NCBI GenBank assembly: GCA_012517315.1
Contig: JAAYVE010000059.1
Coordinates: 62,001-126,000 of the forward strand
Length of the DNA stretch: 64,000 nucleotides
Origin: Deltaproteobacteria bacterium
Lineage (GTDB): Bacteria > Desulfobacterota > Syntrophobacteria > Syntrophobacterales > Syntrophobacteraceae
Direction of reading: 5' to 3'
Positions 1-64,000 of this stretch are shown here, in pieces. The notes under the pieces were generated by a model that saw only the letters and a program-made list of their open reading frames with translations, did not search any database and was not told the DNA's origin. The translations under genes were made by a program, and so were the position numbers. Position 1 is the stretch's first letter. Each line of letters opens with the position of its first letter.

Positions 1-1818
1 TGCGCATTGCGACAGGAAGGCGGGCCTTCCCTGGAGCAGTTCCAGAGGGAGTGTCCTGGAGAACGGGTATGCTTCCAGGGTCGTCCATATGGCCCGATCC
101 ACCTCGATGCTCGATAACGGGGGAACCAGCAGCCCGGACACTAGGGGCATCCGGCGGATCCACTGATTTGCCGCCTTTTCGCGGTATTTCCCGGCGAGAA
201 CGGCAAGGAGCAATGCCGTGTCGTGATTTTGGTTGGTGTAGCGCTGCTGCATGGCGAGCCCCTGGAGTCTTCTTGCGGTGTTCTCCGTCTGTTGGCCCTG
301 CCACAACTGGTAAAGGGCCAGGCTGAGGAGGGCGAAGATGACCAGGAGCCCCAGGGGGATCCGGACGGCCCGCTTCCAGGTTTGATTTCTGCAAAAGGCG
401 AGGTACTTTCTCTCCCATTCGGAACGGGGTCCAACCTTCGATCGCCCCAACAAACCCGTGTCGTGATCGCGCCAGATCCTCCAGGGGAGTGCCGGGAAGT
501 CCGCGGGTTCACCCAGCTGCCCCCATCGTCTCGCCTGCCTCTCGAATGGGGCCAGGTTCCTTTCGTACCATTCCTGGTTGCTCCTTAGGACCAGAAAGAC
601 CAGGCGGTCATGGGCCAGTTCATACCATTTGGAGTTTCCCCTCAGGCTGGCGCGGAGGATATGCTCTGCCTCGAGATATCTCTGGAGAAGAGTGAGTTCG
701 GAATCGGGATCAGGATCCGCGAGAGTTACCCGGCGGGTCCGCCCGTCCTGAATCAGTTCCTCTTCAACCCAATCCCGGATTTCCCGTTCGCCCAGCGCTA
801 CGGTCTTGGGAGCCTCCTGGATCCGCAAATCGTAGTATTGCATCAGGGCGGCGTCTACAGGCGACAGGCCGGCTACCCCCCCGACCTCGCCAAAGGCTTC
901 CCTGGACACGGTTTCCAGCTTGAGGCGCTGCACGCGATCCCAGAGCTGGGTACACACGAGCTGCAAGTGCAAGGGGTCGATCAGGGGGACGTCGCTGAGA
1001 TCTTCGAACTCCAACGCCCCGTCTTCTTCGACGTCGACATTGGATTGCCCCCTCTCCCCGGTGCGGCCCAAGTCTGCCAGGATCGCCTTTACCACTTGGG
1101 GTTCATAAGGGATGTTCAGGCGTTCCAGTGGTCCGATGACGGCCTTTTCTCCGTCGTTTCTGCTCAAGAAGTCCAGATGGTACCTTGCGGCAAAGTGGTT
1201 GGGCAAAAAACGGCTGTAGGCATCCAGGGCACCCACATACTCCTCCCGGATGGCGAAGAGGGCCCAGATTTGCTTGTCCTGCAGAGCTGTACCCAGCTCG
1301 CTGAAGAAACTGAGCCGCCCCCTTCGGTCATGAGGGGAAAGGGTGAACAGCTCCTCGAACTGGTCGAAGAGAAGAAGAAGCCTCTCTTCACCACGCCGCA
1401 GGGCCGAGCGATGTGCAAAATAGGTGTTGAGAGGGATGGCTTCGAGGCCGTCCATCGGGCCCGCATCCGCAGATTCACCCTCCCCCTTCCGCAACGCCGT
1501 CTCCAGGGAATGGATGACACTGTAGACGTAGCGATTGGATTCCGGTCGGTGAGTGGTGTGCGCCGGAAGAGGGTGCCCCACGTGAACGGGAGGCAGAACC
1601 CTGAATTCGTCCTTCCGCATTCTGGGGATGAGACCCGCCCTGATGAGGGACGTCTTCCCGGCGCCGGAAGGGGAGTGGAGCAGCACGATACGCTCGGTGC
1701 GGAGCATGCCCCGCAGGGTTTCCACGTCCTTTTCCCGCCCGAAGAAGTTGTCCGAGTCTTCCTCCAGGAACGGAGCGGGGCCTATGTAGGGCCGCATGCT
1801 GGAGAAGTCCGTGCTCAT
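1..1818 (-). CDS. nSTAND1-type NTPase with membrane helix, 3' end beyond window
   Basis: The first 606 codons of a gene whose 3' end lies beyond position 1; the frame is open to the edge. The N-terminus (residues 9-40, ending FFGREKD) is the typical entry to STAND-class P-loop NTPases of the nSTAND1 group. Walker A is SPSGAGKTS (residues 49-57) and Walker B is LLLLFDQFEE (147-156). A winged-helix-like region follows (about 300-410), then a single hydrophobic helix at 487-506. The segment after it (RRLQGLAMQQ, TALLLAVLAG) resembles the linker that precedes WD40 or other repeats in such proteins; the repeats themselves are not visible. No effector domain precedes the NTPase. The ATG overlaps the stop codon of the TIR gene in an ATGA arrangement, so the two are almost certainly co-translated. 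STAND NTPases are ligand-triggered oligomerising switches, so a sensor/activator role for the neighbour is inferred. Confidence 0.85.
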   Translation of the reverse strand, partial: MSTDFSSMRPYIGPAPFLEEDSDNFFGREKDVETLRGMLRTERIVLLHSPSGAGKTSLIRAGLIPRMRKDEFRVLPPVHVGHPLPAHTTHRPESNRYVYSVIHSLETALRKGEGESADAGPMDGLEAIPLNTYFAHRSALRRGEERLLLLFDQFEELFTLSPHDRRGRLSFFSELGTALQDKQIWALFAIREEYVGALDAYSRFLPNHFAARYHLDFLSRNDGEKAVIGPLERLNIPYEPQVVKAILADLGRTGERGQSNVDVEEDGALEFEDLSDVPLIDPLHLQLVCTQLWDRVQRLKLETVSREAFGEVGGVAGLSPVDAALMQYYDLRIQEAPKTVALGEREIRDWVEEELIQDGRTRRVTLADPDPDSELTLLQRYLEAEHILRASLRGNSKWYELAHDRLVFLVLRSNQEWYERNLAPFERQARRWGQLGEPADFPALPWRIWRDHDTGLLGRSKVGPRSEWERKYLAFCRNQTWKRAVRIPLGLLVIFALLSLALYQLWQGQQTENTARRLQGLAMQQRYTNQNHDTALLLAVLAGKYREKAANQWIRRMPLVSGLLVPPLSSIEVDRAIWTTLEAYPFSRTLPLELLQGRPAFLSQCA

Positions 1819-4379
1819 GGCACCCCCGCCTCTTGCAGACGCTCTGTCAGAGCCAGTAGGAATTCCTGTGCGGACCCCAGGAAGACGAAAGGTTTCTTGC
1901 TGATCTGCTTGAAGTATTCCACGAGATAACTCTGGGCGCGGTCCGGGTCCAGGATGTTGTCGTCATCCACGTTCACCTGAACGGCCACATGGGCATTGTC
2001 ACGAAAGACATCGCTTCCGGCCAGATCGAGGAGTGCCCGGAAAACGGACCGGAATTCCCATCCCCGCAAGTCGAATCCCAGAAACAGGAGGGCGCTGTCC
2101 GAAATGCGCGTTCTCACGGCGGAAGGCAGGCGCGCCCACTTCCCGTTGAACCGCAGGAGAAAACGGATGTGATCGTCGTCTGTGAGCACCATGGTCTCCG
2201 GCACGTCGATACGACCAAAAAGGTGATACACCATTGGCCGATCCTCACTCAGAGAGAACTTGCGGTCATCTAGGTCCTCCTCTTCCCCGAGGATTCTCTC
2301 CTCCTCCGCGAAAACGCGGTTGCGCGGAGTCATGGGATCCGCTGGGCCTGCACCTGCGGAAGAATGCTCTTCACAGCATTTTGAAATGGCAAGGGAGAGA
2401 TAGTTGTGGAGATGGGTGGTGAGATAGAGGGGGAGGCGCAGCCGGGCCAGCAGGTTGAAAGGGTCCTTTCCTTCCTGGCGAAGCATTGATTCCCACACGG
2501 CATTGAGCACCTCCAGTACCCCGGGTTTGGGCCGCAAGGTCCGAACAGCCTCCGGGTATTGCTCGGTGAGGTATTCCACCACGGCGTTTTCGTACTCCTC
2601 CATCACCCAACGCCGCTGACGGGTTGTGGCTACGTATTGCGCCACTATCCTCAGGTCCCTGCGCTCCTCCCGCGCTCCCGGGTAATGGTATTTCAGAGCC
2701 AGTCTCTCGGCGACATCCCCCCTGGAACGGACCACGTGCCGGCTCACCAGGGGACCGAGGATGGGGATACAAAGCCTGTCCTTGTGGCGTATGCCTCTGA
2801 TGAGCAGTTCCCACGCCGTGGACGCGTCACCCAGAAAGTTGGGCCGGTACCAAAGCTGCCCCGTTCGGATGCGGGCCATGACAAGTGGTTTCCAGCAGTC
2901 ACTTTTTCCGACGGCGGAACGGGCTGACTGAATAGCCTCATCCAGATTGCCCGTGCGCCAAAGCCCGGACAGAAATTGGGAGAGAAAAACGAGCCAAAGG
3001 GAACGCTCCATGGGAGCTTGGCGGGCCACCACGGCGCAGACCCCCGTGGTGATGAATTCCGACGCCAGCCGCACAAGGATTTCTTCCACCGCGACGTTGC
3101 CCTTTGAAGCGGGGCCCTCCGCCGTATCGACAACGATCACCTGGGGGGGGAACGGCAGGCCCTTCACTCGTTTGGCGAGATCCTCAAAACTGCATGCCGC
3201 AGGCTCCCCTTCACTTCCCTGGCCCGCAACGACAGGATCGAAAGTGCCCCAGTCCAGGTGAACAAAGAGGAAGAGGAGGGCGGAATGCGGCCGGACGGTG
3301 CCCTTGAGATTCAGCTGATCCTGGAAAACGCGGCACTGGATGGACTCCCTGCGGAGAGAGGATTCCAGGTCCCGGACGACGGCGGGAACTTGAGGATCGC
3401 CGGGAATGGGCAGATGGCAAAGATTTACCAACCGGTCGGGCCAAGCGGACATCACCGGCGAAGGCCAACTTTCGCCGGCTGCGGAAACCGTCCTGGAGAA
3501 AACCGGTTCGGTGCTTCCCTGCCCCGAGCCTGACCCCAAAGCCAGTGGGAGGGTTTCCCAGAAGACCCGCTGGAGGTCAAGGGAGGTTGCCTCGATGTTC
3601 ACCCTCAGTCTTGCCGGCTTTTCTTGCATCCTGTCAGTGTACATGTCCAGAACAGCCCGGGGGGGGCCTTCGGGAAAAAGGCGCCTGACGAGTTCGGCGG
3701 CGTACCTTTCGGGTGTGTCCTGAGGTCCCTCCAATGGAAGGGAATGGATCCGGGCCCTGTAAACGAGGGAACGGTTCTGGGAGGGATTCCTGGTGTCGGT
3801 GTACCGCAGTTCGGCCTGGTGCTCGTCCCCCATGCGGTGCCTCAGGCTCACCTCGAGATGAAGCACAGGTCCGAGGATTGGGGGTGCGGGCTGAGGGGGT
3901 GGAGGGGGTGGAGGGGCCTCCTCTCCTTCCGGGCGAAGCATTCTCCCGACCTCCTTCACGAGCCCCGTGAGCACATTGTTTTGCTCGTACTTGGGAACCG
4001 CCTCCAGGGGAAGTCCGCCGGCCGTCCACAACTGCAAACCGCTGAGTTCGGGTACGTACTCGTACGCACAAGGACTGGCAAGAACGGGGATGATCGTGAG
4101 CTTCTGATTGGCCTTCTTTCGGTAGATCAGGCAGGGGAGTTCCTCTCTCATGATGAATTCGGAACTGAGGAAGGAAGGGGTGACGATGAGAACGGCGACG
4201 GAGGCGCCCTCCAGTTTCTCCTCAATGATCGCCTTCCACTCGGAACCCGCCTGCAGCTTCTTGTCGCTCCACACGTCAAGGCTGGCCACTCGGTTCAGTT
4301 CGAGCACCTTGAGATGGTTCTCCACGAGCCTTCGCCAATCTTCGTCCTCGTGAGCGTAGCTGATGAACAGGACCGCCAT
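1815..4379 (-). CDS. TIR / CHAT-like / SIR2-like three-domain protein
   Basis: 854 residues. Residues 1-148 are a TIR domain (MAVLFISYAHEDE; a SSEFIMREELP segment supplies E79/E80 as the likely NADase glutamate). A proline run (155-167) leads to a region at about 170-510 that resembles CHAT caspase-like proteases: H374 in LFVHLDWG, then VVDTAEG, GVCAVVARQAP and LDEAIQSARSAV. The position where CHAT proteases have their cysteine (usually ACES) reads TAEG, with A420. Residues about 525-854 match the SIR2_2 family: CIPILGPLVS (537-546), LYLTTHLHNYL (651-661), VYHLFG (717-722), LLFLGFDLRGWEFR (764-777). The usual TTN-x-D motif is replaced by TTHLH, so the catalytic asparagine seems lost. TIR is therefore the only part with an apparently intact active site. 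A role in NAD depletion on infection is inferred from the families; substrate and trigger are unknown. Confidence 0.88.
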   Translation of the reverse strand: MAVLFISYAHEDEDWRRLVENHLKVLELNRVASLDVWSDKKLQAGSEWKAIIEEKLEGASVAVLIVTPSFLSSEFIMREELPCLIYRKKANQKLTIIPVLASPCAYEYVPELSGLQLWTAGGLPLEAVPKYEQNNVLTGLVKEVGRMLRPEGEEAPPPPPPPQPAPPILGPVLHLEVSLRHRMGDEHQAELRYTDTRNPSQNRSLVYRARIHSLPLEGPQDTPERYAAELVRRLFPEGPPRAVLDMYTDRMQEKPARLRVNIEATSLDLQRVFWETLPLALGSGSGQGSTEPVFSRTVSAAGESWPSPVMSAWPDRLVNLCHLPIPGDPQVPAVVRDLESSLRRESIQCRVFQDQLNLKGTVRPHSALLFLFVHLDWGTFDPVVAGQGSEGEPAACSFEDLAKRVKGLPFPPQVIVVDTAEGPASKGNVAVEEILVRLASEFITTGVCAVVARQAPMERSLWLVFLSQFLSGLWRTGNLDEAIQSARSAVGKSDCWKPLVMARIRTGQLWYRPNFLGDASTAWELLIRGIRHKDRLCIPILGPLVSRHVVRSRGDVAERLALKYHYPGAREERRDLRIVAQYVATTRQRRWVMEEYENAVVEYLTEQYPEAVRTLRPKPGVLEVLNAVWESMLRQEGKDPFNLLARLRLPLYLTTHLHNYLSLAISKCCEEHSSAGAGPADPMTPRNRVFAEEERILGEEEDLDDRKFSLSEDRPMVYHLFGRIDVPETMVLTDDDHIRFLLRFNGKWARLPSAVRTRISDSALLFLGFDLRGWEFRSVFRALLDLAGSDVFRDNAHVAVQVNVDDDNILDPDRAQSYLVEYFKQISKKPFVFLGSAQEFLLALTERLQEAGVP

Positions 4380-4814
4380 GTGAATGCCCCTGTGGTTGCT
4401 GGGTTAGACCCAGTGTGAGAACGGCGGCGGCGGACGCCCCCCGGAAGATCTGCCGACTGCCGGGCGATTGTCGGATAGGTACCGGTTCAATTCCTGTGTT
4501 TCTGTTCTTGAGGCGATGAGACGACACGCACGATGCTGAAATGCGCAAGAGACGCTTGGAACAGGAAAAGATCGACCCGCTTTCCATGCAGCAACGGGAG
4601 AAGACGATGGAGATTCAGACGATTGATGAATCATACGAAAGAAAAGCGTTTGAGTAAACACAAATATTTCAATGACATGATCTTCTCCGGGAGGCGAGGG
4701 GAACCGAATCTGTTCCCGTGGTCCAAAGGGGGGTGGTGTTGAGAACCCCTTCGTTGGCTGCCGAGGCCCTTTTGCCGAATGGGGGTGGGGAAGGGGACTG
4801 GGGGAAGGGTACTT
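4380..4814. other. intergenic region, 435 bp
   Basis: No convincing gene. It lies between the ABC-transporter operon and the TIR operon, both on the minus strand, so it should carry a terminator for the first and a promoter for the second. An AT-rich patch lies near 4640-4680, but no convincing promoter or terminator was found. Short open frames here have no recognisable product. A weak AGGGG ribosome binding site lies just upstream of the TIR start codon at 4379. Confidence 0.5.
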
Positions 4815-6140
4815 TCAATGAAGGGCTTCGATGGGGTGGGCGTACCCAGTGAGTTCGACGTACCCCGTCACCTCGACCGGCTTCTCCAATCGGGTGCCTC
4901 TTCCCGAAACACTTCCCTCCCAGTAGGTGACCTGAGTGGATTCACCCGTGCGCAGTTCCTGGTCCGACAGGTTGGATTCCACCTCGAGGTCCGCCTGGAG
5001 GGGGTGCACTCGAAGTCGCCACCGGGATGGGTAGGTGGCCCCCGAATGGGGGCTCTTCCAGGAATCGAGGGAATCCACTTGGAAGTCGTCCCTTCGGAGG
5101 CGCGTGCTCTTTCCCGAGGCGTCCACGAAGGTGCCGCTGGACGGGATCCCGAAGGAACCATCCTTCTTCCGCATGCAGTAGAGCATGAGTTCCGTGTCGT
5201 CGTCCAACTGGAGGCTGAACCAGTCCCAGCCGACATAGACGGCTTCGAGGGGCGCCGAGCTGAACTCGTGGTCCATCCAGGCGGAACCGGACACAGGGAT
5301 CACCCTGCCGGCCACCTTCAGGGAGCCGGAGACGCCCATGCGCGTGAAGGAGTAATAGCAGCTCGCCTTTTCGGGGGTGCTCCCTTTGAGGCTGTACCCC
5401 GCATCCCCATGGAGGACGGGTGGCTTGTGGGGTGCCAGGTTGAGGTGAAGGTCGAAATCCGGCGTGAAGGCCGTCAGTTGATGGCTTTCACCTGTGATGC
5501 GCGTCTCCCAGTTGCCCAGAAACACCCGGGTTTCCCCCGCAGCCTGCTTAACGCCGGCAAGACCGACGGCCCCTCGGGATACGGCCTCCCCCTGGTGGAA
5601 CCTCCCAGCCGTCAATTCCGAAAGAGCGGCATGGGCAACATAGACCTGCTGCGTCCGCCATGCGGAAGCGGGGTGGGGCCATCGATCCCGTTCTGAGGAG
5701 GGAGCGATCTGGCGTCTGAAGAAGGTGAGTTGAAAACCGAATCGCTCGCCCGAGGCCGAACGCACGTTTCCCGTGTAATACCACCACTCCGTCTGGAACC
5801 CCGGGTGCTCTCCGTGGTCCTGTGGGAACTGGAGCCGGCAATCCCTCGGTACCACTTCATATGGGTTCCTGGATGGTTCCGCCGCAGGAACCCCCTCCCT
5901 TACGTGTGCCGCTACGAAAAGGACGAGGAAGGGAATGATCAAACCCCGAGACAAGCGATGGAAGAATCGTCGGCGTCCAAGGGCGGAAGCGTGGTCGGCG
6001 TCTTCCCAAACCGGTTCACCCCTTGGATAGGGGCGCGGTTTATCCCCGCACTGGGAAAAAGCTGAACGGGCCCCATTTCTTGGCACAGAACCGGATGGTT
6101 CAGGGAAACACAGAGGACGATGAGTTCTTCCCTGGGCCAT
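4815..6140 (-). CDS. AttH/CrtC-type lipocalin-like secreted protein
   Basis: 441 residues with the beta-rich core of the AttH / hydroxyneurosporene-synthase (CrtC) family: TEWWYYTGNV, WMDHEFSS, and GWDWFSLQLDDDTELML near the middle, then a second beta domain. It is the last gene of an operon with an FtsX-type permease and an ABC ATPase, the usual setting of AttH proteins, which suggests an exported partner of the transporter handling a hydrophobic molecule. The ATG at 6140 lies 7 bp after the permease stop and has an AAGGTGA-like binding site within the permease's last codons. That start leaves about 60 residues before a hydrophobic, signal-like stretch (LIIPFLVLFVAA), which is long for a signal peptide, so an internal GTG (residue 44) could be the real start. 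Catalytic activity is not implied; many AttH proteins have no known reaction. Confidence 0.82.
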   Translation of the reverse strand: MAQGRTHRPLCFPEPSGSVPRNGARSAFSQCGDKPRPYPRGEPVWEDADHASALGRRRFFHRLSRGLIIPFLVLFVAAHVREGVPAAEPSRNPYEVVPRDCRLQFPQDHGEHPGFQTEWWYYTGNVRSASGERFGFQLTFFRRQIAPSSERDRWPHPASAWRTQQVYVAHAALSELTAGRFHQGEAVSRGAVGLAGVKQAAGETRVFLGNWETRITGESHQLTAFTPDFDLHLNLAPHKPPVLHGDAGYSLKGSTPEKASCYYSFTRMGVSGSLKVAGRVIPVSGSAWMDHEFSSAPLEAVYVGWDWFSLQLDDDTELMLYCMRKKDGSFGIPSSGTFVDASGKSTRLRRDDFQVDSLDSWKSPHSGATYPSRWRLRVHPLQADLEVESNLSDQELRTGESTQVTYWEGSVSGRGTRLEKPVEVTGYVELTGYAHPIEALH

Positions 6141-6147
6141 GGTCCTG

Positions 6148-8745
6148 TCACCTTTCCTTGAGCAGTTGCGCCGGGGAACGTCGGAGAAGGTTCTGGGCCG
6201 CCGGAATGGCGGCTACGAGGGAGGTGGCGAGGATCAGAGGGAGAGAGAGGGTAATGGTGAACCAGTCTGCGCCATACACGAAGGTCCATCCGAAAGACTG
6301 GCGGTTGATGACGAAGACGAGCAGGGCGGAAAGGGCAAAACCGCAAGCGAGGCCGAGGATTTCACCGGTGAAGACCATGAGGATGGCTTCCCAGCAGATC
6401 ATGGTCCGAATCTGACGGGAACTGGCCCCAATGGCCGAAAGGGTGAGCAGTTGCCGTGTCCTTTCCAGCACCAGGACCGTCAGGGTGGTGGCGATCCCGA
6501 GGGTGGCCACGAGGAGGGCAATCATGAGCAGAACGCTGGTGACTCCAAAGGTTTCGTCGAAAATCCTCATGATCGCCCGGTGGAGTTCTCCTCCCGTGGT
6601 GATTTCGATGGCCGGCGCCCAGTCGCCCAGCACTTTCATCACTTCTGTCCGAAGCCTGCCTGAGGCCGCTTCCCGATCTCCATGGGGATCCTCCAGGAAG
6701 AGGCGGACTCCCCCCCACGTGAAGTCCCCGGTGAGTTCCTGCAAGTGCGGTAGGGAATAACACACGACACCGCCCTGGGTGCGGTAGTCTCGAAAGATCC
6801 CGAGAATGGGGAGGTCCAGGGTGATGTTTTGAACCCGCTCTTTGAAGCGGTCGCCGACGCCCAGACCTGAGTGATACGCAAAAACTTCCGAAATGATGAC
6901 CCCCTTGCCTGTTTCCAGCAGAGGGAATATGTCGCCCGCGACTCCCTCCACGAAGAGAAAAGACGCGTGTTGCCGAAACACACTGAAGTCGATGGCTTCA
7001 AACTGGTAGAGACGCCTGTTGTGGTGAAGGAAAATGCGACGGTACGGCATGAGCGCCATTGGCGTTTCCAGTCTTTTCAGGGCCTCGGCCGCCTCCTGGG
7101 GGAACGGGTCACGATAGCGGTTGATTTCCGCCATCTTGGGACGGAGAAACAAGTCGCCGCTCACGCTCTCTCCCACCCACAGCTCCACTGTACTGCGGAA
7201 ACTGTGGATCATGATGACCAAGCCCACAAAGAGAGCCACGGCGGTGATGAGCGCCCCCACAGAAATGGCGACCCTTGATCCCGCATCCCGAACATAGGTT
7301 CCTCCCAGGTGGGCCGATTCCCCGAAAAAACGGCGGAGCCTTGGAGCGCTCATACCGCCGACGACTTTGAGGAACCACGGGGAAAGGAGGGAAAAGCCGA
7401 CGAATAAGAGAAAGGTCGCAAAATAGCCCGTGAAAGGGAGTTCCGGCATTGCCGGGAGCCGGGATACGGGCCACACGGCTAGAATGAGGAGAATACCCAA
7501 TAGACCGATGGTTCTATATGATCCTTGTTTTCTGGAGGCTCCGTGATGCATGAGCAACGCCTCGCGGGGGGGGACCAACATGGCCTGTCTCGCAGGTTGT
7601 GCAGCCGCAAGAAGGCACACCAGTACCGTCAATCCGAAGGATGCCGCAATCTCCCACGGATCCAGCTGCAGATCCTCACCCCGGACCCGTACAAAAAGGT
7701 GGGTGATGGTGGAACTCACCCTTCCCAGCAGGTCTTTGACCAGCACACTCCCCAAAGGCATGGCGATCAGCCATCCCATGACCCCGAAAAAGACACCTTC
7801 CCCCAAAAAGAGACTGAACACGAGGTGGGGCGATGCTCCAAGAGAGCGCAGAATGGCGAGTTCCGGTCGCCTGGCCTTGGTATGGAGGGCAATGAGACTA
7901 TAGACGAGAAACATGCCGACGAAGAGGGAAACGAAGCTCAGGACGGAGAGGTTCAGCTGGTAGGATCGGATCATGGTGACTCCGCTCTCCTTCGCTTCCG
8001 AGGGGCGCTCCAAGCTGACGCCGACGGGTAGGGAGGAGCGAAGGGAATCCAGATCCTCTCCAGTGGCACCGGGCTTTAAAAGAAGGTCGATGCGGTCCAC
8101 TACCCCGAGACAACCGGTGAATTCCTGAAAGGTGGCGATGTCGGTGATGGCCAATTCGCCCCCGTCCACCAAGGCGAGCCCTTCTGAAGCGAGGGTCCCA
8201 AGCGAACGGAAGAGCGTGTTCTTCCGGAGATGTTCCAGGACGACACTGTCCCCTTCCCGAAGGTTGAGGATACGGGCAAGTCTCTCTCCAATCAGAAGGG
8301 TGGCGGGTTGGGCCATGAGATCCGCCCAGGTGGAAGAGGACTTCCCGCTGGAAGGGGCGGTGCTCCAGGTTCGAAAGGGCCGGTCCAGAACGGGGTCGAT
8401 CCCGACCAGGAGGAACACGGCATCCGGGTGCCCTGGGGCTTTCACGTAGGTGGTCATGATGGGACTGGCGCCGCGAACGGCCGGGTGCTTCAGGAGTTGC
8501 GCAACCAGCGCCTCGGGCAGCCGGTTTCCCTGGGCGACCACCGACCAATCGGAGCGGCCGGCGATATTTTCCATGCTTCTAGCGAAAGAATGGACCGAAG
8601 CACTCACGGCGAGACGTACACTGGTGAACACGGCGGCCCCCAGCCCGATGCCCATGAGGACAGCCAGCACCTGTCGGAAATGACGGCGCATGTGCCGGAA
8701 AGTGAACCACACCCAGAGTCGGACAATCAGACCTGCTCGTGACAT
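6148..8745 (-). CDS. FtsX-family ABC permease, fused double-module
   Basis: 865 residues with two FtsX/MacB-like permease modules in one chain. The N-terminal helix (FRQVLAVLMGIGLGAAVF) is followed by a large extracytoplasmic domain, a helix bundle around residues 265-390 (LSFVSLFVGMFLVYSLIAL), more central helices (GLLGILLILAVWPVS), a second extracytoplasmic domain, and a last bundle at about 735-860 (VLLMIALLVATLGIATTLTVLVL). It starts inside the 3' end of the ABC ATPase gene (19-bp overlap), so the two are translationally coupled. With the downstream AttH-like protein this matches the Att/Lol-like transporter layout, in which the permease extracts or delivers a lipid-like substrate at the outer face of the inner membrane. 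The substrate cannot be read from sequence. Confidence 0.88.
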   Translation of the reverse strand: MSRAGLIVRLWVWFTFRHMRRHFRQVLAVLMGIGLGAAVFTSVRLAVSASVHSFARSMENIAGRSDWSVVAQGNRLPEALVAQLLKHPAVRGASPIMTTYVKAPGHPDAVFLLVGIDPVLDRPFRTWSTAPSSGKSSSTWADLMAQPATLLIGERLARILNLREGDSVVLEHLRKNTLFRSLGTLASEGLALVDGGELAITDIATFQEFTGCLGVVDRIDLLLKPGATGEDLDSLRSSLPVGVSLERPSEAKESGVTMIRSYQLNLSVLSFVSLFVGMFLVYSLIALHTKARRPELAILRSLGASPHLVFSLFLGEGVFFGVMGWLIAMPLGSVLVKDLLGRVSSTITHLFVRVRGEDLQLDPWEIAASFGLTVLVCLLAAAQPARQAMLVPPREALLMHHGASRKQGSYRTIGLLGILLILAVWPVSRLPAMPELPFTGYFATFLLFVGFSLLSPWFLKVVGGMSAPRLRRFFGESAHLGGTYVRDAGSRVAISVGALITAVALFVGLVIMIHSFRSTVELWVGESVSGDLFLRPKMAEINRYRDPFPQEAAEALKRLETPMALMPYRRIFLHHNRRLYQFEAIDFSVFRQHASFLFVEGVAGDIFPLLETGKGVIISEVFAYHSGLGVGDRFKERVQNITLDLPILGIFRDYRTQGGVVCYSLPHLQELTGDFTWGGVRLFLEDPHGDREAASGRLRTEVMKVLGDWAPAIEITTGGELHRAIMRIFDETFGVTSVLLMIALLVATLGIATTLTVLVLERTRQLLTLSAIGASSRQIRTMICWEAILMVFTGEILGLACGFALSALLVFVINRQSFGWTFVYGADWFTITLSLPLILATSLVAAIPAAQNLLRRSPAQLLKER

Positions 8746-9440
8746 TTGGTGTCTTCAAGGACCCCGTCTTTGATGCAGAGCTCCACGGTGGCGAAGGGGT
8801 CCACGAGGGTGCTGTGCGTGGCGATGATCACCGTGCGACCCAATTCCCGGTTCAGCCGGACCAGAAGCCCGATGACGATCTGTCCGTTGGTGCTGTCGAG
8901 ATTGCCGGTGGGTTCGTCGGCGAGAATGATGCGGGGATCGTTGATGAGAGCCCGGGCGATGGCGGTGCGCTGCATCTCCCCTCCGGAGAGTTCGGCGGGG
9001 CGATGGTCCTTTCGGGGCGAAAGGTTCAGCCAGTCCAGCAGCTCCAGCGCCTTCCTGTCCACAAACTGTCTTTTACGCCCCGCAAGCAGTGCCGGAAGGG
9101 CCACGTTCTCCGCCACCGTGAGAGTGGGGAGCAGGTTAAAGGACTGGAAAACCATGCCGATGACCTCACGGCGAAAGCGGGTGAGGTCTTCCTCGGTGGC
9201 TTTGAGCAGGTCCTGGTCCGCCACGAGGAGCTGCCCGGAGGTGGGGCGGTCCAGTCCTGCGAGCAAGGCGAGGAGGGTGCTCTTGCCGGAACCGCTGTTT
9301 CCCTTGAGGGCAACCATTTCCCCGTCGCCGATGTCCAGGTCGATGCCGTCGACCCCCACCACTTGGGTGGTTCCAAACTGGTAAAGCCTGGTCAGATCTC
9401 GGGCGACGATGATAGGATGCTTCACTGCAGGTCTTTCCAT
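8727..9440 (-). CDS. ABC transporter ATP-binding protein, MacB/LolD type
   Basis: 237 residues, full length for a LolD/MacB-type ATPase. Walker A is GNSGSGKST, the signature is LSGGEMQRTAIARAL, Walker B with switch is IILADEPTGNLDS, and the H-loop is IIATHS. It is the first gene of the operon and overlaps the permease gene by 19 bp. The DEPTGNLDS motif and the pairing with an FtsX-type permease point to a mechanotransmitting transporter rather than a classical importer. The start ATG (MERPAVKHP) fits the family's usual N-terminus. Confidence 0.92.
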   Translation of the reverse strand: MERPAVKHPIIVARDLTRLYQFGTTQVVGVDGIDLDIGDGEMVALKGNSGSGKSTLLALLAGLDRPTSGQLLVADQDLLKATEEDLTRFRREVIGMVFQSFNLLPTLTVAENVALPALLAGRKRQFVDRKALELLDWLNLSPRKDHRPAELSGGEMQRTAIARALINDPRIILADEPTGNLDSTNGQIVIGLLVRLNRELGRTVIIATHSTLVDPFATVELCIKDGVLEDTKCHEQV

Positions 9441-9663
9441 GAATGTGTTGGGCGCGAACCGCGAGCAAAGCGGCCAATGGCCTCCTATCGCATGGACGGC
9501 TCAACATCATAGCACAAACGACCCGCCGGGAGACCTCCAAATGATGGAAAAACTCGTTGCCTTTCAAGACAAGGAAGGAGTAGTGTCTAACAGGGGTTGA
9601 AGGATCGTTCTGGAAAGGCCGGTGGTGATCCCCGGATGATTTGGAAAATCGCTCAGAAGGCTG

Positions 9664-9700
9664 TCCCGGGAACTCCCCTGCCGATTCCCGGGATGTTTTT
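9664..9700 (+). terminator. hairpin with T-tract (terminator or attenuator)
   Basis: A perfect 9-bp stem (9664-9672 with 9685-9693, TCCCGGGAA / TTCCCGGGA) and a 12-nt loop, followed at once by TGTTTTT. This is the form of a rho-independent terminator on the plus strand. No plus-strand gene ends upstream, so it may instead be an attenuator in the leader of the gene at 9819. Confidence 0.55.
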
Positions 9701-9721
9701 ATGCCGTTTACCGGCAAGCAT

Positions 9722-9750
9722 CCTCTTGCCGTAGGCAAAAGAGGTCTTTT
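9722..9750 (+). terminator. second hairpin with T-tract in the same leader
   Basis: CCTCTTGCC pairs with GGCAAAAGAGG across a GTA loop with one bulged A, followed by TCTTTTCC. A smaller stem (TGCCG / CGGCA, about 9703-9717) lies between it and the first hairpin. The 3' end is about 70 nt before the start codon at 9819. Confidence 0.45.
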
Positions 9751-9818
9751 CCATTCTAATCCCGGTGGAGTGATCTTCTCCCTCACGGCCTCAAAGTGTC
9801 ACAGAATGGAGCGGCGGC

Positions 9819-10337
9819 ATGGATCTCAGCGTCATCGACAAGATGAAAGAGAAGGAGTTGCGTGACTACCTGGAGTTCCTCCTGTGGCACTACCGGGTCG
9901 TGGATGCCTTTTGGTTTCTCTACACGGAAGAACAGTTCGGAATTTCCGAGGCGGAGAGCATGAACCAGAGGGTCTGGGGAAAGGTGGCCAGAATGGCCGC
10001 AAAGGATATTATCAGACGCTTCGGCATTGAGGAAAAGGGGCTTGCGGGATTTATCAAGGCCCTACGACTTTTCCCGTGGTCCATACTCGTGGGCTACGAA
10101 ATCGAGGAAAAGGCAGGCGAGGTTCACCTCGCCGTTCCGCACTGCCCTGCTCAGGAGGGACGCCTCAAACACGGACTCGGAGAATACCACTGTAAGGAGA
10201 TGCACCGCGACGAATTCACGAGCTTTGCCCACGTCATCGATCCCACCATCCGGGTGGAGTGCCTTTATGCGCCGCCGGACCCCCATCCGCGGGAATACTT
10301 TTGCAAATGGCGCTTCACTGTGGGGGGGCGGACATGA
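9819..10337 (+). CDS. DUF6125-like cysteine-rich protein
   Basis: 172 residues. The N-terminal half is helical ([20 protein letters not shown]). The C-terminal half carries a pattern I associate with DUF6125-type proteins of anaerobic deltaproteobacteria: [20 protein letters not shown], then [18 protein letters not shown] and FCKW. Four cysteines and several histidines suggest a metal- or cofactor-binding site, but no function is established. The ATG follows a GGAGCGG ribosome binding site. It stands alone, behind a leader rich in hairpins, which suggests that expression is controlled after transcription starts. Confidence 0.8.
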
Positions 10338-10675
10338 GAAAACATGCGACCTACCCGCCCCCTCGCTCAAATCCTTTTCCACGGCGGTTTCGGTGACCCA
10401 AGAACCATCGGAGGGGGAAGCCTTTGCATCACCTCGATCAGGCTCAGGGGACGGATTCCGCTTTTTCATAAACCCTGGGAGGGCAACTGACTCCAACTGT
10501 TGGTTCTTCTTGGCGCAATCACACGCCTTTTACATCCTTCTTTGCATCCTCCACCTTGCCCAAACATTCCAAGCGTTGCCCAGCCCCTCGTTTTCATGGG
10601 CAGCAAAGTGGAGGCCCGAAAGCTCGGGTTGTCCCGTCCCATCCGGTCCCAGGCCATGCGGCAGGCACACGGACC

Positions 10676-11122
10676 TCATTTTACCTGGACCTTGATCTCC
10701 TTCTTCTTGGCTTCCTCGGTTTTGGGGAGTGTCACCGTCAGGACCCCCTTGTCGAAGGTCGCCTCAACCTTGTCCGTCTGAACGGGGGCAGGCAGGCGGA
10801 AAGACCTCTGGAATGACCCGTAGTAGCGTTCGACACTATGATATCGCTCGCCGCTTCGTTCCTCTTCCTTCCTCTTTTCGCCCTTGATGGTGAGCACGTC
10901 TCCCGAAAGGCTCACATCGATGTCGGAGGCGTCGAGGCCCGGAAGGTCGGACTTCACAACGATCGCCGTCTCCGTTTCCAGAAGATCTGCCGAAGGCTGC
11001 CAAGTCTCTGCAAATGGCCGGGAGAAGAAAGATTCACCAAAAAACCGATCCCACAGCCTTTCCATCTCCCTGCGAAAAGGTTCGATCTCTTTCCTGAAAG
11101 GTTTCCACGGCATCAGGTCCAT
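10676..11122 (-). CDS. Hsp20 / alpha-crystallin small heat-shock protein
   Basis: 148 residues, normal for the family. The alpha-crystallin domain spans about residues 43-140 (PSADLLETETAIVVKSDLPGL, SGDVLTIKGEKR, SFRLPAPVQTDKVEATFDKG) and ends with GVLTVTLPK. These proteins form oligomers that hold unfolded proteins for refolding by ATP-driven chaperones. The start has a strong AAAGGAGGT binding site 8 nt upstream. The IKVQVK tail carries an IxV-like motif that could dock on the crystallin fold. Confidence 0.95.
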   Translation of the reverse strand: MDLMPWKPFRKEIEPFRREMERLWDRFFGESFFSRPFAETWQPSADLLETETAIVVKSDLPGLDASDIDVSLSGDVLTIKGEKRKEEERSGERYHSVERYYGSFQRSFRLPAPVQTDKVEATFDKGVLTVTLPKTEEAKKKEIKVQVK

Positions 11123-11293
11123 ACTTCATACCTCCTTTAATGATTCAGCAGCCCTCCCAGGGCGGAACACTTTGCAGAGCAAAATCCGAGGACTCATGCG
11201 TTGTCCTCGTCTGAAAACCAGGACTGTAAAAGAATCGATGTTATCGAGCCGATCACGCCCTGAAGCAATGAAAAGTGTTTGATCGCAACTAGT

Positions 11294-11323
11294 TATATAA
11301 TTACGCAATCACGTCTGTGTAAA
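11294..11323 (-). promoter_or_regulatory. possible sigma-70-like promoter for hsp20
   Basis: On the minus strand TTTACA (11323-11318) is followed after 18 nt by TATATA (11299-11294). Transcription would start near 11287, giving a leader of about 165 nt before the hsp20 start codon. No heat-shock sigma-32-like element was recognised. Confidence 0.35.
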
Positions 11324-11516
11324 GGGGGAGAGAGGGGGATATCCCCCTTTTGCCGGTTCCGATGAAGGTGAGGCGGATCTTCAGTGGACCGGAGGCGATC
11401 CTCCCGAACTCTTGAGATATGACGGAGGACACGGCCACCGGCCGAGCCTCGGGGTTGTGCCGCAGATGGGTGACGACTGTCGGTTATGGACCCCCTTTCG
11501 GTTGCCAGGGTCTGGT

Positions 11517-12626
11517 TCAGGAGGCGAGGGAGACCAGGAGATCCAGGTACACCTGCGCGGCCAGGAGCACGTCCTGAAAAAGAACCGACTCGTCCGGGGC
11601 GTGGGCCTTTTCCAGTTCTCCCGGCCCCAGAAGTATGGGTTTCATACCTGCCGCCCACAGGATGTTGGCATCGGAATGGCTTGGGAAAGCCATGGGTTTC
11701 CAGGGGATGGAACGCGAAGCGTAAATCCTTTTGAGTTTGTCGGCCATGGCCCCCTTTTCGGGGAGTTCGTAGCCGGTATGGATGGTCTCGAAACGGATGA
11801 ATCCGTTGAAGTCAGGCGATTCGGACCGGGTGCGGTCAAAAATCTCCTCGATTTCCATGGCCACCTCACCCAGGGGGGCCGTGGGAGGAAGGTGAATGTC
11901 GAGCCAGGCGTCGCAGCGTTCAGGCACGGCGAATCCCGACTGCGAGCTGGAAAGGTCCCTGATGTTGAACGTGATGTCCTGCCTGTTTGTCTCGATGTGC
12001 TGACTCATGGTGAGCAGGAGGCGGAGCATCGTGTCGATGGGGTTTTGCACCAGGTTGGCGAGGGAAGCGTGCCTCCGCTTTCCCCGCGTAGTGATGTGCA
12101 CCTCGATGTACCCATAGTCGCTGAAGCAGGGCTGGACACTGGTGGGTTCACCAATGACGGCCCACGGGAAATGGTACTCCCGTACGAGTCTTCTCGCTCC
12201 GTCCCCTTCCTCTTCCTCCCCCACCACGAATGCAAGAGCTGCGGGGGGATGCGTGGGGACAATGCTGCAAAAGGCGGTATAAGCTTCGATCATGGCCGCG
12301 CATCCCCCCTTCATATCAGCGGCGCCAAGCCCCACCAGCAGGTCTCCCAGGTCTTCGTGCCCAAAATCGTCCAAATCGTAGGCCATGACGGTGTCCAAAT
12401 GCCCGAGGAGGACAAGCTGCGTTTCATCTTCGGGTGGAAGCACGATGAGATTGTTCCGGTTGCCTTCCACGTTTTGGAGCATGGGTGAAAAGCCGTGCTG
12501 CTGGAGATAGTCGTGGACGAAGTCCGTAATCTCCTCTTCCTTGCCGGATGGGCTGTAAATGTCGATCAGGCGGCTCAGCAGCTGCCGGAGCCGTTGAGGT
12601 TGAATCGCCGGGTGGATGGATTCCAT
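11517..12626 (-). CDS. M20-family metallopeptidase (ArgE/DapE/LysK-like)
   Basis: 369 residues. Zinc-site motifs of the M20 family are clear: GHLDTV (first histidine and its partner aspartate), GLGAADMKGG (bridging aspartate), GEEEEGDGAR (catalytic glutamate) and IGEPT. A dimerisation-lid insertion lies between about 185 and 290 (GKRRHASLANLVQNPID). Such enzymes remove an acyl or amino group from small substrates such as N-acetyl-lysine, N-acetylornithine or dipeptides; the sequence does not settle which. It begins 14 bp after the stop of a GNAT gene, so the two probably form an operon in which one protein acetylates and the other hydrolyses, though that pairing is inference. Confidence 0.88.
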   Translation of the reverse strand: MESIHPAIQPQRLRQLLSRLIDIYSPSGKEEEITDFVHDYLQQHGFSPMLQNVEGNRNNLIVLPPEDETQLVLLGHLDTVMAYDLDDFGHEDLGDLLVGLGAADMKGGCAAMIEAYTAFCSIVPTHPPAALAFVVGEEEEGDGARRLVREYHFPWAVIGEPTSVQPCFSDYGYIEVHITTRGKRRHASLANLVQNPIDTMLRLLLTMSQHIETNRQDITFNIRDLSSSQSGFAVPERCDAWLDIHLPPTAPLGEVAMEIEEIFDRTRSESPDFNGFIRFETIHTGYELPEKGAMADKLKRIYASRSIPWKPMAFPSHSDANILWAAGMKPILLGPGELEKAHAPDESVLFQDVLLAAQVYLDLLVSLAS

Positions 12627-12640
12627 GGCTTCACCCTTCT

Positions 12641-13207
12641 CTATTCCTCATCGTCCACTTTGTAACGGGAAGGGGACCTGCCGTTGGTCTTCTTTTCACG
12701 ATACTGCTTCAACTGGGGATCCAGATTGAGGGCGAGGTAGATGTGCTGCTGGGGGTTGCCGAAACCCATCTTTCGAAAGAAATGGAGTGCGGGCAGGTTG
12801 TCCGCCTCCGAATCCACCAGGAGCATGCGGACGCCGTCCTCCAGCATGAGGTCGCGAAAACGGTTGAAAAGCTTGGATGCGATGCCGTATCCTCGGAATT
12901 CCGTATCGATTCCCAGCCAGACAAGGTAGCCGTACTTCCACGCGGAATGACTCTTGGTGACCGTGGTCCCCAGGGCGAAACCCACGATCTGCTCGTCCAC
13001 CTCGGCGACAAGGCAGAATTCCGAATCCGATTGAAAGAAATTGATGACCTCGTATTCGTCCCAGGTTCTGTACAGGTTGGGCACCTCTCTCGCGGTGAAC
13101 AGTCTTTCTCCGAGATGAAAAACGGAGGCAATGTCATCGATTTCCATGTTGCGGATTTCGACCAGGATTCTTTTTTTCTTTTGGTGTGTAGTCTCTTCCA
13201 TGTCCAT
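12641..13207 (-). CDS. GNAT-family N-acetyltransferase
   Basis: 188 residues. The GNAT fold is seen in EIRNMEIDDIASVFHLGERLF (beta1-alpha1), LVWLGIDTEFRGYGIASKLF (beta4 and the acetyl-CoA loop, with R-G-Y-G-I-A matching the usual RxxGxG/A) and ALHFFRKMGF (alpha4-beta6). It resembles ribosomal-protein or small-molecule acetyltransferases of the RimI type. The tail after residue 160 is basic and likely disordered. It is upstream of, and close to, the M20 peptidase gene. Confidence 0.88.
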   Translation of the reverse strand: MDMEETTHQKKKRILVEIRNMEIDDIASVFHLGERLFTAREVPNLYRTWDEYEVINFFQSDSEFCLVAEVDEQIVGFALGTTVTKSHSAWKYGYLVWLGIDTEFRGYGIASKLFNRFRDLMLEDGVRMLLVDSEADNLPALHFFRKMGFGNPQQHIYLALNLDPQLKQYREKKTNGRSPSRYKVDDEE

Positions 13208-13844
13208 GTTGCGTCACTTTTGCCTGCTTCCTTTGCGCAAGCGTCTTCCCCCTCTCTCCACGTCACGCACGCGAGTGGAGAAAGGGGTATTTTGACGATT
13301 CACCCTGTTTTGACGGATCTTGTCTTTCCGTTTCAGATCCCCATATTTTCCAAACCGACCGCTTCCCCGCCCTGCCATGAGACATTTCTCCCCCAGTTCG
13401 AATGGAGCTGTTCCTTTGCAGGACCACCGGCGGCAGCGAAGGAGAGATCAGTTTTGCAGGATTGGGTCTCGAGGCTTCCCGCACGGTGGGACACGAACTA
13501 TAACCATTGCTTGATATTTATCAGACTCTTCATGGCTCATAAAGTGACAAAACGGTTTCAACGCAGGCCGAAGCGCCCTTGAGACTGTGACGCGACCCCT
13601 GCCCCGTTTTGTCGCGGCCCCGGAGTTGTGCGAGTAAGGCGCCGACGAAGTACAAGAAAAGAGGTGCACATGGAAAGAGAACGGCCCTCGTTGGCGACTG
13701 CACGCGTCGCGAGACACAGGGCAGGGAGTCCGCGTGCTGCTGCATGGGGCGAGATGTAGTGGTGTGGGATCCTCCCGAAACCCGTTTAGGAATGGGAGTC
13801 GACGAAGCCGCCTTGAGTTGGGGCATGCGGAGAATCCTGGTGGC
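13208..13844. other. intergenic region, 637 bp, no gene recognised
   Basis: The longest gap in the left half of the window. It lies upstream of the GNAT gene and downstream of the response-regulator gene, both on the minus strand. Open frames of 60-145 codons exist on both strands but overlap each other and show no family features. I saw no clear terminator, promoter or RNA gene. A short AT-rich patch at 13495-13555 is the likeliest place for the GNAT promoter. Confidence 0.45.
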
Positions 13845-14528
13845 TCAACGACCGTTGGACAGATCGGGATAAAGCTTTTCCACACACTGGGGGCACATGC
13901 CGTGCGTCAACCGGGCTTCGGTATTCTCCGTGAGGTATTTCTCCAGCAACACCCATGATTTTTGGTCCAAAGGGTCTGCGTCCTTGAGCCTGATTCTCTT
14001 GCAGTGGGAGCAGATGGGCAGGAGGCCCCGCAACGTCCTGATTTCACTCAAGGCCAGCGCCAGTTTCGTGTTCAGGTGATGGAGTTCCCGATTCTTTGTG
14101 GAAAGTTCTTCGTTTTTCCGGTCAACGGCGTCCCTCATGGCCTTGAGTTCCAGGTGGGCATGCACCCTTGCCAGGAGTTCGTCCGCATTGAACGGCTTGG
14201 TCACGTAATCCACCGCTCCCAGTCGCAGCCCCCGGACCACATCCTCCACCTCCGTCTTGGCCGTGAGAAAGATGATGGGGATATTCCCGGATTCAGGAAG
14301 AGATTTGAGAATCCTGCAGGTTTCGAACCCGTCCATTTCCGGCATCATGACGTCCAGGAGTATCAGGTCGAAAGAATCCTCCCGGACCATTTCAAGAGCC
14401 TGCCTGCCACTGGTGGCGAAAGAGAGAATATAGCCTTGGTCGCGCAGGATGTTTCCAAGGATCTGGATGTTCTTGGCAATGTCGTCCACGATGAGAATGG
14501 TGGCGCACCCGCTTTCCATTTTATCCAT
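13845..14528 (-). CDS. response regulator with C-terminal Cys4 module
   Basis: 227 residues from the ATG at 14528, which overlaps the stop of the kinase gene (ATGGATAA). Residues 10-130 are a receiver domain: ILIVDD, LILLDVMMPEMDGFE with the phosphorylated aspartate, FLTAKTE and VDYVTKPF. A coiled-coil stretch follows (about 130-170), then a compact module with ICSHCKRIRLKD and HGMCPQCVEKLYP. The two CxxC pairs look like a zinc-ribbon, a C-terminal module seen on many receiver proteins of environmental bacteria. There is no DNA-binding or cyclase domain, so output is probably by protein contact. Confidence 0.9.
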   Translation of the reverse strand: MDKMESGCATILIVDDIAKNIQILGNILRDQGYILSFATSGRQALEMVREDSFDLILLDVMMPEMDGFETCRILKSLPESGNIPIIFLTAKTEVEDVVRGLRLGAVDYVTKPFNADELLARVHAHLELKAMRDAVDRKNEELSTKNRELHHLNTKLALALSEIRTLRGLLPICSHCKRIRLKDADPLDQKSWVLLEKYLTENTEARLTHGMCPQCVEKLYPDLSNGR

Positions 14529-17148
14529 GGCGGCACTCCGCCTCATCCATTGAAGAGATGAGCTTCGGGTAGGATTCCAGGGTTTCACGAATGTTTTCAA
14601 TGTCGAAGCCGCTCACGTGAAAGAGCAGGTCTTCGCCGAATCGCGAGAGGGCTACCACGCCGTGTTCGTCCCCAAGGGCCTTGACCCTCGCCCCGAACTC
14701 CTCGATATCCGTGATGCGCTGCTTCCTCATGGTTTCCGTCCATTGGGTCATGAGGTCGTTTTGCAGCAGGTTTCGCACGTCGCTGGCGACCAGCTCCAAC
14801 CGACGAAACGGCCGGCCGGATGCGTTCTCGCCTGTGATGCACCGGGAGGGATTGTCGGTCTCGTCCTTCGGGATGGAACCGATGAAGCGGGCCAGGCGGC
14901 GGACCAGTGTTTCTCCGTCGAAGGGCCGGAACAGATGATCGTCGAAAGGACTGCTCAGGATTCGGTCCCTCGCCTCCTTTAGGCCCAGGGCGGTCACGGC
15001 GATCACGGGGATGTCTCTCGTCTGGGAGTGGCCCTTCAATGCCTTGACTGCCTCGAAACCGTTCATGACCGGCATCTTCAGGTCCATCAATATGATGTCC
15101 GGATTATGTTTCAAAGCGAGTTCCACAGCCCGGGCACCGTTATCGGCAACCAGGATCGATACGTCATGATCCTGGAGAAACTCCCCGATGAGGCGACGGT
15201 TGACCTCCAGGTCGTCGGCGACGACGATGGTGCCGTGGAGTGAAGGTTGCTGCCGGCGCTCCCCGTGGGTGACGCTTTCGCAGGCGAGGCCGGGGGAACA
15301 GACATGGACGCCGGGGATCTTCACGGTGAAGATGCTTCCATGACCTAAGGAACTCTCAACGGTGATTGTCCCTCCCATGACCCCCACCAGGTTTTTCGAG
15401 ATGGTCAAACCCAGGCCGCTGCCGCCGTAGCTCTTCGAGCCATGTCCACACTGCTGGGTGAAGGATTCGAAGATGCCCTCTGTCGCAACGGGGGGAATAC
15501 CGGGTCCCGTGTCTTCCACCCTGAGCACGAGGTCGAGGACGCCTTCCCCGGCAGTGAATTCCCCCAGTGCACTGAGTTTCACGTGACCTGATTCCGTAAA
15601 CTTGAGGGCGTTTCCCACGAGATTGAAAAGGACCTGCCTGATTCTCACCTCATCGAGCATGAGGTATTCCCGGATTGCAGGACCGATTTCCGTGATCAGG
15701 GCCACGTTCTTGCCTGCTGTGTAGACTGAGAAAATCTGCTGGATTTCACGGAAGATGCCGCTGATCTGGACCGGTTCCAAGTGGATGTCCATTTTGCCGG
15801 CCTCGATCTTGGAAAGATCGAGGATGTCCGAAAGAAGGGACAAAAGGCTCCTACCACTGGATCGAATGGACTCCAGGTAATTCCTCTGCTTGGGATCCGT
15901 GATCAGGGCACCCAGCAGGTCCGTGAAACCGAGAATGGCGTTGATGGGTGTCCTGATTTCATGGCTCATGTTGGCGACGAACTCGCTCTTGGACCTGCTT
16001 GCCATTTCCGCCGCCTCCCGTTCCCTCTCGGCTTGTTCCTTGTCTTTCCTTTCGGTGATGTCCACCAGGGAACCCTCGAGACGGCTCACATTTCCCCATG
16101 CGTCGAGGTGGCCACTTGCGGATATGGAAAACCAGCCGACGGTTGCGTCTCTGCGGAAGAGGCGGGTTTCAAATCCGATCACATAGCGGTTCTGCCGGAG
16201 AAGCAGCTCGAGCCGTTCCACACTATCCCGGTCCACAAAAAGCTGCCGGGCCACGTTGGAAACGCTTTGCAAGAGCTCTTCCTGTGATTCGTAGCGCAAG
16301 AGCTTGACCATAGCAGGGTTCACCGTCAGGAAGCGCCCTTCCACACCTCCCGTCCATTGAAAAATCCCTTCTATGGCGTTTTCGAATATCTTTCTGTATT
16401 TTTGCTCCGCTGCCTTTATCGTCTGCTGCCCCTCGAAGAGCCTCAGCGACATGTTGTTGAATGCTCGGCCCATGTCTCCAATTTCGTCGTCCGACGCGAT
16501 GTGAACGGTCTGTCCCAGGTGCCCCTCTTCCACCAGGCCCATGGCCTTGCGGAGTACCGTCACGGGTCGGATGACCAGGCGTGTCAGGGAGACGTTGAGA
16601 ATCACGCCCATGAGGAGCAGGGTAATCCCCAGGAGAATGACAAAAACGGCGATGGACAGGTTTCTTTCCTGGTTCAGTGGGGACAGGTCATAGTAAATGC
16701 GAAAGAAACCCAGTTGGCTTCCCATGTTCTGGATGGGACTTGTGTAAACCATACAGGGCTTTTCATCCTCGATGCGGGTCACCCTGTGGAAGCTGCCGGC
16801 TGCCTTTTTGTCGTCGGCGTATTTGAATGCACTGGGGAGCACGATGCCTCTGGATGCGATGGGGCTGCCGTCAGACCGGGAGATCGCCGCCCCGATGATT
16901 CCATCCGTGCGCAGAATCTCCTCCAGGAACACCTCCAGGTCTTCGTCCCGTCCTGCAAGCATGCCCAGGATGATCTGGTTGTGCTTCTGCCGGCAAAGAG
17001 TATCCAGAAGGAGTTGGACGCCCTTCATCCGATCCTCGTAGCGCCTCATTTCCAGGGGGTACAGGATTACGGCGAAGATCCCCGTGATGAGCAGGGATGC
17101 AGCAAGAATGGCAATATTCACCTTGAAATGGAGGCTTCTGAAAGCCAT
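14521..17148 (-). CDS. membrane hybrid histidine kinase (HAMP-PAS-HisKA-HATPase-REC)
   Basis: 875 residues. Helix 1 lies at about 9-30, an extracytoplasmic sensor at 31-160, helix 2 at 163-188, HAMP at 190-242, PAS at 248-370, then HisKA with MSHEIRTP (H396), the ATPase domain with NALKFT, EDTGPGIP and GGSGLGLTISK, and a receiver with phosphorylatable D689 in LMDLKMPVMNG. A helical tail (780-875) resembles the extension often found after the receiver in such hybrids and has no obvious Hpt histidine. The downstream response regulator overlaps this gene's stop and is the likely partner. The signal sensed is unknown. Confidence 0.92.
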   Translation of the reverse strand: MAFRSLHFKVNIAILAASLLITGIFAVILYPLEMRRYEDRMKGVQLLLDTLCRQKHNQIILGMLAGRDEDLEVFLEEILRTDGIIGAAISRSDGSPIASRGIVLPSAFKYADDKKAAGSFHRVTRIEDEKPCMVYTSPIQNMGSQLGFFRIYYDLSPLNQERNLSIAVFVILLGITLLLMGVILNVSLTRLVIRPVTVLRKAMGLVEEGHLGQTVHIASDDEIGDMGRAFNNMSLRLFEGQQTIKAAEQKYRKIFENAIEGIFQWTGGVEGRFLTVNPAMVKLLRYESQEELLQSVSNVARQLFVDRDSVERLELLLRQNRYVIGFETRLFRRDATVGWFSISASGHLDAWGNVSRLEGSLVDITERKDKEQAEREREAAEMASRSKSEFVANMSHEIRTPINAILGFTDLLGALITDPKQRNYLESIRSSGRSLLSLLSDILDLSKIEAGKMDIHLEPVQISGIFREIQQIFSVYTAGKNVALITEIGPAIREYLMLDEVRIRQVLFNLVGNALKFTESGHVKLSALGEFTAGEGVLDLVLRVEDTGPGIPPVATEGIFESFTQQCGHGSKSYGGSGLGLTISKNLVGVMGGTITVESSLGHGSIFTVKIPGVHVCSPGLACESVTHGERRQQPSLHGTIVVADDLEVNRRLIGEFLQDHDVSILVADNGARAVELALKHNPDIILMDLKMPVMNGFEAVKALKGHSQTRDIPVIAVTALGLKEARDRILSSPFDDHLFRPFDGETLVRRLARFIGSIPKDETDNPSRCITGENASGRPFRRLELVASDVRNLLQNDLMTQWTETMRKQRITDIEEFGARVKALGDEHGVVALSRFGEDLLFHVSGFDIENIRETLESYPKLISSMDEAECRHG

Positions 17149-17254
17149 GGTTCAGACTCTCGGTCCAGCACTCCGCAACGGTGTGAACGGAGCCGTGCTG
17201 GGCCATAAGGCGCCCATCTTTACAAATTTCCTTTTTTTGTCCACTTTGTCCTCA

Positions 17255-18034
17255 TCAGGAACCTGAACCAGTGCATTCGTCCGGTTTTCCAACCAGGAGA
17301 TGGAGCGGCCAGCGCACGGCCTTGAAGAGGGTTTGAGAACCCCAGGCGCGGTTCAGGTCATGGATGATGAGTTCCACGGGATCCCGCTTCTTTTCTTCGC
17401 GAAACCTGCGGACGGCGGACCAGGTGTTCAGGTAACCGAGGAGTCCTGACAGGTCCCACCGGGATTCCATGAAGAAGGAAGGAGGCTTCAGGCGTTGAAA
17501 AGGGAAGGGGAGGGACGCGTAGGCGCTTTCGACCCACTTCCTTTCCTCCGGCCAGTAAGGTCCCACCACTTCACGGTAGAAGCGGTCCACCACAGCGTTC
17601 GTTTCATCGTCGATGCGCAGCAGCCCGTAGCACCAGACGGCCAGGGTTCCACCAGGTTTGAGAATCCTGTGAACCTCCGGGTAGAAACGGTCCAGGTCGA
17701 ACCAGTGGATGGCCTGAGCGACCACGATCAAATCCATGGAAGAGGACCGGATCCCGTTGCTTTCCGCAAGAGTCACAGCGTAGTCGATTCTTCCGTGGGG
17801 CAGGGCGTTGACGATCTGAAGCCGACTTCCATCCGTGGCAACGACGTGATGAAAGTGTGCCGCAAGTCCAAGGGCAGCCTGTCCCGTCCCGGTGGCACAA
17901 TCCCATGCCCGCTCCCTGGAGGTGACCGTGGTGGCAAGATATCGGAACATGGCCTGGGGATAGTTTGGTCTGAACCTTGCGTAACTGGAAGCCACGGATG
18001 AAAAGTGATCCTTGAATCCCATCGGGTCGCTCAC
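17255..18034 (-). CDS. class I SAM-dependent methyltransferase
   Basis: 259 residues. It has the methyltransferase-11 fold: FSSVASSYARFRPNYP at the N-terminus, motif I as WDCATGTGQAALGLA, acidic VVATDGS, MDLIVVAQAIHWFD as motif II and RILKPGGTLAVW as motif III. The opening and the QAIHWFD segment are like the Tam/Crg1-type small-molecule methyltransferases. The acceptor is unknown. The TGTG motif in place of GxGxG is common in this branch. Confidence 0.88.
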   Translation of the reverse strand: MSDPMGFKDHFSSVASSYARFRPNYPQAMFRYLATTVTSRERAWDCATGTGQAALGLAAHFHHVVATDGSRLQIVNALPHGRIDYAVTLAESNGIRSSSMDLIVVAQAIHWFDLDRFYPEVHRILKPGGTLAVWCYGLLRIDDETNAVVDRFYREVVGPYWPEERKWVESAYASLPFPFQRLKPPSFFMESRWDLSGLLGYLNTWSAVRRFREEKKRDPVELIIHDLNRAWGSQTLFKAVRWPLHLLVGKPDECTGSGS

Positions 18035-18071
18035 GTTCCCTTCGAGCCTTTGAAAGTTTTCGGCGGACTCT

Positions 18072-18260
18072 TTACGCCGACATGCGCCTGCGGCTGGAAA
18101 CCTTTACACAGGCGGGGACGACGCACCTTTCCTCACCGAGTAAGACCTCTGTCAGCCATCTCATGAATCCTTTGGGCGAATGGCACGAAACAAGATCTTC
18201 AAGAAAATGACTCACCCGTCCGACCCATTTTTCTAACATCTCATCCAGCCATTCCTTCAT
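18072..18260 (-). CDS. possible small hypothetical protein
   Basis: 62 residues with no recognised family. The reason to list it is a strong AAGGAGG ribosome binding site 8 nt before the ATG and an amphipathic helical N-terminus (MKEWLDEMLEKWVGRVSHFL). It may encode a small membrane-associated protein; equally it may be chance. It lies between the methyltransferase gene and the promoter region of the M1 peptidase. Confidence 0.35.
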   Translation of the reverse strand: MKEWLDEMLEKWVGRVSHFLEDLVSCHSPKGFMRWLTEVLLGEERCVVPACVKVSSRRRMSA

Positions 18261-18564
18261 GATTCAGTCCTCCTTCGTCTCCACCTCACCACACCCCCCT
18301 GATTTCCCAGGAGAGAAGCAAATTTCGTGCTCAAGGGGGGTGACTTCACAGTGCAGTCTCCCTTGATCAATCGATGCCTCATAATTTAAGTTGGCATACA
18401 AGGAATCGGAAGGTTTGGGGGCCCTTTCCCGCCACTTGGCAGGAAAGAGGGAATGGCCGCGTTTTTTGCAAGGACGGGGAAAAGGGAGGATTTCTCCCGG
18501 ACCACCCGTTCTGCTCCGGCATGAGCCCGGTCCCAAGGGGCGAAACAAGGATGCTGTCGGGTCC

Positions 18565-18584
18565 TTGACATGCTCCGGTGTCAA
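18565..18584. promoter_or_regulatory. inverted repeat ahead of the M1 peptidase
   Basis: TTGACA and TGTCAA flank an 8-bp spacer, forming a perfect 6-bp dyad 20 bp before the start codon at 18605. The left arm looks like a -35 hexamer but there is no room for a -10 box and leader, so an operator or an mRNA hairpin is more likely. Confidence 0.35.
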
Positions 18585-18604
18585 CCCACAGAGAGGAACA
18601 ATCC

Positions 18605-21262
18605 ATGGGCAAAGTGCGATTCAGATACATGCGGGAGGATTTCGGCGACCTGCCGGTGGTGCTGCACCACCTGAACATTCATCTCAGTTTCTTCGGGGAC
18701 CGGGTGGAAGCTTCCAACGAACTGGACATGACCGCGAAGAGGGAACTCGAGCAACTGGAACTGGATGCGAGCGATCTGGAGATCCGGTGTGTGGAATGGG
18801 TGGAGGAGCGCGGGGAGGCCTCTGCCCTGCAACACGACTATCAGGTTTCCCGCAACAAGCTGGTGGTGACGCTGCCCCGGACGATCCAGGCCGGTGAGCG
18901 AATCCGTCTCAGGACCTCGTCCATTTGCAGGCCTTCCGACCATATTCTGGAAGGCATATACAGGGATACCACCCCGGAGGGTGCTCCTCAGCAGTATATG
19001 TCCCAGTGCCAGCAGTGGGGTTTCCAGAGAATCATGCCCATTTTCGACGACTGCCGAGCCAAATGCACCATGACCACCACTCTGGAGGGGGATGCCCGCT
19101 ACACTCACCTCATCAGCAATGGCAACATCGACAGGCGCAGGAATCCAGCGGGGAGGCCTGTGCTCAAGCCCGGCGATCCAACCAGGAAACTGATCACCTA
19201 CGACAATCCCGTTCCCATGGCGCCTTATCTGTTCATTGCCTGCGCGGGGACCTGGGATGTCCTCGCCGATGAGGTCACCTACCAATCGGGGCGCCGCGTC
19301 CGGCTCGAGTATCTCGTGCCCCCCGGATCCGCGGAAAACGCCCGCACCCCCATGGAGATCCTCAAGGATGCCATTCTTTGGGTCCGTTCCACCCAGGACT
19401 ATGAATACACCGGGGACACCTATCGAACCATCTGCATGAGCAAGTCCAACTTCGGCGGGATGGAAAACGTGGGCAACACGACCATCGTCACCGATGCCGC
19501 TCTCATCGACGAGCACACCCTCGACCAGTCCCTCCTCTACGCCCATGCGGTGATCGTCCACGAGTTTGAGCACAACCAGTGCGGCAGCGAGACGACTATG
19601 GAAACCCCTTTCGACGTCTGGCTCAACGAAGCGTACACGGTGGACGTGGAGCGCCAGTTCATGGCGGATCGATTCAACGCCGACTTCGTTCGCCTGAGTC
19701 AGGTGGAGAGCATTCGCAATCCTCTTCTTGGGCCCCTCGCCATTGAAGACGGCGGGCACGCGGGAAGGATCGTGAGGGAGGGGTTCAACAATCCGGACGA
19801 ACTCATCGACGGGGTCACTTACGTGAAGGCGGCGGAAGTCATCCGGATGCTGCGCCTATTGCTGGGAAGGGACAAGTTCCGGGAGGGCAAAGAGCTGTAC
19901 TTTTCCCGCTACAAGTTCGGCAACGCCCACACGGACCAGTTTTTTCAGTGTTTCGAGGAGGTGTCCGGGGTATCCCTGGAACAATTTAAGCGCTCCTGGC
20001 TTTACACCATCGGCTATCCGCGGGTCACGGTGGAAACGGGTTACAACGTGCAGACAAGGCAATATCGCATTCTTTTCCAACAGCATGTGGAACCCGGTCT
20101 CCCGTTGTTCCACATTCCCATCCAACTCGCCCTGGTGGACAGGGAGGGCAAGGATATGGAAGGAACGGGGAGAGTGTTCCAGCTCAGGGGAGCAAGGGAT
20201 GAACTGGTCCTGGAGCAGATCCCCCGTCCTCCAGCCTTTGCCTCGGTCAATCGGGACTATTCCTTCTACGGAACCCTCACCCATACCAATGTGGCGGAAG
20301 TGGACCTCATCCTTCAGACACGCCTGGATCCCAATGCGTACAATCGCGTGGATGCCATGAGACAGCTTACGGACCGGCAGCGCATTCGGCTCCTTGAGGA
20401 CCCCTCCCGGGAGGTGGAGTCCGCATGGCTCGACCTTTACGGGGAGATTCTCGAGGACGCCAACTTGCCGCCGGCGTTGAAGGCCTATTTCCTCAAGATC
20501 GACGAGCAGCCGCTGGATCGCTCCTATTGCACATGGTATCCGGAGCTGGTGGCCGCTCGGGAAAAACTGATGCTCACCATCAACGGCCGTTTCCGGGAGA
20601 AGATTCTCCACGGGTTCCACAGCCTGGATACCTACTCGCTGCCCCAAAACCGGTCGCCCAGGGAGGGCATCGAGGAGCGAATGCTCAGACAGGTTCTCCT
20701 GGAACTTGCGGTGGTGGATGATTCTCCCGACAGCCAGGAGCTGATTGTAAGCCATTACCGCTTGGCCACCACCGCCAACGATCGTGTGGGGGCCCTGGCC
20801 GCCCTCAACCGGAGTGCTTCCCCCCTCCGCCGCACCATCCTCGAGGAGGCCTACCAGGCGTGGCACGGTCACCTGAGCGGATATGCGAACTATTTGCGCG
20901 TAGTGGCGGGGGGCACCAGGGAGGACGTCTTCGACATGATCGAAAGGGAGAAGCGGAGACCGACCTTTGACGTGAAGCATCCCACTTGGTGTCGTTCCCT
21001 TTTTCTCCCCATGGCGGCCAACAACAAGATGCTGTGGACCGATCGCGGCATCCCGTGGCTGAGCGACCAGATCATCGCCCTTGCCCCCATAAACGCCACT
21101 ACGGCAAGCCGCCTCCTCAATGCGTTCCAACATGTGATGCGGCTCCGCAGCGGACTGAAGGAAAAAGTCCTGGAGAACCTGGAGAGAATCGTCGCCGGTG
21201 TTCCGGAAAGGGTGTGCCCCACCATTCACGGGCAGGCTTCGGCTTACCTTGGCAGGGCGTGA
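18605..21262 (+). CDS. M1-family zinc aminopeptidase (PepN-like)
   Basis: 885 residues from the ATG at 18605, which has a GAGAGGAA binding site; an in-frame start 27 bp upstream lacks one. The substrate-anchoring motif is GGMEN (284-288, usually GAMEN). The zinc site is HEFEH (319-323) with the third ligand E342 in WLNEAYT, giving HExxH-x18-E. The N-terminal beta-saddle domain and a long C-terminal helical domain (about 590-885) match the PepN architecture. No signal peptide is seen, so it should act in the cytoplasm, trimming N-terminal residues from peptides. Confidence 0.93.
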   Translation: MGKVRFRYMREDFGDLPVVLHHLNIHLSFFGDRVEASNELDMTAKRELEQLELDASDLEIRCVEWVEERGEASALQHDYQVSRNKLVVTLPRTIQAGERIRLRTSSICRPSDHILEGIYRDTTPEGAPQQYMSQCQQWGFQRIMPIFDDCRAKCTMTTTLEGDARYTHLISNGNIDRRRNPAGRPVLKPGDPTRKLITYDNPVPMAPYLFIACAGTWDVLADEVTYQSGRRVRLEYLVPPGSAENARTPMEILKDAILWVRSTQDYEYTGDTYRTICMSKSNFGGMENVGNTTIVTDAALIDEHTLDQSLLYAHAVIVHEFEHNQCGSETTMETPFDVWLNEAYTVDVERQFMADRFNADFVRLSQVESIRNPLLGPLAIEDGGHAGRIVREGFNNPDELIDGVTYVKAAEVIRMLRLLLGRDKFREGKELYFSRYKFGNAHTDQFFQCFEEVSGVSLEQFKRSWLYTIGYPRVTVETGYNVQTRQYRILFQQHVEPGLPLFHIPIQLALVDREGKDMEGTGRVFQLRGARDELVLEQIPRPPAFASVNRDYSFYGTLTHTNVAEVDLILQTRLDPNAYNRVDAMRQLTDRQRIRLLEDPSREVESAWLDLYGEILEDANLPPALKAYFLKIDEQPLDRSYCTWYPELVAAREKLMLTINGRFREKILHGFHSLDTYSLPQNRSPREGIEERMLRQVLLELAVVDDSPDSQELIVSHYRLATTANDRVGALAALNRSASPLRRTILEEAYQAWHGHLSGYANYLRVVAGGTREDVFDMIEREKRRPTFDVKHPTWCRSLFLPMAANNKMLWTDRGIPWLSDQIIALAPINATTASRLLNAFQHVMRLRSGLKEKVLENLERIVAGVPERVCPTIHGQASAYLGRA

Positions 21263-21295
21263 CAAGAGCAAAGTATGGGGGTTGAAGGGGGAAAT

Positions 21296-21505
21296 CTAAA
21301 TGGGACGGGTAAAGATCTGCGCGCCCTCCTGAAGCGATCCGTCCAGTCCCACCCGGAACCCTCTCTGATCCACGACGAACACTTCACCCTCCTCGGCTGC
21401 CCGATGCAGTGCCGGGGAACTGGCGATGAGAGCGTGCTTCACCTTCATGCCCCGATGGATCTGGACGGCCTCCCCGTTGACAAAAACGCTGATCTGTTCT
21501 TCCAT
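21296..21505 (-). CDS. small beta-grasp-like hypothetical protein
   Basis: 69 residues. The pattern VFVNGEAVQIHRGMKVKHAL followed by EVFVVDQRGFRVGLDGSL suggests a small beta-grasp or ubiquitin-like fold, without a C-terminal GG that would mark a sulfur carrier. The ATG lies 13 bp after the stop of the 5'-nucleotidase gene, so it is most likely co-transcribed with it. No function is known to me. Even spacing of charged and hydrophobic residues supports a real, folded protein. Confidence 0.72.
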   Translation of the reverse strand: MEEQISVFVNGEAVQIHRGMKVKHALIASSPALHRAAEEGEVFVVDQRGFRVGLDGSLQEGAQIFTRPI

Positions 21506-21518
21506 GGTTCCCGGTCCT

Positions 21519-23129
21519 TCATGGGTTCAGGAAAACCAGTCTGTTTTCCAGGCTGGGTTTAATGGGAGAATGCTTCCGAAGAAAATTGAGGAAGGCATCC
21601 CTGGGTGTGTCTCCATAGACGAGGTTGGCGCCTTCCTTGAAAGCGTCGAAGCCGTCCCCCCCGGCCAGAAGGAAGTCATTGGTCACGACACGATAGCTCT
21701 TCTCCGGATCGAGAGGCAGGTATCCCGGTGGAGGACTGTTACCGCGGGCGAGTTCTCCGGCTTCGGCCGGTTCCTCGACGCCGCCTCCGTTCCGTACGCC
21801 GGCTTCCATGCCGCCTTTCACGAAGACCTCTTTCACCCTCGACCCCACGGGACGCTGCATGTCATGGACGACCATGATGCCTGCCACCTGCAGAATCCTG
21901 TGTTCCATGGCCGCGCTCTTTTCCAGCAGATCCAGGATCCGTTGGCCCTTAAGATCCATGGTGACCAGGAGGTTGTCGAAGGGAAGAGCGGTGTAGACCC
22001 CTTCCATGGTGATGGGACCTTTGAGGATGTCCGCCCTGATTCCACCGCCGTTTTGGAGGGCGATCCCCGCACCGGAAGCCTCCAGGAAGGCATCGCAGAT
22101 GACATTGCCGAAGTTGGATTCTTCATAGGGTTTTCGCACGAGGTCCACCAGTGTCTCACCCACCTTCCTAGAGAACTCGTCCTTCACCTTGTCGTTGTAT
22201 GTGTTCACCATCTTGGACACGGCCTCGTCAAGAGGAGCGGCAGGGACCGCATAGACCGTGCGGAGAACGTTTTCCTGCGAGGATCCCACGATCTCGTGGG
22301 AATCGGGATCCACCAAGAGTTTCAGCACACCCACGTATATTCCGTAATATCCCGCCTGCACGACGAGGGTCCGCCCCACCCGGACGGGCGCCGTCACTGC
22401 GGTGTGGCTGTGGCCTCCCACGATGACGTCGATTCCGGGCACTTTCGCCGCAAGTTCCATGTCCGCATCCAATCCCAGGTGGGAGAGAACCACCACCAGG
22501 TGGGCGCCCTGCTGCTTCACTCCCTCGACCATGGAGGAGAGAACCTGGGACGGGTCCAGAAACTGGAGATTCTCGACATGGCTGGGCTTGGTCGTCACTC
22601 TGGTTTCGGGGGTGGTGACCCCGATGATTCCGACGGTGATGTCCTTTCGGGTGACAAACACATAAGGCCGGGTATCCGGGAAAAAGCTGAGGTCCTTGTC
22701 CACGACGTTGGCGGAGAGAAAAGGGAACGTGGCCTGAGCGATCATCTCCCTGAGGGTTTCCTGACCCCAGTCGAATTCGTGATTGCCCAGGACCATGGCG
22801 TCGAAATCCAGCCTGTTCATGACTTCCAGCATTGGTTTTCCGCGAAAGAGGTTGGAAATGGGAGTACCCTGGAACATGTCCCCTCCGGAAAGAAGCAAAG
22901 TCCCATCAGGGTTCAGGGCCCGTTCCGCTTCGATGAGAGCGGCGTAGTGGGCGGCCCCGCTGACAGGTCGGTCCGCGCTCAGGTTCTTTTCCACGAAAGG
23001 CAACAGGTGACCGTGGGTGTCGTTCATGTGGAGGATCGTGAGTTCCACGGGAGTCCCGGCAAGAAGCAGGGGCGGAACAAGGCAGAGTGAGAGAAGGGCA
23101 AGAAAGACCGCGGTGAGACTTCTTTTCAT
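21519..23129 (-). CDS. 5'-nucleotidase / UshA-family metallophosphatase, secreted
   Basis: 536 residues from the ATG at 23129, which has a GGAG binding site 6 nt upstream and opens a clear signal peptide (KRSLTAVFLALLSLCLVPPLLLAG). Metal-site motifs are LHMNDTHGH, GGDMFQGTP, LGNHEFDWG and VGGHSHT. The C-terminal 5'-nucleotidase domain (about 330-520) contains NGGGIR and PFDNLLVTMDLKGQ. The family hydrolyses nucleoside monophosphates or UDP-sugars in the periplasm to recover nucleosides and phosphate. The small gene at 21296 follows in the same transcript. Confidence 0.93.
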   Translation of the reverse strand: MKRSLTAVFLALLSLCLVPPLLLAGTPVELTILHMNDTHGHLLPFVEKNLSADRPVSGAAHYAALIEAERALNPDGTLLLSGGDMFQGTPISNLFRGKPMLEVMNRLDFDAMVLGNHEFDWGQETLREMIAQATFPFLSANVVDKDLSFFPDTRPYVFVTRKDITVGIIGVTTPETRVTTKPSHVENLQFLDPSQVLSSMVEGVKQQGAHLVVVLSHLGLDADMELAAKVPGIDVIVGGHSHTAVTAPVRVGRTLVVQAGYYGIYVGVLKLLVDPDSHEIVGSSQENVLRTVYAVPAAPLDEAVSKMVNTYNDKVKDEFSRKVGETLVDLVRKPYEESNFGNVICDAFLEASGAGIALQNGGGIRADILKGPITMEGVYTALPFDNLLVTMDLKGQRILDLLEKSAAMEHRILQVAGIMVVHDMQRPVGSRVKEVFVKGGMEAGVRNGGGVEEPAEAGELARGNSPPPGYLPLDPEKSYRVVTNDFLLAGGDGFDAFKEGANLVYGDTPRDAFLNFLRKHSPIKPSLENRLVFLNP

Positions 23130-23337
23130 GTTATCTCCAAAGATTGAATTCACCTGTTGTGGAACGTTTCGACTGGGGGATGCCCCCCGGCAGCACAAGA
23201 CCGTTGCCACGATTCATACCATAGAGTCCCTCGCGTTTCCACCCTAGGCACCGCCGCCGCCCGTCCGCCCATGGACGATGGGGTGACGGAGAACTGCAAC
23301 GGCGGTCGAAGAGTCGCCGCTTCAAGAGGAGAAGGGG

Positions 23338-24465
23338 ATGAGAAAACACTTGGTTCTTGCGGGCGGCGGACACGCCCATTTGACCACCATTCTCCGCATC
23401 CCGGAGTTTGTCGCCAGGGGCCATCGGGTCACGGTCATCAGCCCGGAACCCTATCACTACTATTCGGGAATGGGCCCGGGGATGCTTTCGGGAACGTACA
23501 CCCCTCAGGAGGCGAGGCTTCACATCAGGCGGATGGTCCAGGATCGCGGGGGGCTCTACCTGGAGGATGCCGTGGATCGCGTTTTCCCGGATCAACAGGT
23601 GCTCCGTCTTGCAAGTGGCACGGAGATCCCGTACGACGTGGTCTCTTTCAATGTGGGGAGCAGCGTTCCCCTCGGCGATGCCGACCTGGCCTGCCCCAAC
23701 ATCCTCCCCGTGAAGCCGGTGGTTAACCTCCACAGGGTTCGCCGTATGGTGCTCAGTTCCGAATACGGGGATTCGCCCCACATCGTGGTGGTCGGTGGGG
23801 GGCCCGCAGGGGTGGAAGTCGCGGCAAACAGTCGCACCCTTCTGGATCGTGCCGGAGGGAAGGGCCAGGTAACCCTCGTGGCGGGGACAAAACTGCTCAA
23901 GGATCACCCGGCCGCCGTGGGAAAGCACGCTGCCGCATCCCTCCTGAAAAGGGGGACCCGCCTCCTGCAGGGAGTCCGAATGGTTTCATCCACTCCCACC
24001 CGCCTCCTCCTGTCGGATGGGAGTTCCCTGCCGTACGATCTGATCCTTGTGGCCGTGGGTGTGCACCCGCCCTCCCTTTTCCGCGATTCGGGGATGCACA
24101 CCGATACCGCCGGTGGACTCGTGGTGAACGAGCACCTCCAGTCAGTCCAGTACCCGGAGATTTTCGGCGGGGGGGACTGTGTGAGTCTGAAGGGATCGCC
24201 CATCTCCAGGGTGGGTGTTCATGCGGTGAGGCAGAACCCGGTGCTGTTTCAAAACTTGATGTCCAGCCTGGAAGGATGGAAACTGGAATCCTTCAAGGTG
24301 AATCCTGTTTACCTTCTCATCATGAACATGGGGGAGGGCACGGGGATTGCCTGGAGAAGGAACTTCGTCTGGGCCGGGCGGTCGGCCTTCTTTCTCAAGG
24401 ACATCATCGACAGAAGGTTCATGCGACGTTTTCAGGTTTCGGGGGAATTGGAGGAACCGATTTGA
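23338..24465 (+). CDS. FAD-dependent pyridine-nucleotide-disulfide oxidoreductase
   Basis: 375 residues. The opening VLAGGGHAHLTTI is a dinucleotide-binding fold with the GGGHAH variant seen in proteins related to the N-terminal part of SelD fusions and to NDH-2-like oxidoreductases. A second Rossmann motif is VVVGGGPAGVEVA, and FAD binding is completed by YPEIFGGGDC. No redox CxxC pair is present, so transfer is probably to a quinone or small acceptor. An AGGAGA binding site precedes the ATG. Converges with phosphoglucomutase. Confidence 0.85.
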   Translation: MRKHLVLAGGGHAHLTTILRIPEFVARGHRVTVISPEPYHYYSGMGPGMLSGTYTPQEARLHIRRMVQDRGGLYLEDAVDRVFPDQQVLRLASGTEIPYDVVSFNVGSSVPLGDADLACPNILPVKPVVNLHRVRRMVLSSEYGDSPHIVVVGGGPAGVEVAANSRTLLDRAGGKGQVTLVAGTKLLKDHPAAVGKHAAASLLKRGTRLLQGVRMVSSTPTRLLLSDGSSLPYDLILVAVGVHPPSLFRDSGMHTDTAGGLVVNEHLQSVQYPEIFGGGDCVSLKGSPISRVGVHAVRQNPVLFQNLMSSLEGWKLESFKVNPVYLLIMNMGEGTGIAWRRNFVWAGRSAFFLKDIIDRRFMRRFQVSGELEEPI

Positions 24466-24538
24466 AAAATGGGGCGCCGGGAAAACATGACGAGCCTTCC
24501 GACCGACACGTTTCGTCCGCCTCTCTTTCACCCCCACG

Positions 24539-26191
24539 TCACACCCCGACCGCCCGCATGGCCTCAGAAATGATTTCCCGCGCCTCATGCTGGATTTGTT
24601 CCAGGTGTCCCCTCCCTTTGAAACTCTCCGCGTAGATCTTGTAAACATCTTCCGTGCCCGATGGGCGTGCTGCGAACCAGCCGTTCTCCGCGATCACCTT
24701 GAGCCCTCCGATAGGCGCCCCGTTGCCGGGCGCCTGGGTCAGCTTGGCGAGTATCTTTTCGCCAGCCAAACAGTCAGCCGTGACCTGATCGGGAGAGAGC
24801 TTTCCCAAGACCGCTTTTTGTTCCGGCGTTGCCGGAGCGTCAATGCGCTCATAGTGGGGTTCCCCAAACATTTCCGTGAGGACGGCGTAATGTTCCCCCG
24901 GGTCGCGCCCCGTCGCTGCAGTGATCTCGGCAGCCAGAAGGTCCAGGATGATCCCGTCTTTGTCGGTGGTCCAGACCGTGCCGTCTTTTCTGAGGAAGGA
25001 GGCGCCGGCGCTTTCTTCCCCGCCGAAACCGTACGAGCCATCAATCAGGCCGTCCACGAACCATTTGAACCCAACGGGGACTTCTGAGAGCCTTCTTCCC
25101 AGGTGGGCGGCGATGCGGTCGATCATGCTGCTGCTGACCAGGGTCTTGCCGATGGCGGCATCTCTGTTCCAGCCCGGGCGGTTCAGGAAGAGGTACCAGA
25201 TGGCCACGGCGAGATAGTGGTTGGGATTCATGAGTCCCGCACTGGGAGTCACAATGCCGTGGCGGTCGCAATCGGGGTCGTTTCCGAAGGCGATGTGAAA
25301 CCGGTCTTTAAGATGAATGAGCCTGGCCATTGCGTAGGGAGAGGAACAATCCATGCGGATCTTGCCGTCCCTGTCCACGGTCATGAACCTGAATGTTGGG
25401 TCCACTTCAGAGTTGACCACCTGGATCTGCAGACCGTATTCCTCGGCCAACGGCTCCCAGAAGGCAACGGAGGCGCCTCCCATAGGATCGACACCGATGG
25501 TGATCCCCCGGGCCCGGATCACCTCCAATTCCACAACATGACGCAGGTCTGAGACGTAGGGTTGAATGTAATCATGTTCATGGGTTGTGGAAGCGCAAAT
25601 GGCCCTTTCGTAAGGCATTCTCCTGACGTGACGGCATTCCTCACTCAGCAGGCTGTTGGCCCGTTCTTCCACCCACCGGGTGACGCGCGTATCCGCAGGC
25701 CCACCGTGGGGGGGGTTGTACTTGAAGCCACCGTCCTCGGGGGGATTGTGAGAAGGGGTGATGACAATTCCGTCGGCCAGGCCGGTCGTCCTGCCGCGGT
25801 TGTGAACAAGGATCGCATGCGAGACGACAGGAGTTGGGGTGTAGCCGAGCCCCCTCTGGACCATCGCATCCACACCGTTTGCGGCGAGGACCTCGAGAGC
25901 CGTCACGAAGCTGGGCTCGGAAAGAGCATGAGTGTCCATGCCTAGAAAAAGGGGGCCGTCAATGCCCAAGGTCTTTCGGAAATCACAGATGGCTTGGGTC
26001 ACGGCCAGGATGTGGAATTCGTTGAAATTCCTTCGTATTGAGGATCCCCGGTGGCCGGAAGTCCCAAACGCGACTCTCTGGGATTTTTCGTTCACGTCGG
26101 GCCGAAGGGTGTAGTATGCCGTCACCAGCCTCGGTACATTGACAAGAATGGATCTTGGCGCTTCTTTTCCAGCGAGCGGGTGCAGTGCCAT
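24539..26191 (-). CDS. pgm: phosphoglucomutase, alpha-D-glucose specific
   Basis: 550 residues, as usual for bacterial Pgm. Seen are [10 protein letters not shown] (substrate loop), the active-site serine in [15 protein letters not shown], the metal loop [11 protein letters not shown], and GFGGEESAG for sugar binding; [14 protein letters not shown] binds phosphate near the C-terminus. It interconverts glucose-1-phosphate and glucose-6-phosphate for glycogen and cell-envelope sugar metabolism. The ATG follows GGAGGTAAAGG. It is divergent from the nucleoside diphosphate kinase gene. Confidence 0.96.
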
Positions 26192-26476
26192 CCTTTACCT
26201 CCGGGGTGCTCTGGAAACAAGCAAAGGAAGAGACGTTCTCGAAATGATCAGGTCATGGTCCGAGGGCTGTCTTTCGTATAAATGGCGCTGGTGAGAAAGT
26301 CAAATCATTCACTTGTGCTTCCCCGCGATCTGCTGCATAATCCAGCGTCCCCGGCGGGACAGGCGGACAAAGCAGCCGCCCTCATCGACAATGGGGGGCT
26401 GACAGTATCGACCTTCAGGACCAAATCCGGCAACTCCCATGAAAGTCGAGCGTTTCCGAACGGGAAGGAGAGGAAT

Positions 26477-27220
26477 ATGGGAAAGGGAGAACTGGAACAG
26501 ACTCTTGTGCTCATCAAGCCCGATGCCATGAAGAACTCGCTGACCGGTTACGTGCTGGCTCAGCTCTCCGAGTTTCATACCGGCCTTTGTTTTGCCGGCC
26601 TGAAAGTGGTCCAGGTGACCAGGATGCTGGCAGAAGAACACTATGTGGAACATCGGGGGAAGGGTTTCTATTCGGCGCTGCTGGATTACATCATGGGGTT
26701 CCTCCACTACCCCGACGAACCTCATAGGCGCCGGGTCGTGGCCATCGTCTACCAGGGGGTGGATGCCGTTCAGAAGGTGCGGGCCATAGCGGGACCCACC
26801 AATCCGCATGTGGCCCGGGACGAGAAACCCGGCTGCATTCGCGCACTGGGGACCCTGGTTCCCATCCTGGATGAAAACGGGAAAGAAATCGACCAACGCA
26901 TGGACAACCTGATCCACGCCTCTGCGACCCTTGAGGAGGCCGAACGGGAGATCAAGCTGTGGTTCCGCCCCAATGACATCCCTCCGGAAATGCGGGCTTA
27001 CGAAACCCAAGGGAGTGAAGAGCATTTCTACTACAAGGGCGAAACGGTGGTGGATGCATACGCACCCGGCGCCGTGTGCATCCTGGCGCCGGGGGATGTG
27101 GCGTGGGCATCGGACCTTCGGGCGCTGCAAACGCTTCGACAAGGTCTTCCCGCCCCCTATTCCCTTCGGAGCATTGTGGCCAAGTACCTGCTGAACCGGC
27201 GGGTCTCTTTCGATTGGTGA
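26477..27220 (+). CDS. nucleoside diphosphate kinase family protein, enlarged
   Basis: 247 residues from the ATG at 26477 (AAGGAGAGG binding site); typical Ndk is near 140. Family motifs present are TLVLIKPDAMK, HYVEHRGKGFYSAL, IAGPTNPHVARDE, GCIRALG and NLIHASATLEEAEREI, where the histidine is the phosphorylated residue. The usual HGSDS after it reads HASAT, an insertion of roughly ten residues precedes it, and about 75 extra residues follow (from RPNDIPPEM on). It probably still transfers phosphate between nucleoside di- and triphosphates, but the changes could alter specificity or oligomer form. A longer in-frame start at 26282 lacks a binding site. Confidence 0.85.
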   Translation: MGKGELEQTLVLIKPDAMKNSLTGYVLAQLSEFHTGLCFAGLKVVQVTRMLAEEHYVEHRGKGFYSALLDYIMGFLHYPDEPHRRRVVAIVYQGVDAVQKVRAIAGPTNPHVARDEKPGCIRALGTLVPILDENGKEIDQRMDNLIHASATLEEAEREIKLWFRPNDIPPEMRAYETQGSEEHFYYKGETVVDAYAPGAVCILAPGDVAWASDLRALQTLRQGLPAPYSLRSIVAKYLLNRRVSFDW

Positions 27221-27269
27221 GGGTCGGCACCCGACCCTCACACCTGCGGGGAGGGGTGAGGGTCAGGTG
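27217..27269. repeat. strong palindrome at the ndk/acs convergent junction
   Basis: A perfect 11-bp stem (27217-27227 with 27231-27241, GTGAGGGTCGG / CCGACCCTCAC) closes a 3-nt loop and includes the ndk stop codon. A weaker dyad follows (CACCTG 27241-27246 / CAGGTG 27264-27269), and GTGAGGGTC recurs at 27256. It may act as a two-way transcript end or be a dispersed REP-like unit; no T-tract is present. Confidence 0.6.
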
Positions 27270-27318
27270 GGAGCCATTGCGTGGAAAAACCAAGGGGCAT
27301 CGACCCCATGGAGAAATC

Positions 27319-29268
27319 TCATTCGACTCCGCTTCCCACAGCCTGGCGGTTCTGCAGGAGATCGTCCACGACGGCGGGTTCCGCGAGCGTCGTGGTGTCT
27401 CCCAGGTTTCCAATGTCGTTGGCGGCGATCTTGCGCAGGATGCGCCGCATGATCTTTCCGGAGCGAGTCTTGGGCAATCCGGCGGCCCACTGGATATAGT
27501 CGGGAGAGGCGATGGGCCCGATCTCCTTACGTACCCACTGGATGAGTTCCCTTCTCAATTCCTCTGTCGGCTCCATGTTTGCCTTGAGGGTGACATAGGC
27601 ATATATGCCCTGCCCCTTGATATCGTGGGGGAATCCCACCACCGCTGCTTCCGCTACGGCATGGTGAGCCACAAGGGCGCTTTCCACTTCGGCGGTTCCC
27701 AAACGGTGGCCCGACACATTGATGACGTCGTCCACACGCCCGGTGATCCAGTAATAGCCGTCTTCATCCCTTCTCGCCCCGTCCCCCGTGAAATAAAGGC
27801 CGGGATAGCTGGAGAAGTACGTCTGCTTGAACCGCCCGTGATCTCCATAGACAGTGCGCAGCATCCCCGGCCATGAATCGGTCATGACCAGGTAGCCTGT
27901 CGCTGGACCCTCCAGAAAGGCACCGTCGGAATCGATGATGGCCGGCTGGACCCCGAAGAAAGGCCGGGTGGCGGAACCGGGCTTCAATGCCGTGGCACCG
28001 GGGAGCGGCGTGATGAGAATGCCCCCTGTCTCTGTTTGCCACCAGGTGTCCACGATGGGGCAACGTCCTTCCCCAACGACCTGGTGGTACCAGAGCCACG
28101 CCTCGGGATTGATGGGTTCCCCCACCGTCCCGAGTAACCGCAAAGACTTGCGCGACGTCTTCTTGACGGGTTCCTCCCCCTGCCGCATGATGGCCCGGAT
28201 GGCAGTGGGGGCCGTGTAAAAGATGTTCACCCCATGCTTGTCCACCACGTTCCAAAACCGGGACCAGTCAGGATAGTTGGGGATCCCTTCGAACATCACG
28301 CTGGTGGCGCCGTTGGCAAGGGGGCCGTAGACGATGTAACTGTGGCCGGTAACCCAGCCGATGTCCGCAGTGCACCAATAAATGTCCCCGTCGTGGTAGT
28401 CGAAGACGTACTGGTGGGTCAGGGAGGTGTACACCAGGTATCCCCCGGTGGTGTGGAGCACGCCTTTGGGTTTCCCGGTGGACCCGGACGTGTAAAGAAT
28501 AAAAAGGGGGTCTTCGGCGTCCATTTCCTCCGGTGGGCACTCGTCGGCGGCCTTTTCCATCAGTTCAGACCAATCCCGATCGCGCCCGGCCTTCCAGGGA
28601 ACATCGCCTCCCGTGTGCCGCACGACGATGACCTTGTCCACGTCGGGACACTTCTCCAACGCTTCGTCCGTGTTCACCTTGAGCGGAATGCGCTTTCCTC
28701 CGCGCACCCCCTCGTCCGCCGTGATCACGACACTGCCCTGGCAGTCCTGAATGCGACCGGCAAGAGATTCGGGTGAAAAACCGGCAAAAACAACGGAGTG
28801 AATGACTCCGATGCGGGTGCAGGCGAGCATAGCCACTGCCAGTTCCGGGATCATGGGAAGATAAATGGTGGCCCTGTCTCCCTTCTTGAGCCCCATGGAC
28901 TTGAGAACATTGGCGAACTTGCACACTTCCCGGTGAAGTTCCCGGTAGGTGATGTGCCGACTGACGGAGGGTTCGTCCCCCTCCCAGATGATGGCCGTTT
29001 GACCGCCCCGCTGACCCAGGTGGCGGTCGAGACAGTTGTAACTGACATTGAGCTTCCCGTCCGTAAACCATTTCACCCGGACATCCCCCTCGAAGGAACC
29101 TTCCTTGACCTTGGTCCAGGGCCTGAACCAGGTGATGCGTTCAGCTTGTTCCCCCCAGAATCCTTCGGGGTCGCGCACAGAGCGAGCGTACATCTCAAGA
29201 TACTTGTCGTTGTCACACCAGGATGAACTGGTCCAGGAAGAGGGGACGGGAAAGACATTGTCGGCCAT
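27319..29268 (-). CDS. acs: acetyl-CoA synthetase, AMP-forming
   Basis: 649 residues, full length. Motifs: [16 protein letters not shown] (P-loop), [31 protein letters not shown] and [14 protein letters not shown]. The catalytic lysine is K605 in [10 protein letters not shown], the residue that is acetylated to switch the enzyme off in other bacteria. It makes acetyl-CoA from acetate, ATP and CoA. A strong AAGGAGGA binding site lies 6 nt before the ATG. A CoA transferase/GNAT fusion lies 487 bp upstream on the same strand and a sirtuin gene 4 kb away, so regulation by reversible acetylation is plausible. Confidence 0.97.
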
Positions 29269-29303
29269 TGGGTCCTCCTTCGGTAAAAGTGTGTTGGCGG
29301 TGG

Positions 29304-29324
29304 GGGGCGTCCTGAAGACGCCCC
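29304..29324 (-). repeat. hairpin in the acs leader
   Basis: A perfect 8-bp stem (GGGGCGTC / GACGCCCC) with a 5-nt loop, in the acs 5' leader about 36 nt upstream of the start codon. It could influence translation or RNA stability; no riboswitch family is recognised. Confidence 0.4.
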
Positions 29325-29472
29325 TTGAGACGCACGCTCCTCGAAAGCCCGGATGGAGGGGAGGGGAAATGTCGCTTGCGGTTTCAACAAGAGCAGGTCA
29401 TGCCAGGGCGGAGGAGTCGAAAATCGGGCTAAAAACTGTCTAAAAAATAAACGCAAAAATCGACGGAGCCAC

Positions 29473-29501
29473 TCCTTAGCAATGTCGAAACGGGATGTCA
29501 A
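29473..29501 (-). promoter_or_regulatory. possible acs promoter
   Basis: On the minus strand a perfect TTGACA (29501-29496) is followed after 17 nt by TAAGGA (29478-29473), a poor -10. The leader to acs would be about 200 nt. Confidence 0.35.
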
Positions 29502-29755
29502 CAGAAAATGAAACGAAAAACATGTGAAATTATACACTTAGAGCTGCCACCCATGGACACGCAATCCGATCCTCCTGTACGCTGAGAGGGCGCCCACGGT
29601 GAAAAGCAGCAGAAGGCCCGGCAGGCAGGGGAGGCGGAAAAAGAAGCCGTGTTTCGGGGAAGTCCCTGTGGGGATGCCTTCCTGGGGAGCGGATGGAAAG
29701 GTGTGCAGGGATTCTTGCTGGGAAAGGGCGGCCCGGGGTGGGGGCGTCTGCGCTC

Positions 29756-31633
29756 CTACCTCTCTGCGGGTTCGTCGAACCTGCACTGGAGGACGAGCAT
29801 GTCGACCTCGTAGCCCATCTGCACCCTGTAGGGCAGGGTGTTGAAGAGTCGGATCATGGCGCGGTTGGTCCGGGACGTGTATGCGGTGAATCCTTGGATT
29901 CCGTTCTCTATGGCCGCTTCCACCAGTTTGCGCATGATGATGGTGGAGAGCCCTTTTCCCTGCCATTCCCGGGCGACGCTGAAGGCCACTTCCGCCATGT
30001 TCGAACTGGGATCGAGCACGTATCCCCCCAGGGCGACAATCTTCCCGAATCCGAATTCTCCCGTGACCGCCACGATGGTCATTTCTCTCGCATAATCGAT
30101 CTGGTACATGGAAGCCACATCGTCACGCACAAAGCTTGTCTTCTGCTGAAAGAACCGGGAGACGACATCGTTTTTGTCCAAGTTGTAGAAGTGCTCTTGA
30201 ACACGACGTCCGTCCACGGCCTTTGCCGGTCGGATCGTGACCTCCTGCCCGCTCACATGGATCACCTCCTCGAATCTCAACGGGTACACCGCGTGAACGG
30301 ATTGGCGCAGATCGAACTCCTGACCGATGAGTCCCAACTTTTTGGCGTTGAAGAAGAGTTCGTCCCGGAAATCCGGGTGGGCCAGACTGATCATGGCGAC
30401 GGCACGCTCCTCGAGACTCTTTCCGAAGAGGTTGACCGCCCCATACTCGGTCACCACGTAATAGACATCGCTCCGGGGAACGACCACGGATTTTCCCTCC
30501 AGCATAGGGATAATGCGGCTCACCTTCCCGTCGCGGGACGTTGAGGGAAGCATGAGGATGGATCTTCCGCCGGGCGCCTGTGCCGAACCTCTCACGAAAT
30601 CAAGCATGCCCGTCACACCGGAGAAAAGGGTGTGGGGGAGGGAGTCCACGGCCACCTGGCCGGAGAGATCCATGATGCTTGCCATGTTGAGGGAGGTCAT
30701 GCGGTTGTGGCCGGCGATGATGGAGGGATTGTTCACATAGTCGGAAGGGTGAAACTCGATGCTGGGATTGTCGTGGAGGAACTCGTAGAGGTTGGCGGTC
30801 CCGATGGCATTGCTGGCGACGAGTTTGCCCTCATTGAGGCCCTTCTTCCTGTTGTTGATCACACCCCGGGAGACCAGTTCCATCATCCCGTCGGAAATGA
30901 CCTGGGAGTGAATTCCCAGGTCGTTCTTTTCCGAAAGGGCACGGAGGAGCGCCGCAGGGGTGGCGCCGATTCCCACTTGCAGTGTGGCCCCGTCCTGGAT
31001 GAGTCTCGCGGCGTGACGCGCGATCATCTCGCAGGTTGCGCTGCTCTCGAAATCGCCGATGGTGAGCAGGTCTTCGTCGTGCTCCACGATGAGGTCCACG
31101 TCGTTCACATGGAGGAAACTCCTCCCCAGAACCCGGGGCATGCGGCTGTTCACCTGGGCGATGACGAGGTCGGCGGAGAAGGCGGCGGCCTGGGTGATGT
31201 CTAGGGAGATACCGAGGCTCATCCATCCGAAGTCGTCGGGGGGTGAAACCTGGATCAGGGCCACGTTCACAGGGATCTGCCGACTTCGGAAAAGGTGCGG
31301 GACGGCCGAGAGATTAATAGGCGTGAAGAATCGGCGGTGCCTGGCAAGCTGTTCCCAGATGGCGGATCCGGAATAGAAGGAGCGGATGTTGAAGCTGTGC
31401 CGCGATTGTTCGCTGGCCATGAGGGTGAGGGGGGCGGACTCCAGGCTCAGGAGGCGCACGATTTCAAGATCGGTGAACCCCGCCGCCTGGTTCGCCAGTT
31501 CCCGCACCAGATGCTGAGGCTCACCGCAGGATGTTCCGATGAAAACCCGTTGACCCGCCTTGATGTTTTTGACGGCGTCCGTGGCGGACCGGAGCTTCTT
31601 GAGATAGTCGTCTGGCCAGTAGCTGGAAATCAT
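29756..31633 (-). CDS. acetyl-CoA hydrolase/transferase fused to GNAT domain
   Basis: 625 residues from the ATG at 31633. Residues 1-430 are an acetyl-CoA hydrolase/CoA-transferase (VFIGTSCGEPQHLV, VGIGATPAALL, and the catalytic glutamate in VVTEYGAVNLFG). Residues about 460-620 are a GNAT acetyltransferase (VTIRPAKAVDG, AFSVAREWQGKGLSTIIMRKLVE, NRAMIRLFNTLPY). The first half moves CoA between acetate and other acids or hydrolyses acetyl-CoA. The GNAT half resembles Pat-type protein acetyltransferases, which modify acetyl-CoA synthetase in other bacteria. Its position before acs supports a joint role in setting acetate flux. An upstream in-frame ATG adds 28 unlikely residues. Confidence 0.9.
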   Translation of the reverse strand: MISSYWPDDYLKKLRSATDAVKNIKAGQRVFIGTSCGEPQHLVRELANQAAGFTDLEIVRLLSLESAPLTLMASEQSRHSFNIRSFYSGSAIWEQLARHRRFFTPINLSAVPHLFRSRQIPVNVALIQVSPPDDFGWMSLGISLDITQAAAFSADLVIAQVNSRMPRVLGRSFLHVNDVDLIVEHDEDLLTIGDFESSATCEMIARHAARLIQDGATLQVGIGATPAALLRALSEKNDLGIHSQVISDGMMELVSRGVINNRKKGLNEGKLVASNAIGTANLYEFLHDNPSIEFHPSDYVNNPSIIAGHNRMTSLNMASIMDLSGQVAVDSLPHTLFSGVTGMLDFVRGSAQAPGGRSILMLPSTSRDGKVSRIIPMLEGKSVVVPRSDVYYVVTEYGAVNLFGKSLEERAVAMISLAHPDFRDELFFNAKKLGLIGQEFDLRQSVHAVYPLRFEEVIHVSGQEVTIRPAKAVDGRRVQEHFYNLDKNDVVSRFFQQKTSFVRDDVASMYQIDYAREMTIVAVTGEFGFGKIVALGGYVLDPSSNMAEVAFSVAREWQGKGLSTIIMRKLVEAAIENGIQGFTAYTSRTNRAMIRLFNTLPYRVQMGYEVDMLVLQCRFDEPAER

Positions 31634-32079
31634 CTTCCCATCGCTCCTAGAGGGACAAGAGGCGCTCAGCGCCTCGTGAGACGGAGGCTCGTGAGACGAA
31701 TGGGCACGCTCACGCACACCGACCCTCGAAATCTCTTCTCACAATCTCATCGGCGGGTCAAGGACCAACCCATGGGAAGATCGGGGGCTCCTTTCCGGGG
31801 AAGCCTCACCGGCAGGGACGTAAAGGGCCGCCCGTTGGGTGTGTCGCGGCTCGAACTCTCCTGCAGAGTTGCGGAAGGAATGGACTCTTCAGAACCGATT
31901 TGACTTTTGCCACAACAAAGGGCATCAGAATGGGAATTCTTTTGGGGAATGCGTCTTTCGCAGATTGCGTGGCTCCCTTCGCTTTGCACCCTGAAGCATC
32001 GCACGGGAAGTATCGAATGGGGAAGAGAAGTCTTGCGGCTTCTTAGAGGGCCGGGATCTCCAGGGAGGAGTATTTGAGC
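31634..32079. other. divergent promoter region, 446 bp
   Basis: Separates the CoA transferase/GNAT gene (minus) from the lytic transglycosylase (plus). No gene seen. TTGACT at 31901-31906 is a possible plus-strand -35 but lacks a good -10. Frames of 60-100 codons here have no recognisable product. Confidence 0.4.
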
Positions 32080-33189
32080 ATGAATCGGGAATGGAATTAT
32101 CGGATCGCCGTCGCGGGGATTCTCTTGCTCCTGTGTGGAATGGGCCAGGAGGGGAAAAAGGCTTGGGGAGAGGGGGAAGGTGTCGCGGCCTCAGCCACCG
32201 GTCCATTTGTTGTTCCGTATTTTGCAGTCCCTGAGGGCCTGGAATTCTGCGGTGAACCCGTGCCTGTCCACCAGCCGGATGTGCGTGAAAGGCTGGACCG
32301 GGAATTCACCCTCGTGGTTTATAGTCATGCGCAGGTCTACCTCTGGCTGAAGCGCATGGAGCGTTACTTCCCCTGGCTGGAAAAAGAACTCCTCCGAAAC
32401 GGCCTGCCCGATGATTTGAAGTACGTGGCCGTGGCCGAGAGCGACCTCATATTATCCGCCGCTTCGCCCGCCGGAGCGGTAGGGCCTTGGCAGTTCATAC
32501 GGGCCACAGGTGCCCGCTTCGACCTGACCCAGACGAATCTGGTAGATGAGCGCATGGATTTCGAGACGTCAACGGTCAGTGCATTCCGCTACCTGAGAAG
32601 TCTCCACCAGATGTTCTCCAATTGGACCCTCGCCGTGGCGGCATACAACTGCGGTGAAAAACGAGTACAAGACGAAATGCGCAAGCAGCGGGTCGACAAT
32701 TACTATGCCCTGAAACTTCCACTGGAAACGGAAAGGTATATTCTGCGCATCGTTTCCATCAAGGAAGTACTCGGGAACCCCGGGCGCTACGGATATTCCC
32801 TTCCGAAGACGGCTGCGTATCCGGCCATCCGCGTGGACCGAGTGAATGTGCGCCTCTCCGGTTCCACCCCCGTGGTCGATCTTGCCGAGGCTGCGGGCAT
32901 CACCTACAGAGAGTTCAAAAACCTGAACCCCGTTCTGATATCCGATGTGGTGCCGGAAGGGACGATGACCCTCAAGGTGCCTGAAGGAAAAGGGACGGAA
33001 TTTCTGCGACGCATAGAGGGCATCACGAGGCGGCAGGGGTCGCCGGTCCTGGATCACAGGGTGAGCAAGGGTGAGACGTTGAGCGGTATTGCAGCCCGCT
33101 ACGGCGTGAGTGAACAATGCCTCATGGAGGCCAACGGGATGAAGGACAAAACCGTGCGCACAGGACAAGTTCTCAAAATTTCCAAATAA
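32080..33189 (+). CDS. MltD-like lytic transglycosylase with LysM domain
   Basis: 369 residues from the ATG at 32080, preceded by AGGGAGGAG at 9 nt. It has an N-terminal signal-like helix (IAVAGILLLLCGMGQ), a lysozyme-like SLT domain at about 95-230 with the catalytic glutamate in YVAVAESDLILSAASPAGAVGPWQF and AVAAYNCGEKRV, an intermediate region, and a C-terminal LysM repeat (HRVSKGETLSGIAARYGVSE...GQVLKIS). It cleaves peptidoglycan glycan strands, forming anhydro-muropeptides, and is probably anchored or secreted in the periplasm. Divergent from the CoA transferase gene. Confidence 0.92.
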   Translation: MNREWNYRIAVAGILLLLCGMGQEGKKAWGEGEGVAASATGPFVVPYFAVPEGLEFCGEPVPVHQPDVRERLDREFTLVVYSHAQVYLWLKRMERYFPWLEKELLRNGLPDDLKYVAVAESDLILSAASPAGAVGPWQFIRATGARFDLTQTNLVDERMDFETSTVSAFRYLRSLHQMFSNWTLAVAAYNCGEKRVQDEMRKQRVDNYYALKLPLETERYILRIVSIKEVLGNPGRYGYSLPKTAAYPAIRVDRVNVRLSGSTPVVDLAEAAGITYREFKNLNPVLISDVVPEGTMTLKVPEGKGTEFLRRIEGITRRQGSPVLDHRVSKGETLSGIAARYGVSEQCLMEANGMKDKTVRTGQVLKISK

Positions 33190-33328
33190 CAGCGAATTCT
33201 TGAGATTCCAGCGACCTGTCCCGGGGGATCTGCGCCCCCGCGGCCCTTTGTGAACCGTTTGCGGACAGGCATAAAAGATGCTTCTTCAAGCCCGATGAGG
33301 AGGGGTAGGGCGCAAGGGATAGAAATGC

Positions 33329-33357
33329 TTGACAAAACCGGAAGGCCTCAGTAGGAT
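33329..33357 (+). promoter_or_regulatory. strong sigma-70-like promoter for the sirtuin gene
   Basis: Perfect TTGACA (33329-33334), 17-nt spacer, TAGGAT (33352-33357). Transcription should begin near 33364, about 40 nt before the sirtuin start codon. It is the best promoter seen in the window and may also serve the tol genes, as tolQ begins 12 bp after the sirtuin gene. Confidence 0.7.
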
Positions 33358-33403
33358 GTTTTTTTATAACGCGTTAGAAATTCAGTAAAATTTGGTGGAA
33401 CCC

Positions 33404-34150
33404 ATGGTCGACTACGGAACAATGATCCAGCGGCTTGCCTGCAGCTCCCATGCGGTTGCACTCACCGGGGCCGGAATTTCGGTGGAGAGCGGGATTCCCG
33501 ACTTTCGCAGCACCGGAGGTTTCTGGTCCAGGTATGATCCCATGGTATACGGTCACATCGAAGCTTTCCGCATGAACCCGGCCGAAGTCTGGAAGATGCT
33601 TCTGGAGATGGATGCGCTTCTCTCCTGTGCTGTTCCCAACGCGGCCCATTATGCTCTGGCCCGCTTAGAGGAGCGGGGGATCCTCAGGGAGGTGATCACC
33701 CAGAACGTGGACAGTCTGCACCAGAGGGCGGGGAGCAGAAAGGTGATCGAATTTCACGGGCACAACCGTTCCTTGCGTTGCGAAGCTTGTGGGCGGAGCT
33801 ACCAAAGGGAGGGGGTGGATCTCAAGCGGGTTCCGCCTGTGTGCGCATGCGGCGGACCGTTGCGTCCCGAGTTTGTTTTCTTTGGAGAGCAGATTCCGCA
33901 GGATGCTTACCGACAGGCCATGGACGCTGCGAGGCAGTGCGATTTCCTGATGGTCGTCGGTACGTCTGCTTCTGTCGCGCCAGCGTCCCACATCCCCGGC
34001 CTTGCGAAACGCAGGGGGGCTTTCATTTTGGAAATCAACCCGAAACCGTCGGAGTTACGGGAGGAAACCGTCGATTTCCGCATCTCCCAGTCCGCCGGCC
34101 AAGCTCTGCCCCAAATCGTGAAAGCGCTGGAGGCAGGCGATGATCAGTGA
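33404..34150 (+). CDS. cobB: NAD-dependent protein deacylase (sirtuin, CobB type)
   Basis: 248 residues. Motifs: ALTGAGISVESGIPDFRS (NAD loop, 19-36), TQNVD (99-103), catalytic H118 in EFHGH, four zinc cysteines (C126, C129, C147, C149), VVGTSASVAPASHI and EINPK. It removes acyl groups from lysines at the expense of NAD. In many bacteria CobB reactivates acetylated Acs, and acs lies nearby. Start chosen at ATG 33404, with GGTGGA upstream; a nearby GTG and TTG in frame are alternatives. It runs straight into tolQ. Confidence 0.94.
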   Translation: MVDYGTMIQRLACSSHAVALTGAGISVESGIPDFRSTGGFWSRYDPMVYGHIEAFRMNPAEVWKMLLEMDALLSCAVPNAAHYALARLEERGILREVITQNVDSLHQRAGSRKVIEFHGHNRSLRCEACGRSYQREGVDLKRVPPVCACGGPLRPEFVFFGEQIPQDAYRQAMDAARQCDFLMVVGTSASVAPASHIPGLAKRRGAFILEINPKPSELREETVDFRISQSAGQALPQIVKALEAGDDQ

Positions 34151-34162
34151 GGTTCTGACGTT

Positions 34163-34975
34163 GTGATGAGTGCAATGTTTGTGTTGTCTAGCGTCGTATA
34201 TGCGGCAGCGGAAGCAACCGGGGTTCCTTACCAGAGAACCGGCGGCATCTTTGAGATGGTGAGTCACGCAGGCCCGATGGTCAAGTTCGTTCTCTTTTCA
34301 CTCCTGGCCCTCTCCGTCGGCTGCTGGTGTGTCATTTTGCTCAAAGTCCGACTCTTTCGCCGGGCGCGGAAAGAGACGCATGAATTCATCGAACTCTTCA
34401 GGCAGAGGAAGAATTACGTGGGGGTCTACCGGGAGAGCGAGTACCTGGAGGACAGTCATTTGGCACAAATCTTCCGGACCGGCTATGCGGAGTTGAACCG
34501 TTTGAGTAAATCGCTGGAGACCAAGAGCCTACAGGATCTCAAGGTGAATCCCGAGGTTCTGCTGGAGAACGTCGACCGCGCCATTCAGGGTGGGATCATG
34601 GCGGAGCGGCAGCGATTCGAACGCTTCCTGCCGCTTCTGGCGACCACGGGGAGCACCGCTCCCTTTATCGGCCTTTTCGGCACGGTATGGGGGATCATGG
34701 TGAGCTTTCAGGACATCGGCATGAAGGGAGCCGCCAACCTGGCAGTGGTGGCACCGGGGATTTCTGAGGCTCTGGTGGCGACGGCCATGGGGCTGGCGGC
34801 GGCCATACCTGCGGTGGTGGCCTACAACCAGTTTGCCAACCGCATCCGAACCATTGAAGGCGAGATGAACCACTTTTCGGCGGAGTTCCTCAACCTGCTG
34901 AAGCGGGATCTCATGCGCCGTTCCAAGCAGGATGAACAGCTTTCCGAATCCCCTCGGCTGGCCGCCCAGGATTGA
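34163..34975 (+). CDS. tolQ: TolQ/ExbB family proton channel protein
   Basis: 270 residues with three helices: VKFVLFSLLALSVGCWCVILL near the N-terminus, then LLATTGSTAPFIGLFGTVWGIMVSF and VVAPGISEALVATAMGLAAAIPAVVAYN, the conserved MotA/TolQ core. It forms the inner-membrane motor with TolR that energises TolA. The start may be GTG 34163 or the ATG right after it; a GAGG lies upstream. It opens the tol cluster after cobB. Confidence 0.95.
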   Translation: MMSAMFVLSSVVYAAAEATGVPYQRTGGIFEMVSHAGPMVKFVLFSLLALSVGCWCVILLKVRLFRRARKETHEFIELFRQRKNYVGVYRESEYLEDSHLAQIFRTGYAELNRLSKSLETKSLQDLKVNPEVLLENVDRAIQGGIMAERQRFERFLPLLATTGSTAPFIGLFGTVWGIMVSFQDIGMKGAANLAVVAPGISEALVATAMGLAAAIPAVVAYNQFANRIRTIEGEMNHFSAEFLNLLKRDLMRRSKQDEQLSESPRLAAQD

Positions 34976-35144
34976 ACATGGAGTGCTGAGGAAAGGGGCA
35001 GGCAGTGGATTGGGTGGGGCTGAAGAGAAGGGTGACGGCTGGATGGTGATGCTGCAGGGGCGGGGCCCGGCGGAACCGTCCTTGCCCGCGGGGTGCGCCC
35101 CTGCGGCAATGCTGCGGTCACACACGAATAGGGGGAGATGAAGC
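34976..35144 (+). other. structured tolQ-tolR spacer
   Basis: 169 bp, long for a spacer inside a tol operon. A perfect 9-bp stem (GCAGGGGCG 35054-35062 / CGCCCCTGC 35096-35104) encloses 33 nt that are themselves rich in G and C. It has no T-tract and no reading frame of note. AGGGGGAG serves tolR. Confidence 0.5.
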
Positions 35145-35597
35145 ATGGGAATGCAGGTGAATGGAAACGGATCCAATTCCCAGATGGTGTCCGAAATCAA
35201 CGTGACACCGTTTGTGGATGTGATGCTGGTTCTTCTCATTATCTTCATGGTGACGGCACCCATGATGACCCAGGGAATCGACGTGAAGCTTCCGGAGAGT
35301 GCCGCACCGGCGATTCCCTCGGAAGAAGAGCGACTCGTGGTCACCGTGAATCAGGATCAGAGGATCTACCTGAACGATCACCCGGTGGAGATGGACACTC
35401 TCGGGTCGAAGATCGCCGCCATCCATCAGAACCGGCAGAGCCAGCAAGGGGTTTTTTTGAGAGCGGACGAAAAGATTCCTTACGGTTATGTCGTACAGGT
35501 GATGGGCGTCATCCGGCAGGCTGGGATCGACCAGATCGGGATGGTGACGGAACCCCTCAAGAACCCTGGAAAACCCGGACAGAAACAGAAGCAGTGA
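35145..35597 (+). CDS. tolR: TolR/ExbD family protein
   Basis: 150 residues. One N-terminal helix with the proton-carrying aspartate: EINVTPFVDVMLVLLIIFMV. The periplasmic domain follows (GIDVKLPESAA, RIYLNDHPV, GVFLRADEKIPYGYVVQVMGVI), ending in a basic, glutamine-rich tail. It is the partner of TolQ in the motor. A GGGGGAG binding site precedes the ATG. Confidence 0.95.
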   Translation: MGMQVNGNGSNSQMVSEINVTPFVDVMLVLLIIFMVTAPMMTQGIDVKLPESAAPAIPSEEERLVVTVNQDQRIYLNDHPVEMDTLGSKIAAIHQNRQSQQGVFLRADEKIPYGYVVQVMGVIRQAGIDQIGMVTEPLKNPGKPGQKQKQ

Positions 35598-35631
35598 TGG
35601 AGTCTCAAAGGTCGGTCCAGGAGGGGTAGAG

Positions 35632-36561
35632 ATGGAAACAATAGCCATTCCAACACGGACTCTATCCAGGGAGGAGTTGATCACTGGAGTGGGAGGCTCC
35701 ATCCTGGTGCATGTATTGCTGGTGGCGGTAGCACTGTTGTCCTCATGGATCCTGCCCGGTAAGCCGCTGCAACAACCCTATTTCTCGGTCAACCTGGTGA
35801 GCCTGCAGGACTTGGGTCCGGGTTTTTCTGGGATGCAAAAGGCCCCCGGAGAAAAGGGGGGAGTGTCGTCCAAGGCCTCTGAGACGGCAGCGGAGTCGGC
35901 AAGGCCGCGGGCGAATTCAGGCCCGGTGGTGCCCGTTCGCCGTTTGCGCATGGCTGAGCCTGTCGTCAAGACAGAGCCCGAAATCAAGAAGATCCAGGGA
36001 CTGGAAGCTCCCAAGGTCGCGGACAGCAGTACGAACGCCGTCTCTTTAGAAAAGAATCTGGACAAGCTCATCGCCAAGCCGAAAACACCGCCCAAACCGG
36101 CTCCCATCGTCCAATCCGAGGGTGAAGCCAAAGGGCAGGGGGGAGCCGGCGGCAAGGACCGGACCCCTGGGCAGAACGCGGGAGCGGGCAGGGTGGCTGG
36201 TCAGGGGGGTGCGGCGGGAGGTGCCGAGGGGAGTCCTGCGGGGAGTCTGGATGGAAGCGGTCGGGTGGCTTCCGCACTGCTGGGCATGTACGGGAGCCGA
36301 GTGAAGGAAGCGATCAACCGGGAATGGGCGGTACCGGACATGCTCAAACCCCATGGACTCGAGGCGAGGTTGACCGTGACCGTCAACCGGGAGGGGAAAC
36401 TGCTGAATCTCAAGGTGGAAAAGACCTCGGGGAATGCCCTCTTTGACGAAACGGCCATCCGGGCGGTGAAGAAGGCGGTTCCCCTTCCTCCTTTTCCGGC
36501 GGTCATCACATTTTCCGAGCTGCAAATCGACATTCGCTTCAGGCCTGAAGGCTTGTCTTGA
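35632..36561 (+). CDS. tolA: TolA-like TonB-C domain energy transducer
   Basis: 309 residues: an N-terminal helix (VGGSILVHVLLVAVALLSSWIL), a long flexible middle rich in Pro, Lys, Gly and Ala (about 65-215; including a Gly-rich stretch from 165), and a C-terminal TonB/TolA domain (GSRVKEAINREWAVPD, GLEARLTVTVNREGKL, NALFDETAIRAVKKAVPLPPFP). It links the TolQR motor to TolB and Pal at the outer membrane. The middle is shorter and glycine-richer than the Ala/Lys helix of enterobacterial TolA. Confidence 0.9.
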   Translation: METIAIPTRTLSREELITGVGGSILVHVLLVAVALLSSWILPGKPLQQPYFSVNLVSLQDLGPGFSGMQKAPGEKGGVSSKASETAAESARPRANSGPVVPVRRLRMAEPVVKTEPEIKKIQGLEAPKVADSSTNAVSLEKNLDKLIAKPKTPPKPAPIVQSEGEAKGQGGAGGKDRTPGQNAGAGRVAGQGGAAGGAEGSPAGSLDGSGRVASALLGMYGSRVKEAINREWAVPDMLKPHGLEARLTVTVNREGKLLNLKVEKTSGNALFDETAIRAVKKAVPLPPFPAVITFSELQIDIRFRPEGLS

Positions 36562-36579
36562 CTTCAGTGTTGAAAGGAT

Positions 36580-37926
36580 ATGCCCAGGATCATGCGCCCT
36601 CCAACGAACAAAGTGTTCCCATCACTTCTTTGCCTTCTCTGTGTCCTGTGTGTCGTCCACTGGGATTCCCCCGTGGACGCTCAAAGGATCTCCATTGACA
36701 TCACTCAGCCCAACTTCAAGCGCATTCCCATCGCGGTTCCGGATTTCAAGGCCCTGAGTGCTGATCAGGCACAACTTGCCCGGGAGATGGGGGAAGCCCT
36801 TTCCAACGACCTGGAATACTCGGGTGTCTTCCGACCCCTTGATCCTCAAGGGTTCCTCGAGAATCCCCAGACCATGGGTCTTGCCCCCGGGGAGATCAAG
36901 TTCGCCGATTGGCAGCGGATCGGGGCTGATTTCCTGGCCCGGGCCGCCTACCAGGTGCAAGGACAGGCCGTGAGGATCGAGGCGCGACTCTACGATGTGG
37001 TGGGGTCCCGAATGGTCTTCGGTAAGGTCTACGAGGGAGATGCGCGCAGCTGGCGTGCCATGGTCCACCGCTTTGCCGACGAAATCCTGTTTGCTCTCAC
37101 GGGAGAGCGGGGCGTCTTCGATACCAAGATCGCGTATGTTCAGACGCAGGGGAAGAACAAGGAGATTTTCGTGGTGGACTTCGACGGCGGTAACCCGGTG
37201 CAGGTGACGCGCGATCAGAGTATCAACCTCTCGCCGGCGTGGAGTCCCGATGGGTCCCAGTTGGCTTACGTGAGCTTCAAGGAGGGGGGGACAAAGGTCT
37301 ACGTCGCCAATCTCAGGAGCGGGGGACATCGGCTCTTGAGCGGCTATCCCGGCTTGAACATCGCGCCCGCTTGGAGACCGGGAGGAAGCCAGATTGCCGT
37401 GACCCTCACCAAGGGGGGCAATCCCGACATTTACCTCCTGTCGTCTACAGGAGAGGTGCTTCAGAGGCTTGGGCAAGGCTGGGGTATCAGTGTGTCTCCC
37501 AGTTGGTCCCCCGACGGAAGGCGCTTGGCCTTCGTCTCCGACGAGAGCGGCGGTCCGCAGATCTATGTCATGGACGTGGGCAGCGGCCAGAAGAAGCGGA
37601 TCACGTTCTCGGGCAATTACAACACATGCCCGGCGTGGTCCCCCAAAGGGGACTGGATTGCTTACAGCGGTGTCAGCGGCGGAAGTCACAACATTTTCCT
37701 GGTGCGTCCCGATGGCGGCGAAACGAAACAATTGACCCACGGGGAAGGAAACAACGAGGCCCCCACCTGGTCGCCTGACGGACGCATGCTCGCCTTCAGC
37801 TCTACCCGCCAGGGGGGATCCAGCATATGGCTGCTGCTTGTCAACGGTTCTGGAGTGAGGCGGTTGACGAAGACCGGAGGGGGCCAGGAATTGCCACGAT
37901 GGTCACCCCGCTTGAGTGGACAATGA
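36580..37926 (+). CDS. tolB: TolB, periplasmic beta-propeller
   Basis: 448 residues. A signal peptide (FPSLLCLLCVLCVVHWDSPVDAQ) precedes the N-terminal domain (RIPIAVPDFKAL), then a six-bladed propeller built from repeats of the WSPDGSQLAYVS type (about 210-445: LSPAWSPDG, VSPSWSPDGRRLAFVS, TCPAWSPKG, EAPTWSPDGRMLAFSS). TolB binds Pal and TolA's C-terminal domain. The gene begins 18 bp after tolA. Confidence 0.96.
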   Translation: MPRIMRPPTNKVFPSLLCLLCVLCVVHWDSPVDAQRISIDITQPNFKRIPIAVPDFKALSADQAQLAREMGEALSNDLEYSGVFRPLDPQGFLENPQTMGLAPGEIKFADWQRIGADFLARAAYQVQGQAVRIEARLYDVVGSRMVFGKVYEGDARSWRAMVHRFADEILFALTGERGVFDTKIAYVQTQGKNKEIFVVDFDGGNPVQVTRDQSINLSPAWSPDGSQLAYVSFKEGGTKVYVANLRSGGHRLLSGYPGLNIAPAWRPGGSQIAVTLTKGGNPDIYLLSSTGEVLQRLGQGWGISVSPSWSPDGRRLAFVSDESGGPQIYVMDVGSGQKKRITFSGNYNTCPAWSPKGDWIAYSGVSGGSHNIFLVRPDGGETKQLTHGEGNNEAPTWSPDGRMLAFSSTRQGGSSIWLLLVNGSGVRRLTKTGGGQELPRWSPRLSGQ

Positions 37927-37990
37927 TCGTCCGTTGCATCACCGGAACACACGGACAAACAAAGCTTTCCCAAACCAAGAAGAGAAGAGG

Positions 37991-38569
37991 ATGAAAGCCA
38001 TGTACGCCAAGACCACCAGGTACCTGATCGTTTTGTTCTTGCTCGCGGCAGCGTTTGCTTGCTCCAAGAAAACTGTTCCCCCTCAGCCGGGCTTGGGTGC
38101 CGAAGGGGCTCCCGGCGGAGGCTTTGGTACGGAAGGAGGGGGGGGCACCCTGGCAGGTCTGGACGATGCAAAGTGGCGCGAATTGGGAATCACATCCGAA
38201 CAGGAAAAGAGGGAATTCCTGCAAAGGGCGGAGCCGTTTGAAAATGAGGACATTTTCTTTGATTACGATTCCTATGTCCTGAGTGAGCCGGCCAAAAGGA
38301 CCTTGGACAAGAAGGTGGATTTCATCAAGCGGTATCCGAAAGTGAAGGTCACGATCGAGGGGCATTGCGACGAACGCGGAACCACCGAGTACAACCTGGC
38401 CCTTGGTGAGAGGCGCGCCAATGCGGCGTTCCAGTATGTTACGGCTGCCGGAGCCAATCGTCAGAATCTGGGAACGATCAGCTACGGCAAGGAACGCCCC
38501 ATTGCTACGGGCCACGACGAGGCATCTTGGGCAAAGAATCGCAGGGCCCATTTTGCCCTGATATACTGA
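37991..38569 (+). CDS. pal: Pal, peptidoglycan-associated lipoprotein
   Basis: 192 residues from the ATG at 37991; the ATG at 38000 has a better-spaced AAGAGG and may be used instead. A lipoprotein signal ends in LAAAFAC. The OmpA-like domain (about 85-190) has FFDYDSYVLSEPAKRTLDKK, VTIEGHCDERGTTEYNLALGERRANA and KERPIATGHDEASWAKNRRAHF, with the residues that hold diaminopimelate. It tethers the outer membrane to peptidoglycan as part of Tol-Pal. Confidence 0.95.
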   Translation: MKAMYAKTTRYLIVLFLLAAAFACSKKTVPPQPGLGAEGAPGGGFGTEGGGGTLAGLDDAKWRELGITSEQEKREFLQRAEPFENEDIFFDYDSYVLSEPAKRTLDKKVDFIKRYPKVKVTIEGHCDERGTTEYNLALGERRANAAFQYVTAAGANRQNLGTISYGKERPIATGHDEASWAKNRRAHFALIY

Positions 38570-38623
38570 AGGGGAACACACTGTATCATGCTCCGCGTGT
38601 GCGCATGAACAAGAGGGGAACCC

Positions 38624-39418
38624 ATGAGTTTGAGACGGAAATCTAGAATCGGCACCACGAAATTGCTCCTCATGGTTTTTTTGACGGCGGTTGTGGGAGG
38701 ATGCGCCTCGACCCAGGAGACGTCGACGTTGCAGCAAAATGTGAGCACCCTCTACGATCGGGTGCAGTCCCTAGAGAAACGCCTGGACGGGATGGATACC
38801 CAGGGAAAGAAGAGCGCCGACAATTACTCCCGCATGGAAGAGTTACGGATGCGGATGGGAGCCCTGAGTGGGCGCATCGATGAACTGGAACATAAGCTGC
38901 AGCAGTTGTCTCGCGCTTCATCCGCTGTCCAGCCGGCCCCCAAGCCTCAACCGGAGGGGGATGTCGCTTCGAGTGAAGCTGTTCCCCCGATTCCCGGGGA
39001 AGGAACAGCCGGGGTTTCCGTGAGCCTTCCGCCTGAGCCTGTTTCCCCCGAAAAAGCGCTGTATGACAAGGCGTCGGAGCTTTACCAGCAGGGCAAGTAC
39101 GATCTGGCCCGAAAGGAGTTCCAGACTCTGGCAAGCAAATACCCCAAATCGGAATTGGCTGACAACGCCCTGTTTTCCGTAGGGGAATGCCATTTTGCCG
39201 AAAAAAAGTACCAGGATGCCATAGAAGTCTATCAACAGGTTCTCGATCGATACCCGAAGGGGGATCGCATCCCGCACGCACTGCTGAAACAGGGGACCGC
39301 GTTCCAGCAAATGGGTGACCCCACAGCCGCACGGATCCTTTACGAAAGACTCTTGGAAAAGTATCCGGACAGTCCCCAGGCACAGATCGCCAAAAAGAAA
39401 CTCAAGCAGATGCCTTAA
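38624..39418 (+). CDS. cpoB: CpoB/YbgF, Tol-Pal coordinator
   Basis: 264 residues. The N-terminus has a lipobox-like VVGGC, so this version seems to be a lipoprotein. A coiled-coil (about 33-95) with heptads (STLYDRVQSLEKRLDGM, RIDELEHKLQQLSR) mediates trimers in the family. A linker rich in Pro and Glu follows, then three TPR units (LYDKASELYQQGKYDLARKEF, NALFSVGECHFAEKKYQDAIE, AARILYERLLEKYP). It coordinates peptidoglycan synthesis with outer-membrane constriction. Last gene of the tol cluster. Confidence 0.93.
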   Translation: MSLRRKSRIGTTKLLLMVFLTAVVGGCASTQETSTLQQNVSTLYDRVQSLEKRLDGMDTQGKKSADNYSRMEELRMRMGALSGRIDELEHKLQQLSRASSAVQPAPKPQPEGDVASSEAVPPIPGEGTAGVSVSLPPEPVSPEKALYDKASELYQQGKYDLARKEFQTLASKYPKSELADNALFSVGECHFAEKKYQDAIEVYQQVLDRYPKGDRIPHALLKQGTAFQQMGDPTAARILYERLLEKYPDSPQAQIAKKKLKQMP

Positions 39419-39609
39419 TCCTTGTGAGCAAGTCTGGGGTGGGAAGCCCCGGCGGAGGGGAATTTACAGATGCATCGGGCCTGCCGGCGGGAAGGACGTG
39501 ACCGGAGGGTTGGAGCGTCTGAGGGGGGACCCGCGTCGAAAGGGAAAGGGATTGAGGTCGCCTGTGGGAGAAGAACACTGGAGAGATTCAGACAGCCATC
39601 CCAGGGAGA

Positions 39610-40269
39610 TCAGTTGCTGTAGTCCAAGAAACCTTGCTTCGCGGCATATTGAAAGAGATCCGCCGTCTTGTGCATACCGAGCTTTCTCATGATGTTGGCT
39701 CTGTGATGCTCCACGGTACGCACACTCAGGAAAAGCAGTTCCGCGATCTCCTTGTTGGATTTCGCTTCGGCAACCAACTGGAGAACCTGCTTTTCTCGAG
39801 TTGTCAGCAGCCCACAGTCTTCCCGGCAGGCGGATGCTTTTTGGTCCCGGTTCTGCACCGTTCCGGCCACGTGTAAGAAAAGAGTGGAGACATAAGTCTC
39901 TCCCCGCCTGATGGCTTCAATGGCAGTGAAGAGTTCCCCGTCCGCATCCTCTTTCAGGAGGTAACCGTCGCACCCTGCCGAAAGGGCGTGGTTGAGGTAG
40001 CCTTCGTTTTTGTGCATGCTGAGGATCAAGACCTTGATGTGAGAGTAGATGCACTTGATTTCGCGGGTGGCTTCAAGCCCTCTGAGACCTGGCATGGAAA
40101 TGTCCAGGATGACCATCTGAGGCTGGAATTTCTTCAGGAGATTCATCAGTTCGATACCGTCCGCAGCCTCTGCTATGATCTTGTAGTGACCCGACTCTTC
40201 CAATATCTTCTTGATCCCATGTCGCACCATCGCATGGTCGTCTGCCAATATAATTTCATAGGCACCCAT
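39610..40269 (-). CDS. NarL/LuxR-family response regulator
   Basis: 219 residues from the ATG at 40269, which follows GGAGGAA at 6 nt. The receiver domain has ILADDHAMVRHG, VILDISMPGLRGLEA with the phosphorylated aspartate, and YLLKEDADGEL. The LuxR helix-turn-helix is LTTREKQVLQLVAEAKSNKEIAELLFLSVRTVEHHRANIMRKL. No sensor kinase is adjacent, so its signal is unknown. A 40-residue linker with three cysteines (SACREDC) is unusual and could respond to redox or metals, which is speculation. Confidence 0.93.
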   Translation of the reverse strand: MGAYEIILADDHAMVRHGIKKILEESGHYKIIAEAADGIELMNLLKKFQPQMVILDISMPGLRGLEATREIKCIYSHIKVLILSMHKNEGYLNHALSAGCDGYLLKEDADGELFTAIEAIRRGETYVSTLFLHVAGTVQNRDQKASACREDCGLLTTREKQVLQLVAEAKSNKEIAELLFLSVRTVEHHRANIMRKLGMHKTADLFQYAAKQGFLDYSN

Positions 40270-40753
40270 GTTGGTTCCTCCATGGCTCGCAACCGGCATC
40301 CCCATGAATTCCACCCCACGTCACTCGACCACATCCCGTGCTTGCAGCCCATGTTGTTTCAAATCCTCGCACACGTCGTTGTGTCGGCGATGCACTGAAT
40401 TTCCTAAAAATATAATCATTCCATTTGACACCATGGAATCATCAATGGAGATCAGTGAGAGCCGGCTGGGTTTATAGCCTTTTCAGGCCTTTCGCCGGCT
40501 TCGGCAAGGCAGCCGACCAAGTTACCCCTTGTTGCGAAAGCACAGGTGGATGGAAGTGGAGGCGTAGACGATTCTTGCGGCAATCGTTCTCGTGGAGACA
40601 CGTCGATAGCCCTCCAAGGGTAAAAGCTCTCGGGCCGCTTCCAGGATGCGACTTCCTAGGGATTCCTTTCAATCGTAGAATGCAAGAAGCTCTATTTTAC
40701 AGCTGATTCAAGAAATGCGGTCGATTTTCCGATAACAACCCGGAGAACATCGG
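40270..40753. other. intergenic region, 484 bp
   Basis: Divergent region between the LuxR-type regulator (minus) and the GspE/PilB ATPase (plus). No gene recognised. AT-rich patches at 40400-40445 and 40670-40730 are the likely promoter sites; no pair of -35 and -10 boxes was convincing. Confidence 0.45.
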
Positions 40754-42646
40754 ATGCAGCGTCTGCCCCATGGGGGCAAAGCGCTCCCACCCCCTATCCA
40801 CTCATGCGCAGGAAGCCATATGGCGAGTCCTTCCAAAGCCCTGAGGGAAGAAGCCCCCGGTGAATGCCGTTGCCGGGGGCTGGACCGAATTCTGAACCTT
40901 GAAAATGTCCTGGATCGGCTGGTGGAGCAAGGCATGATCACCTTCCAGGACGCCAGGAAGGTTCTCTCCGCTTCCCAGTCAGCGGATCGAAAGGAAAACC
41001 ATCCCCTGGTGCAGATCGCAGAAAGGCGCCTCCACCGCGCCGTTCCGCCTCATGAACCGATCACTCTGGAAGCCTTGACGGTCTGGCTTGCGAGAGAGGC
41101 CGGTATGCCCTATGTGCGCATCGATCCTCTTAAGGTCGATGTTTCCACCGTCACCGGTCTCGTGTCTTATGCATACGCTGCGAGACACAGGATCCTGCCT
41201 ATTGAGGCCAATGACGACGAAGTGGTCATCGCCACGGCCCAACCGTCCGTTGAGGAATGGCAGGAGGAACTGGAACGGATTCTCCGGCGCCGGATCGTGG
41301 CGGTCATCTCCAATCCGCAGGATATCAGCCGTTACCTGGTGGAATTCTACGCCCTCACAGAGTCCGTCAAGCGGGCCCTGGGGAAGGTGGACTCCGGGAA
41401 GATCAACACCACCCTGAACCTGGAGCAGTTGATCGAATTGGGCCGGGCAGGCGCTCTGGACGCCAACGACCGCTACGTGGTCAACATCGTGGACTGGCTT
41501 CTTCAGTATGCCTTTGACCAGCGGGCGAGCGACATCCACCTGGAGCCACGACGGGAAGAGGGAGATGTGCGGTTTCGCATCGACGGGGTCTTGCACCTAG
41601 TGTACCAGTTGCCGGGGGTGGTCATGGGTGCGGTCATCAGCCGCCTCAAGGTCCTGGGGCGAATGGACCTTGCAGAAAAGCGACGCCCTCAGGATGGGAG
41701 GGTCAAGACCAAGACCCCGTCCGGCGAGGAGGTGGAACTGCGCCTCTCAACCATGCCCACGGTCTTTGGGGAGAAGTTGGTCATGCGAATTTTCGATCCC
41801 CAGGTGACCATCCGGAGTTTCGAGGAGCTCGGGCTAAGCAGCAGGGATCTTGCCCGGTGGAGGGAGATGGTCGGTCATCCATATGGGATCATCCTTGTGA
41901 CGGGCCCGACGGGTTCCGGAAAGACCACCACCCTCTACACCACGCTCAAACAGCTGGCGAGCCCGGAAGTCAACGTTTGCACCGTCGAAGAACCCATCGA
42001 AATGGTCGAACCCCGATTCAACCAGATGCAGGTTCAGCACGCCATCGGGCTTGACTTCGCAAACGGCCTTCGCAATCTCCTCCGGCAGGACCCGGACATC
42101 ATCATGGTGGGTGAAATCAGGGACCTGGAGACGGCGGAGATGGCGGTTCAGGCGGCTTTGACCGGGCACCTGGTGTTCTCGACGCTCCACACAAACGATG
42201 CTGTATCCGCCATCGTGAGGCTTCTGGACATCGGTGTCCCTCACTATCTCATTCGCGCCACTCTTCTGGGCGTTGTCGCCCAACGCCTGGTGAGGACCCT
42301 TTGCCCTGCATGCAAGCGTCCCGGAACACTCGATGACGACCTGTGGCAATCCCTCGTTGCACCCTGGAAACTGGTCAAGCCCGAGGAAGTCTTCCTGCCC
42401 ACGGGTTGCCTCGAGTGCAGGGAAACAGGTTACTTGGGGCGCTTGGGGATTTACGAGATCCTGACTCTGAGCCCAAATGTGCGCAAGCTCATATCACCCG
42501 ACACGGATGTCTCCCTCGTTCGCAAGCAGGCGATGAAGGAGGGAATGCACACCTTGAACATCAGCGGCGCCTTGAAGATCTGCCAGGGGCTCACAACCAT
42601 CGAGGAGGTATTCCGCGTCGCAGGGACGGGCAACGATTTGAATTGA
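40754..42646 (+). CDS. GspE/PilB-family secretion or pilus ATPase
   Basis: 630 residues. The N-terminal MshEN-like domain (about 95-195: LTVWLAREAGMPYVRIDPLKVD) is followed by the catalytic core: RASDIHLEPRREEGDVRFRIDG, Walker A GPTGSGKTTTLY, Asp box CTVEEPIEM, Walker B LRQDPDIIMVGEIRDLETAE, His box GHLVFSTLHTND, and a zinc-binding CPAC...CLEC. These hexameric motors extend type IV pili or drive type II secretion. No other pilus or gsp gene is nearby. ATG 40754 (GGAGAAC upstream) was kept; ATG 40820 (AGGAAG) is an alternative. Confidence 0.93.
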   Translation: MQRLPHGGKALPPPIHSCAGSHMASPSKALREEAPGECRCRGLDRILNLENVLDRLVEQGMITFQDARKVLSASQSADRKENHPLVQIAERRLHRAVPPHEPITLEALTVWLAREAGMPYVRIDPLKVDVSTVTGLVSYAYAARHRILPIEANDDEVVIATAQPSVEEWQEELERILRRRIVAVISNPQDISRYLVEFYALTESVKRALGKVDSGKINTTLNLEQLIELGRAGALDANDRYVVNIVDWLLQYAFDQRASDIHLEPRREEGDVRFRIDGVLHLVYQLPGVVMGAVISRLKVLGRMDLAEKRRPQDGRVKTKTPSGEEVELRLSTMPTVFGEKLVMRIFDPQVTIRSFEELGLSSRDLARWREMVGHPYGIILVTGPTGSGKTTTLYTTLKQLASPEVNVCTVEEPIEMVEPRFNQMQVQHAIGLDFANGLRNLLRQDPDIIMVGEIRDLETAEMAVQAALTGHLVFSTLHTNDAVSAIVRLLDIGVPHYLIRATLLGVVAQRLVRTLCPACKRPGTLDDDLWQSLVAPWKLVKPEEVFLPTGCLECRETGYLGRLGIYEILTLSPNVRKLISPDTDVSLVRKQAMKEGMHTLNISGALKICQGLTTIEEVFRVAGTGNDLN

Positions 42647-42901
42647 AAAAATCGTGGGTCCTGCCGCCGGTCCTGTCGCCTTCCTTTTTTTGGCTCCCCC
42701 GTTGCCAAGGTTCCTCACTCCGCACCCTTAGGAGAAGTCTATCGGCAGCCCTATTTCCTGCCGTGTTCCTCTTGCTTTCCCACGGTGCAAGTTTGCCATT
42801 GTCTCCTGTTCGTCTGCCTGATACCTTTCCGGACCGCCCCAAGAAAGATCAATCTGAAGGCGGGGGCATCATTCACAATGTGAGAGGGACAAGTCGTTTC
42901 G

Positions 42902-44041
42902 ATGGTGCGATTCCTAGCTGTTTTCATCACCGTCTACGGTCTCCTGAACGTCTACGTTCTCAGCAAGGTCCGTTTCCTCTTGCCTGATCGCCCGGCTACC
43001 CCTTTCCTGCTCCTCTTCTTCCTTGCTCTCATGGTGCTGGCCCCCATCGGTGCCCGTCTTTCCGAATCCCACGGTCACCTAACACTTGCCCGGCTCATCG
43101 CCTACCCCGGCTATTCCTGGATGGGCCTCGTCTTTCTGGCCTTCTGGCTGTTTCTCCTCGCCGATATGGTGACTCTCTTGGCCAAATGGACTCAGGTGGC
43201 TCCGTTCCTGCGCAATCCTGTGCTGAAAAGCCGGGAGGCCACGGGGTTCCTTTTCGTTGTCGTCGCCGTACTCTTTTTGCATGGTCTCCTGGAGGCCCGT
43301 TCCATCCGGACCGAAAGGGTGACCGTCGTCACGGAAAAGCTGCCGCCCGGTGTCAGTCGGTTGAGAATCGTGCAGATCTCTGACGTGCATTTGGGAATCA
43401 TGGTGGGAGAACGACGTCTGGAAAACATTCTGCAGGCGGTCGAGCGGGCGGAGCCGGACCTGATGGTGCTCACAGGGGACATGGTAGACGGCAACCTCGC
43501 TGACGGGGAGGGCTTGATCAGACAGTTGAGCGGGATACAACCGCCCCTCGGAAAATTCGCTGTCACGGGCAACCACGAGCATTACGCAGGAATCGAGCAG
43601 TCGGTCGCTTTTCTGCGGAAGTGCGGCTTTCGGGTTCTGAGGGGGGAAGGGGTGAATGTGGAGGGGATCATCACTATCGTTGGGGTGGACGATGCGGCGG
43701 GGCAAGGAGCCAGCGACGAGAGCGATCTGCTCGCCTCGTTGCAGGGCAGGAGGTTCGTGCTTCTTCTGAAACACCGCCCCCAGGTGGCGGATGGCAGCCG
43801 TGGACGGTTCGACCTCCAGCTCTCAGGGCATGCCCACAGGGGGCAGATCTTTCCCTTCCGCTTTTTTACGGGGATCCGTTATCCCATGCAGGACGGTCTG
43901 CACCAGTTGGAGGGCGGCGGAAAGCTCTATGCAAGCAGGGGGACCGGGACGTGGGGGCCGCCCATCCGGCTTCTTTCTCCTCCAGAAGTGACGGTCATCG
44001 ACGTCATTTCCCCTGACTACACGCCCAACGAAAACTTGTGA
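42902..44041 (+). CDS. membrane-bound metallophosphoesterase (YaeI/YkuE-like)
   Basis: 379 residues. Four N-terminal helices (about 3-20, 35-52, 70-95, 115-132) anchor a calcineurin-like phosphoesterase domain: QISDVHLG, LTGDMVDG, TGNHEHYAG and LSGHAHRGQIFPF. Family members act on phospholipid headgroups or UDP-diacylglucosamine-like substrates. The substrate is unknown. The binding site is poor (GAGGG 14 nt upstream). It converges with the trpD-like gene. Confidence 0.9.
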   Translation: MVRFLAVFITVYGLLNVYVLSKVRFLLPDRPATPFLLLFFLALMVLAPIGARLSESHGHLTLARLIAYPGYSWMGLVFLAFWLFLLADMVTLLAKWTQVAPFLRNPVLKSREATGFLFVVVAVLFLHGLLEARSIRTERVTVVTEKLPPGVSRLRIVQISDVHLGIMVGERRLENILQAVERAEPDLMVLTGDMVDGNLADGEGLIRQLSGIQPPLGKFAVTGNHEHYAGIEQSVAFLRKCGFRVLRGEGVNVEGIITIVGVDDAAGQGASDESDLLASLQGRRFVLLLKHRPQVADGSRGRFDLQLSGHAHRGQIFPFRFFTGIRYPMQDGLHQLEGGGKLYASRGTGTWGPPIRLLSPPEVTVIDVISPDYTPNENL

Positions 44042-44089
44042 AAGCCGGTCCGCTTTGAAAGCCCATGGTTTCTTCCGTTTCAAGGACGA

Positions 44090-45154
44090 TCACTTTCTTC
44101 CCTGGACGCTGCGTAACTGCTCCAATTTCTCCCTGGCTTTTCCCTGGATGAGGGCCGTCTTTGCCATTTCCAATCCTTCCCGATAGTTCCTGGCATAATC
44201 GGAAATATAGAGAGCCGCGGCGGCGTTCATGCAGAAGAAATCGGCCAGAGGGGTATCCGTCTTCCCGTTGAGGACCTCCAGAATGGTTTCTGCATTTTCA
44301 CGGGCATTGGCCCTGCTGGCGATGGCTGAGAAAGGTGCGGCCTGCAGTCCGAAATCTTCGGGGGTCACCTCATAGACTTCCATTTTTGAATCCCTCAGTT
44401 CAACCACCCGGGTGGGACCTGCGAGGGAAAATTCGTCCATCCCCCGGCTCTCATCCACTCCGTAAACCATGCCGTAGGGGGCCAGCGCCCCTTTCATGCC
44501 GATTTCCTTCAAGACGGCGATGAGTTGATCGCATACGAGGGGGGAATAGGCCCCGATGACGATGCGATCCGTTTGCTCACAGGGGCGTGTCAGGGGGCCG
44601 ATGATATTGAAGGCGGATGTGAAACGCATGGATTGAATGAGCCTTGCCCAACCCGATTTGAGGAAGCTTTCACCAGGCAGATAGCACAGCCCATAGGTGG
44701 CGAGACATCGCTCAGCCAGTGAGAGAGGCGCGCCCAGGTCTATACCGAAGACCTCGAAAATGTCCGATGCCCCCGAAACACCCGTAACGAGCCTGGCTCC
44801 TTTCTTTGCAACGGGAAGACCGCATGCGGCGGCAATGAGAGCGGCCGGAGTCGAGCAATTCACCGTCTTGAGGGGATCAGACCCCGTCCCGACAATGTCA
44901 CACACGGCACCTTCGGCTTCAACCTGAATCTTTGCGGTGTCGTAGCGGTCCAGGGCGTCCCAGGCGCCGGAGAGTTCCTCGGTCGTAGGTCCACGGGTGA
45001 TGTGAGCCATAAGGAAGGCTCCCTGCTGAAGTTCTGGCTGCAGGTTGAGAATGACCTGTCGGTAGGCCTCGCAGGCCAGCTCTCGGGACATGATCTCTCC
45101 CGCTGCAATGGAGCAGATCAATCTTCCAAATTCGCGCAAGTTGGTCTCCGATGT
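44090..45154 (-). CDS. TrpD-like phosphoribosyltransferase, substrate uncertain
   Basis: 354 residues from the ATG at 45154 (AGGAG at 8 nt). The helical N-terminal domain and GTGSDPLKTVNCSTPAALI match anthranilate phosphoribosyltransferase. The signature KHGNR-x-SS-x-SGSAD of true TrpD reads KKGARLVTGVSGASD here, so anthranilate-binding residues differ. No other trp gene is nearby; the gene follows a zinc dehydrogenase in the same transcript. It may be TrpD, or a relative using another aromatic or base acceptor. Confidence 0.8.
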   Translation of the reverse strand, partial: TSETNLREFGRLICSIAAGEIMSRELACEAYRQVILNLQPELQQGAFLMAHITRGPTTEELSGAWDALDRYDTAKIQVEAEGAVCDIVGTGSDPLKTVNCSTPAALIAAACGLPVAKKGARLVTGVSGASDIFEVFGIDLGAPLSLAERCLATYGLCYLPGESFLKSGWARLIQSMRFTSAFNIIGPLTRPCEQTDRIVIGAYSPLVCDQLIAVLKEIGMKGALAPYGMVYGVDESRGMDEFSLAGPTRVVELRDSKMEVYEVTPEDFGLQAAPFSAIASRANARENAETILEVLNGKTDTPLADFFCMNAAAALYISDYARNYREGLEMAKTALIQGKAREKLEQLRSVQGRK

Positions 45155-45205
45155 CATGTGCAGTGCTCCTGAATCTCCTGTTGATAACGTTTCAGACAAC
45201 CGCGA

Positions 45206-46174
45206 TCAGAACTCGATGACAAACTTCATGGTTCGTGCGGAAAGCATGCGGTCCATCGCGTCGACGGATTCCTCCAGACCGATCACTTCTTCAATGAGCA
45301 GTTCGGCGATACGGGCATGGTCTGCAAGAAGGGAAAGTGCCTGCATCATATTCTTTCGAGTGCAGCCATACGCGCCTGCCACCCTCAGTTGGCGATAGTG
45401 CAGTTCGTTGAGGAGAGCGCCGGGAATGGAAAAATCCCCGATGAAGCCGCTGAAAAGGCAGAAAAGGCCTCCTGGCTTCAACCGGGAGATGCCCTGCTGG
45501 AGCGTCACGGGGGACGGTGCGGCATTCACAGCTACATGGTACGGCTCATCCGGGCAGCCGGTGGATGCTTCCACCCCAACGGCCTCTCTGAATCTCCCGC
45601 TGAGTTCCAGTTTAAGGGAGTCACATTCCACGATGTGAACGAGGGCGCCCAAGCTGTGGGCGCTGAGTGCCATCATGAGTCCCACGGGGCCGGCCCCGAA
45701 AATGAGGACACGCTGACCCGCCGAGAGACCGGACAATTCCAGGGCGTTGAGGGTGCAAGCCAGGGGTTCCGTCAGGCAGGCAATGCGGCCGGGCAGTCCC
45801 GGGGAAACGGGGATGAGGCTGGCCTTGGGGACCGTCACCCATTGAGCGAAGCCGCCATCACGATGAAATCCGAGGATGCGCATGCGATCACACAGGTTCT
45901 CCCGGCCTGAGCGGCATGGTTCGCACGCTTCGCAGGCATGCCCCGGCCATACGAGGTAGAAGGACCCGTCTGTCTCGTCTTTCCCCACGATTTCATGCCC
46001 CGGAACCCGCGGCAGGGAGAGATCACGATGTCCTGCGAGCGACATCTTGGCGTCGGTGCGGCAAATGGCGCAGTGGGAAACCCGGAGAAGGGTTTCACCT
46101 GGTCCCGGTTCGGGGCATGGGAGGGATTTAAGGGCCGGCCTGCCGTCAATGTCGAGCTGCAGCGCCTTCATCAT
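45206..46174 (-). CDS. zinc-dependent alcohol dehydrogenase-like (MDR) protein
   Basis: 322 residues, slightly short for the family. Catalytic zinc ligands are in HCAICRTD (C37) and PGHEIVG; the structural zinc site is ACEACEPCRSGRENLC; the NAD(P) fold has LIFGAGPVGLM. The start overlaps the smpB stop by one base, and the trpD-like start is 51 bp downstream of its stop, so smpB, this gene and trpD-like form one operon. The substrate is unknown. Confidence 0.88.
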   Translation of the reverse strand: MMKALQLDIDGRPALKSLPCPEPGPGETLLRVSHCAICRTDAKMSLAGHRDLSLPRVPGHEIVGKDETDGSFYLVWPGHACEACEPCRSGRENLCDRMRILGFHRDGGFAQWVTVPKASLIPVSPGLPGRIACLTEPLACTLNALELSGLSAGQRVLIFGAGPVGLMMALSAHSLGALVHIVECDSLKLELSGRFREAVGVEASTGCPDEPYHVAVNAAPSPVTLQQGISRLKPGGLFCLFSGFIGDFSIPGALLNELHYRQLRVAGAYGCTRKNMMQALSLLADHARIAELLIEEVIGLEESVDAMDRMLSARTMKFVIEF

Positions 46175-46665
46175 CAGTTGACCTTGCGCCGTTTTCGCAT
46201 CCGCTCCATTTCCCGCACCGATTCCTTCCGTTTGATGCTCTCGCGCTTGTCGTAGAGCTTCTTGCCCTGGGCCAGGGCCAACTCAACCTTGGCTCTTCCC
46301 TTGTTGAAATAAATCTTGAGGGGAATGAGCGACAACCCCTTTTCCTGCGTTTTCCCGAGGAGTCTCTTGATCTCGAAGCGGTGCAGGAGAAGTTTTCGGA
46401 CTCTTTCCGGATCGTGATTGTCATAGGAAGCATGACTGTACGGGGTGATATGGAAACCGAAGAGAAAAACTTCGTTGTTCCGGATCCGCGCATAGCTGTC
46501 CTTCAGGTTCGCCCTCCCCTCCCTGAGGGACTTGACCTCGGTTCCCGTGAGTACCAGCCCGGCTTCGACGGTCTCCAGGATGTGGTAATCGTGGTACGCT
46601 TTCCGGTTCTGACATACCAGGCGGACTTCAGGGTTCTCAACGGCCTTGAACTTAGGTCTGGACAT
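46174..46665 (-). CDS. smpB: SsrA-binding protein
   Basis: 163 residues. Signature segments: [90 protein letters not shown] and a basic tail. It delivers tmRNA to stalled ribosomes for trans-translation. No tmRNA gene was seen in the flanking DNA. Confidence 0.97.
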
Positions 46666-46802
46666 AGGATTCTCAGTCTCGTGAAGTCTCGGAAAGCTCT
46701 TAAATCCTTTTCCCCTATTTCATTCCCTGAGGGATGTCGGGCAACAACCTCATACCGGTGTCTGAAATGCCGTCACCCGGTACAATCGCCCCATCGGACA
46801 GG

Positions 46803-48638
46803 TCAGAACTTCCACCGATCCTTTCCCAGGCGCCTTTTGCGATGAAGCGACGCGTCGGTAAGGACGGCGTCCAGTTCGAAAAGGCGAAGTTCCTCCGGGA
46901 ACTTCTTCAGCAGGATTTCCTGGAGCTGCAGGGTGATTTCCGAGGCGGTGGTCATTTCCAGAGCTTTTCTGACAAAGCGACGGCAGTCTCTCATGCGCGA
47001 CCTGGCGATGAGGTTCTTCACTCTGGGGATGGCTCTCGGGTTCATGCTCAAGCTGTCCAGCTGCAGACCCAGAAGGATGGGGACGAACAGGGGTTCTCCC
47101 GCCATTTCGCCGCAGAGACTCACGGGAATCCCCGCGCGGTGTCCCGCTTCGACCGTCTGCTTGATGAATCGAAGGACAGCGGGATGCAGCGGTTCATAGA
47201 GATATGCCACATGTTCGTTCGCCCTGTCGATCCCGATGCTGTACTGGATGAGATCGTTCGTACCGATGCTGAAGAAATCCACCTCCTTTGCAAGCATGTC
47301 TGCCACCGCAACTGCAGAGGGAACTTCAATCATTACCCCGACGGGCATGTGATGGTCAAAGGGAATACGCTGCCTCGTCAGTTCTTCCCGAACTTCCCCC
47401 AGCACCTTCTTTGCCTCCAGGAGTTCACCGACTCCCGACACCAGGGGAAACATGAGGCGGACGTTTCCTGCGACGCCGCTGGCCCGAAGGATCGCTCTCA
47501 GCTGGGATTTGAAAAGCTCCCGGTAATGAAGGCAGAGGCGGATGGAACGCAACCCCAAAGCAGGATTGATTTCTTCCAGTCGCGGAAACCATGCGGCCAG
47601 CTTTTCCGCTCCCAGATCCAGGGTTCTCAGGGTCACCGCCATGGGTTCCATGAGTTCCGCCAGTTCCCGGTACTCATGGTAAAGTGTCTCTTCGTCGGGC
47701 AGTATTTCCCGGTTCATGAAGAAAAACTCTGTCCTGTAAAGGCCGATGCCTTCCGCTCCGTTATCGCGAGCTGCGACCACTTCCTCCTGAAGTTCGATGT
47801 TGGCCTCCACTCTGACCCAGTGTGAATCCAGGGTCTTGGCTGGAAGGTGGGCCACCCGGGCGATCTGCTTGAGATAGTTCTCCAGTTCTTCCTGGCGTTC
47901 GGCATAATGCTTGATTTCCTCTTCGGTGGGGGAAAGGATCACGCGGCCTGTGGTGCCGTCCAGGATGATGATTTCTCCGTTGGGCACAAGCTTCGTGGAT
48001 TGTTCGGCACCCACCACGGCGGGGATGTTGAGCGACTGGGCGACGATGGACGTATGGGAGGTCCTTCCGCCGATATCCGTGATGAGGCCGAGGGTGCGGT
48101 CGAACTCGAGCTGGGCCGCATCGGCGGGAGAAATATCGTGGGCCACGAGAATGACCCGCTCCCGAATGCCTTCGAAGGGGGTCTCTTCACGACCCGCCAG
48201 ATTGCGCAAGACTCTCTCCCCAACTGCATCCACATCGGCCACCCGACCGCGCATGTATTCATCGTCGATGGCGGAAAAGCGCTCATGAGCCCTGGAAAGG
48301 GAACGGACCAGAGCCCACTGTGCATTGATCCACTCATTTCGGATCAGATCCAGGGTCTCGCCGTAGATGAGGCGATCACGCAAGATCATCTGATGCACTT
48401 CCAGGAGTTTGATGTGTTCCTTGAAGTCAGGGTGAAGCCTTTGCTTCAGCTCTTCCAAATCCCTCTCGGCTTTTGAGACCGCAGCTTCGAAGCGTTCACA
48501 CTCCTCGTCGAGGGAGTCCTCATCAAGGATGTTCGTCTCAGGCACAACGATTCTCGCCCGGTTCAACACATAGGCCTTGCCGATGGCGATACCGGGAGAG
48601 ACCCCGATTCCCTGAAGGATCCTGTGGGCAGTATCCAT
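46803..48638 (-). CDS. ptsI: phosphoenolpyruvate-protein phosphotransferase (enzyme I)
   Basis: 611 residues, a little longer than usual. The phosphorylated histidine is H195 in GGRTSHTSIVAQS. PEP-binding motifs are FYRTEFFFMNR-like (IGLYRTEFFFMNREILP), LRSIRLCLHYRELFKSQLRAILRAS, MIEVPSAVAVADML, FFSIGTNDLIQYS and the catalytic cysteine in SLCGEMAGEP. It takes phosphate from PEP and passes it to HPr. No sugar EII genes lie near, so the pair is probably regulatory. Confidence 0.96.
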   Translation of the reverse strand: MDTAHRILQGIGVSPGIAIGKAYVLNRARIVVPETNILDEDSLDEECERFEAAVSKAERDLEELKQRLHPDFKEHIKLLEVHQMILRDRLIYGETLDLIRNEWINAQWALVRSLSRAHERFSAIDDEYMRGRVADVDAVGERVLRNLAGREETPFEGIRERVILVAHDISPADAAQLEFDRTLGLITDIGGRTSHTSIVAQSLNIPAVVGAEQSTKLVPNGEIIILDGTTGRVILSPTEEEIKHYAERQEELENYLKQIARVAHLPAKTLDSHWVRVEANIELQEEVVAARDNGAEGIGLYRTEFFFMNREILPDEETLYHEYRELAELMEPMAVTLRTLDLGAEKLAAWFPRLEEINPALGLRSIRLCLHYRELFKSQLRAILRASGVAGNVRLMFPLVSGVGELLEAKKVLGEVREELTRQRIPFDHHMPVGVMIEVPSAVAVADMLAKEVDFFSIGTNDLIQYSIGIDRANEHVAYLYEPLHPAVLRFIKQTVEAGHRAGIPVSLCGEMAGEPLFVPILLGLQLDSLSMNPRAIPRVKNLIARSRMRDCRRFVRKALEMTTASEITLQLQEILLKKFPEELRLFELDAVLTDASLHRKRRLGKDRWKF

Positions 48639-48795
48639 GGACTACAATCCAGCCAGCAGGCGGAAAGATCTGTTACGGGAGCAAAAAAGACCTGAGAAAG
48701 GCATTTGGGCTGATGACGCGCTGCTCATGCCGGTTGCCGTGCCTTCTCGGTGCGGAAAGGTAGGCGCAAAAGCGGTGAAGGATGGTGAGTCGCAG

Positions 48796-49068
48796 TCACA
48801 TTTCGCCAAATTTCGTCTGAAACAGGGCGGCAAGGGCATTCAAGGCATCTGAAGCGTCGGGGCCACACGCGGAAACGTGCACTTTGCTGCCGTGGGGGCA
48901 TACAAGAGTCAACAGATCGAGGATGCTCTTGCCGTTGACCTTGTTTCCGCCCTTGAGAATCCAGATTTCGGACTGGTACTGGCTGGCGACCTTGACGATC
49001 TGAGCAGCCACCCGGGCGTGAATACCCAACTTGTTTGCGACGATGAATTCCTTTTCCAACACTGTCAT
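48796..49068 (-). CDS. ptsH: HPr phosphocarrier protein
   Basis: 90 residues from the ATG at 49068 (weak GAGAAG upstream); a longer frame to 49239 adds 57 implausible residues. H17 in KLGIHARVAAQIV is the phosphate acceptor. S48 in NGKSILDLLTLVCPHG is the site used by HPr kinase in other bacteria and is kept. It follows the lipase gene by 167 bp and precedes enzyme I by 157 bp. Confidence 0.93.
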   Translation of the reverse strand: MTVLEKEFIVANKLGIHARVAAQIVKVASQYQSEIWILKGGNKVNGKSILDLLTLVCPHGSKVHVSACGPDASDALNALAALFQTKFGEM

Positions 49069-49235
49069 CTTCTCAGTGACACTGGATTCCGCTGCCAATT
49101 CCTCCTCAAACCTCAAGTTCCGCCGTCTCTTAGCACATGGGGCGGTTGAAGTCAACCGATAGGGGTCTGGGAAATCGTTCGTTCTCATGATGCTTGGCGC
49201 ACCCTCCATGGCGTTGAGGAATCGGTTGTTGGGTT

Positions 49236-50123
49236 TCAAGATCCCCAGGATCGACGGTGCACGTTTGCGTCACGCCGACAGATCTCCCTAAGGGATCGGA
49301 CGATCAGGTCCGCCGTGCCCTTGTGATACAGCATGGCGACGTGGCTGATGGGGGCTGTCTCCATGCTTGTCCAACCCGGGCCGGGTGGTTGAAGTGCCTT
49401 GGCAGGGAGCACCATGTTGTCGATGGGGGAGTAGAGGGCATACTGGGGCAGATCGACATGAGAAAGCCTTTCCTTCATTTCTTCCATGAGCCTGCCTTTG
49501 TAACGGATGCTCCTGGCCAGGCGGCCCCAGCCGAGGACCGCCAGTTTGCTCCCCTTGTGGGGGGATCCCAGGGTGATCAGTCCTATTGTTCTCTTTCCGC
49601 TATCCCTGGTACCCGCCCAAGCTCTGGCCAGCAATCCTCCCAAGCTGTGACCGATGAGAACAAGCGGCTCCATTTCAGAATCGGTCAATCGCTCAATTTG
49701 TTGATCGATTTCGTCCACCAGTTCCCAAAAACCTTCTTTCAGACTCCAGTAATTCACGCAGCTCACCCGATGGAAACCGGCGAGGCGTAGCCGCCTCCGG
49801 AGGAAGATCCATGCACTGGAGTTGTGGTAGAGACCGTGGATCAGGATCAGGTGGGGTGCGTTGTCTTTACCCAGCCGCTTCCCATTGCTTCGAGAGTTCA
49901 AAAAACCCAGAGGATAGGTCAAGATGGAAAAGATGGAACTGATGAAGGCGGAACAGACGCCTCCCAGAAGCACCCAGAGGAGCCGATTTCCATGACGATT
50001 TCTCAAAACTTCGCCGTAATCTCCGTTGGCCGCCTCGTACCAAAAGAAGGCATAGGTCACCAGGGAAACGGCGAGGGGCATTACAAACACTGGAACCAAC
50101 AAAACGGTGACAAGCGGGTTCAT
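49236..50123 (-). CDS. membrane-anchored lipase-like alpha/beta hydrolase
   Basis: 295 residues from the ATG at 50123, overlapping the HAD stop (ATGA). Two N-terminal helices (LVTVLLVPVFVMPLAVSLVTYAFF; LLWVLLGGVCSAFISSIFSIL) precede the hydrolase: oxyanion HLILIHGLYHNSSAW, nucleophile serine in VLIGHSLGG, TLGSPHKGS, acid near YSPIDNMVLP and the late histidine in SHVAML. It probably hydrolyses an ester in the envelope, such as a lipid or acyl-glycerol. Confidence 0.86.
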   Translation of the reverse strand: MNPLVTVLLVPVFVMPLAVSLVTYAFFWYEAANGDYGEVLRNRHGNRLLWVLLGGVCSAFISSIFSILTYPLGFLNSRSNGKRLGKDNAPHLILIHGLYHNSSAWIFLRRRLRLAGFHRVSCVNYWSLKEGFWELVDEIDQQIERLTDSEMEPLVLIGHSLGGLLARAWAGTRDSGKRTIGLITLGSPHKGSKLAVLGWGRLARSIRYKGRLMEEMKERLSHVDLPQYALYSPIDNMVLPAKALQPPGPGWTSMETAPISHVAMLYHKGTADLIVRSLREICRRDANVHRRSWGS

Positions 50124-50818
50124 GGGGAAATTTCCTCGTTGTCTTCCAGGAGGCGGCGGGCCTCTTCGATATTCCTCACCATCCCATCGGGGCTTCTCAT
50201 CGCGCCCCTGCGGACCTGGTCGAGGAGATCCCGTTCCCTCTCCGGGGAGGAGAGCACCCAAAGGGTTTTCATCCCCACATCCATGGCGGGCTCCATGTCC
50301 AGCTCATAAGAATCCCCCACCATCCAGCATGAACAGGGGGGCAGCCCGCTTCTGAGGATGGCTCGCAGGAAAATTTCCCGTGAAGGCTTCTTGAAGCCTT
50401 CCTGAAAACTCAAAACCATCCAGCGCAGCAGGGGAGTTACGGGAGCAAAGACGTTGCAGAATCCCTGAAAGAGAGGAAACCATGTGTTGGACAGAATCCC
50501 GAGAAAACCCCCGCGCCTGCCCAGGGATTCGAGGAGTTCCTTGGCTCCCCGGACCGCTCGTACACTGTGCATTTGCTCTACCCAGAGGGTTTGGATCACC
50601 CCAAGGATCTCACCGGGACGTTTGTGGGGCAGAACACCGCAGACAGCTTCGGCCAGGGACTGGGGGTCTATTGATGGTTCCGTCATGAGGAGCCGCCCCA
50701 CCCGTTTCGTTTCCTTTTCGGAGAGATTCAGACGTGTTCCCAGAAGTCTTCGGGGAGTGGCGTCCATGGCCGTGGCCAAAGTCCCGCCGATGTCGAAAAA
50801 AAACGCTGTGGGCCTCAT
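50120..50818 (-). CDS. HAD-superfamily hydrolase
   Basis: 232 residues. Motif I is FFFDIGGTL, with glycine at the position of the usual second aspartate; motif II is ILSNTWF; the lysine is in FKKPSREIFLRA; motif IV is MVGDSYELDMEPAMDVGM. The DxGGT variant occurs in a known HAD subset. Loss of the general-acid aspartate could slow or change the phosphatase reaction. It overlaps both neighbours by 4 bp. Substrate unknown. Confidence 0.87.
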   Translation of the reverse strand: MRPTAFFFDIGGTLATAMDATPRRLLGTRLNLSEKETKRVGRLLMTEPSIDPQSLAEAVCGVLPHKRPGEILGVIQTLWVEQMHSVRAVRGAKELLESLGRRGGFLGILSNTWFPLFQGFCNVFAPVTPLLRWMVLSFQEGFKKPSREIFLRAILRSGLPPCSCWMVGDSYELDMEPAMDVGMKTLWVLSSPERERDLLDQVRRGAMRSPDGMVRNIEEARRLLEDNEEISP

Positions 50819-51426
50819 GGCGTCTCAGGGAGAAAGGCGGTGGCCGGTGTCCTTCGCTTGGATGTGATGCCCCGGATGTCCGCAAGGATGTAATCATACG
50901 CTTCCTGCGAAATGATCAACTGCTCGTAGACTTCAATCCCTGCATCCTGAACGGCTTGCTCCCAAAATGCATCCCTTTCGGGCGTTCCCGACTCGTAGAC
51001 GTGTTCGTAATAGATGCGTTTGATACGCGCCGTGGCGATGAGCTTCAGGCAAACATAACAAGGGGCCAGGGTCGTGTAGAGGGTGCCTCCTTCCAGGGAG
51101 ATTCCGTTTCGGGCGGCCTGGGCAATGGCATTGGCCTCGGCGTGGGAGGCGCGGCAGTAATTGTATTTGTCCACGTCCGGAATGCCGTGGACTCGGCGGT
51201 AACAGTACGGCTCGCCGTTCCAGTCCGGTTGATCGATGCAGTGAGGGGCTCCCGGCATGGCTCCGTTGTATCCCGTGGAAAGGATGTGGTTGTGTCTGGT
51301 GATGACGGCTCCAGTCGGCCTGGAATTGCAGGTGGACCGGGAGCTCACGATTTTTGCGATGAGCATGAAGTATTCATGCCAGTTGGGCCGCCTGCGTCTG
51401 GTCGTTGAGGTCATGGGTTCAGGCAT
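50815..51426 (-). CDS. deoxycytidylate deaminase
   Basis: 203 residues. The zinc site is CRASHAEANAI and LAPCYVCLK, preceded by PTGAVI and STGYNGAMPGAPHC, the layout of ComEB/dCMP deaminase. It converts dCMP to dUMP for thymidylate synthesis. The ATG at 51426 has GGAG upstream and overlaps the RACo stop by 8 bp; ATG 51414 is possible. The C-terminal 20 residues are an extension. Confidence 0.92.
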   Translation of the reverse strand: MPEPMTSTTRRRRPNWHEYFMLIAKIVSSRSTCNSRPTGAVITRHNHILSTGYNGAMPGAPHCIDQPDWNGEPYCYRRVHGIPDVDKYNYCRASHAEANAIAQAARNGISLEGGTLYTTLAPCYVCLKLIATARIKRIYYEHVYESGTPERDAFWEQAVQDAGIEVYEQLIISQEAYDYILADIRGITSKRRTPATAFLPETP

Positions 51427-53434
51427 GCTTGCGTCTCCGGGCGATCGCCTTCACAACGGATGGGAAGAGTTCCATCTGTGTGTGAGGAAGAAAGAGGGCC
51501 GCCACGAATTCATTCATGAACTCGGGGCGCACGGAAAGTTCAAAGTAGGTCATCTTTTTTGAAATCTCCTCAGCCCGCCCGAATGCGTCCGTGGAAGTGA
51601 GGGCGAGCCGGGCCCCGGCGAGGGAACTGTTTCCGATGAACTGGATGCGCTCTTGGGGGATGTCGGGGAGGAGTCCGACGAAAATGGCCTTCTCGATGTC
51701 CAAGTGGGCTCCGAAACCTCCTGCCACGTAGACTTTGTCCAAGTCGTTGAAAGACATGCCTAGGCTGTCCAGGAGCACCTTCATGGCAGCCATTACGGCT
51801 CCCTTGCTCTTGATGAGGTTCCCGATGTCATCCTCCGTAAGAATCACCGGTTCTCCGGATTCCGTCTCAGAAGCCTCTGCCGCCACGAACGCGGCCGTAT
51901 CGTCCCGCACCTGAACGCGTGGGTGGTCCATTCGGATGAACCGGCCGCTCTGGTCGATGATATCCTCGGCCACCAGTTCAGCAACAAGGTCGATGAGGCC
52001 CGAACCGCAAATGCCCCTCGGCTTGGCTCTCCCCACAGTTCGGATGCGAACCCTTTCACCTCTGATCTCAGCCTTTTCGATAGCCCCCCGTGTGGCTCGC
52101 ATTCCGCACTGGATGCCGCCCCCCTCGAAGGCGGGTCCCGCCGACGCAGAGCAGCATACGAGCCAATCGCTGTTCCCCACCGCGATTTCCCCGTTGGTGC
52201 CCACATCGATCAGAGCGCTCAATTCCGAACGTTCAGCCATTCCGCAGGCGAGAACCCCCGCCACGATATCGCCTCCCACGTAGCTGCTCACACAGGGCAG
52301 GCAGTGAAGGGTCGCCCGGGGATGAGCCTTCAAGCCGAGTTCCACCGTGTGATAAAGGGGTACGCGATTGGCGGTGGGGATGTAAGGAGCGACCCTGATG
52401 TGGCAGGGTTCCAGGTCAAGAAGGAGATGGGTCATGGTGGTGTTGCCCGCGGCGACGATGCAGGTGATTTCCTCGGTGCGTATGCCCGCCCCCTGGGCAA
52501 GGCGGTTCATGAGCGTGTTGATGGTGGAGATGACCGCCATGTTGAGGGGAGATTGGCCACCGCGGGTGCATGCAAAAATCATCCGGGAGATGACATCCTC
52601 CCCGTACTGGGACTGCCGGTTGTGACTCGCTTCCGTGCCGACGGGCCTGCCCGTGGTGAGGTCCACGAGTTGTGCTGCGATGGTGGTCGTGCCCACGTCC
52701 ACCGCTACTCCAAAGTTTCGCTTGCTGGTGTCGCCGGGCTCGATGGCACGGATGAGGGGGAGGCCGAAGTCCCTCATGTATACGGAAGTGGTGATTCTCC
52801 AGTCGTTTTCCCTCAGGAGACGCGCCAGTCCCCATAGGCACGAGAAATGAGCGCGGGGAGTCAGTTCGTGCATGACTTTGTGAAGCTCACGGTAGATGCG
52901 GTCGAGGTCCGATAGATTGTCATCCAGGGTGGGGGGGGGAAGCTCAAGGTAAACCTTGGTGCAGATGGGACGAAGACCTTCTGGAGGGTGGGCTTCCGCC
53001 CCCTCCTCCAGGGTGCAGGGCGCTTCATAGCAAAGGAAACGCTCGGCTTGGACCTTTTTGCCCAGAGGTTCCAAAGCAGAACGAGGAGAGCCGTCCCTGA
53101 TGAAGGACGCGTCATAGTCCGTGAGAATCTGTTCTCCATCCATCCTGGATTCGGGAGGAATCCACACTTCCACGTTGTCTTTCGTGAGAAAGGTCTGACA
53201 AGCCAGCACATAACCCGCCTCGAGACTCCTCTTGTCCATGAATCCAATCTGCTTACCCGTGGTGCGGACTTTTCCCCGGATGATTCTGACCCGGCAGCTG
53301 CCGCAGACCCCCTGACCTCCACAGAGGTTGGTGATGTCGATTCCCGCCTTCAGGGCCAAGTCCATGAGCCTTTCTCCATCTTGGCCCGAAACGGTGACAT
53401 TGTTTGGGTGGAAGGTCACTTGCGGGTGTGCCAT
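51419..53434 (-). CDS. RACo-like ASKHA-domain corrinoid activation protein
   Basis: 671 residues from the ATG at 53434 (GGGAGAG upstream). The N-terminus is a [2Fe-2S] ferredoxin domain (NLCGGQGVCGSCRV, and a fourth cysteine in LACQTF). A linker (about 100-225) leads to a DUF4445/ASKHA ATPase core: GVAVDVGTTTIAAQLVDL, VAAGNTTMTHLLL, ALIDVGTNGEIAVG, GRAKPRGICGSGLIDL and VYVAGGFGAHLD. RACo uses ATP to re-reduce cob(II)alamin on methyl-transfer proteins. No corrinoid protein or methyltransferase gene is nearby. Confidence 0.9.
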   Translation of the reverse strand: MAHPQVTFHPNNVTVSGQDGERLMDLALKAGIDITNLCGGQGVCGSCRVRIIRGKVRTTGKQIGFMDKRSLEAGYVLACQTFLTKDNVEVWIPPESRMDGEQILTDYDASFIRDGSPRSALEPLGKKVQAERFLCYEAPCTLEEGAEAHPPEGLRPICTKVYLELPPPTLDDNLSDLDRIYRELHKVMHELTPRAHFSCLWGLARLLRENDWRITTSVYMRDFGLPLIRAIEPGDTSKRNFGVAVDVGTTTIAAQLVDLTTGRPVGTEASHNRQSQYGEDVISRMIFACTRGGQSPLNMAVISTINTLMNRLAQGAGIRTEEITCIVAAGNTTMTHLLLDLEPCHIRVAPYIPTANRVPLYHTVELGLKAHPRATLHCLPCVSSYVGGDIVAGVLACGMAERSELSALIDVGTNGEIAVGNSDWLVCCSASAGPAFEGGGIQCGMRATRGAIEKAEIRGERVRIRTVGRAKPRGICGSGLIDLVAELVAEDIIDQSGRFIRMDHPRVQVRDDTAAFVAAEASETESGEPVILTEDDIGNLIKSKGAVMAAMKVLLDSLGMSFNDLDKVYVAGGFGAHLDIEKAIFVGLLPDIPQERIQFIGNSSLAGARLALTSTDAFGRAEEISKKMTYFELSVRPEFMNEFVAALFLPHTQMELFPSVVKAIARRRKHA

Positions 53435-53573
53435 CTGCTCTCTCCCTGTTGCGGGTGGACATCGCAAAAGACGGGCATGGTGGAAATGCCGCCGCAGCAA
53501 CTATTACCCCATTTGACCCTCCTTGACCACACCCAGGTTTTACGCTAAGGTCGCTGGGCTGAAAGGATGGGCC

Positions 53574-54665
53574 ATGCCGGTCGCTGAAAGGACCATCGCT
53601 TACTACATCACGCCGCACGGTTTTGGACACGCAGTGCGGTCCCTGGAGGTCATCCGCCATCTGTTGGCGGCTTCAAAGGACGTGCGGGTCATCGTCGTTT
53701 CCGACATTCCCCACTTTCTCGTTGCCGAGAATGCCGGCACAGAGGTGATCGTGCGCAGAAGACGCCTGGACGTGGGATTGGTTCAGGAAGACAGCCTTCG
53801 CTTCGACGTGGAAGCAAGCCTGGCCGCTTTGGAGGACCTGTTTCGCAATCGAAGCCGGTTGATCCAGGAGGAGGTCGAGTTCCTGCGGAGGGAGCGTGTC
53901 ACCACCGTCGTCTCCGACGTGGCCTACCTCCCCTTTTTTGCCGCCTCCCAATTGGGCATTCCCTCCATCGGCCTGGGAAACTTTTCCTGGGACTGGGTCT
54001 ATGAACACTTTGCGCGAAAAGACCCGCGGTGGAAACCCTTCGTGAAATGGATCCGCGAGGGATACGCACTTTGCGGGCTTTTTCTCCAGTTGCCCATGCA
54101 CTGTGACTGTTCTGTTTTTCCCAAAAGGCTTGAGGTGCCTCTCGTCGCCCGCAAGTCGAGGCGGAGCCGCCGGGAATGCAAGAAGGCCCTGGGCTTGAAC
54201 GAATCGGCGACCGTGCACCTCATCGCCTTCGCACAACTGGAATTTTCTCCCGAGGCGCAGGAGCGCATTGGGCGTATGGATCATTCCGCGTTTCTTTTCA
54301 AAAAGCCCCTTCGCTTATCCATCCCCAACGGAATCAACCTGGATCGCCTTCCAGTTTCTTACCCGGAGGCCATCGCCGCCGCGGACACGGTCATTACGAA
54401 GCCGGGTTACGGTATCGCCGCCGACTGTCTTGCCAACGGAATTCCCATGATTTACACGGACCGCGGCGATTTTCCCGAGGTTCCGTACCTTGTGGAGGCT
54501 ATGGAAAGGCACCTGCCCACGGTTTACATCCCGTTGAATGATTTCCTCCTCGGCAGATGGGAAACGGCTCTGAAACGTTTACAGGAAGAGCCACGCCGTC
54601 TCCCCGCCCTTCCTGCAGACGGTGCGGCCGTATGTGCGCAGGTGATCTCCTCCTTCCCCTCATGA
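53574..54665 (+). CDS. GT-B-like glycosyltransferase family protein
   Basis: 363 residues from the ATG at 53574 (AAAGGAT at 6 nt). TIAYYITPHGFGHAVRSLEVI is the N-terminal signature shared with GT-B enzymes such as MurG-like proteins and the N-terminal part of arabinokinase-like proteins. The C-terminal half has YPEAIAAADTVITKPGYGIAADCLANGIPMIYTDRGDFPE, the nucleotide-sugar side. The donor and acceptor are not known. Divergent from RACo. Confidence 0.85.
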   Translation: MPVAERTIAYYITPHGFGHAVRSLEVIRHLLAASKDVRVIVVSDIPHFLVAENAGTEVIVRRRRLDVGLVQEDSLRFDVEASLAALEDLFRNRSRLIQEEVEFLRRERVTTVVSDVAYLPFFAASQLGIPSIGLGNFSWDWVYEHFARKDPRWKPFVKWIREGYALCGLFLQLPMHCDCSVFPKRLEVPLVARKSRRSRRECKKALGLNESATVHLIAFAQLEFSPEAQERIGRMDHSAFLFKKPLRLSIPNGINLDRLPVSYPEAIAAADTVITKPGYGIAADCLANGIPMIYTDRGDFPEVPYLVEAMERHLPTVYIPLNDFLLGRWETALKRLQEEPRRLPALPADGAAVCAQVISSFPS

Positions 54666-54758
54666 AGACGCCTCCGCGAAGCCCAGGGAAGCAATCAGCG
54701 GTGGATTCCATACTTTGAACACCATGCAGCCCACGAGGCGTCCCTTTGGAAGGAACCC

Positions 54759-55301
54759 ATGAGAAAGACAAGCTGGAAAAGGATTGCGGTGGTTCTTTGG
54801 ACCATCTTCCTGTGCATCGGCTGTGACCAGGCGACCAAGGCCATTGCCCGGGCAGTCCTTCCCCACGGTGGCGTCCACTCCTTCGCAGGAGGTGTGGTGA
54901 AGGTCCGGTACGCGGAGAACAAAGGGGGGGTGCTTGCCTTCGAGTCTTGACTGCCTGAAAGGTGGCGCGGGGGTGTCGTCACCATCGGGGTATCCCTTCT
55001 CCTGGCATTGGTCGTCACTTACGTTCTGCTTGCCTCCTCGCCGAAGCCCATCACCATCCTGTCCCTTTCAATCGCCAGCGGAGGAGCCTTGAGCAATCTT
55101 TTCGACCGGATCTTCTTCGACGGCAACGTCGTGGATTTTCTTCGTCTTGATCTTGGTTTCCTGCGAACGGGCATTTTCAACGCTGCAGATATTGCCATCA
55201 GTGTGGGGCTCTCTCTGTTTGCTTTGACTTCCCTTGGATGGCTTGCCCGGCGTTCTGCCGGCACCTCCGGGAATTCTCGTGGGGAAAGGACGCTCCGATG
55301 A
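54759..55301 (+). pseudogene. lspA: lspA (signal peptidase II) with in-frame TGA
   Basis: 180 residues if the TGA at 54948-54950 is read through, close to normal LspA length. Before it: CDQATKAIARAVLP and VRYAENKGGVLAFES. After it, in the same frame: LPERWRGGVVTIGVSLLLAL, GGALSNLFDRIFFDGNVVDF and FRTGIFNAADIAI-like RTGIFNAADIAIS, holding both catalytic aspartates. A 7-bp stem (54961-54967 / 54977-54983) with a 9-nt loop follows the TGA. The codon could be a nonsense mutation, a sequencing error or selenocysteine. LspA is needed to mature lipoproteins such as Pal, so loss without a second copy would be serious. GGAAGGAA precedes the ATG. Confidence 0.75.
54961..54983 (+). other. hairpin after the lspA TGA, possible SECIS-like element
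   Basis: GGTGGCG pairs with CGTCACC (one G-U pair) around a loop CGGGGGTGT. The stem starts 10 nt after the TGA and the loop begins 17 nt after it, within the usual reach of bacterial SECIS elements, and the loop has GGU. The sequence match to SECIS consensus is weak. Confidence 0.3.
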
Positions 55302-55318
55302 TGATGGCGGGCGGCACT

Positions 55319-56026
55319 CTACGGGGTGGCTCCGCCACAGGGGATGGTCGCCTCTGGGGATCCGTCGGCCGGGATTTCAATTGCACCTGACGGTTCCCTC
55401 AGGAGAAGGGCGCTCACGGGACAGACCTCGACGCACGCCAGGCAGGTTTCGCAAAGGGCGTACATGGCTTCCACGTCTCCGAATGCCGTGATGATGGTGT
55501 CGATTCCCCTCCTGGCGTAAGTGAGGATCGGGCTGCCGTATTGTCGCTGGCAGACATGAACGCACTTCCCGCAGAGGATGCAGCGGGAATGGACGATTTG
55601 CAGGAGAGGATGCTCGATATCCTCCGCCACTTCGCGGTCGATGTGATCGTAGCGGCGGGGGCGGATGCGGACGCCGAAGCGCTTCACGAGTTCCTGCAGG
55701 ATACAGCGTCTGTTGGAGGGGCATGCCTTGCATTTGGCTTCGTGGTTGGAGAGGAGGAGCCTGAGGGACGTCCTTTGAAGACGGAGCAGTTCACTGCTGG
55801 AGGTGTTCACGACCATGTCCGGCTTTGGCTCCACCTTGCACGATACGACGGGCTGGTTCATCCCCTCGATTTCCACGAAACACATCCTGCAGGAACCGGG
55901 CGGGTCCTCCATGTCCTCCAGGTAGCAGAGGTTGGGGATGAAGATGCCATGATCGAGACACCCCTGGAGCAGGCTTTTGCCCTCATCCACGAAGATTTCC
56001 CTTCCGTCCACAACGATTCTGACCAT
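55319..56026 (-). CDS. HoxU/NuoG-type iron-sulfur subunit
   Basis: 235 residues. The [2Fe-2S] domain has CYLEDMEDPPGSCRMCFVEI and VVSC; the next region HEAKCKACPSNRRC is the His-Cys3 site of NuoG/HoxU; two [4Fe-4S] clusters follow in CILCGKCVHVCQ and CETCLACVEVCPVSA. It carries electrons between the flavin subunit and a catalytic partner. It starts 3 bp after the flavin subunit's stop and converges with lspA. Confidence 0.92.
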   Translation of the reverse strand: MVRIVVDGREIFVDEGKSLLQGCLDHGIFIPNLCYLEDMEDPPGSCRMCFVEIEGMNQPVVSCKVEPKPDMVVNTSSSELLRLQRTSLRLLLSNHEAKCKACPSNRRCILQELVKRFGVRIRPRRYDHIDREVAEDIEHPLLQIVHSRCILCGKCVHVCQRQYGSPILTYARRGIDTIITAFGDVEAMYALCETCLACVEVCPVSALLLREPSGAIEIPADGSPEATIPCGGATP

Positions 56027-56029
56027 GAT

Positions 56030-57958
56030 TCACTCTTCCTTGGGGCGTTCAACAACGGGAGCGAGTTGTGGCGGTGAGACTTTCAGGACGGCGTTGTACT
56101 CCGGCGGGCAGGCCGACACACATTCTCCGCATTTGACGCATTTTGCCTGGTCGATGGCCTTCTTTCGGCTGACAGTGGTGAAAATGGCTTCCACCGGGCA
56201 GCTTCCCACGCAGGCATCGCAGCCTCGGGCGCACAGATCCAAGTCTATGTAAAATGCCGTCAGGGCCCTGCATCGCATGGAGGGGCAGCGCTTTTCCGCG
56301 ACGTGTGCCTCGTACTCCTCCGGGAAATACTTCAGGGTGGTGAGGACGGGGTTGGGGGCGGTCTTGCCCAAACCGCACAGGGAGCCCTCCTTGATTTCCT
56401 CGCTGAGTGTCCGAAGCATCTCCATGTCCGTGTCTCTTCCCTCTCCCCGGGTCATGCGGTGGAGGCCGTTCAGCAAATGGAGCGTTCCAATCCTGCAGAA
56501 GGTGCACTTGCCGCAGGATTCCTTTTGTGTGAAGTCGAGAAAATACCGGGTCACGTCCACGATACAGTCGTCTTCATCCATGACAACGATGCCTCCGGAG
56601 CCCATCATGGCTCCAGCTTTCGTGAGGGAGTCGAAGTCGATGGGGGTGTCCAGGAAACTCTCGGGCAGGCATCCGCCGGAGGGACCTCCGATTTGAACCG
56701 CCTTGAAGCGCCGATGATTGGGAACCCCGCCGCAAATGTCGAAAATGAGGGTTCTCAGGGTGGTTCCCATAGCAATCTCCACGAGACCCGGATGGACCAC
56801 CTTGCCCACAACGGAGAAAATAGCGGTGCCGGGACTCGCAGGGCTTCCGATTCCGCTGTACCACCTGGCCCCATGTTTCAGGATATGGGGAATGGACGAG
56901 AGGGTCTTCACGTTGTTGATGACCGTAGGCAGGCTTCGGAATCCCTTCTGGACGGGATAGGGGGGCCGGTGCCGAGGCATTCCCCGCTTTCCTTCCAAGG
57001 ATTCGATGAGGGCGGTTTCTTCACCGCAAACGAAGGCCCCGGACCCTTCGAAGAGTGTGCATTCAAAATCGAGGTCTGTGCCCAGAATGCCCTTTCCCAG
57101 GAGCCCATATTCCACCGCCTGGCGGATGGCCGTCCGCATCCGCTCCACGGCGAGGGGGTACTCGGCCCTCACATAAACGATGCCCCTGTCTGCGCCTATT
57201 GCATACGCCGCAATAACCATTCCCTCAAGAAGCTGATGGGGATTGCTCTCGAGGAGGGTCCGATCCATATAGGCGCCCGGATCCCCTTCGTCCGCGTTGC
57301 AGATGATGAACTTGTGGGATCCTCCTGCGTCCCTGGCCAGGCGCCACTTTCGCCCCGTGGGGAAGCCGGCGCCGCCCCTGCCTCTCAAGCCTGACTGGAT
57401 GATCTCTTCAATGACCGCATCGGGTGAAACCTGGATGGCCTTGAGAAGGCCCGAGTAGCCCCCTCCCGCGAGGTACTCGTCGATTGCCTCGGGGTTGATG
57501 ACACCGCAACGCTCCATCACGACCCTCTTTTCCAGGTGAAACCTGGGAAAATCCGTCACGGCCGGGATGAGATCGTTTTCTTCCATGGCTCCGAGCACGA
57601 ACTCGTAGAGGGGATCTCCCTCCTGGAGGAAGGCCTTCACCAAAGCTTTGGCTTTGCCGGGCGTCACATTGTGGTAGCAGATGGGGGGAAAACCCGGGTT
57701 GTGGATCACCACGAGAGGTTCGGCGTAACAATGCCCGAGGCAGCCCACCGGATTGATGGAAAAATGCAGACCGTTGACGGCGCATGCCTCTTCGAAAGCC
57801 TCTTTCGTCGCCCCCGCCCCCGCAGCGAGACCACAGGTGGCCATACCGATTTCGATGCGGGGAAGCTCCCGATGCTCCATTTCAGCTCGCCGTCGCCTCG
57901 CCCGATCCACGAGTTGCCGATGGCGAACAATCGCCTCATCCACCCCTGCAAGTTTCAT
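56030..57958 (-). CDS. NuoF/HoxF-type NADH-binding flavoprotein
   Basis: 642 residues. Residues about 30-120 are a thioredoxin-like [2Fe-2S] domain (MATCGLAAGAG, PVGCLGHC). The core has GRGGAGFPTGRKW, NADEGDPGAYMDRTLLESNPH (FMN and NADH sites) and the cluster N3 motif SCGKCTFCRIG. A C-terminal ferredoxin (CARGCDACVGSCPVEAI, CVKCGECVSACP) is the addition seen in bifurcating hydrogenase and formate dehydrogenase subunits. It oxidises NADH or reduces NAD. Confidence 0.94.
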   Translation of the reverse strand: MKLAGVDEAIVRHRQLVDRARRRRAEMEHRELPRIEIGMATCGLAAGAGATKEAFEEACAVNGLHFSINPVGCLGHCYAEPLVVIHNPGFPPICYHNVTPGKAKALVKAFLQEGDPLYEFVLGAMEENDLIPAVTDFPRFHLEKRVVMERCGVINPEAIDEYLAGGGYSGLLKAIQVSPDAVIEEIIQSGLRGRGGAGFPTGRKWRLARDAGGSHKFIICNADEGDPGAYMDRTLLESNPHQLLEGMVIAAYAIGADRGIVYVRAEYPLAVERMRTAIRQAVEYGLLGKGILGTDLDFECTLFEGSGAFVCGEETALIESLEGKRGMPRHRPPYPVQKGFRSLPTVINNVKTLSSIPHILKHGARWYSGIGSPASPGTAIFSVVGKVVHPGLVEIAMGTTLRTLIFDICGGVPNHRRFKAVQIGGPSGGCLPESFLDTPIDFDSLTKAGAMMGSGGIVVMDEDDCIVDVTRYFLDFTQKESCGKCTFCRIGTLHLLNGLHRMTRGEGRDTDMEMLRTLSEEIKEGSLCGLGKTAPNPVLTTLKYFPEEYEAHVAEKRCPSMRCRALTAFYIDLDLCARGCDACVGSCPVEAIFTTVSRKKAIDQAKCVKCGECVSACPPEYNAVLKVSPPQLAPVVERPKEE

Positions 57959-58030
57959 GGGCCGCCTCGCGCCACCGTGGAGAAAATAAGACAGGTCATT
58001 GAACGGTATTCACCCTCTCGAGAACCTCCT

Positions 58031-58588
58031 TCAAAGGTTTTCTCCCAGCTCTTTTTCTTCCGAATTTTCAGCCTGCTTCTCCCGTTCCAGGCGCTCCTTT
58101 TCGATCTGAAAGCCCAAAATAATTCCTTCCACTCTGCTGGGTGCCATGTGACCGTGGGTCGCCTCGTCAACGATGGCCACAGGAGCCAGGGCGCAGCAAC
58201 CCACACAGGCTACTCGCTCGATACTGAATTCCCTGTCGGGTGTCGTTTGGCCTTCCCTGATCCCGAGCTTGCGCTCGAAGTTCTCCAGGATGATGTCGCC
58301 GCCCACTACGTGGCAGGCCGTGCCGAGGCAAATTCTGATCTGGTGTCTGCCCGGGGGATGGAACCGAAACTGGTTGTAAAAAGTGGCCACCCCGTAGACT
58401 TCACTCGAGGAAATCTCCAGGTGCTCGGCCACCAGCTTCATGGCCAGTCCCGAAACATAAGAGTGTCTTTTCTGAATGGTCTGAAGAATCGGAATGAGGT
58501 TCTCCCTTCCCTTGGAGAACCCTTGGAGGAGCCCTATGATCTCTTCGCGGCTCTCCTCTTCTTCGGAAACGATGGACGGATGGCTCAT
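58031..58588 (-). CDS. NuoE/HoxE-type [2Fe-2S] subunit
   Basis: 185 residues. Helical N-terminus (LIPILQTIQKRHSYVSG), then the thioredoxin-like [2Fe-2S] fold: VYGVATFYNQF, ICLGTACHVVGGD and ACVGCCALAPVAIVD, with four cysteines. The C-terminus after residue 155 is a charged coiled-coil extension. First gene of the module, 72 bp ahead of the flavin subunit. Confidence 0.92.
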   Translation of the reverse strand: MSHPSIVSEEEESREEIIGLLQGFSKGRENLIPILQTIQKRHSYVSGLAMKLVAEHLEISSSEVYGVATFYNQFRFHPPGRHQIRICLGTACHVVGGDIILENFERKLGIREGQTTPDREFSIERVACVGCCALAPVAIVDEATHGHMAPSRVEGIILGFQIEKERLEREKQAENSEEKELGENL

Positions 58589-58961
58589 GTCTCACATGTC
58601 CAAAGAGTTGACGGATCATCACAGGTCCAGGAAAACATGAAGACGGATGCTGGGTGCCTTGGAAGTATGACATGGCCGCTTTCCCCATCGGAGAAAGCCG
58701 GTCGCCCTCTCCATGTCACCTCTTGACGGGCCTGCACGGGAAGCTGTTTTTTTTTCGTTTTTATCTTATGTCAATAGTGAATCGATGGCAACCTATCAAA
58801 TGAAAATAGCTTTGAAGGGAAGAGGTGCACAGCATGTTTCCCGAGGCAGGAGTAAAGCCTTCCGTCCTGCTATTTGTCTCGTGTCCCCTAAATGAGGTAA
58901 AAGGTGGGAAGGGATGTTCCGGACAAATGGGATACCGCTTCGACGGGGGAAGGAAAAAAAG
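58589..58961. other. divergent promoter region, 373 bp
   Basis: No gene. It contains an A/T-rich core at 58745-58805 with the probable promoter of the NADH module (listed). No convincing promoter for the PPC-domain gene at 58962 was found. Confidence 0.45.
58763..58791 (-). promoter_or_regulatory. possible promoter of the NADH dehydrogenase module
   Basis: On the minus strand TTGCCA (58791-58786) is followed after 17 nt by TAAGAT (58768-58763). The leader to the NuoE-like start would be about 168 nt. Confidence 0.42.
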
Positions 58962-59405
58962 ATGAAGTATGCGGAAGCGAAACCGGGGAGAGTCTTCGTC
59001 ATCCGTCTCGAGGATGGAGACATCCTGCACGAGACGATTGAAGCGTTTGCACGGGCACACTCCATTGCGGCTGCGGCTCTCATCGTGCTTGGGGGAGCGG
59101 ACGAGGGAAGCAGGCTGGTAGTGGGTCCGGAATCGGCGAGAGGCTATCCCGTTCACCCCATGGAACACGTCCTCACCAATGTGCACGAGGTGGCTGGTGT
59201 CGGGACCGTTTTCCCCGGCGCCGACGGAGCGCCCGTTTTGCACATGCACATCGCCGGCGGAAGAAACGACGGAACGGTCACCGGCTGCGTACGTCTGGGC
59301 GTGAAGGTCTGGCATGTGATGGAGGTGATCTTGTGGGAATTGACGGATACCTCGGCGCGTAGACTCCCCGATGAAGCCACCGGGTTTGCCCTTCTGCAGC
59401 CTTGA
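58962..59405 (+). CDS. PPC/DUF296-domain protein
   Basis: 147 residues from ATG 58962 (GGAAGG upstream), nearly all one PPC domain: GRVFVIRLEDGDILHETIEAFARAHSI, IVLGGADEGSR, GVGTVFPGADGAPVLHMHIAGGRND and a metal-type HxHxxxG segment, WHVMEVILWEL. The domain occurs alone in many bacteria, and fused to AT-hooks in plants; the lone form has no settled function. The conserved histidines suggest metal binding. Confidence 0.88.
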   Translation: MKYAEAKPGRVFVIRLEDGDILHETIEAFARAHSIAAAALIVLGGADEGSRLVVGPESARGYPVHPMEHVLTNVHEVAGVGTVFPGADGAPVLHMHIAGGRNDGTVTGCVRLGVKVWHVMEVILWELTDTSARRLPDEATGFALLQP

Positions 59406-59505
59406 GCGTGGGGGCGTGGCTCCCATGGCAGTTGGATCTGCCCGGATGGCTGGCTTACGGGTGAAAAGGCGGAATAACTAAACGAAGACAGTGGAAAGGG
59501 ATCTA

Positions 59506-60009
59506 GTGGTGAGATTGAAACACGCCCCGACCAGTGGCAGGGGGTCCGCAGGAAAGGCGTTGCTTCACTCCATGACCGCATGCGTCGTTTTCTCATTGAT
59601 CGTGGAATGTTCCGTTTGCCTGGCGGACGATGGATTCGATCGGGAATTCCTTTCCCAATTCCTCGTAGGCACCTATCGCATTGTGGGCAAGTGGCCCGAC
59701 AGCCCCGATACGTACACGGGCGTTGCCGTGATCTCGAGGGAAGGGGACTTCCTGAGGGTCGAACGGGAGATTGGGGGTGAAAAGGACGCGGGAACAGGAG
59801 AAGTGAAGCGATCCGAGACCGATGGAATCCCTGTGCTGAAAATCACTTTCCAGTCTGCCGGCCTGGCATATGAAGGGACCTATATCTGGAGTTCGGACTT
59901 GGACAACTACGCGCGAATCAGCGGTTATGTGACCAGGCAGGGGCCGGGTCGAAGGACGAAAGACCCTGGAATGGAGTGTTTTTTCATCCGTCAGCCGGCC
60001 CTGGAGTAG
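59506..60009 (+). CDS. secreted hypothetical protein
   Basis: 167 residues from a GTG at 59506 (GGAAAGGG at 6 nt); a GTG at 59491 is in the same frame. A signal-like segment (KALLHSMTACVVFSLIVECSVCLADD) precedes a small beta-rich domain (VGTYRIVGKWPDSPDTYTGVAVISREGDFLRVERE, YEGTYIWSSDLDNYARISGYV). No family recognised. Convergent with the band-7 gene. Confidence 0.68.
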   Translation: MVRLKHAPTSGRGSAGKALLHSMTACVVFSLIVECSVCLADDGFDREFLSQFLVGTYRIVGKWPDSPDTYTGVAVISREGDFLRVEREIGGEKDAGTGEVKRSETDGIPVLKITFQSAGLAYEGTYIWSSDLDNYARISGYVTRQGPGRRTKDPGMECFFIRQPALE

Positions 60010-60017
60010 CCCAAGTC

Positions 60018-60917
60018 TCATGGTTGGGGATCGTTTTTCTGTCCCTCGAAGATGAGGGGCATGCCGTTTTTCGGATTTCCGATGATCACGATCTTGGTGT
60101 TGGGACTGCCGGCGATCTTTTCCGTGGCTTCGATGCCTTTCCATTCCAGGAGGCTTTCCGTGATGCCCTGAGTGACGATTTTCTGGAACTCGGAAATTCC
60201 GTGGGCCTCGATCTTCTTTCGTTCCGCCTCCTGTCGTTCCCTTTCCAGGATGAAGCGCATCTGTTCCGCCTGTTGTTCGGCCTCAAGCTTCCTCTCGATA
60301 GCGTCTGCCACCACCTGGGGAAGTTTCACCGACCGCAAGAGGACCCGTTCGATGAGGAGACCCTTTTCCCGCCCCACGGGTTCCGCCATCTTCTGCATTT
60401 CCGCGACAATTGCCTCCCTTCCCGCCGTGTACAGGGCCTTGGCTTCGTATTCCGCCGTAACGGTCCTGAGCACACTGCGGATGAGGGGCTTGAGTATCGT
60501 ATCCTCATAGCCCATTCCAATGGTCTTGAACACCTCGGGGGCTTTTTCCGGAATGAGCCGGTACCACACGGAAACTTCCAGATGAGTGATTAGCCCCTCC
60601 TTGGAGGGAGTGTCCATGATCTCTTTCAGTTCATGCGTTTTCACGGAAAAGATCCTGGCGACGGCAAGGGGGTTGATGAGGCGGATGCCCGCATAAAGAG
60701 GTTCCGGCGAGACGTTTCCCCAGAAATCCACTACCCCGACCGTTCCTGCCCGAATGATGACGAACGACTGGGCCGAGACCCCCAGGAGAATCCCTGCCAA
60801 AACAAAATATATGAGGATGCGGGGAGAGACGCTTTCACCGCGGAACCGCTTTTTCAGGACACCATAGACAGCGCCGCACACGATGGAGAAAAAAATGAGC
60901 AAAATGATTCCTGACAC
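60018..60917 (-). CDS. SPFH/band-7 (prohibitin-like) membrane protein
   Basis: 299 residues. N-terminal helices (ILLIFFSIVCGAVYGV; ILIYFVLAGILLGVSAQSFVII) precede the band-7 domain (VVDFWGNVSPEPLYAGIRLINPLA, ITHLEVSVWYRLIPEKAPEVF, RSVLRTVTAEYEA) and a coiled-coil (IERKLEAEQQAEQMRFILERERQEAERKKIEAHG). Prohibitin-like proteins form membrane rings that organise proteases and membrane domains. Confidence 0.92.
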   Translation of the reverse strand: MSGIILLIFFSIVCGAVYGVLKKRFRGESVSPRILIYFVLAGILLGVSAQSFVIIRAGTVGVVDFWGNVSPEPLYAGIRLINPLAVARIFSVKTHELKEIMDTPSKEGLITHLEVSVWYRLIPEKAPEVFKTIGMGYEDTILKPLIRSVLRTVTAEYEAKALYTAGREAIVAEMQKMAEPVGREKGLLIERVLLRSVKLPQVVADAIERKLEAEQQAEQMRFILERERQEAERKKIEAHGISEFQKIVTQGITESLLEWKGIEATEKIAGSPNTKIVIIGNPKNGMPLIFEGQKNDPQP

Positions 60918-61474
60918 ACGAGCCTCCGTTGCAGTGTTTTTGTCCTAAGTAGAGCTCCCCGGAATAATGTGCATATTCTGGAGAAGTCATTCCCGCGAAG
61001 GTGGGAATCCAGGTGCCTGTGAACGACTGGGTCCCCCCCCAAGAGCCTGCGGGGATGGGGATAGGGATTCGGACACCCGTTTGTGCGGCGATGTACTGAG
61101 TGCCGGTGTCTCAAACAAAAGGAACCGAAACGATCGCCGTTGTGCAGGACCTTGCGGTATGGTAAGCATCTTCAAGAAGTCCAGGGTCCGCCGAGGGGGA
61201 CGGAAAAGATTGGAAAGAGCCGTCTTTCCGGGACGCCAGGCCCCCCGTGCACAGCCTGCGCAAACGTTTATCCCCCTCTATTGATGGGACGCAGAGTTCG
61301 TTCACTGGATGCGGCTTCCGGGCGAAGAACGGGAAAAGCTGACGTGTGCAGTTGGAGGAGTTTCGGAAGTTCTTGCCGCGGGCTTCGCGTTTTCTTTTAA
61401 ATAGCACAAACACTTTTCTTCAGGAAGGAAATATCGGGCGGGCTTGCGACAGACCATCAACAAGAGAGCGGCAG
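60918..61474. other. intergenic region, 557 bp
   Basis: Divergent promoters for the band-7 gene (minus) and the phosphodiesterase (plus). It contains a dispersed palindromic repeat unit at 60989-61008 (listed). Frames of 60-105 codons here read as repeat translations (HLDSHLRGND) or low-complexity and are not believed. Confidence 0.5.
60989..61008. repeat. dispersed palindromic repeat unit
   Basis: ATTCCCGC / GTGGGAAT forms an 8-bp stem (one G-T pair) with a GAAG loop. This is a common short repeat in many proteobacterial genomes whose spurious translation is WIPAFAGMT- or LDSHLRGND-like. One copy was seen in this window. Confidence 0.6.
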
Positions 61475-62464
61475 ATGCCGAAGCGACTGGATCCTTTCTT
61501 TCATGTGGAACCCCCCGTGATCTTTGCTCACCGCGGAGGAGCGGGCGAAGTGCCGGAGAGCACCGAAGAGGCTTTTCGCCACGCGGCCATGACAGTTGGT
61601 GTCCAGGTGCTGGAGCTGGACATCCAGGTGGCCGGGGATGGGGAAATCGTCGTCTGGCACGGGCCGGGCCTGGGAAACGTCCACGACGGCACCCGCTTTC
61701 TCAAGGGATTACACATCAACAAGATCCTCTTCAACACAGAACTCAAGGACCGTGCATGGGTCGCTCACCCCCGGCTCCCAAACAAGATGGATCGCTCGCC
61801 CCAAAGGACGCTGCTCACGCTGAAGGAATTCTTCGCCCTCGTGAACCGAATGGAGGAGGAACTTCGACAGCAGGGACGCCCCAGGAAACTGCACCTCAAC
61901 ATCGAACTCAAACCTGGGCGAAACCTCCCTTGCATCGACGGAACATCAAGATGGTCCGGGGCATGGGAGCGACTGTTCCAACTCCTCGCGCCGGAGGCTG
62001 AAAAGCGCCGGATCATCCTTGCCAGTGCAAGACACGGAATCCTGGAGGAACTCCGGAACCGGATGGCCGTAGCCGGGAGCCGCCCTTTCGTGACCAATCT
62101 GTCACCCGATGAGCAGCTCAGCTTCGGCCGCTTGTTCTCCAACACCCTGGCTGGCCACGCCTTTCGATTGATGGGACTCTTCTGTTTCAGGATGCGAAGG
62201 CCTCCCGCCACCCCCTACGCACTGGAAACGTACTATCGGTTGCCCACCGCCGAAATGGTTCGAAGAGTCCACGAGGAGGGCGGAGCCCTCTATGTTTTTC
62301 TCACGGGCCTGATGGGCTTTCCATCCGTGGACGACCAGCCGGAAGATCGGCTGGCGGCGGTTCTGGGCGAACTGGTCCACATGGGGGTGGACGGCATCAT
62401 GACGGATTTCCCGCGGAAGGTCATGAGAATCCTGCAGGAAGGCAATGTCCCGGGTGTGTTGTGA
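61475..62464 (+). CDS. glycerophosphodiester phosphodiesterase
   Basis: 329 residues from ATG 61475. The GDPD core is FAHRGGAGEVPESTEEAFRHA (catalytic H-R and the glutamate), VLELDIQVAGDGEIVVWHG (metal site), LHLNIELKPG and MGVDGIMTDFP. It hydrolyses glycerophosphodiesters to glycerol-3-phosphate and an alcohol. A long insertion with a TTLKEFF-like TIM-barrel segment (about 75-135) is normal. The frame is open upstream to 61346 without a good start. Confidence 0.9.
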   Translation: MPKRLDPFFHVEPPVIFAHRGGAGEVPESTEEAFRHAAMTVGVQVLELDIQVAGDGEIVVWHGPGLGNVHDGTRFLKGLHINKILFNTELKDRAWVAHPRLPNKMDRSPQRTLLTLKEFFALVNRMEEELRQQGRPRKLHLNIELKPGRNLPCIDGTSRWSGAWERLFQLLAPEAEKRRIILASARHGILEELRNRMAVAGSRPFVTNLSPDEQLSFGRLFSNTLAGHAFRLMGLFCFRMRRPPATPYALETYYRLPTAEMVRRVHEEGGALYVFLTGLMGFPSVDDQPEDRLAAVLGELVHMGVDGIMTDFPRKVMRILQEGNVPGVL

Positions 62465-62543
62465 TGTAGAGGCATTCGGGCCTGTGTGTCCTCGAAAACG
62501 GAGCGTCGCGGACGAGCGGGAGAAGGAAACAGGAGCTGAGGTC

Positions 62544-62918
62544 ATGGGGAGGGAACCGAATCCATTGTTGGCGGAATTCCTGGATGCAAGCATCCCCTTG
62601 CCGGAAGTGGACTGGGAGACTGTGCCTCCGGGTGTGAACCCCAGGGAGGTGTGGGAGGGTTACGACGAATGTGTGGAAGGCTGGGTCCCCCTCTGGTATC
62701 CTGCCTTTGACAGTGTTACCGGGAGAACTTACGGGGAATATGAAAGGGCGCACCTGTTCAATGGGGAACTGGAACGAATTCTCTCGGCGATGAACCGCTG
62801 GCCCCTGTGGGGAAGTCCCAGGCAGAAGAAGCACACCGTCGCGTTCGCCCTGCTGCAGCTCTATTGCGAGGTGTGCTGCCTTTGCCCACGGATGGAGAGT
62901 TTTCCATGGAGGGACTGA
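62544..62918 (+). CDS. hypothetical protein
   Basis: 124 residues from ATG 62544, with GGAGCTGAGG upstream. Tryptophan- and cysteine-rich (VPLWYPAFDSVTGRTYGEYERAHLFNGELERIL; LQLYCEVCCLCPRME). No family recognised. It ends one base before the TTG of the Smr gene, so the two are probably translated together. Confidence 0.72.
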   Translation: MGREPNPLLAEFLDASIPLPEVDWETVPPGVNPREVWEGYDECVEGWVPLWYPAFDSVTGRTYGEYERAHLFNGELERILSAMNRWPLWGSPRQKKHTVAFALLQLYCEVCCLCPRMESFPWRD

Positions 62919-62919
62919 C

Positions 62920-63246
62920 TTGACGAAGAAACCCGAAGAGAGTGGCGGCGCATACGAAATCCCCGTTGAGGATTCCCTGGATCTGCACACCTTCCAGCCG
63001 CGGGAGATCCGGGATCTCCTGGACGACTACCTGGAGGTCGCCTGCCAGCGGGGATTCCGCGAGGTCCGGATCATTCATGGAAAAGGAACGGGGACGCTGA
63101 GGCAAAGAGTCCATGCCATCCTTGCCAGGCATCCCCTAGTCGTCTCGTTCCAACAGGCTGATTCAACGGGTGGCGGCTGGGGAGCCACCATCGTTTTCCT
63201 GAAAGAGAATGCCGCCTTTCGCGCCCTCACCGGGAAACCGACGTGA
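62920..63246 (+). CDS. Smr-domain protein
   Basis: 108 residues, starting at TTG 62920 with GGAGG at 8 nt. The Smr fold is complete: DSLDLHTFQPREIRDLLDDYLEVACQRGFREVRIIHGKGTGTLRQRVHAIL and DSTGGGWGATIVFL. The DLH and HGKGTG motifs are those of Smr nucleases, the free form of the MutS2 C-terminal domain. It could cleave RNA at stalled ribosomes or nick DNA. It overlaps the convergent gene by 20 bp. Confidence 0.93.
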   Translation: MTKKPEESGGAYEIPVEDSLDLHTFQPREIRDLLDDYLEVACQRGFREVRIIHGKGTGTLRQRVHAILARHPLVVSFQQADSTGGGWGATIVFLKENAAFRALTGKPT

Positions 63247-63976
63247 TTTCATAACGCTTGATGCTCGGGTCCGGACTCACCGTTCCCGTGACTGCGTACA
63301 GGTTGCCACGTATTTCCATCTTGCGCAGGTCCTTGGGGTCCACGTCCAGCATTTGCACCTGGCAGGGCTTCCGCAGGAGTACCGATCCCTCCCCGTCGTA
63401 GAGGGTCAACTGGAAACTCTGATTGTGCAAGTCGGATCGACTGCTGAGGACTTTGCGCAGCAGGAGCATCACTCCCCCCGATTCCGTCTTGATCAGTTCG
63501 GCGTAGTCTCCCTCCACCTTATAGTTGGGCCCAAAGATCTGCTCTTCCGGCCGCGTCGCCGTCATTTGACGGACGCCGGCCAACTTGAGCAGCCGGCGGC
63601 TTTCCTCGTCACTGACCTTTTGGTATGCGTTTCCTGGAGAAGTCTTGGAGGAAACGATGGCTTCCAGCATCCTTTGTTGATCCTGGGTGACCTTGTCTTT
63701 TGGCGCCTCCAAAAGAACTTCCGGATCGAATTCTTTGGCCGCCAGCACTTCCTGGACCGAACTCACCTGCCCCTTGGGAACCCCGGCTACTCCTCCGGGG
63801 ATTTCAAACTTGATCTGCCCGGCTTCTTCCCAATAATAAGGCACTTCCACCGAACTGCCGTCGTTCATGTTGATCCGCAAGAAACCGCTCCAGGCAGGGG
63901 CGATGGCAAACAGCAGGAAAACCGCCACCACCGCACTCTTCAGAAAAAGCGTCCGTCCCGTTTTTGCGTGCTTCAT
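63227..63976 (-). CDS. secreted hypothetical protein
   Basis: 249 residues from ATG 63976, with AAAGGATGGGG upstream; ATG 63985 is also in frame. A signal peptide (TLFLKSAVVAVFLLFAIAPAWSG) leads to a beta-rich segment (FLRINMNDGSSVEVPYYWEEAGQIKFEIPGG) and a C-terminal beta domain (LTLYDGEGSVLLRKPCQVQMLDVDPKDL). No family recognised. It ends inside the Smr gene's 3' end. Confidence 0.75.
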   Translation of the reverse strand: MKHAKTGRTLFLKSAVVAVFLLFAIAPAWSGFLRINMNDGSSVEVPYYWEEAGQIKFEIPGGVAGVPKGQVSSVQEVLAAKEFDPEVLLEAPKDKVTQDQQRMLEAIVSSKTSPGNAYQKVSDEESRRLLKLAGVRQMTATRPEEQIFGPNYKVEGDYAELIKTESGGVMLLLRKVLSSRSDLHNQSFQLTLYDGEGSVLLRKPCQVQMLDVDPKDLRKMEIRGNLYAVTGTVSPDPSIKRYEITSVSR

Positions 63977-64000
63977 GTTCCCCATCCTTTTTTTGACTTT

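Follow-up and report, generated by a model that had tools for sequence, protein, structure and literature searches.

Most known selenoproteins are thiol oxidoreductases or handle metals or metalloids, and for the majority of selenoproteins homologues with cysteine in place of selenocysteine (Sec) are numerous. The bacterial examples, FdhA and SelD among others, combine an in-frame UGA, a 3' hairpin with a G early in its loop, the machinery for Sec insertion and a Cys homologue. The gene described here likewise has the UGA, such a hairpin at a fitting distance and the machinery in its genome, and one of its homologues has Cys. In a published model of the bacterial SECIS element, the hairpin has a loop of 3-9 nt, a stem of 4-16 bp, a distance of 16-37 nt from UGA to loop and a minimum free energy (MFE) of -7.5 or lower, and a G is also required within the first two loop positions (PMC13188914). 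LspA, or signal peptidase II, does not figure in a catalogue from 2026 that covers 119 families and subfamilies of prokaryotic selenoproteins (PMC13188914). No link between LspA and selenocysteine was found in the literature searched, the coverage of which was incomplete, and an earlier report elsewhere is possible. A second system of relevance is the selC* tRNA-Cys with its extra selB, which has been described from Syntrophobacterales and Desulfobacterales and can carry cysteine (PMC7609411). As for LspA itself (PF01252; structures 5dir, 9emz and 6ryo), residues Asn53 to Lys63 of the S. aureus enzyme form a flexible extracytoplasmic loop over the substrate pocket (PMC6952399).

The window analysed here is a stretch of 64,000 nucleotides from a member of the Syntrophobacteraceae whose genome comprises 4.43 Mb in 61 contigs. 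At 54759..55301 on the + strand it carries lspA2, a second signal peptidase II gene; of its 180 codons, codon 64 is an in-frame TGA (54948..54950, +). This TGA is the one internal stop of the frame, the next stop being the terminal TGA, and a candidate ribosome-binding site, GGAAGGA, can be read directly from the sequence ggaaggaacccATG at 54748..54754 (+). The Pfam profile Peptidase_A8 (PF01252) spans both halves of the gene across the TGA with 90.7 bits against a cut-off of 25, in agreement with a preliminary description of this DNA in which both halves of LspA lay in one frame split by a single TGA at 54948. We propose that the UGA is decoded as selenocysteine and that lspA2 encodes a functional accessory signal peptidase II, and from the sequence comparisons below we give the two claims jointly a probability of about 0.87.

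By sequence, LspA2 belongs to the same family as the known signal peptidases II. It retains both catalytic aspartates (S. aureus Asp118 and Asp136) along with practically the whole set of 14 conserved LspA residues (S. aureus Asp21 to Asp136). Thirteen of these are invariant across the 11 proteins of the lspA2 subfamily and the remaining one, V124, is nearly so; in the window's protein all are present, as D23, K27, N54, G56, G109, N113, D116, R117, V124, D126, F140, N141, A143 and D144. What sets lspA2 apart from known LspA is that it is a paralogue alongside a canonical copy, that its UGA falls in an extracytoplasmic loop, and that its score of 66.5 bits lies under the NCBIfam lspA equivalog cut-off of 73.95. 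A search of NCBIfam returned ordinary LspA models only. The canonical lspA, intact and scoring 143.6 bits, is found on contig C20 of the same genome and is the second copy for which the preliminary description had advised a search. At column 107 of the subfamily alignment, all lspA2 proteins but the window's, 10 of 11, have a Cys immediately before the conserved Gly-Gly near the active site; the window's has Ser.

Searches covered three overlapping sets, comprising 60 relatives, 56 class genomes and 395 phylum genomes. They define lspA2 as a distinct subfamily with members in 11 genomes, all of one family and counting that of the window (G000). Four more distant LspA proteins, which belong to other families in the phylum, lack the TGA. 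A scan of genome contigs yielded no lspA2 member; its two longest matches (L033 and L034), when read in frame, are LspA without a TGA. Within the subfamily five genes carry the TGA, at codon 64 in G000 and G001 and at codon 63 in G021, G024 and G025. With U standing for TGA, the loop reads FESULPERWRG in G000 and G001, FEULLPERWRG in G021, FEUMLPQRWRG in G024 and FEULLPEMWRG in G025. The homologue in G009 (FEYCLPEGWRG) has Cys, encoded by TGC for TGA, at the exact column of the window gene's TGA. The other sense-codon loops are FESALPRQWRG (G003), FEYYLPEKWHG (G006), FESLLP (G020), FEILLP (G022) and FELLLP (G023), so that aside from the Cys homologue, the two codons specify Ser/Ala, Tyr/Tyr, Ser/Leu, Ile/Leu and Leu/Leu in five of the six sense-codon genes. 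The preliminary description had turned to relatives for the residue at this column: five of the 11 genes have TGA with a hairpin, and of the six with a sense codon and no stable hairpin one has Cys.

The preliminary description also held a recent nonsense change or a sequencing error to be the simpler reading, and the relatives contradict it, as four other genomes have a TGA at the same place. A sequencing or assembly error at 54948 has a vanishingly small probability given that G001, whose gene is separate and 57% identical, has TGA at this very codon and that three further genomes have it at the adjoining one. Nor can the window's TGA be recent, since G000 and G001, although of the same genus, have lspA2 genes that are only 57% identical with synonymous sites near saturation, and both have the TGA. 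In the tree of lspA2 the TGA genes fall into more than one clade; four changes are needed under parsimony, two of them forced by well-supported branches, and one ancestral TGA followed by several losses is possible. The sister genes of G025 and G020, with TGA CTT and TCA CTT respectively, fit a loss by one base.

A further test of the nonsense reading comes from the sequence beyond the TGA. By the Nei-Gojobori method dN is lower than dS both upstream and downstream of the codon (0.35/1.80 upstream and 0.40/1.22 downstream for G000-G001), the ratios being rough because many of the synonymous estimates are saturated. On these estimates, purifying selection is acting on both halves of lspA2. A recent nonsense mutation or a decaying pseudogene, with the lspA on C20 doing the work, gains from the intact canonical copy, which makes lspA2 dispensable in principle. 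Against it stand a TGA common to deeply diverged homologues, dN below dS downstream, a hairpin tied to the TGA and the lack of any further stop in the aligned region of all five TGA genes; we therefore regard decay as very improbable. The purifying selection downstream, together with the complete Sec system and the other TGA-containing selenoprotein genes considered below, likewise counts against the nonsense or error reading. A functional split gene that restarts at TTG 55008 was rejected, as its second half would be without Asn54 and the first helix and the conserved TGA and hairpin would go unexplained.

Turning to the hairpin, the window gene has a predicted bacterial SECIS element, GGUGGCG-CGGGGGUGU-CGUCACC, at 54961..54983 (+), with a 7-bp stem and a 9-nt loop. 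A 10-nt spacer separates it from the TGA, and the loop begins 17 nt past the TGA and starts with CGG, placing a G second. The isolated stem-loop has an energy of -8.1 kcal/mol and the MFE is -10.5. This is the SECIS-like arrangement that the preliminary description had reported, and it agrees with the published bacterial model in every respect. Within the window, about 4% of all TGA triplets are followed by a hairpin of -7.5 kcal/mol or lower and about 7.5% by a stem of at least 7 bp. A single TGA with its hairpin is weak evidence by itself because comparable hairpins are not rare in the window.

It is the recurrence of the two elements that points beyond chance, since TGA and hairpin occur together in five of the 11 genes and are absent together from six. 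When pairing was scored at one fixed alignment position in all 11 lspA2 genes, every TGA gene kept at least six of the seven pairs, with energies from -6.6 to -8.7 kcal/mol. None of the six sense-codon genes has a stable hairpin (-0.6 to +6.9), G023 keeping six of seven pairs at -0.4. As a null, synonymous codons were redrawn by the local usage of each genome, and the observed pairing was matched in 5.0% of redraws for G000, 5.9% for G001, 8.7% for G021, 6.3% for G024 and 43.5% for G025, a product of about 7e-6 on the assumption that the lineages are independent. The isolated stem-loop of G021 falls short of the model's -7.5 limit at -6.6, and when 51 nt of G021 and of G025 are folded, a structure other than the hairpin has the lowest energy. 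Changes in pairing among the hairpins of the five TGA genes are one-sided only (G-C/G-U), with no double compensatory change. Because the in-frame UGA and its hairpin are common to several related bacteria, the UGA very probably stands for selenocysteine.

The window's genome is equipped for this decoding. Its genes include selA, three selB-like ones that score above the curated threshold, tRNA-Sec(UCA) and two selD, one of which has a TGA; the selA, selB and selC genes named as a check in the preliminary description are accordingly present in this genome. Every genome of the lspA2 subfamily has selA. At the U-H site, TGA is the codon in four formate dehydrogenase genes, each with a SECIS-like hairpin behind it whose loop is 18-23 nt distant, and a fifth formate dehydrogenase gene in the window's genome has Cys at that site. 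Of four apparent tRNA-Sec genes, two are real (UCA) and the others were set aside as cross-hits to tRNA-Trp and tRNA-Ser. Global reassignment of TGA is ruled out by its use as the main stop codon, which closes 43 of 55 long open frames in the window. A window scan for other long frames split by TGA proved too unspecific for use. Among the selB-like genes, a further full-length one (L044, C28:2184-4085) scores 277.8 bits, and a short one of about 400 codons (L046, C53:246-1124) matches only about the first 270 model positions. Short genes similar to the latter are found in G003, G006, G021, G023 and G024.

The second UCA tRNA raises the question of which amino acid is inserted. It is encoded on contig C43 (L053, C43:55593-55682) beside an extra selB (L045, C43:53597-55486), and it has an 8-bp acceptor stem, a bulged A in the T stem and A73. 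In this respect the window's genome resembles the selC*/selB system, and the UGA might be read by SelB-type machinery that inserts cysteine by means of this tRNA. In G001 (C599) a selC*-like tRNA is likewise the neighbour of an extra selB, G003 (C208) has a weaker match in a similar position, and the G009 homologue has Cys. At the same threshold, however, no such tRNA was found in the TGA-bearing genomes G021, G024 and G025, which have canonical tRNA-Sec and SelB, and the discriminator base in G000 and G001 is A73 rather than the U73 of tRNA-Cys. Since it was not found in those three genomes at that threshold, selC* is apparently unneeded for this UGA there. For these two reasons selenocysteine is the best reading and cysteine a minor, quite unlikely rival. 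Contig C43 also has, close to the extra selB and the selC*-like tRNA, a formate dehydrogenase alpha gene (L106, C43:49708-52743) whose Sec site holds Cys.

With selenocysteine as the preferred reading, the hairpin just 3' of the UGA would recruit SelB with Sec-tRNA(UCA), and the ribosome would continue past the UGA to complete a 180-residue membrane aspartyl peptidase. The predicted selenocysteine, residue 64, follows the conserved Asn54 by 10 residues and, in an alignment to the Pseudomonas structure (9emz, 5dir), lies opposite a loop serine. By alignment to solved LspA, the residue is predicted to sit in the extracytoplasmic loop over the substrate pocket. It is outside the Asp dyad, and the preliminary description had rightly placed the codon away from known catalytic residues; a direct catalytic role for Sec is unlikely. 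No partner Cys common to all five TGA proteins was seen in the alignment. LspA2 thus differs from the known bacterial selenoproteins in that it is not a thiol oxidoreductase or metal enzyme, its UGA lies outside the catalytic dyad and shifts by one codon, and it has few Cys homologues. Because this loop shuts over the lipobox substrate, Sec would most likely tune substrate handling or render the enzyme responsive to redox state, metals or selenium, and not carry out the cleavage; this is our conjecture.

The residue itself might also matter little. In that case Sec would be inserted, with the UGA and SECIS element serving as a switch that confines production of full-length LspA2 to conditions in which selenium is available. 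Such gating is a sub-case of Sec recoding, and its likelihood overlaps that of the main reading. A Sec in a non-catalytic loop, a codon that shifts by one position and unrelated residues in other lineages would all suit a switch; against this, the one Cys replacement argues for some chemical role and no linked selenium-related gene was seen near lspA2, leaving gating rather unlikely. Sec may thus serve in handling the substrate, in responding to redox state or metals, or in gating expression by selenium, three roles that are not separable here.

As to the surroundings of the gene, two stretches on the - strand (window 55319-58588 and 51419-53500) hold NuoG/HoxU-like, NuoF-like and NuoE-like genes, which are convergent with lspA2, and a nearby gene for an AcsV-like corrinoid activation protein. 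The NuoG-like and NuoF-like genes and a glycosyltransferase-like gene (53523-54665) adjoin lspA2 in G001 as well. Neighbours in common were found only for G000 and G001 and among the close g7 genomes, and genomic or operon context was dropped as a clue to lspA2 function because neighbour sharing is too limited.

If UGA is read as proposed, a peptidase would join the known selenoproteins, with Sec at a site that has no obvious catalytic job. Other non-redox selenoproteins may be hidden in the same manner, since annotation pipelines are expected to call such genes pseudogenes or split ORFs. The subfamily offers a natural series, comprising Sec at codon 63, Sec at codon 64, Cys, Ser, Tyr and Leu, in which the gain, shift and loss of Sec can be asked about. 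It is an even bet that LspA2 is a selenoprotein peptidase in which Sec sets the choice of substrate or renders lipoprotein maturation responsive to redox state, to metals or to the supply of selenium. Were this true, selenium metabolism would be linked to the assembly of the cell envelope.
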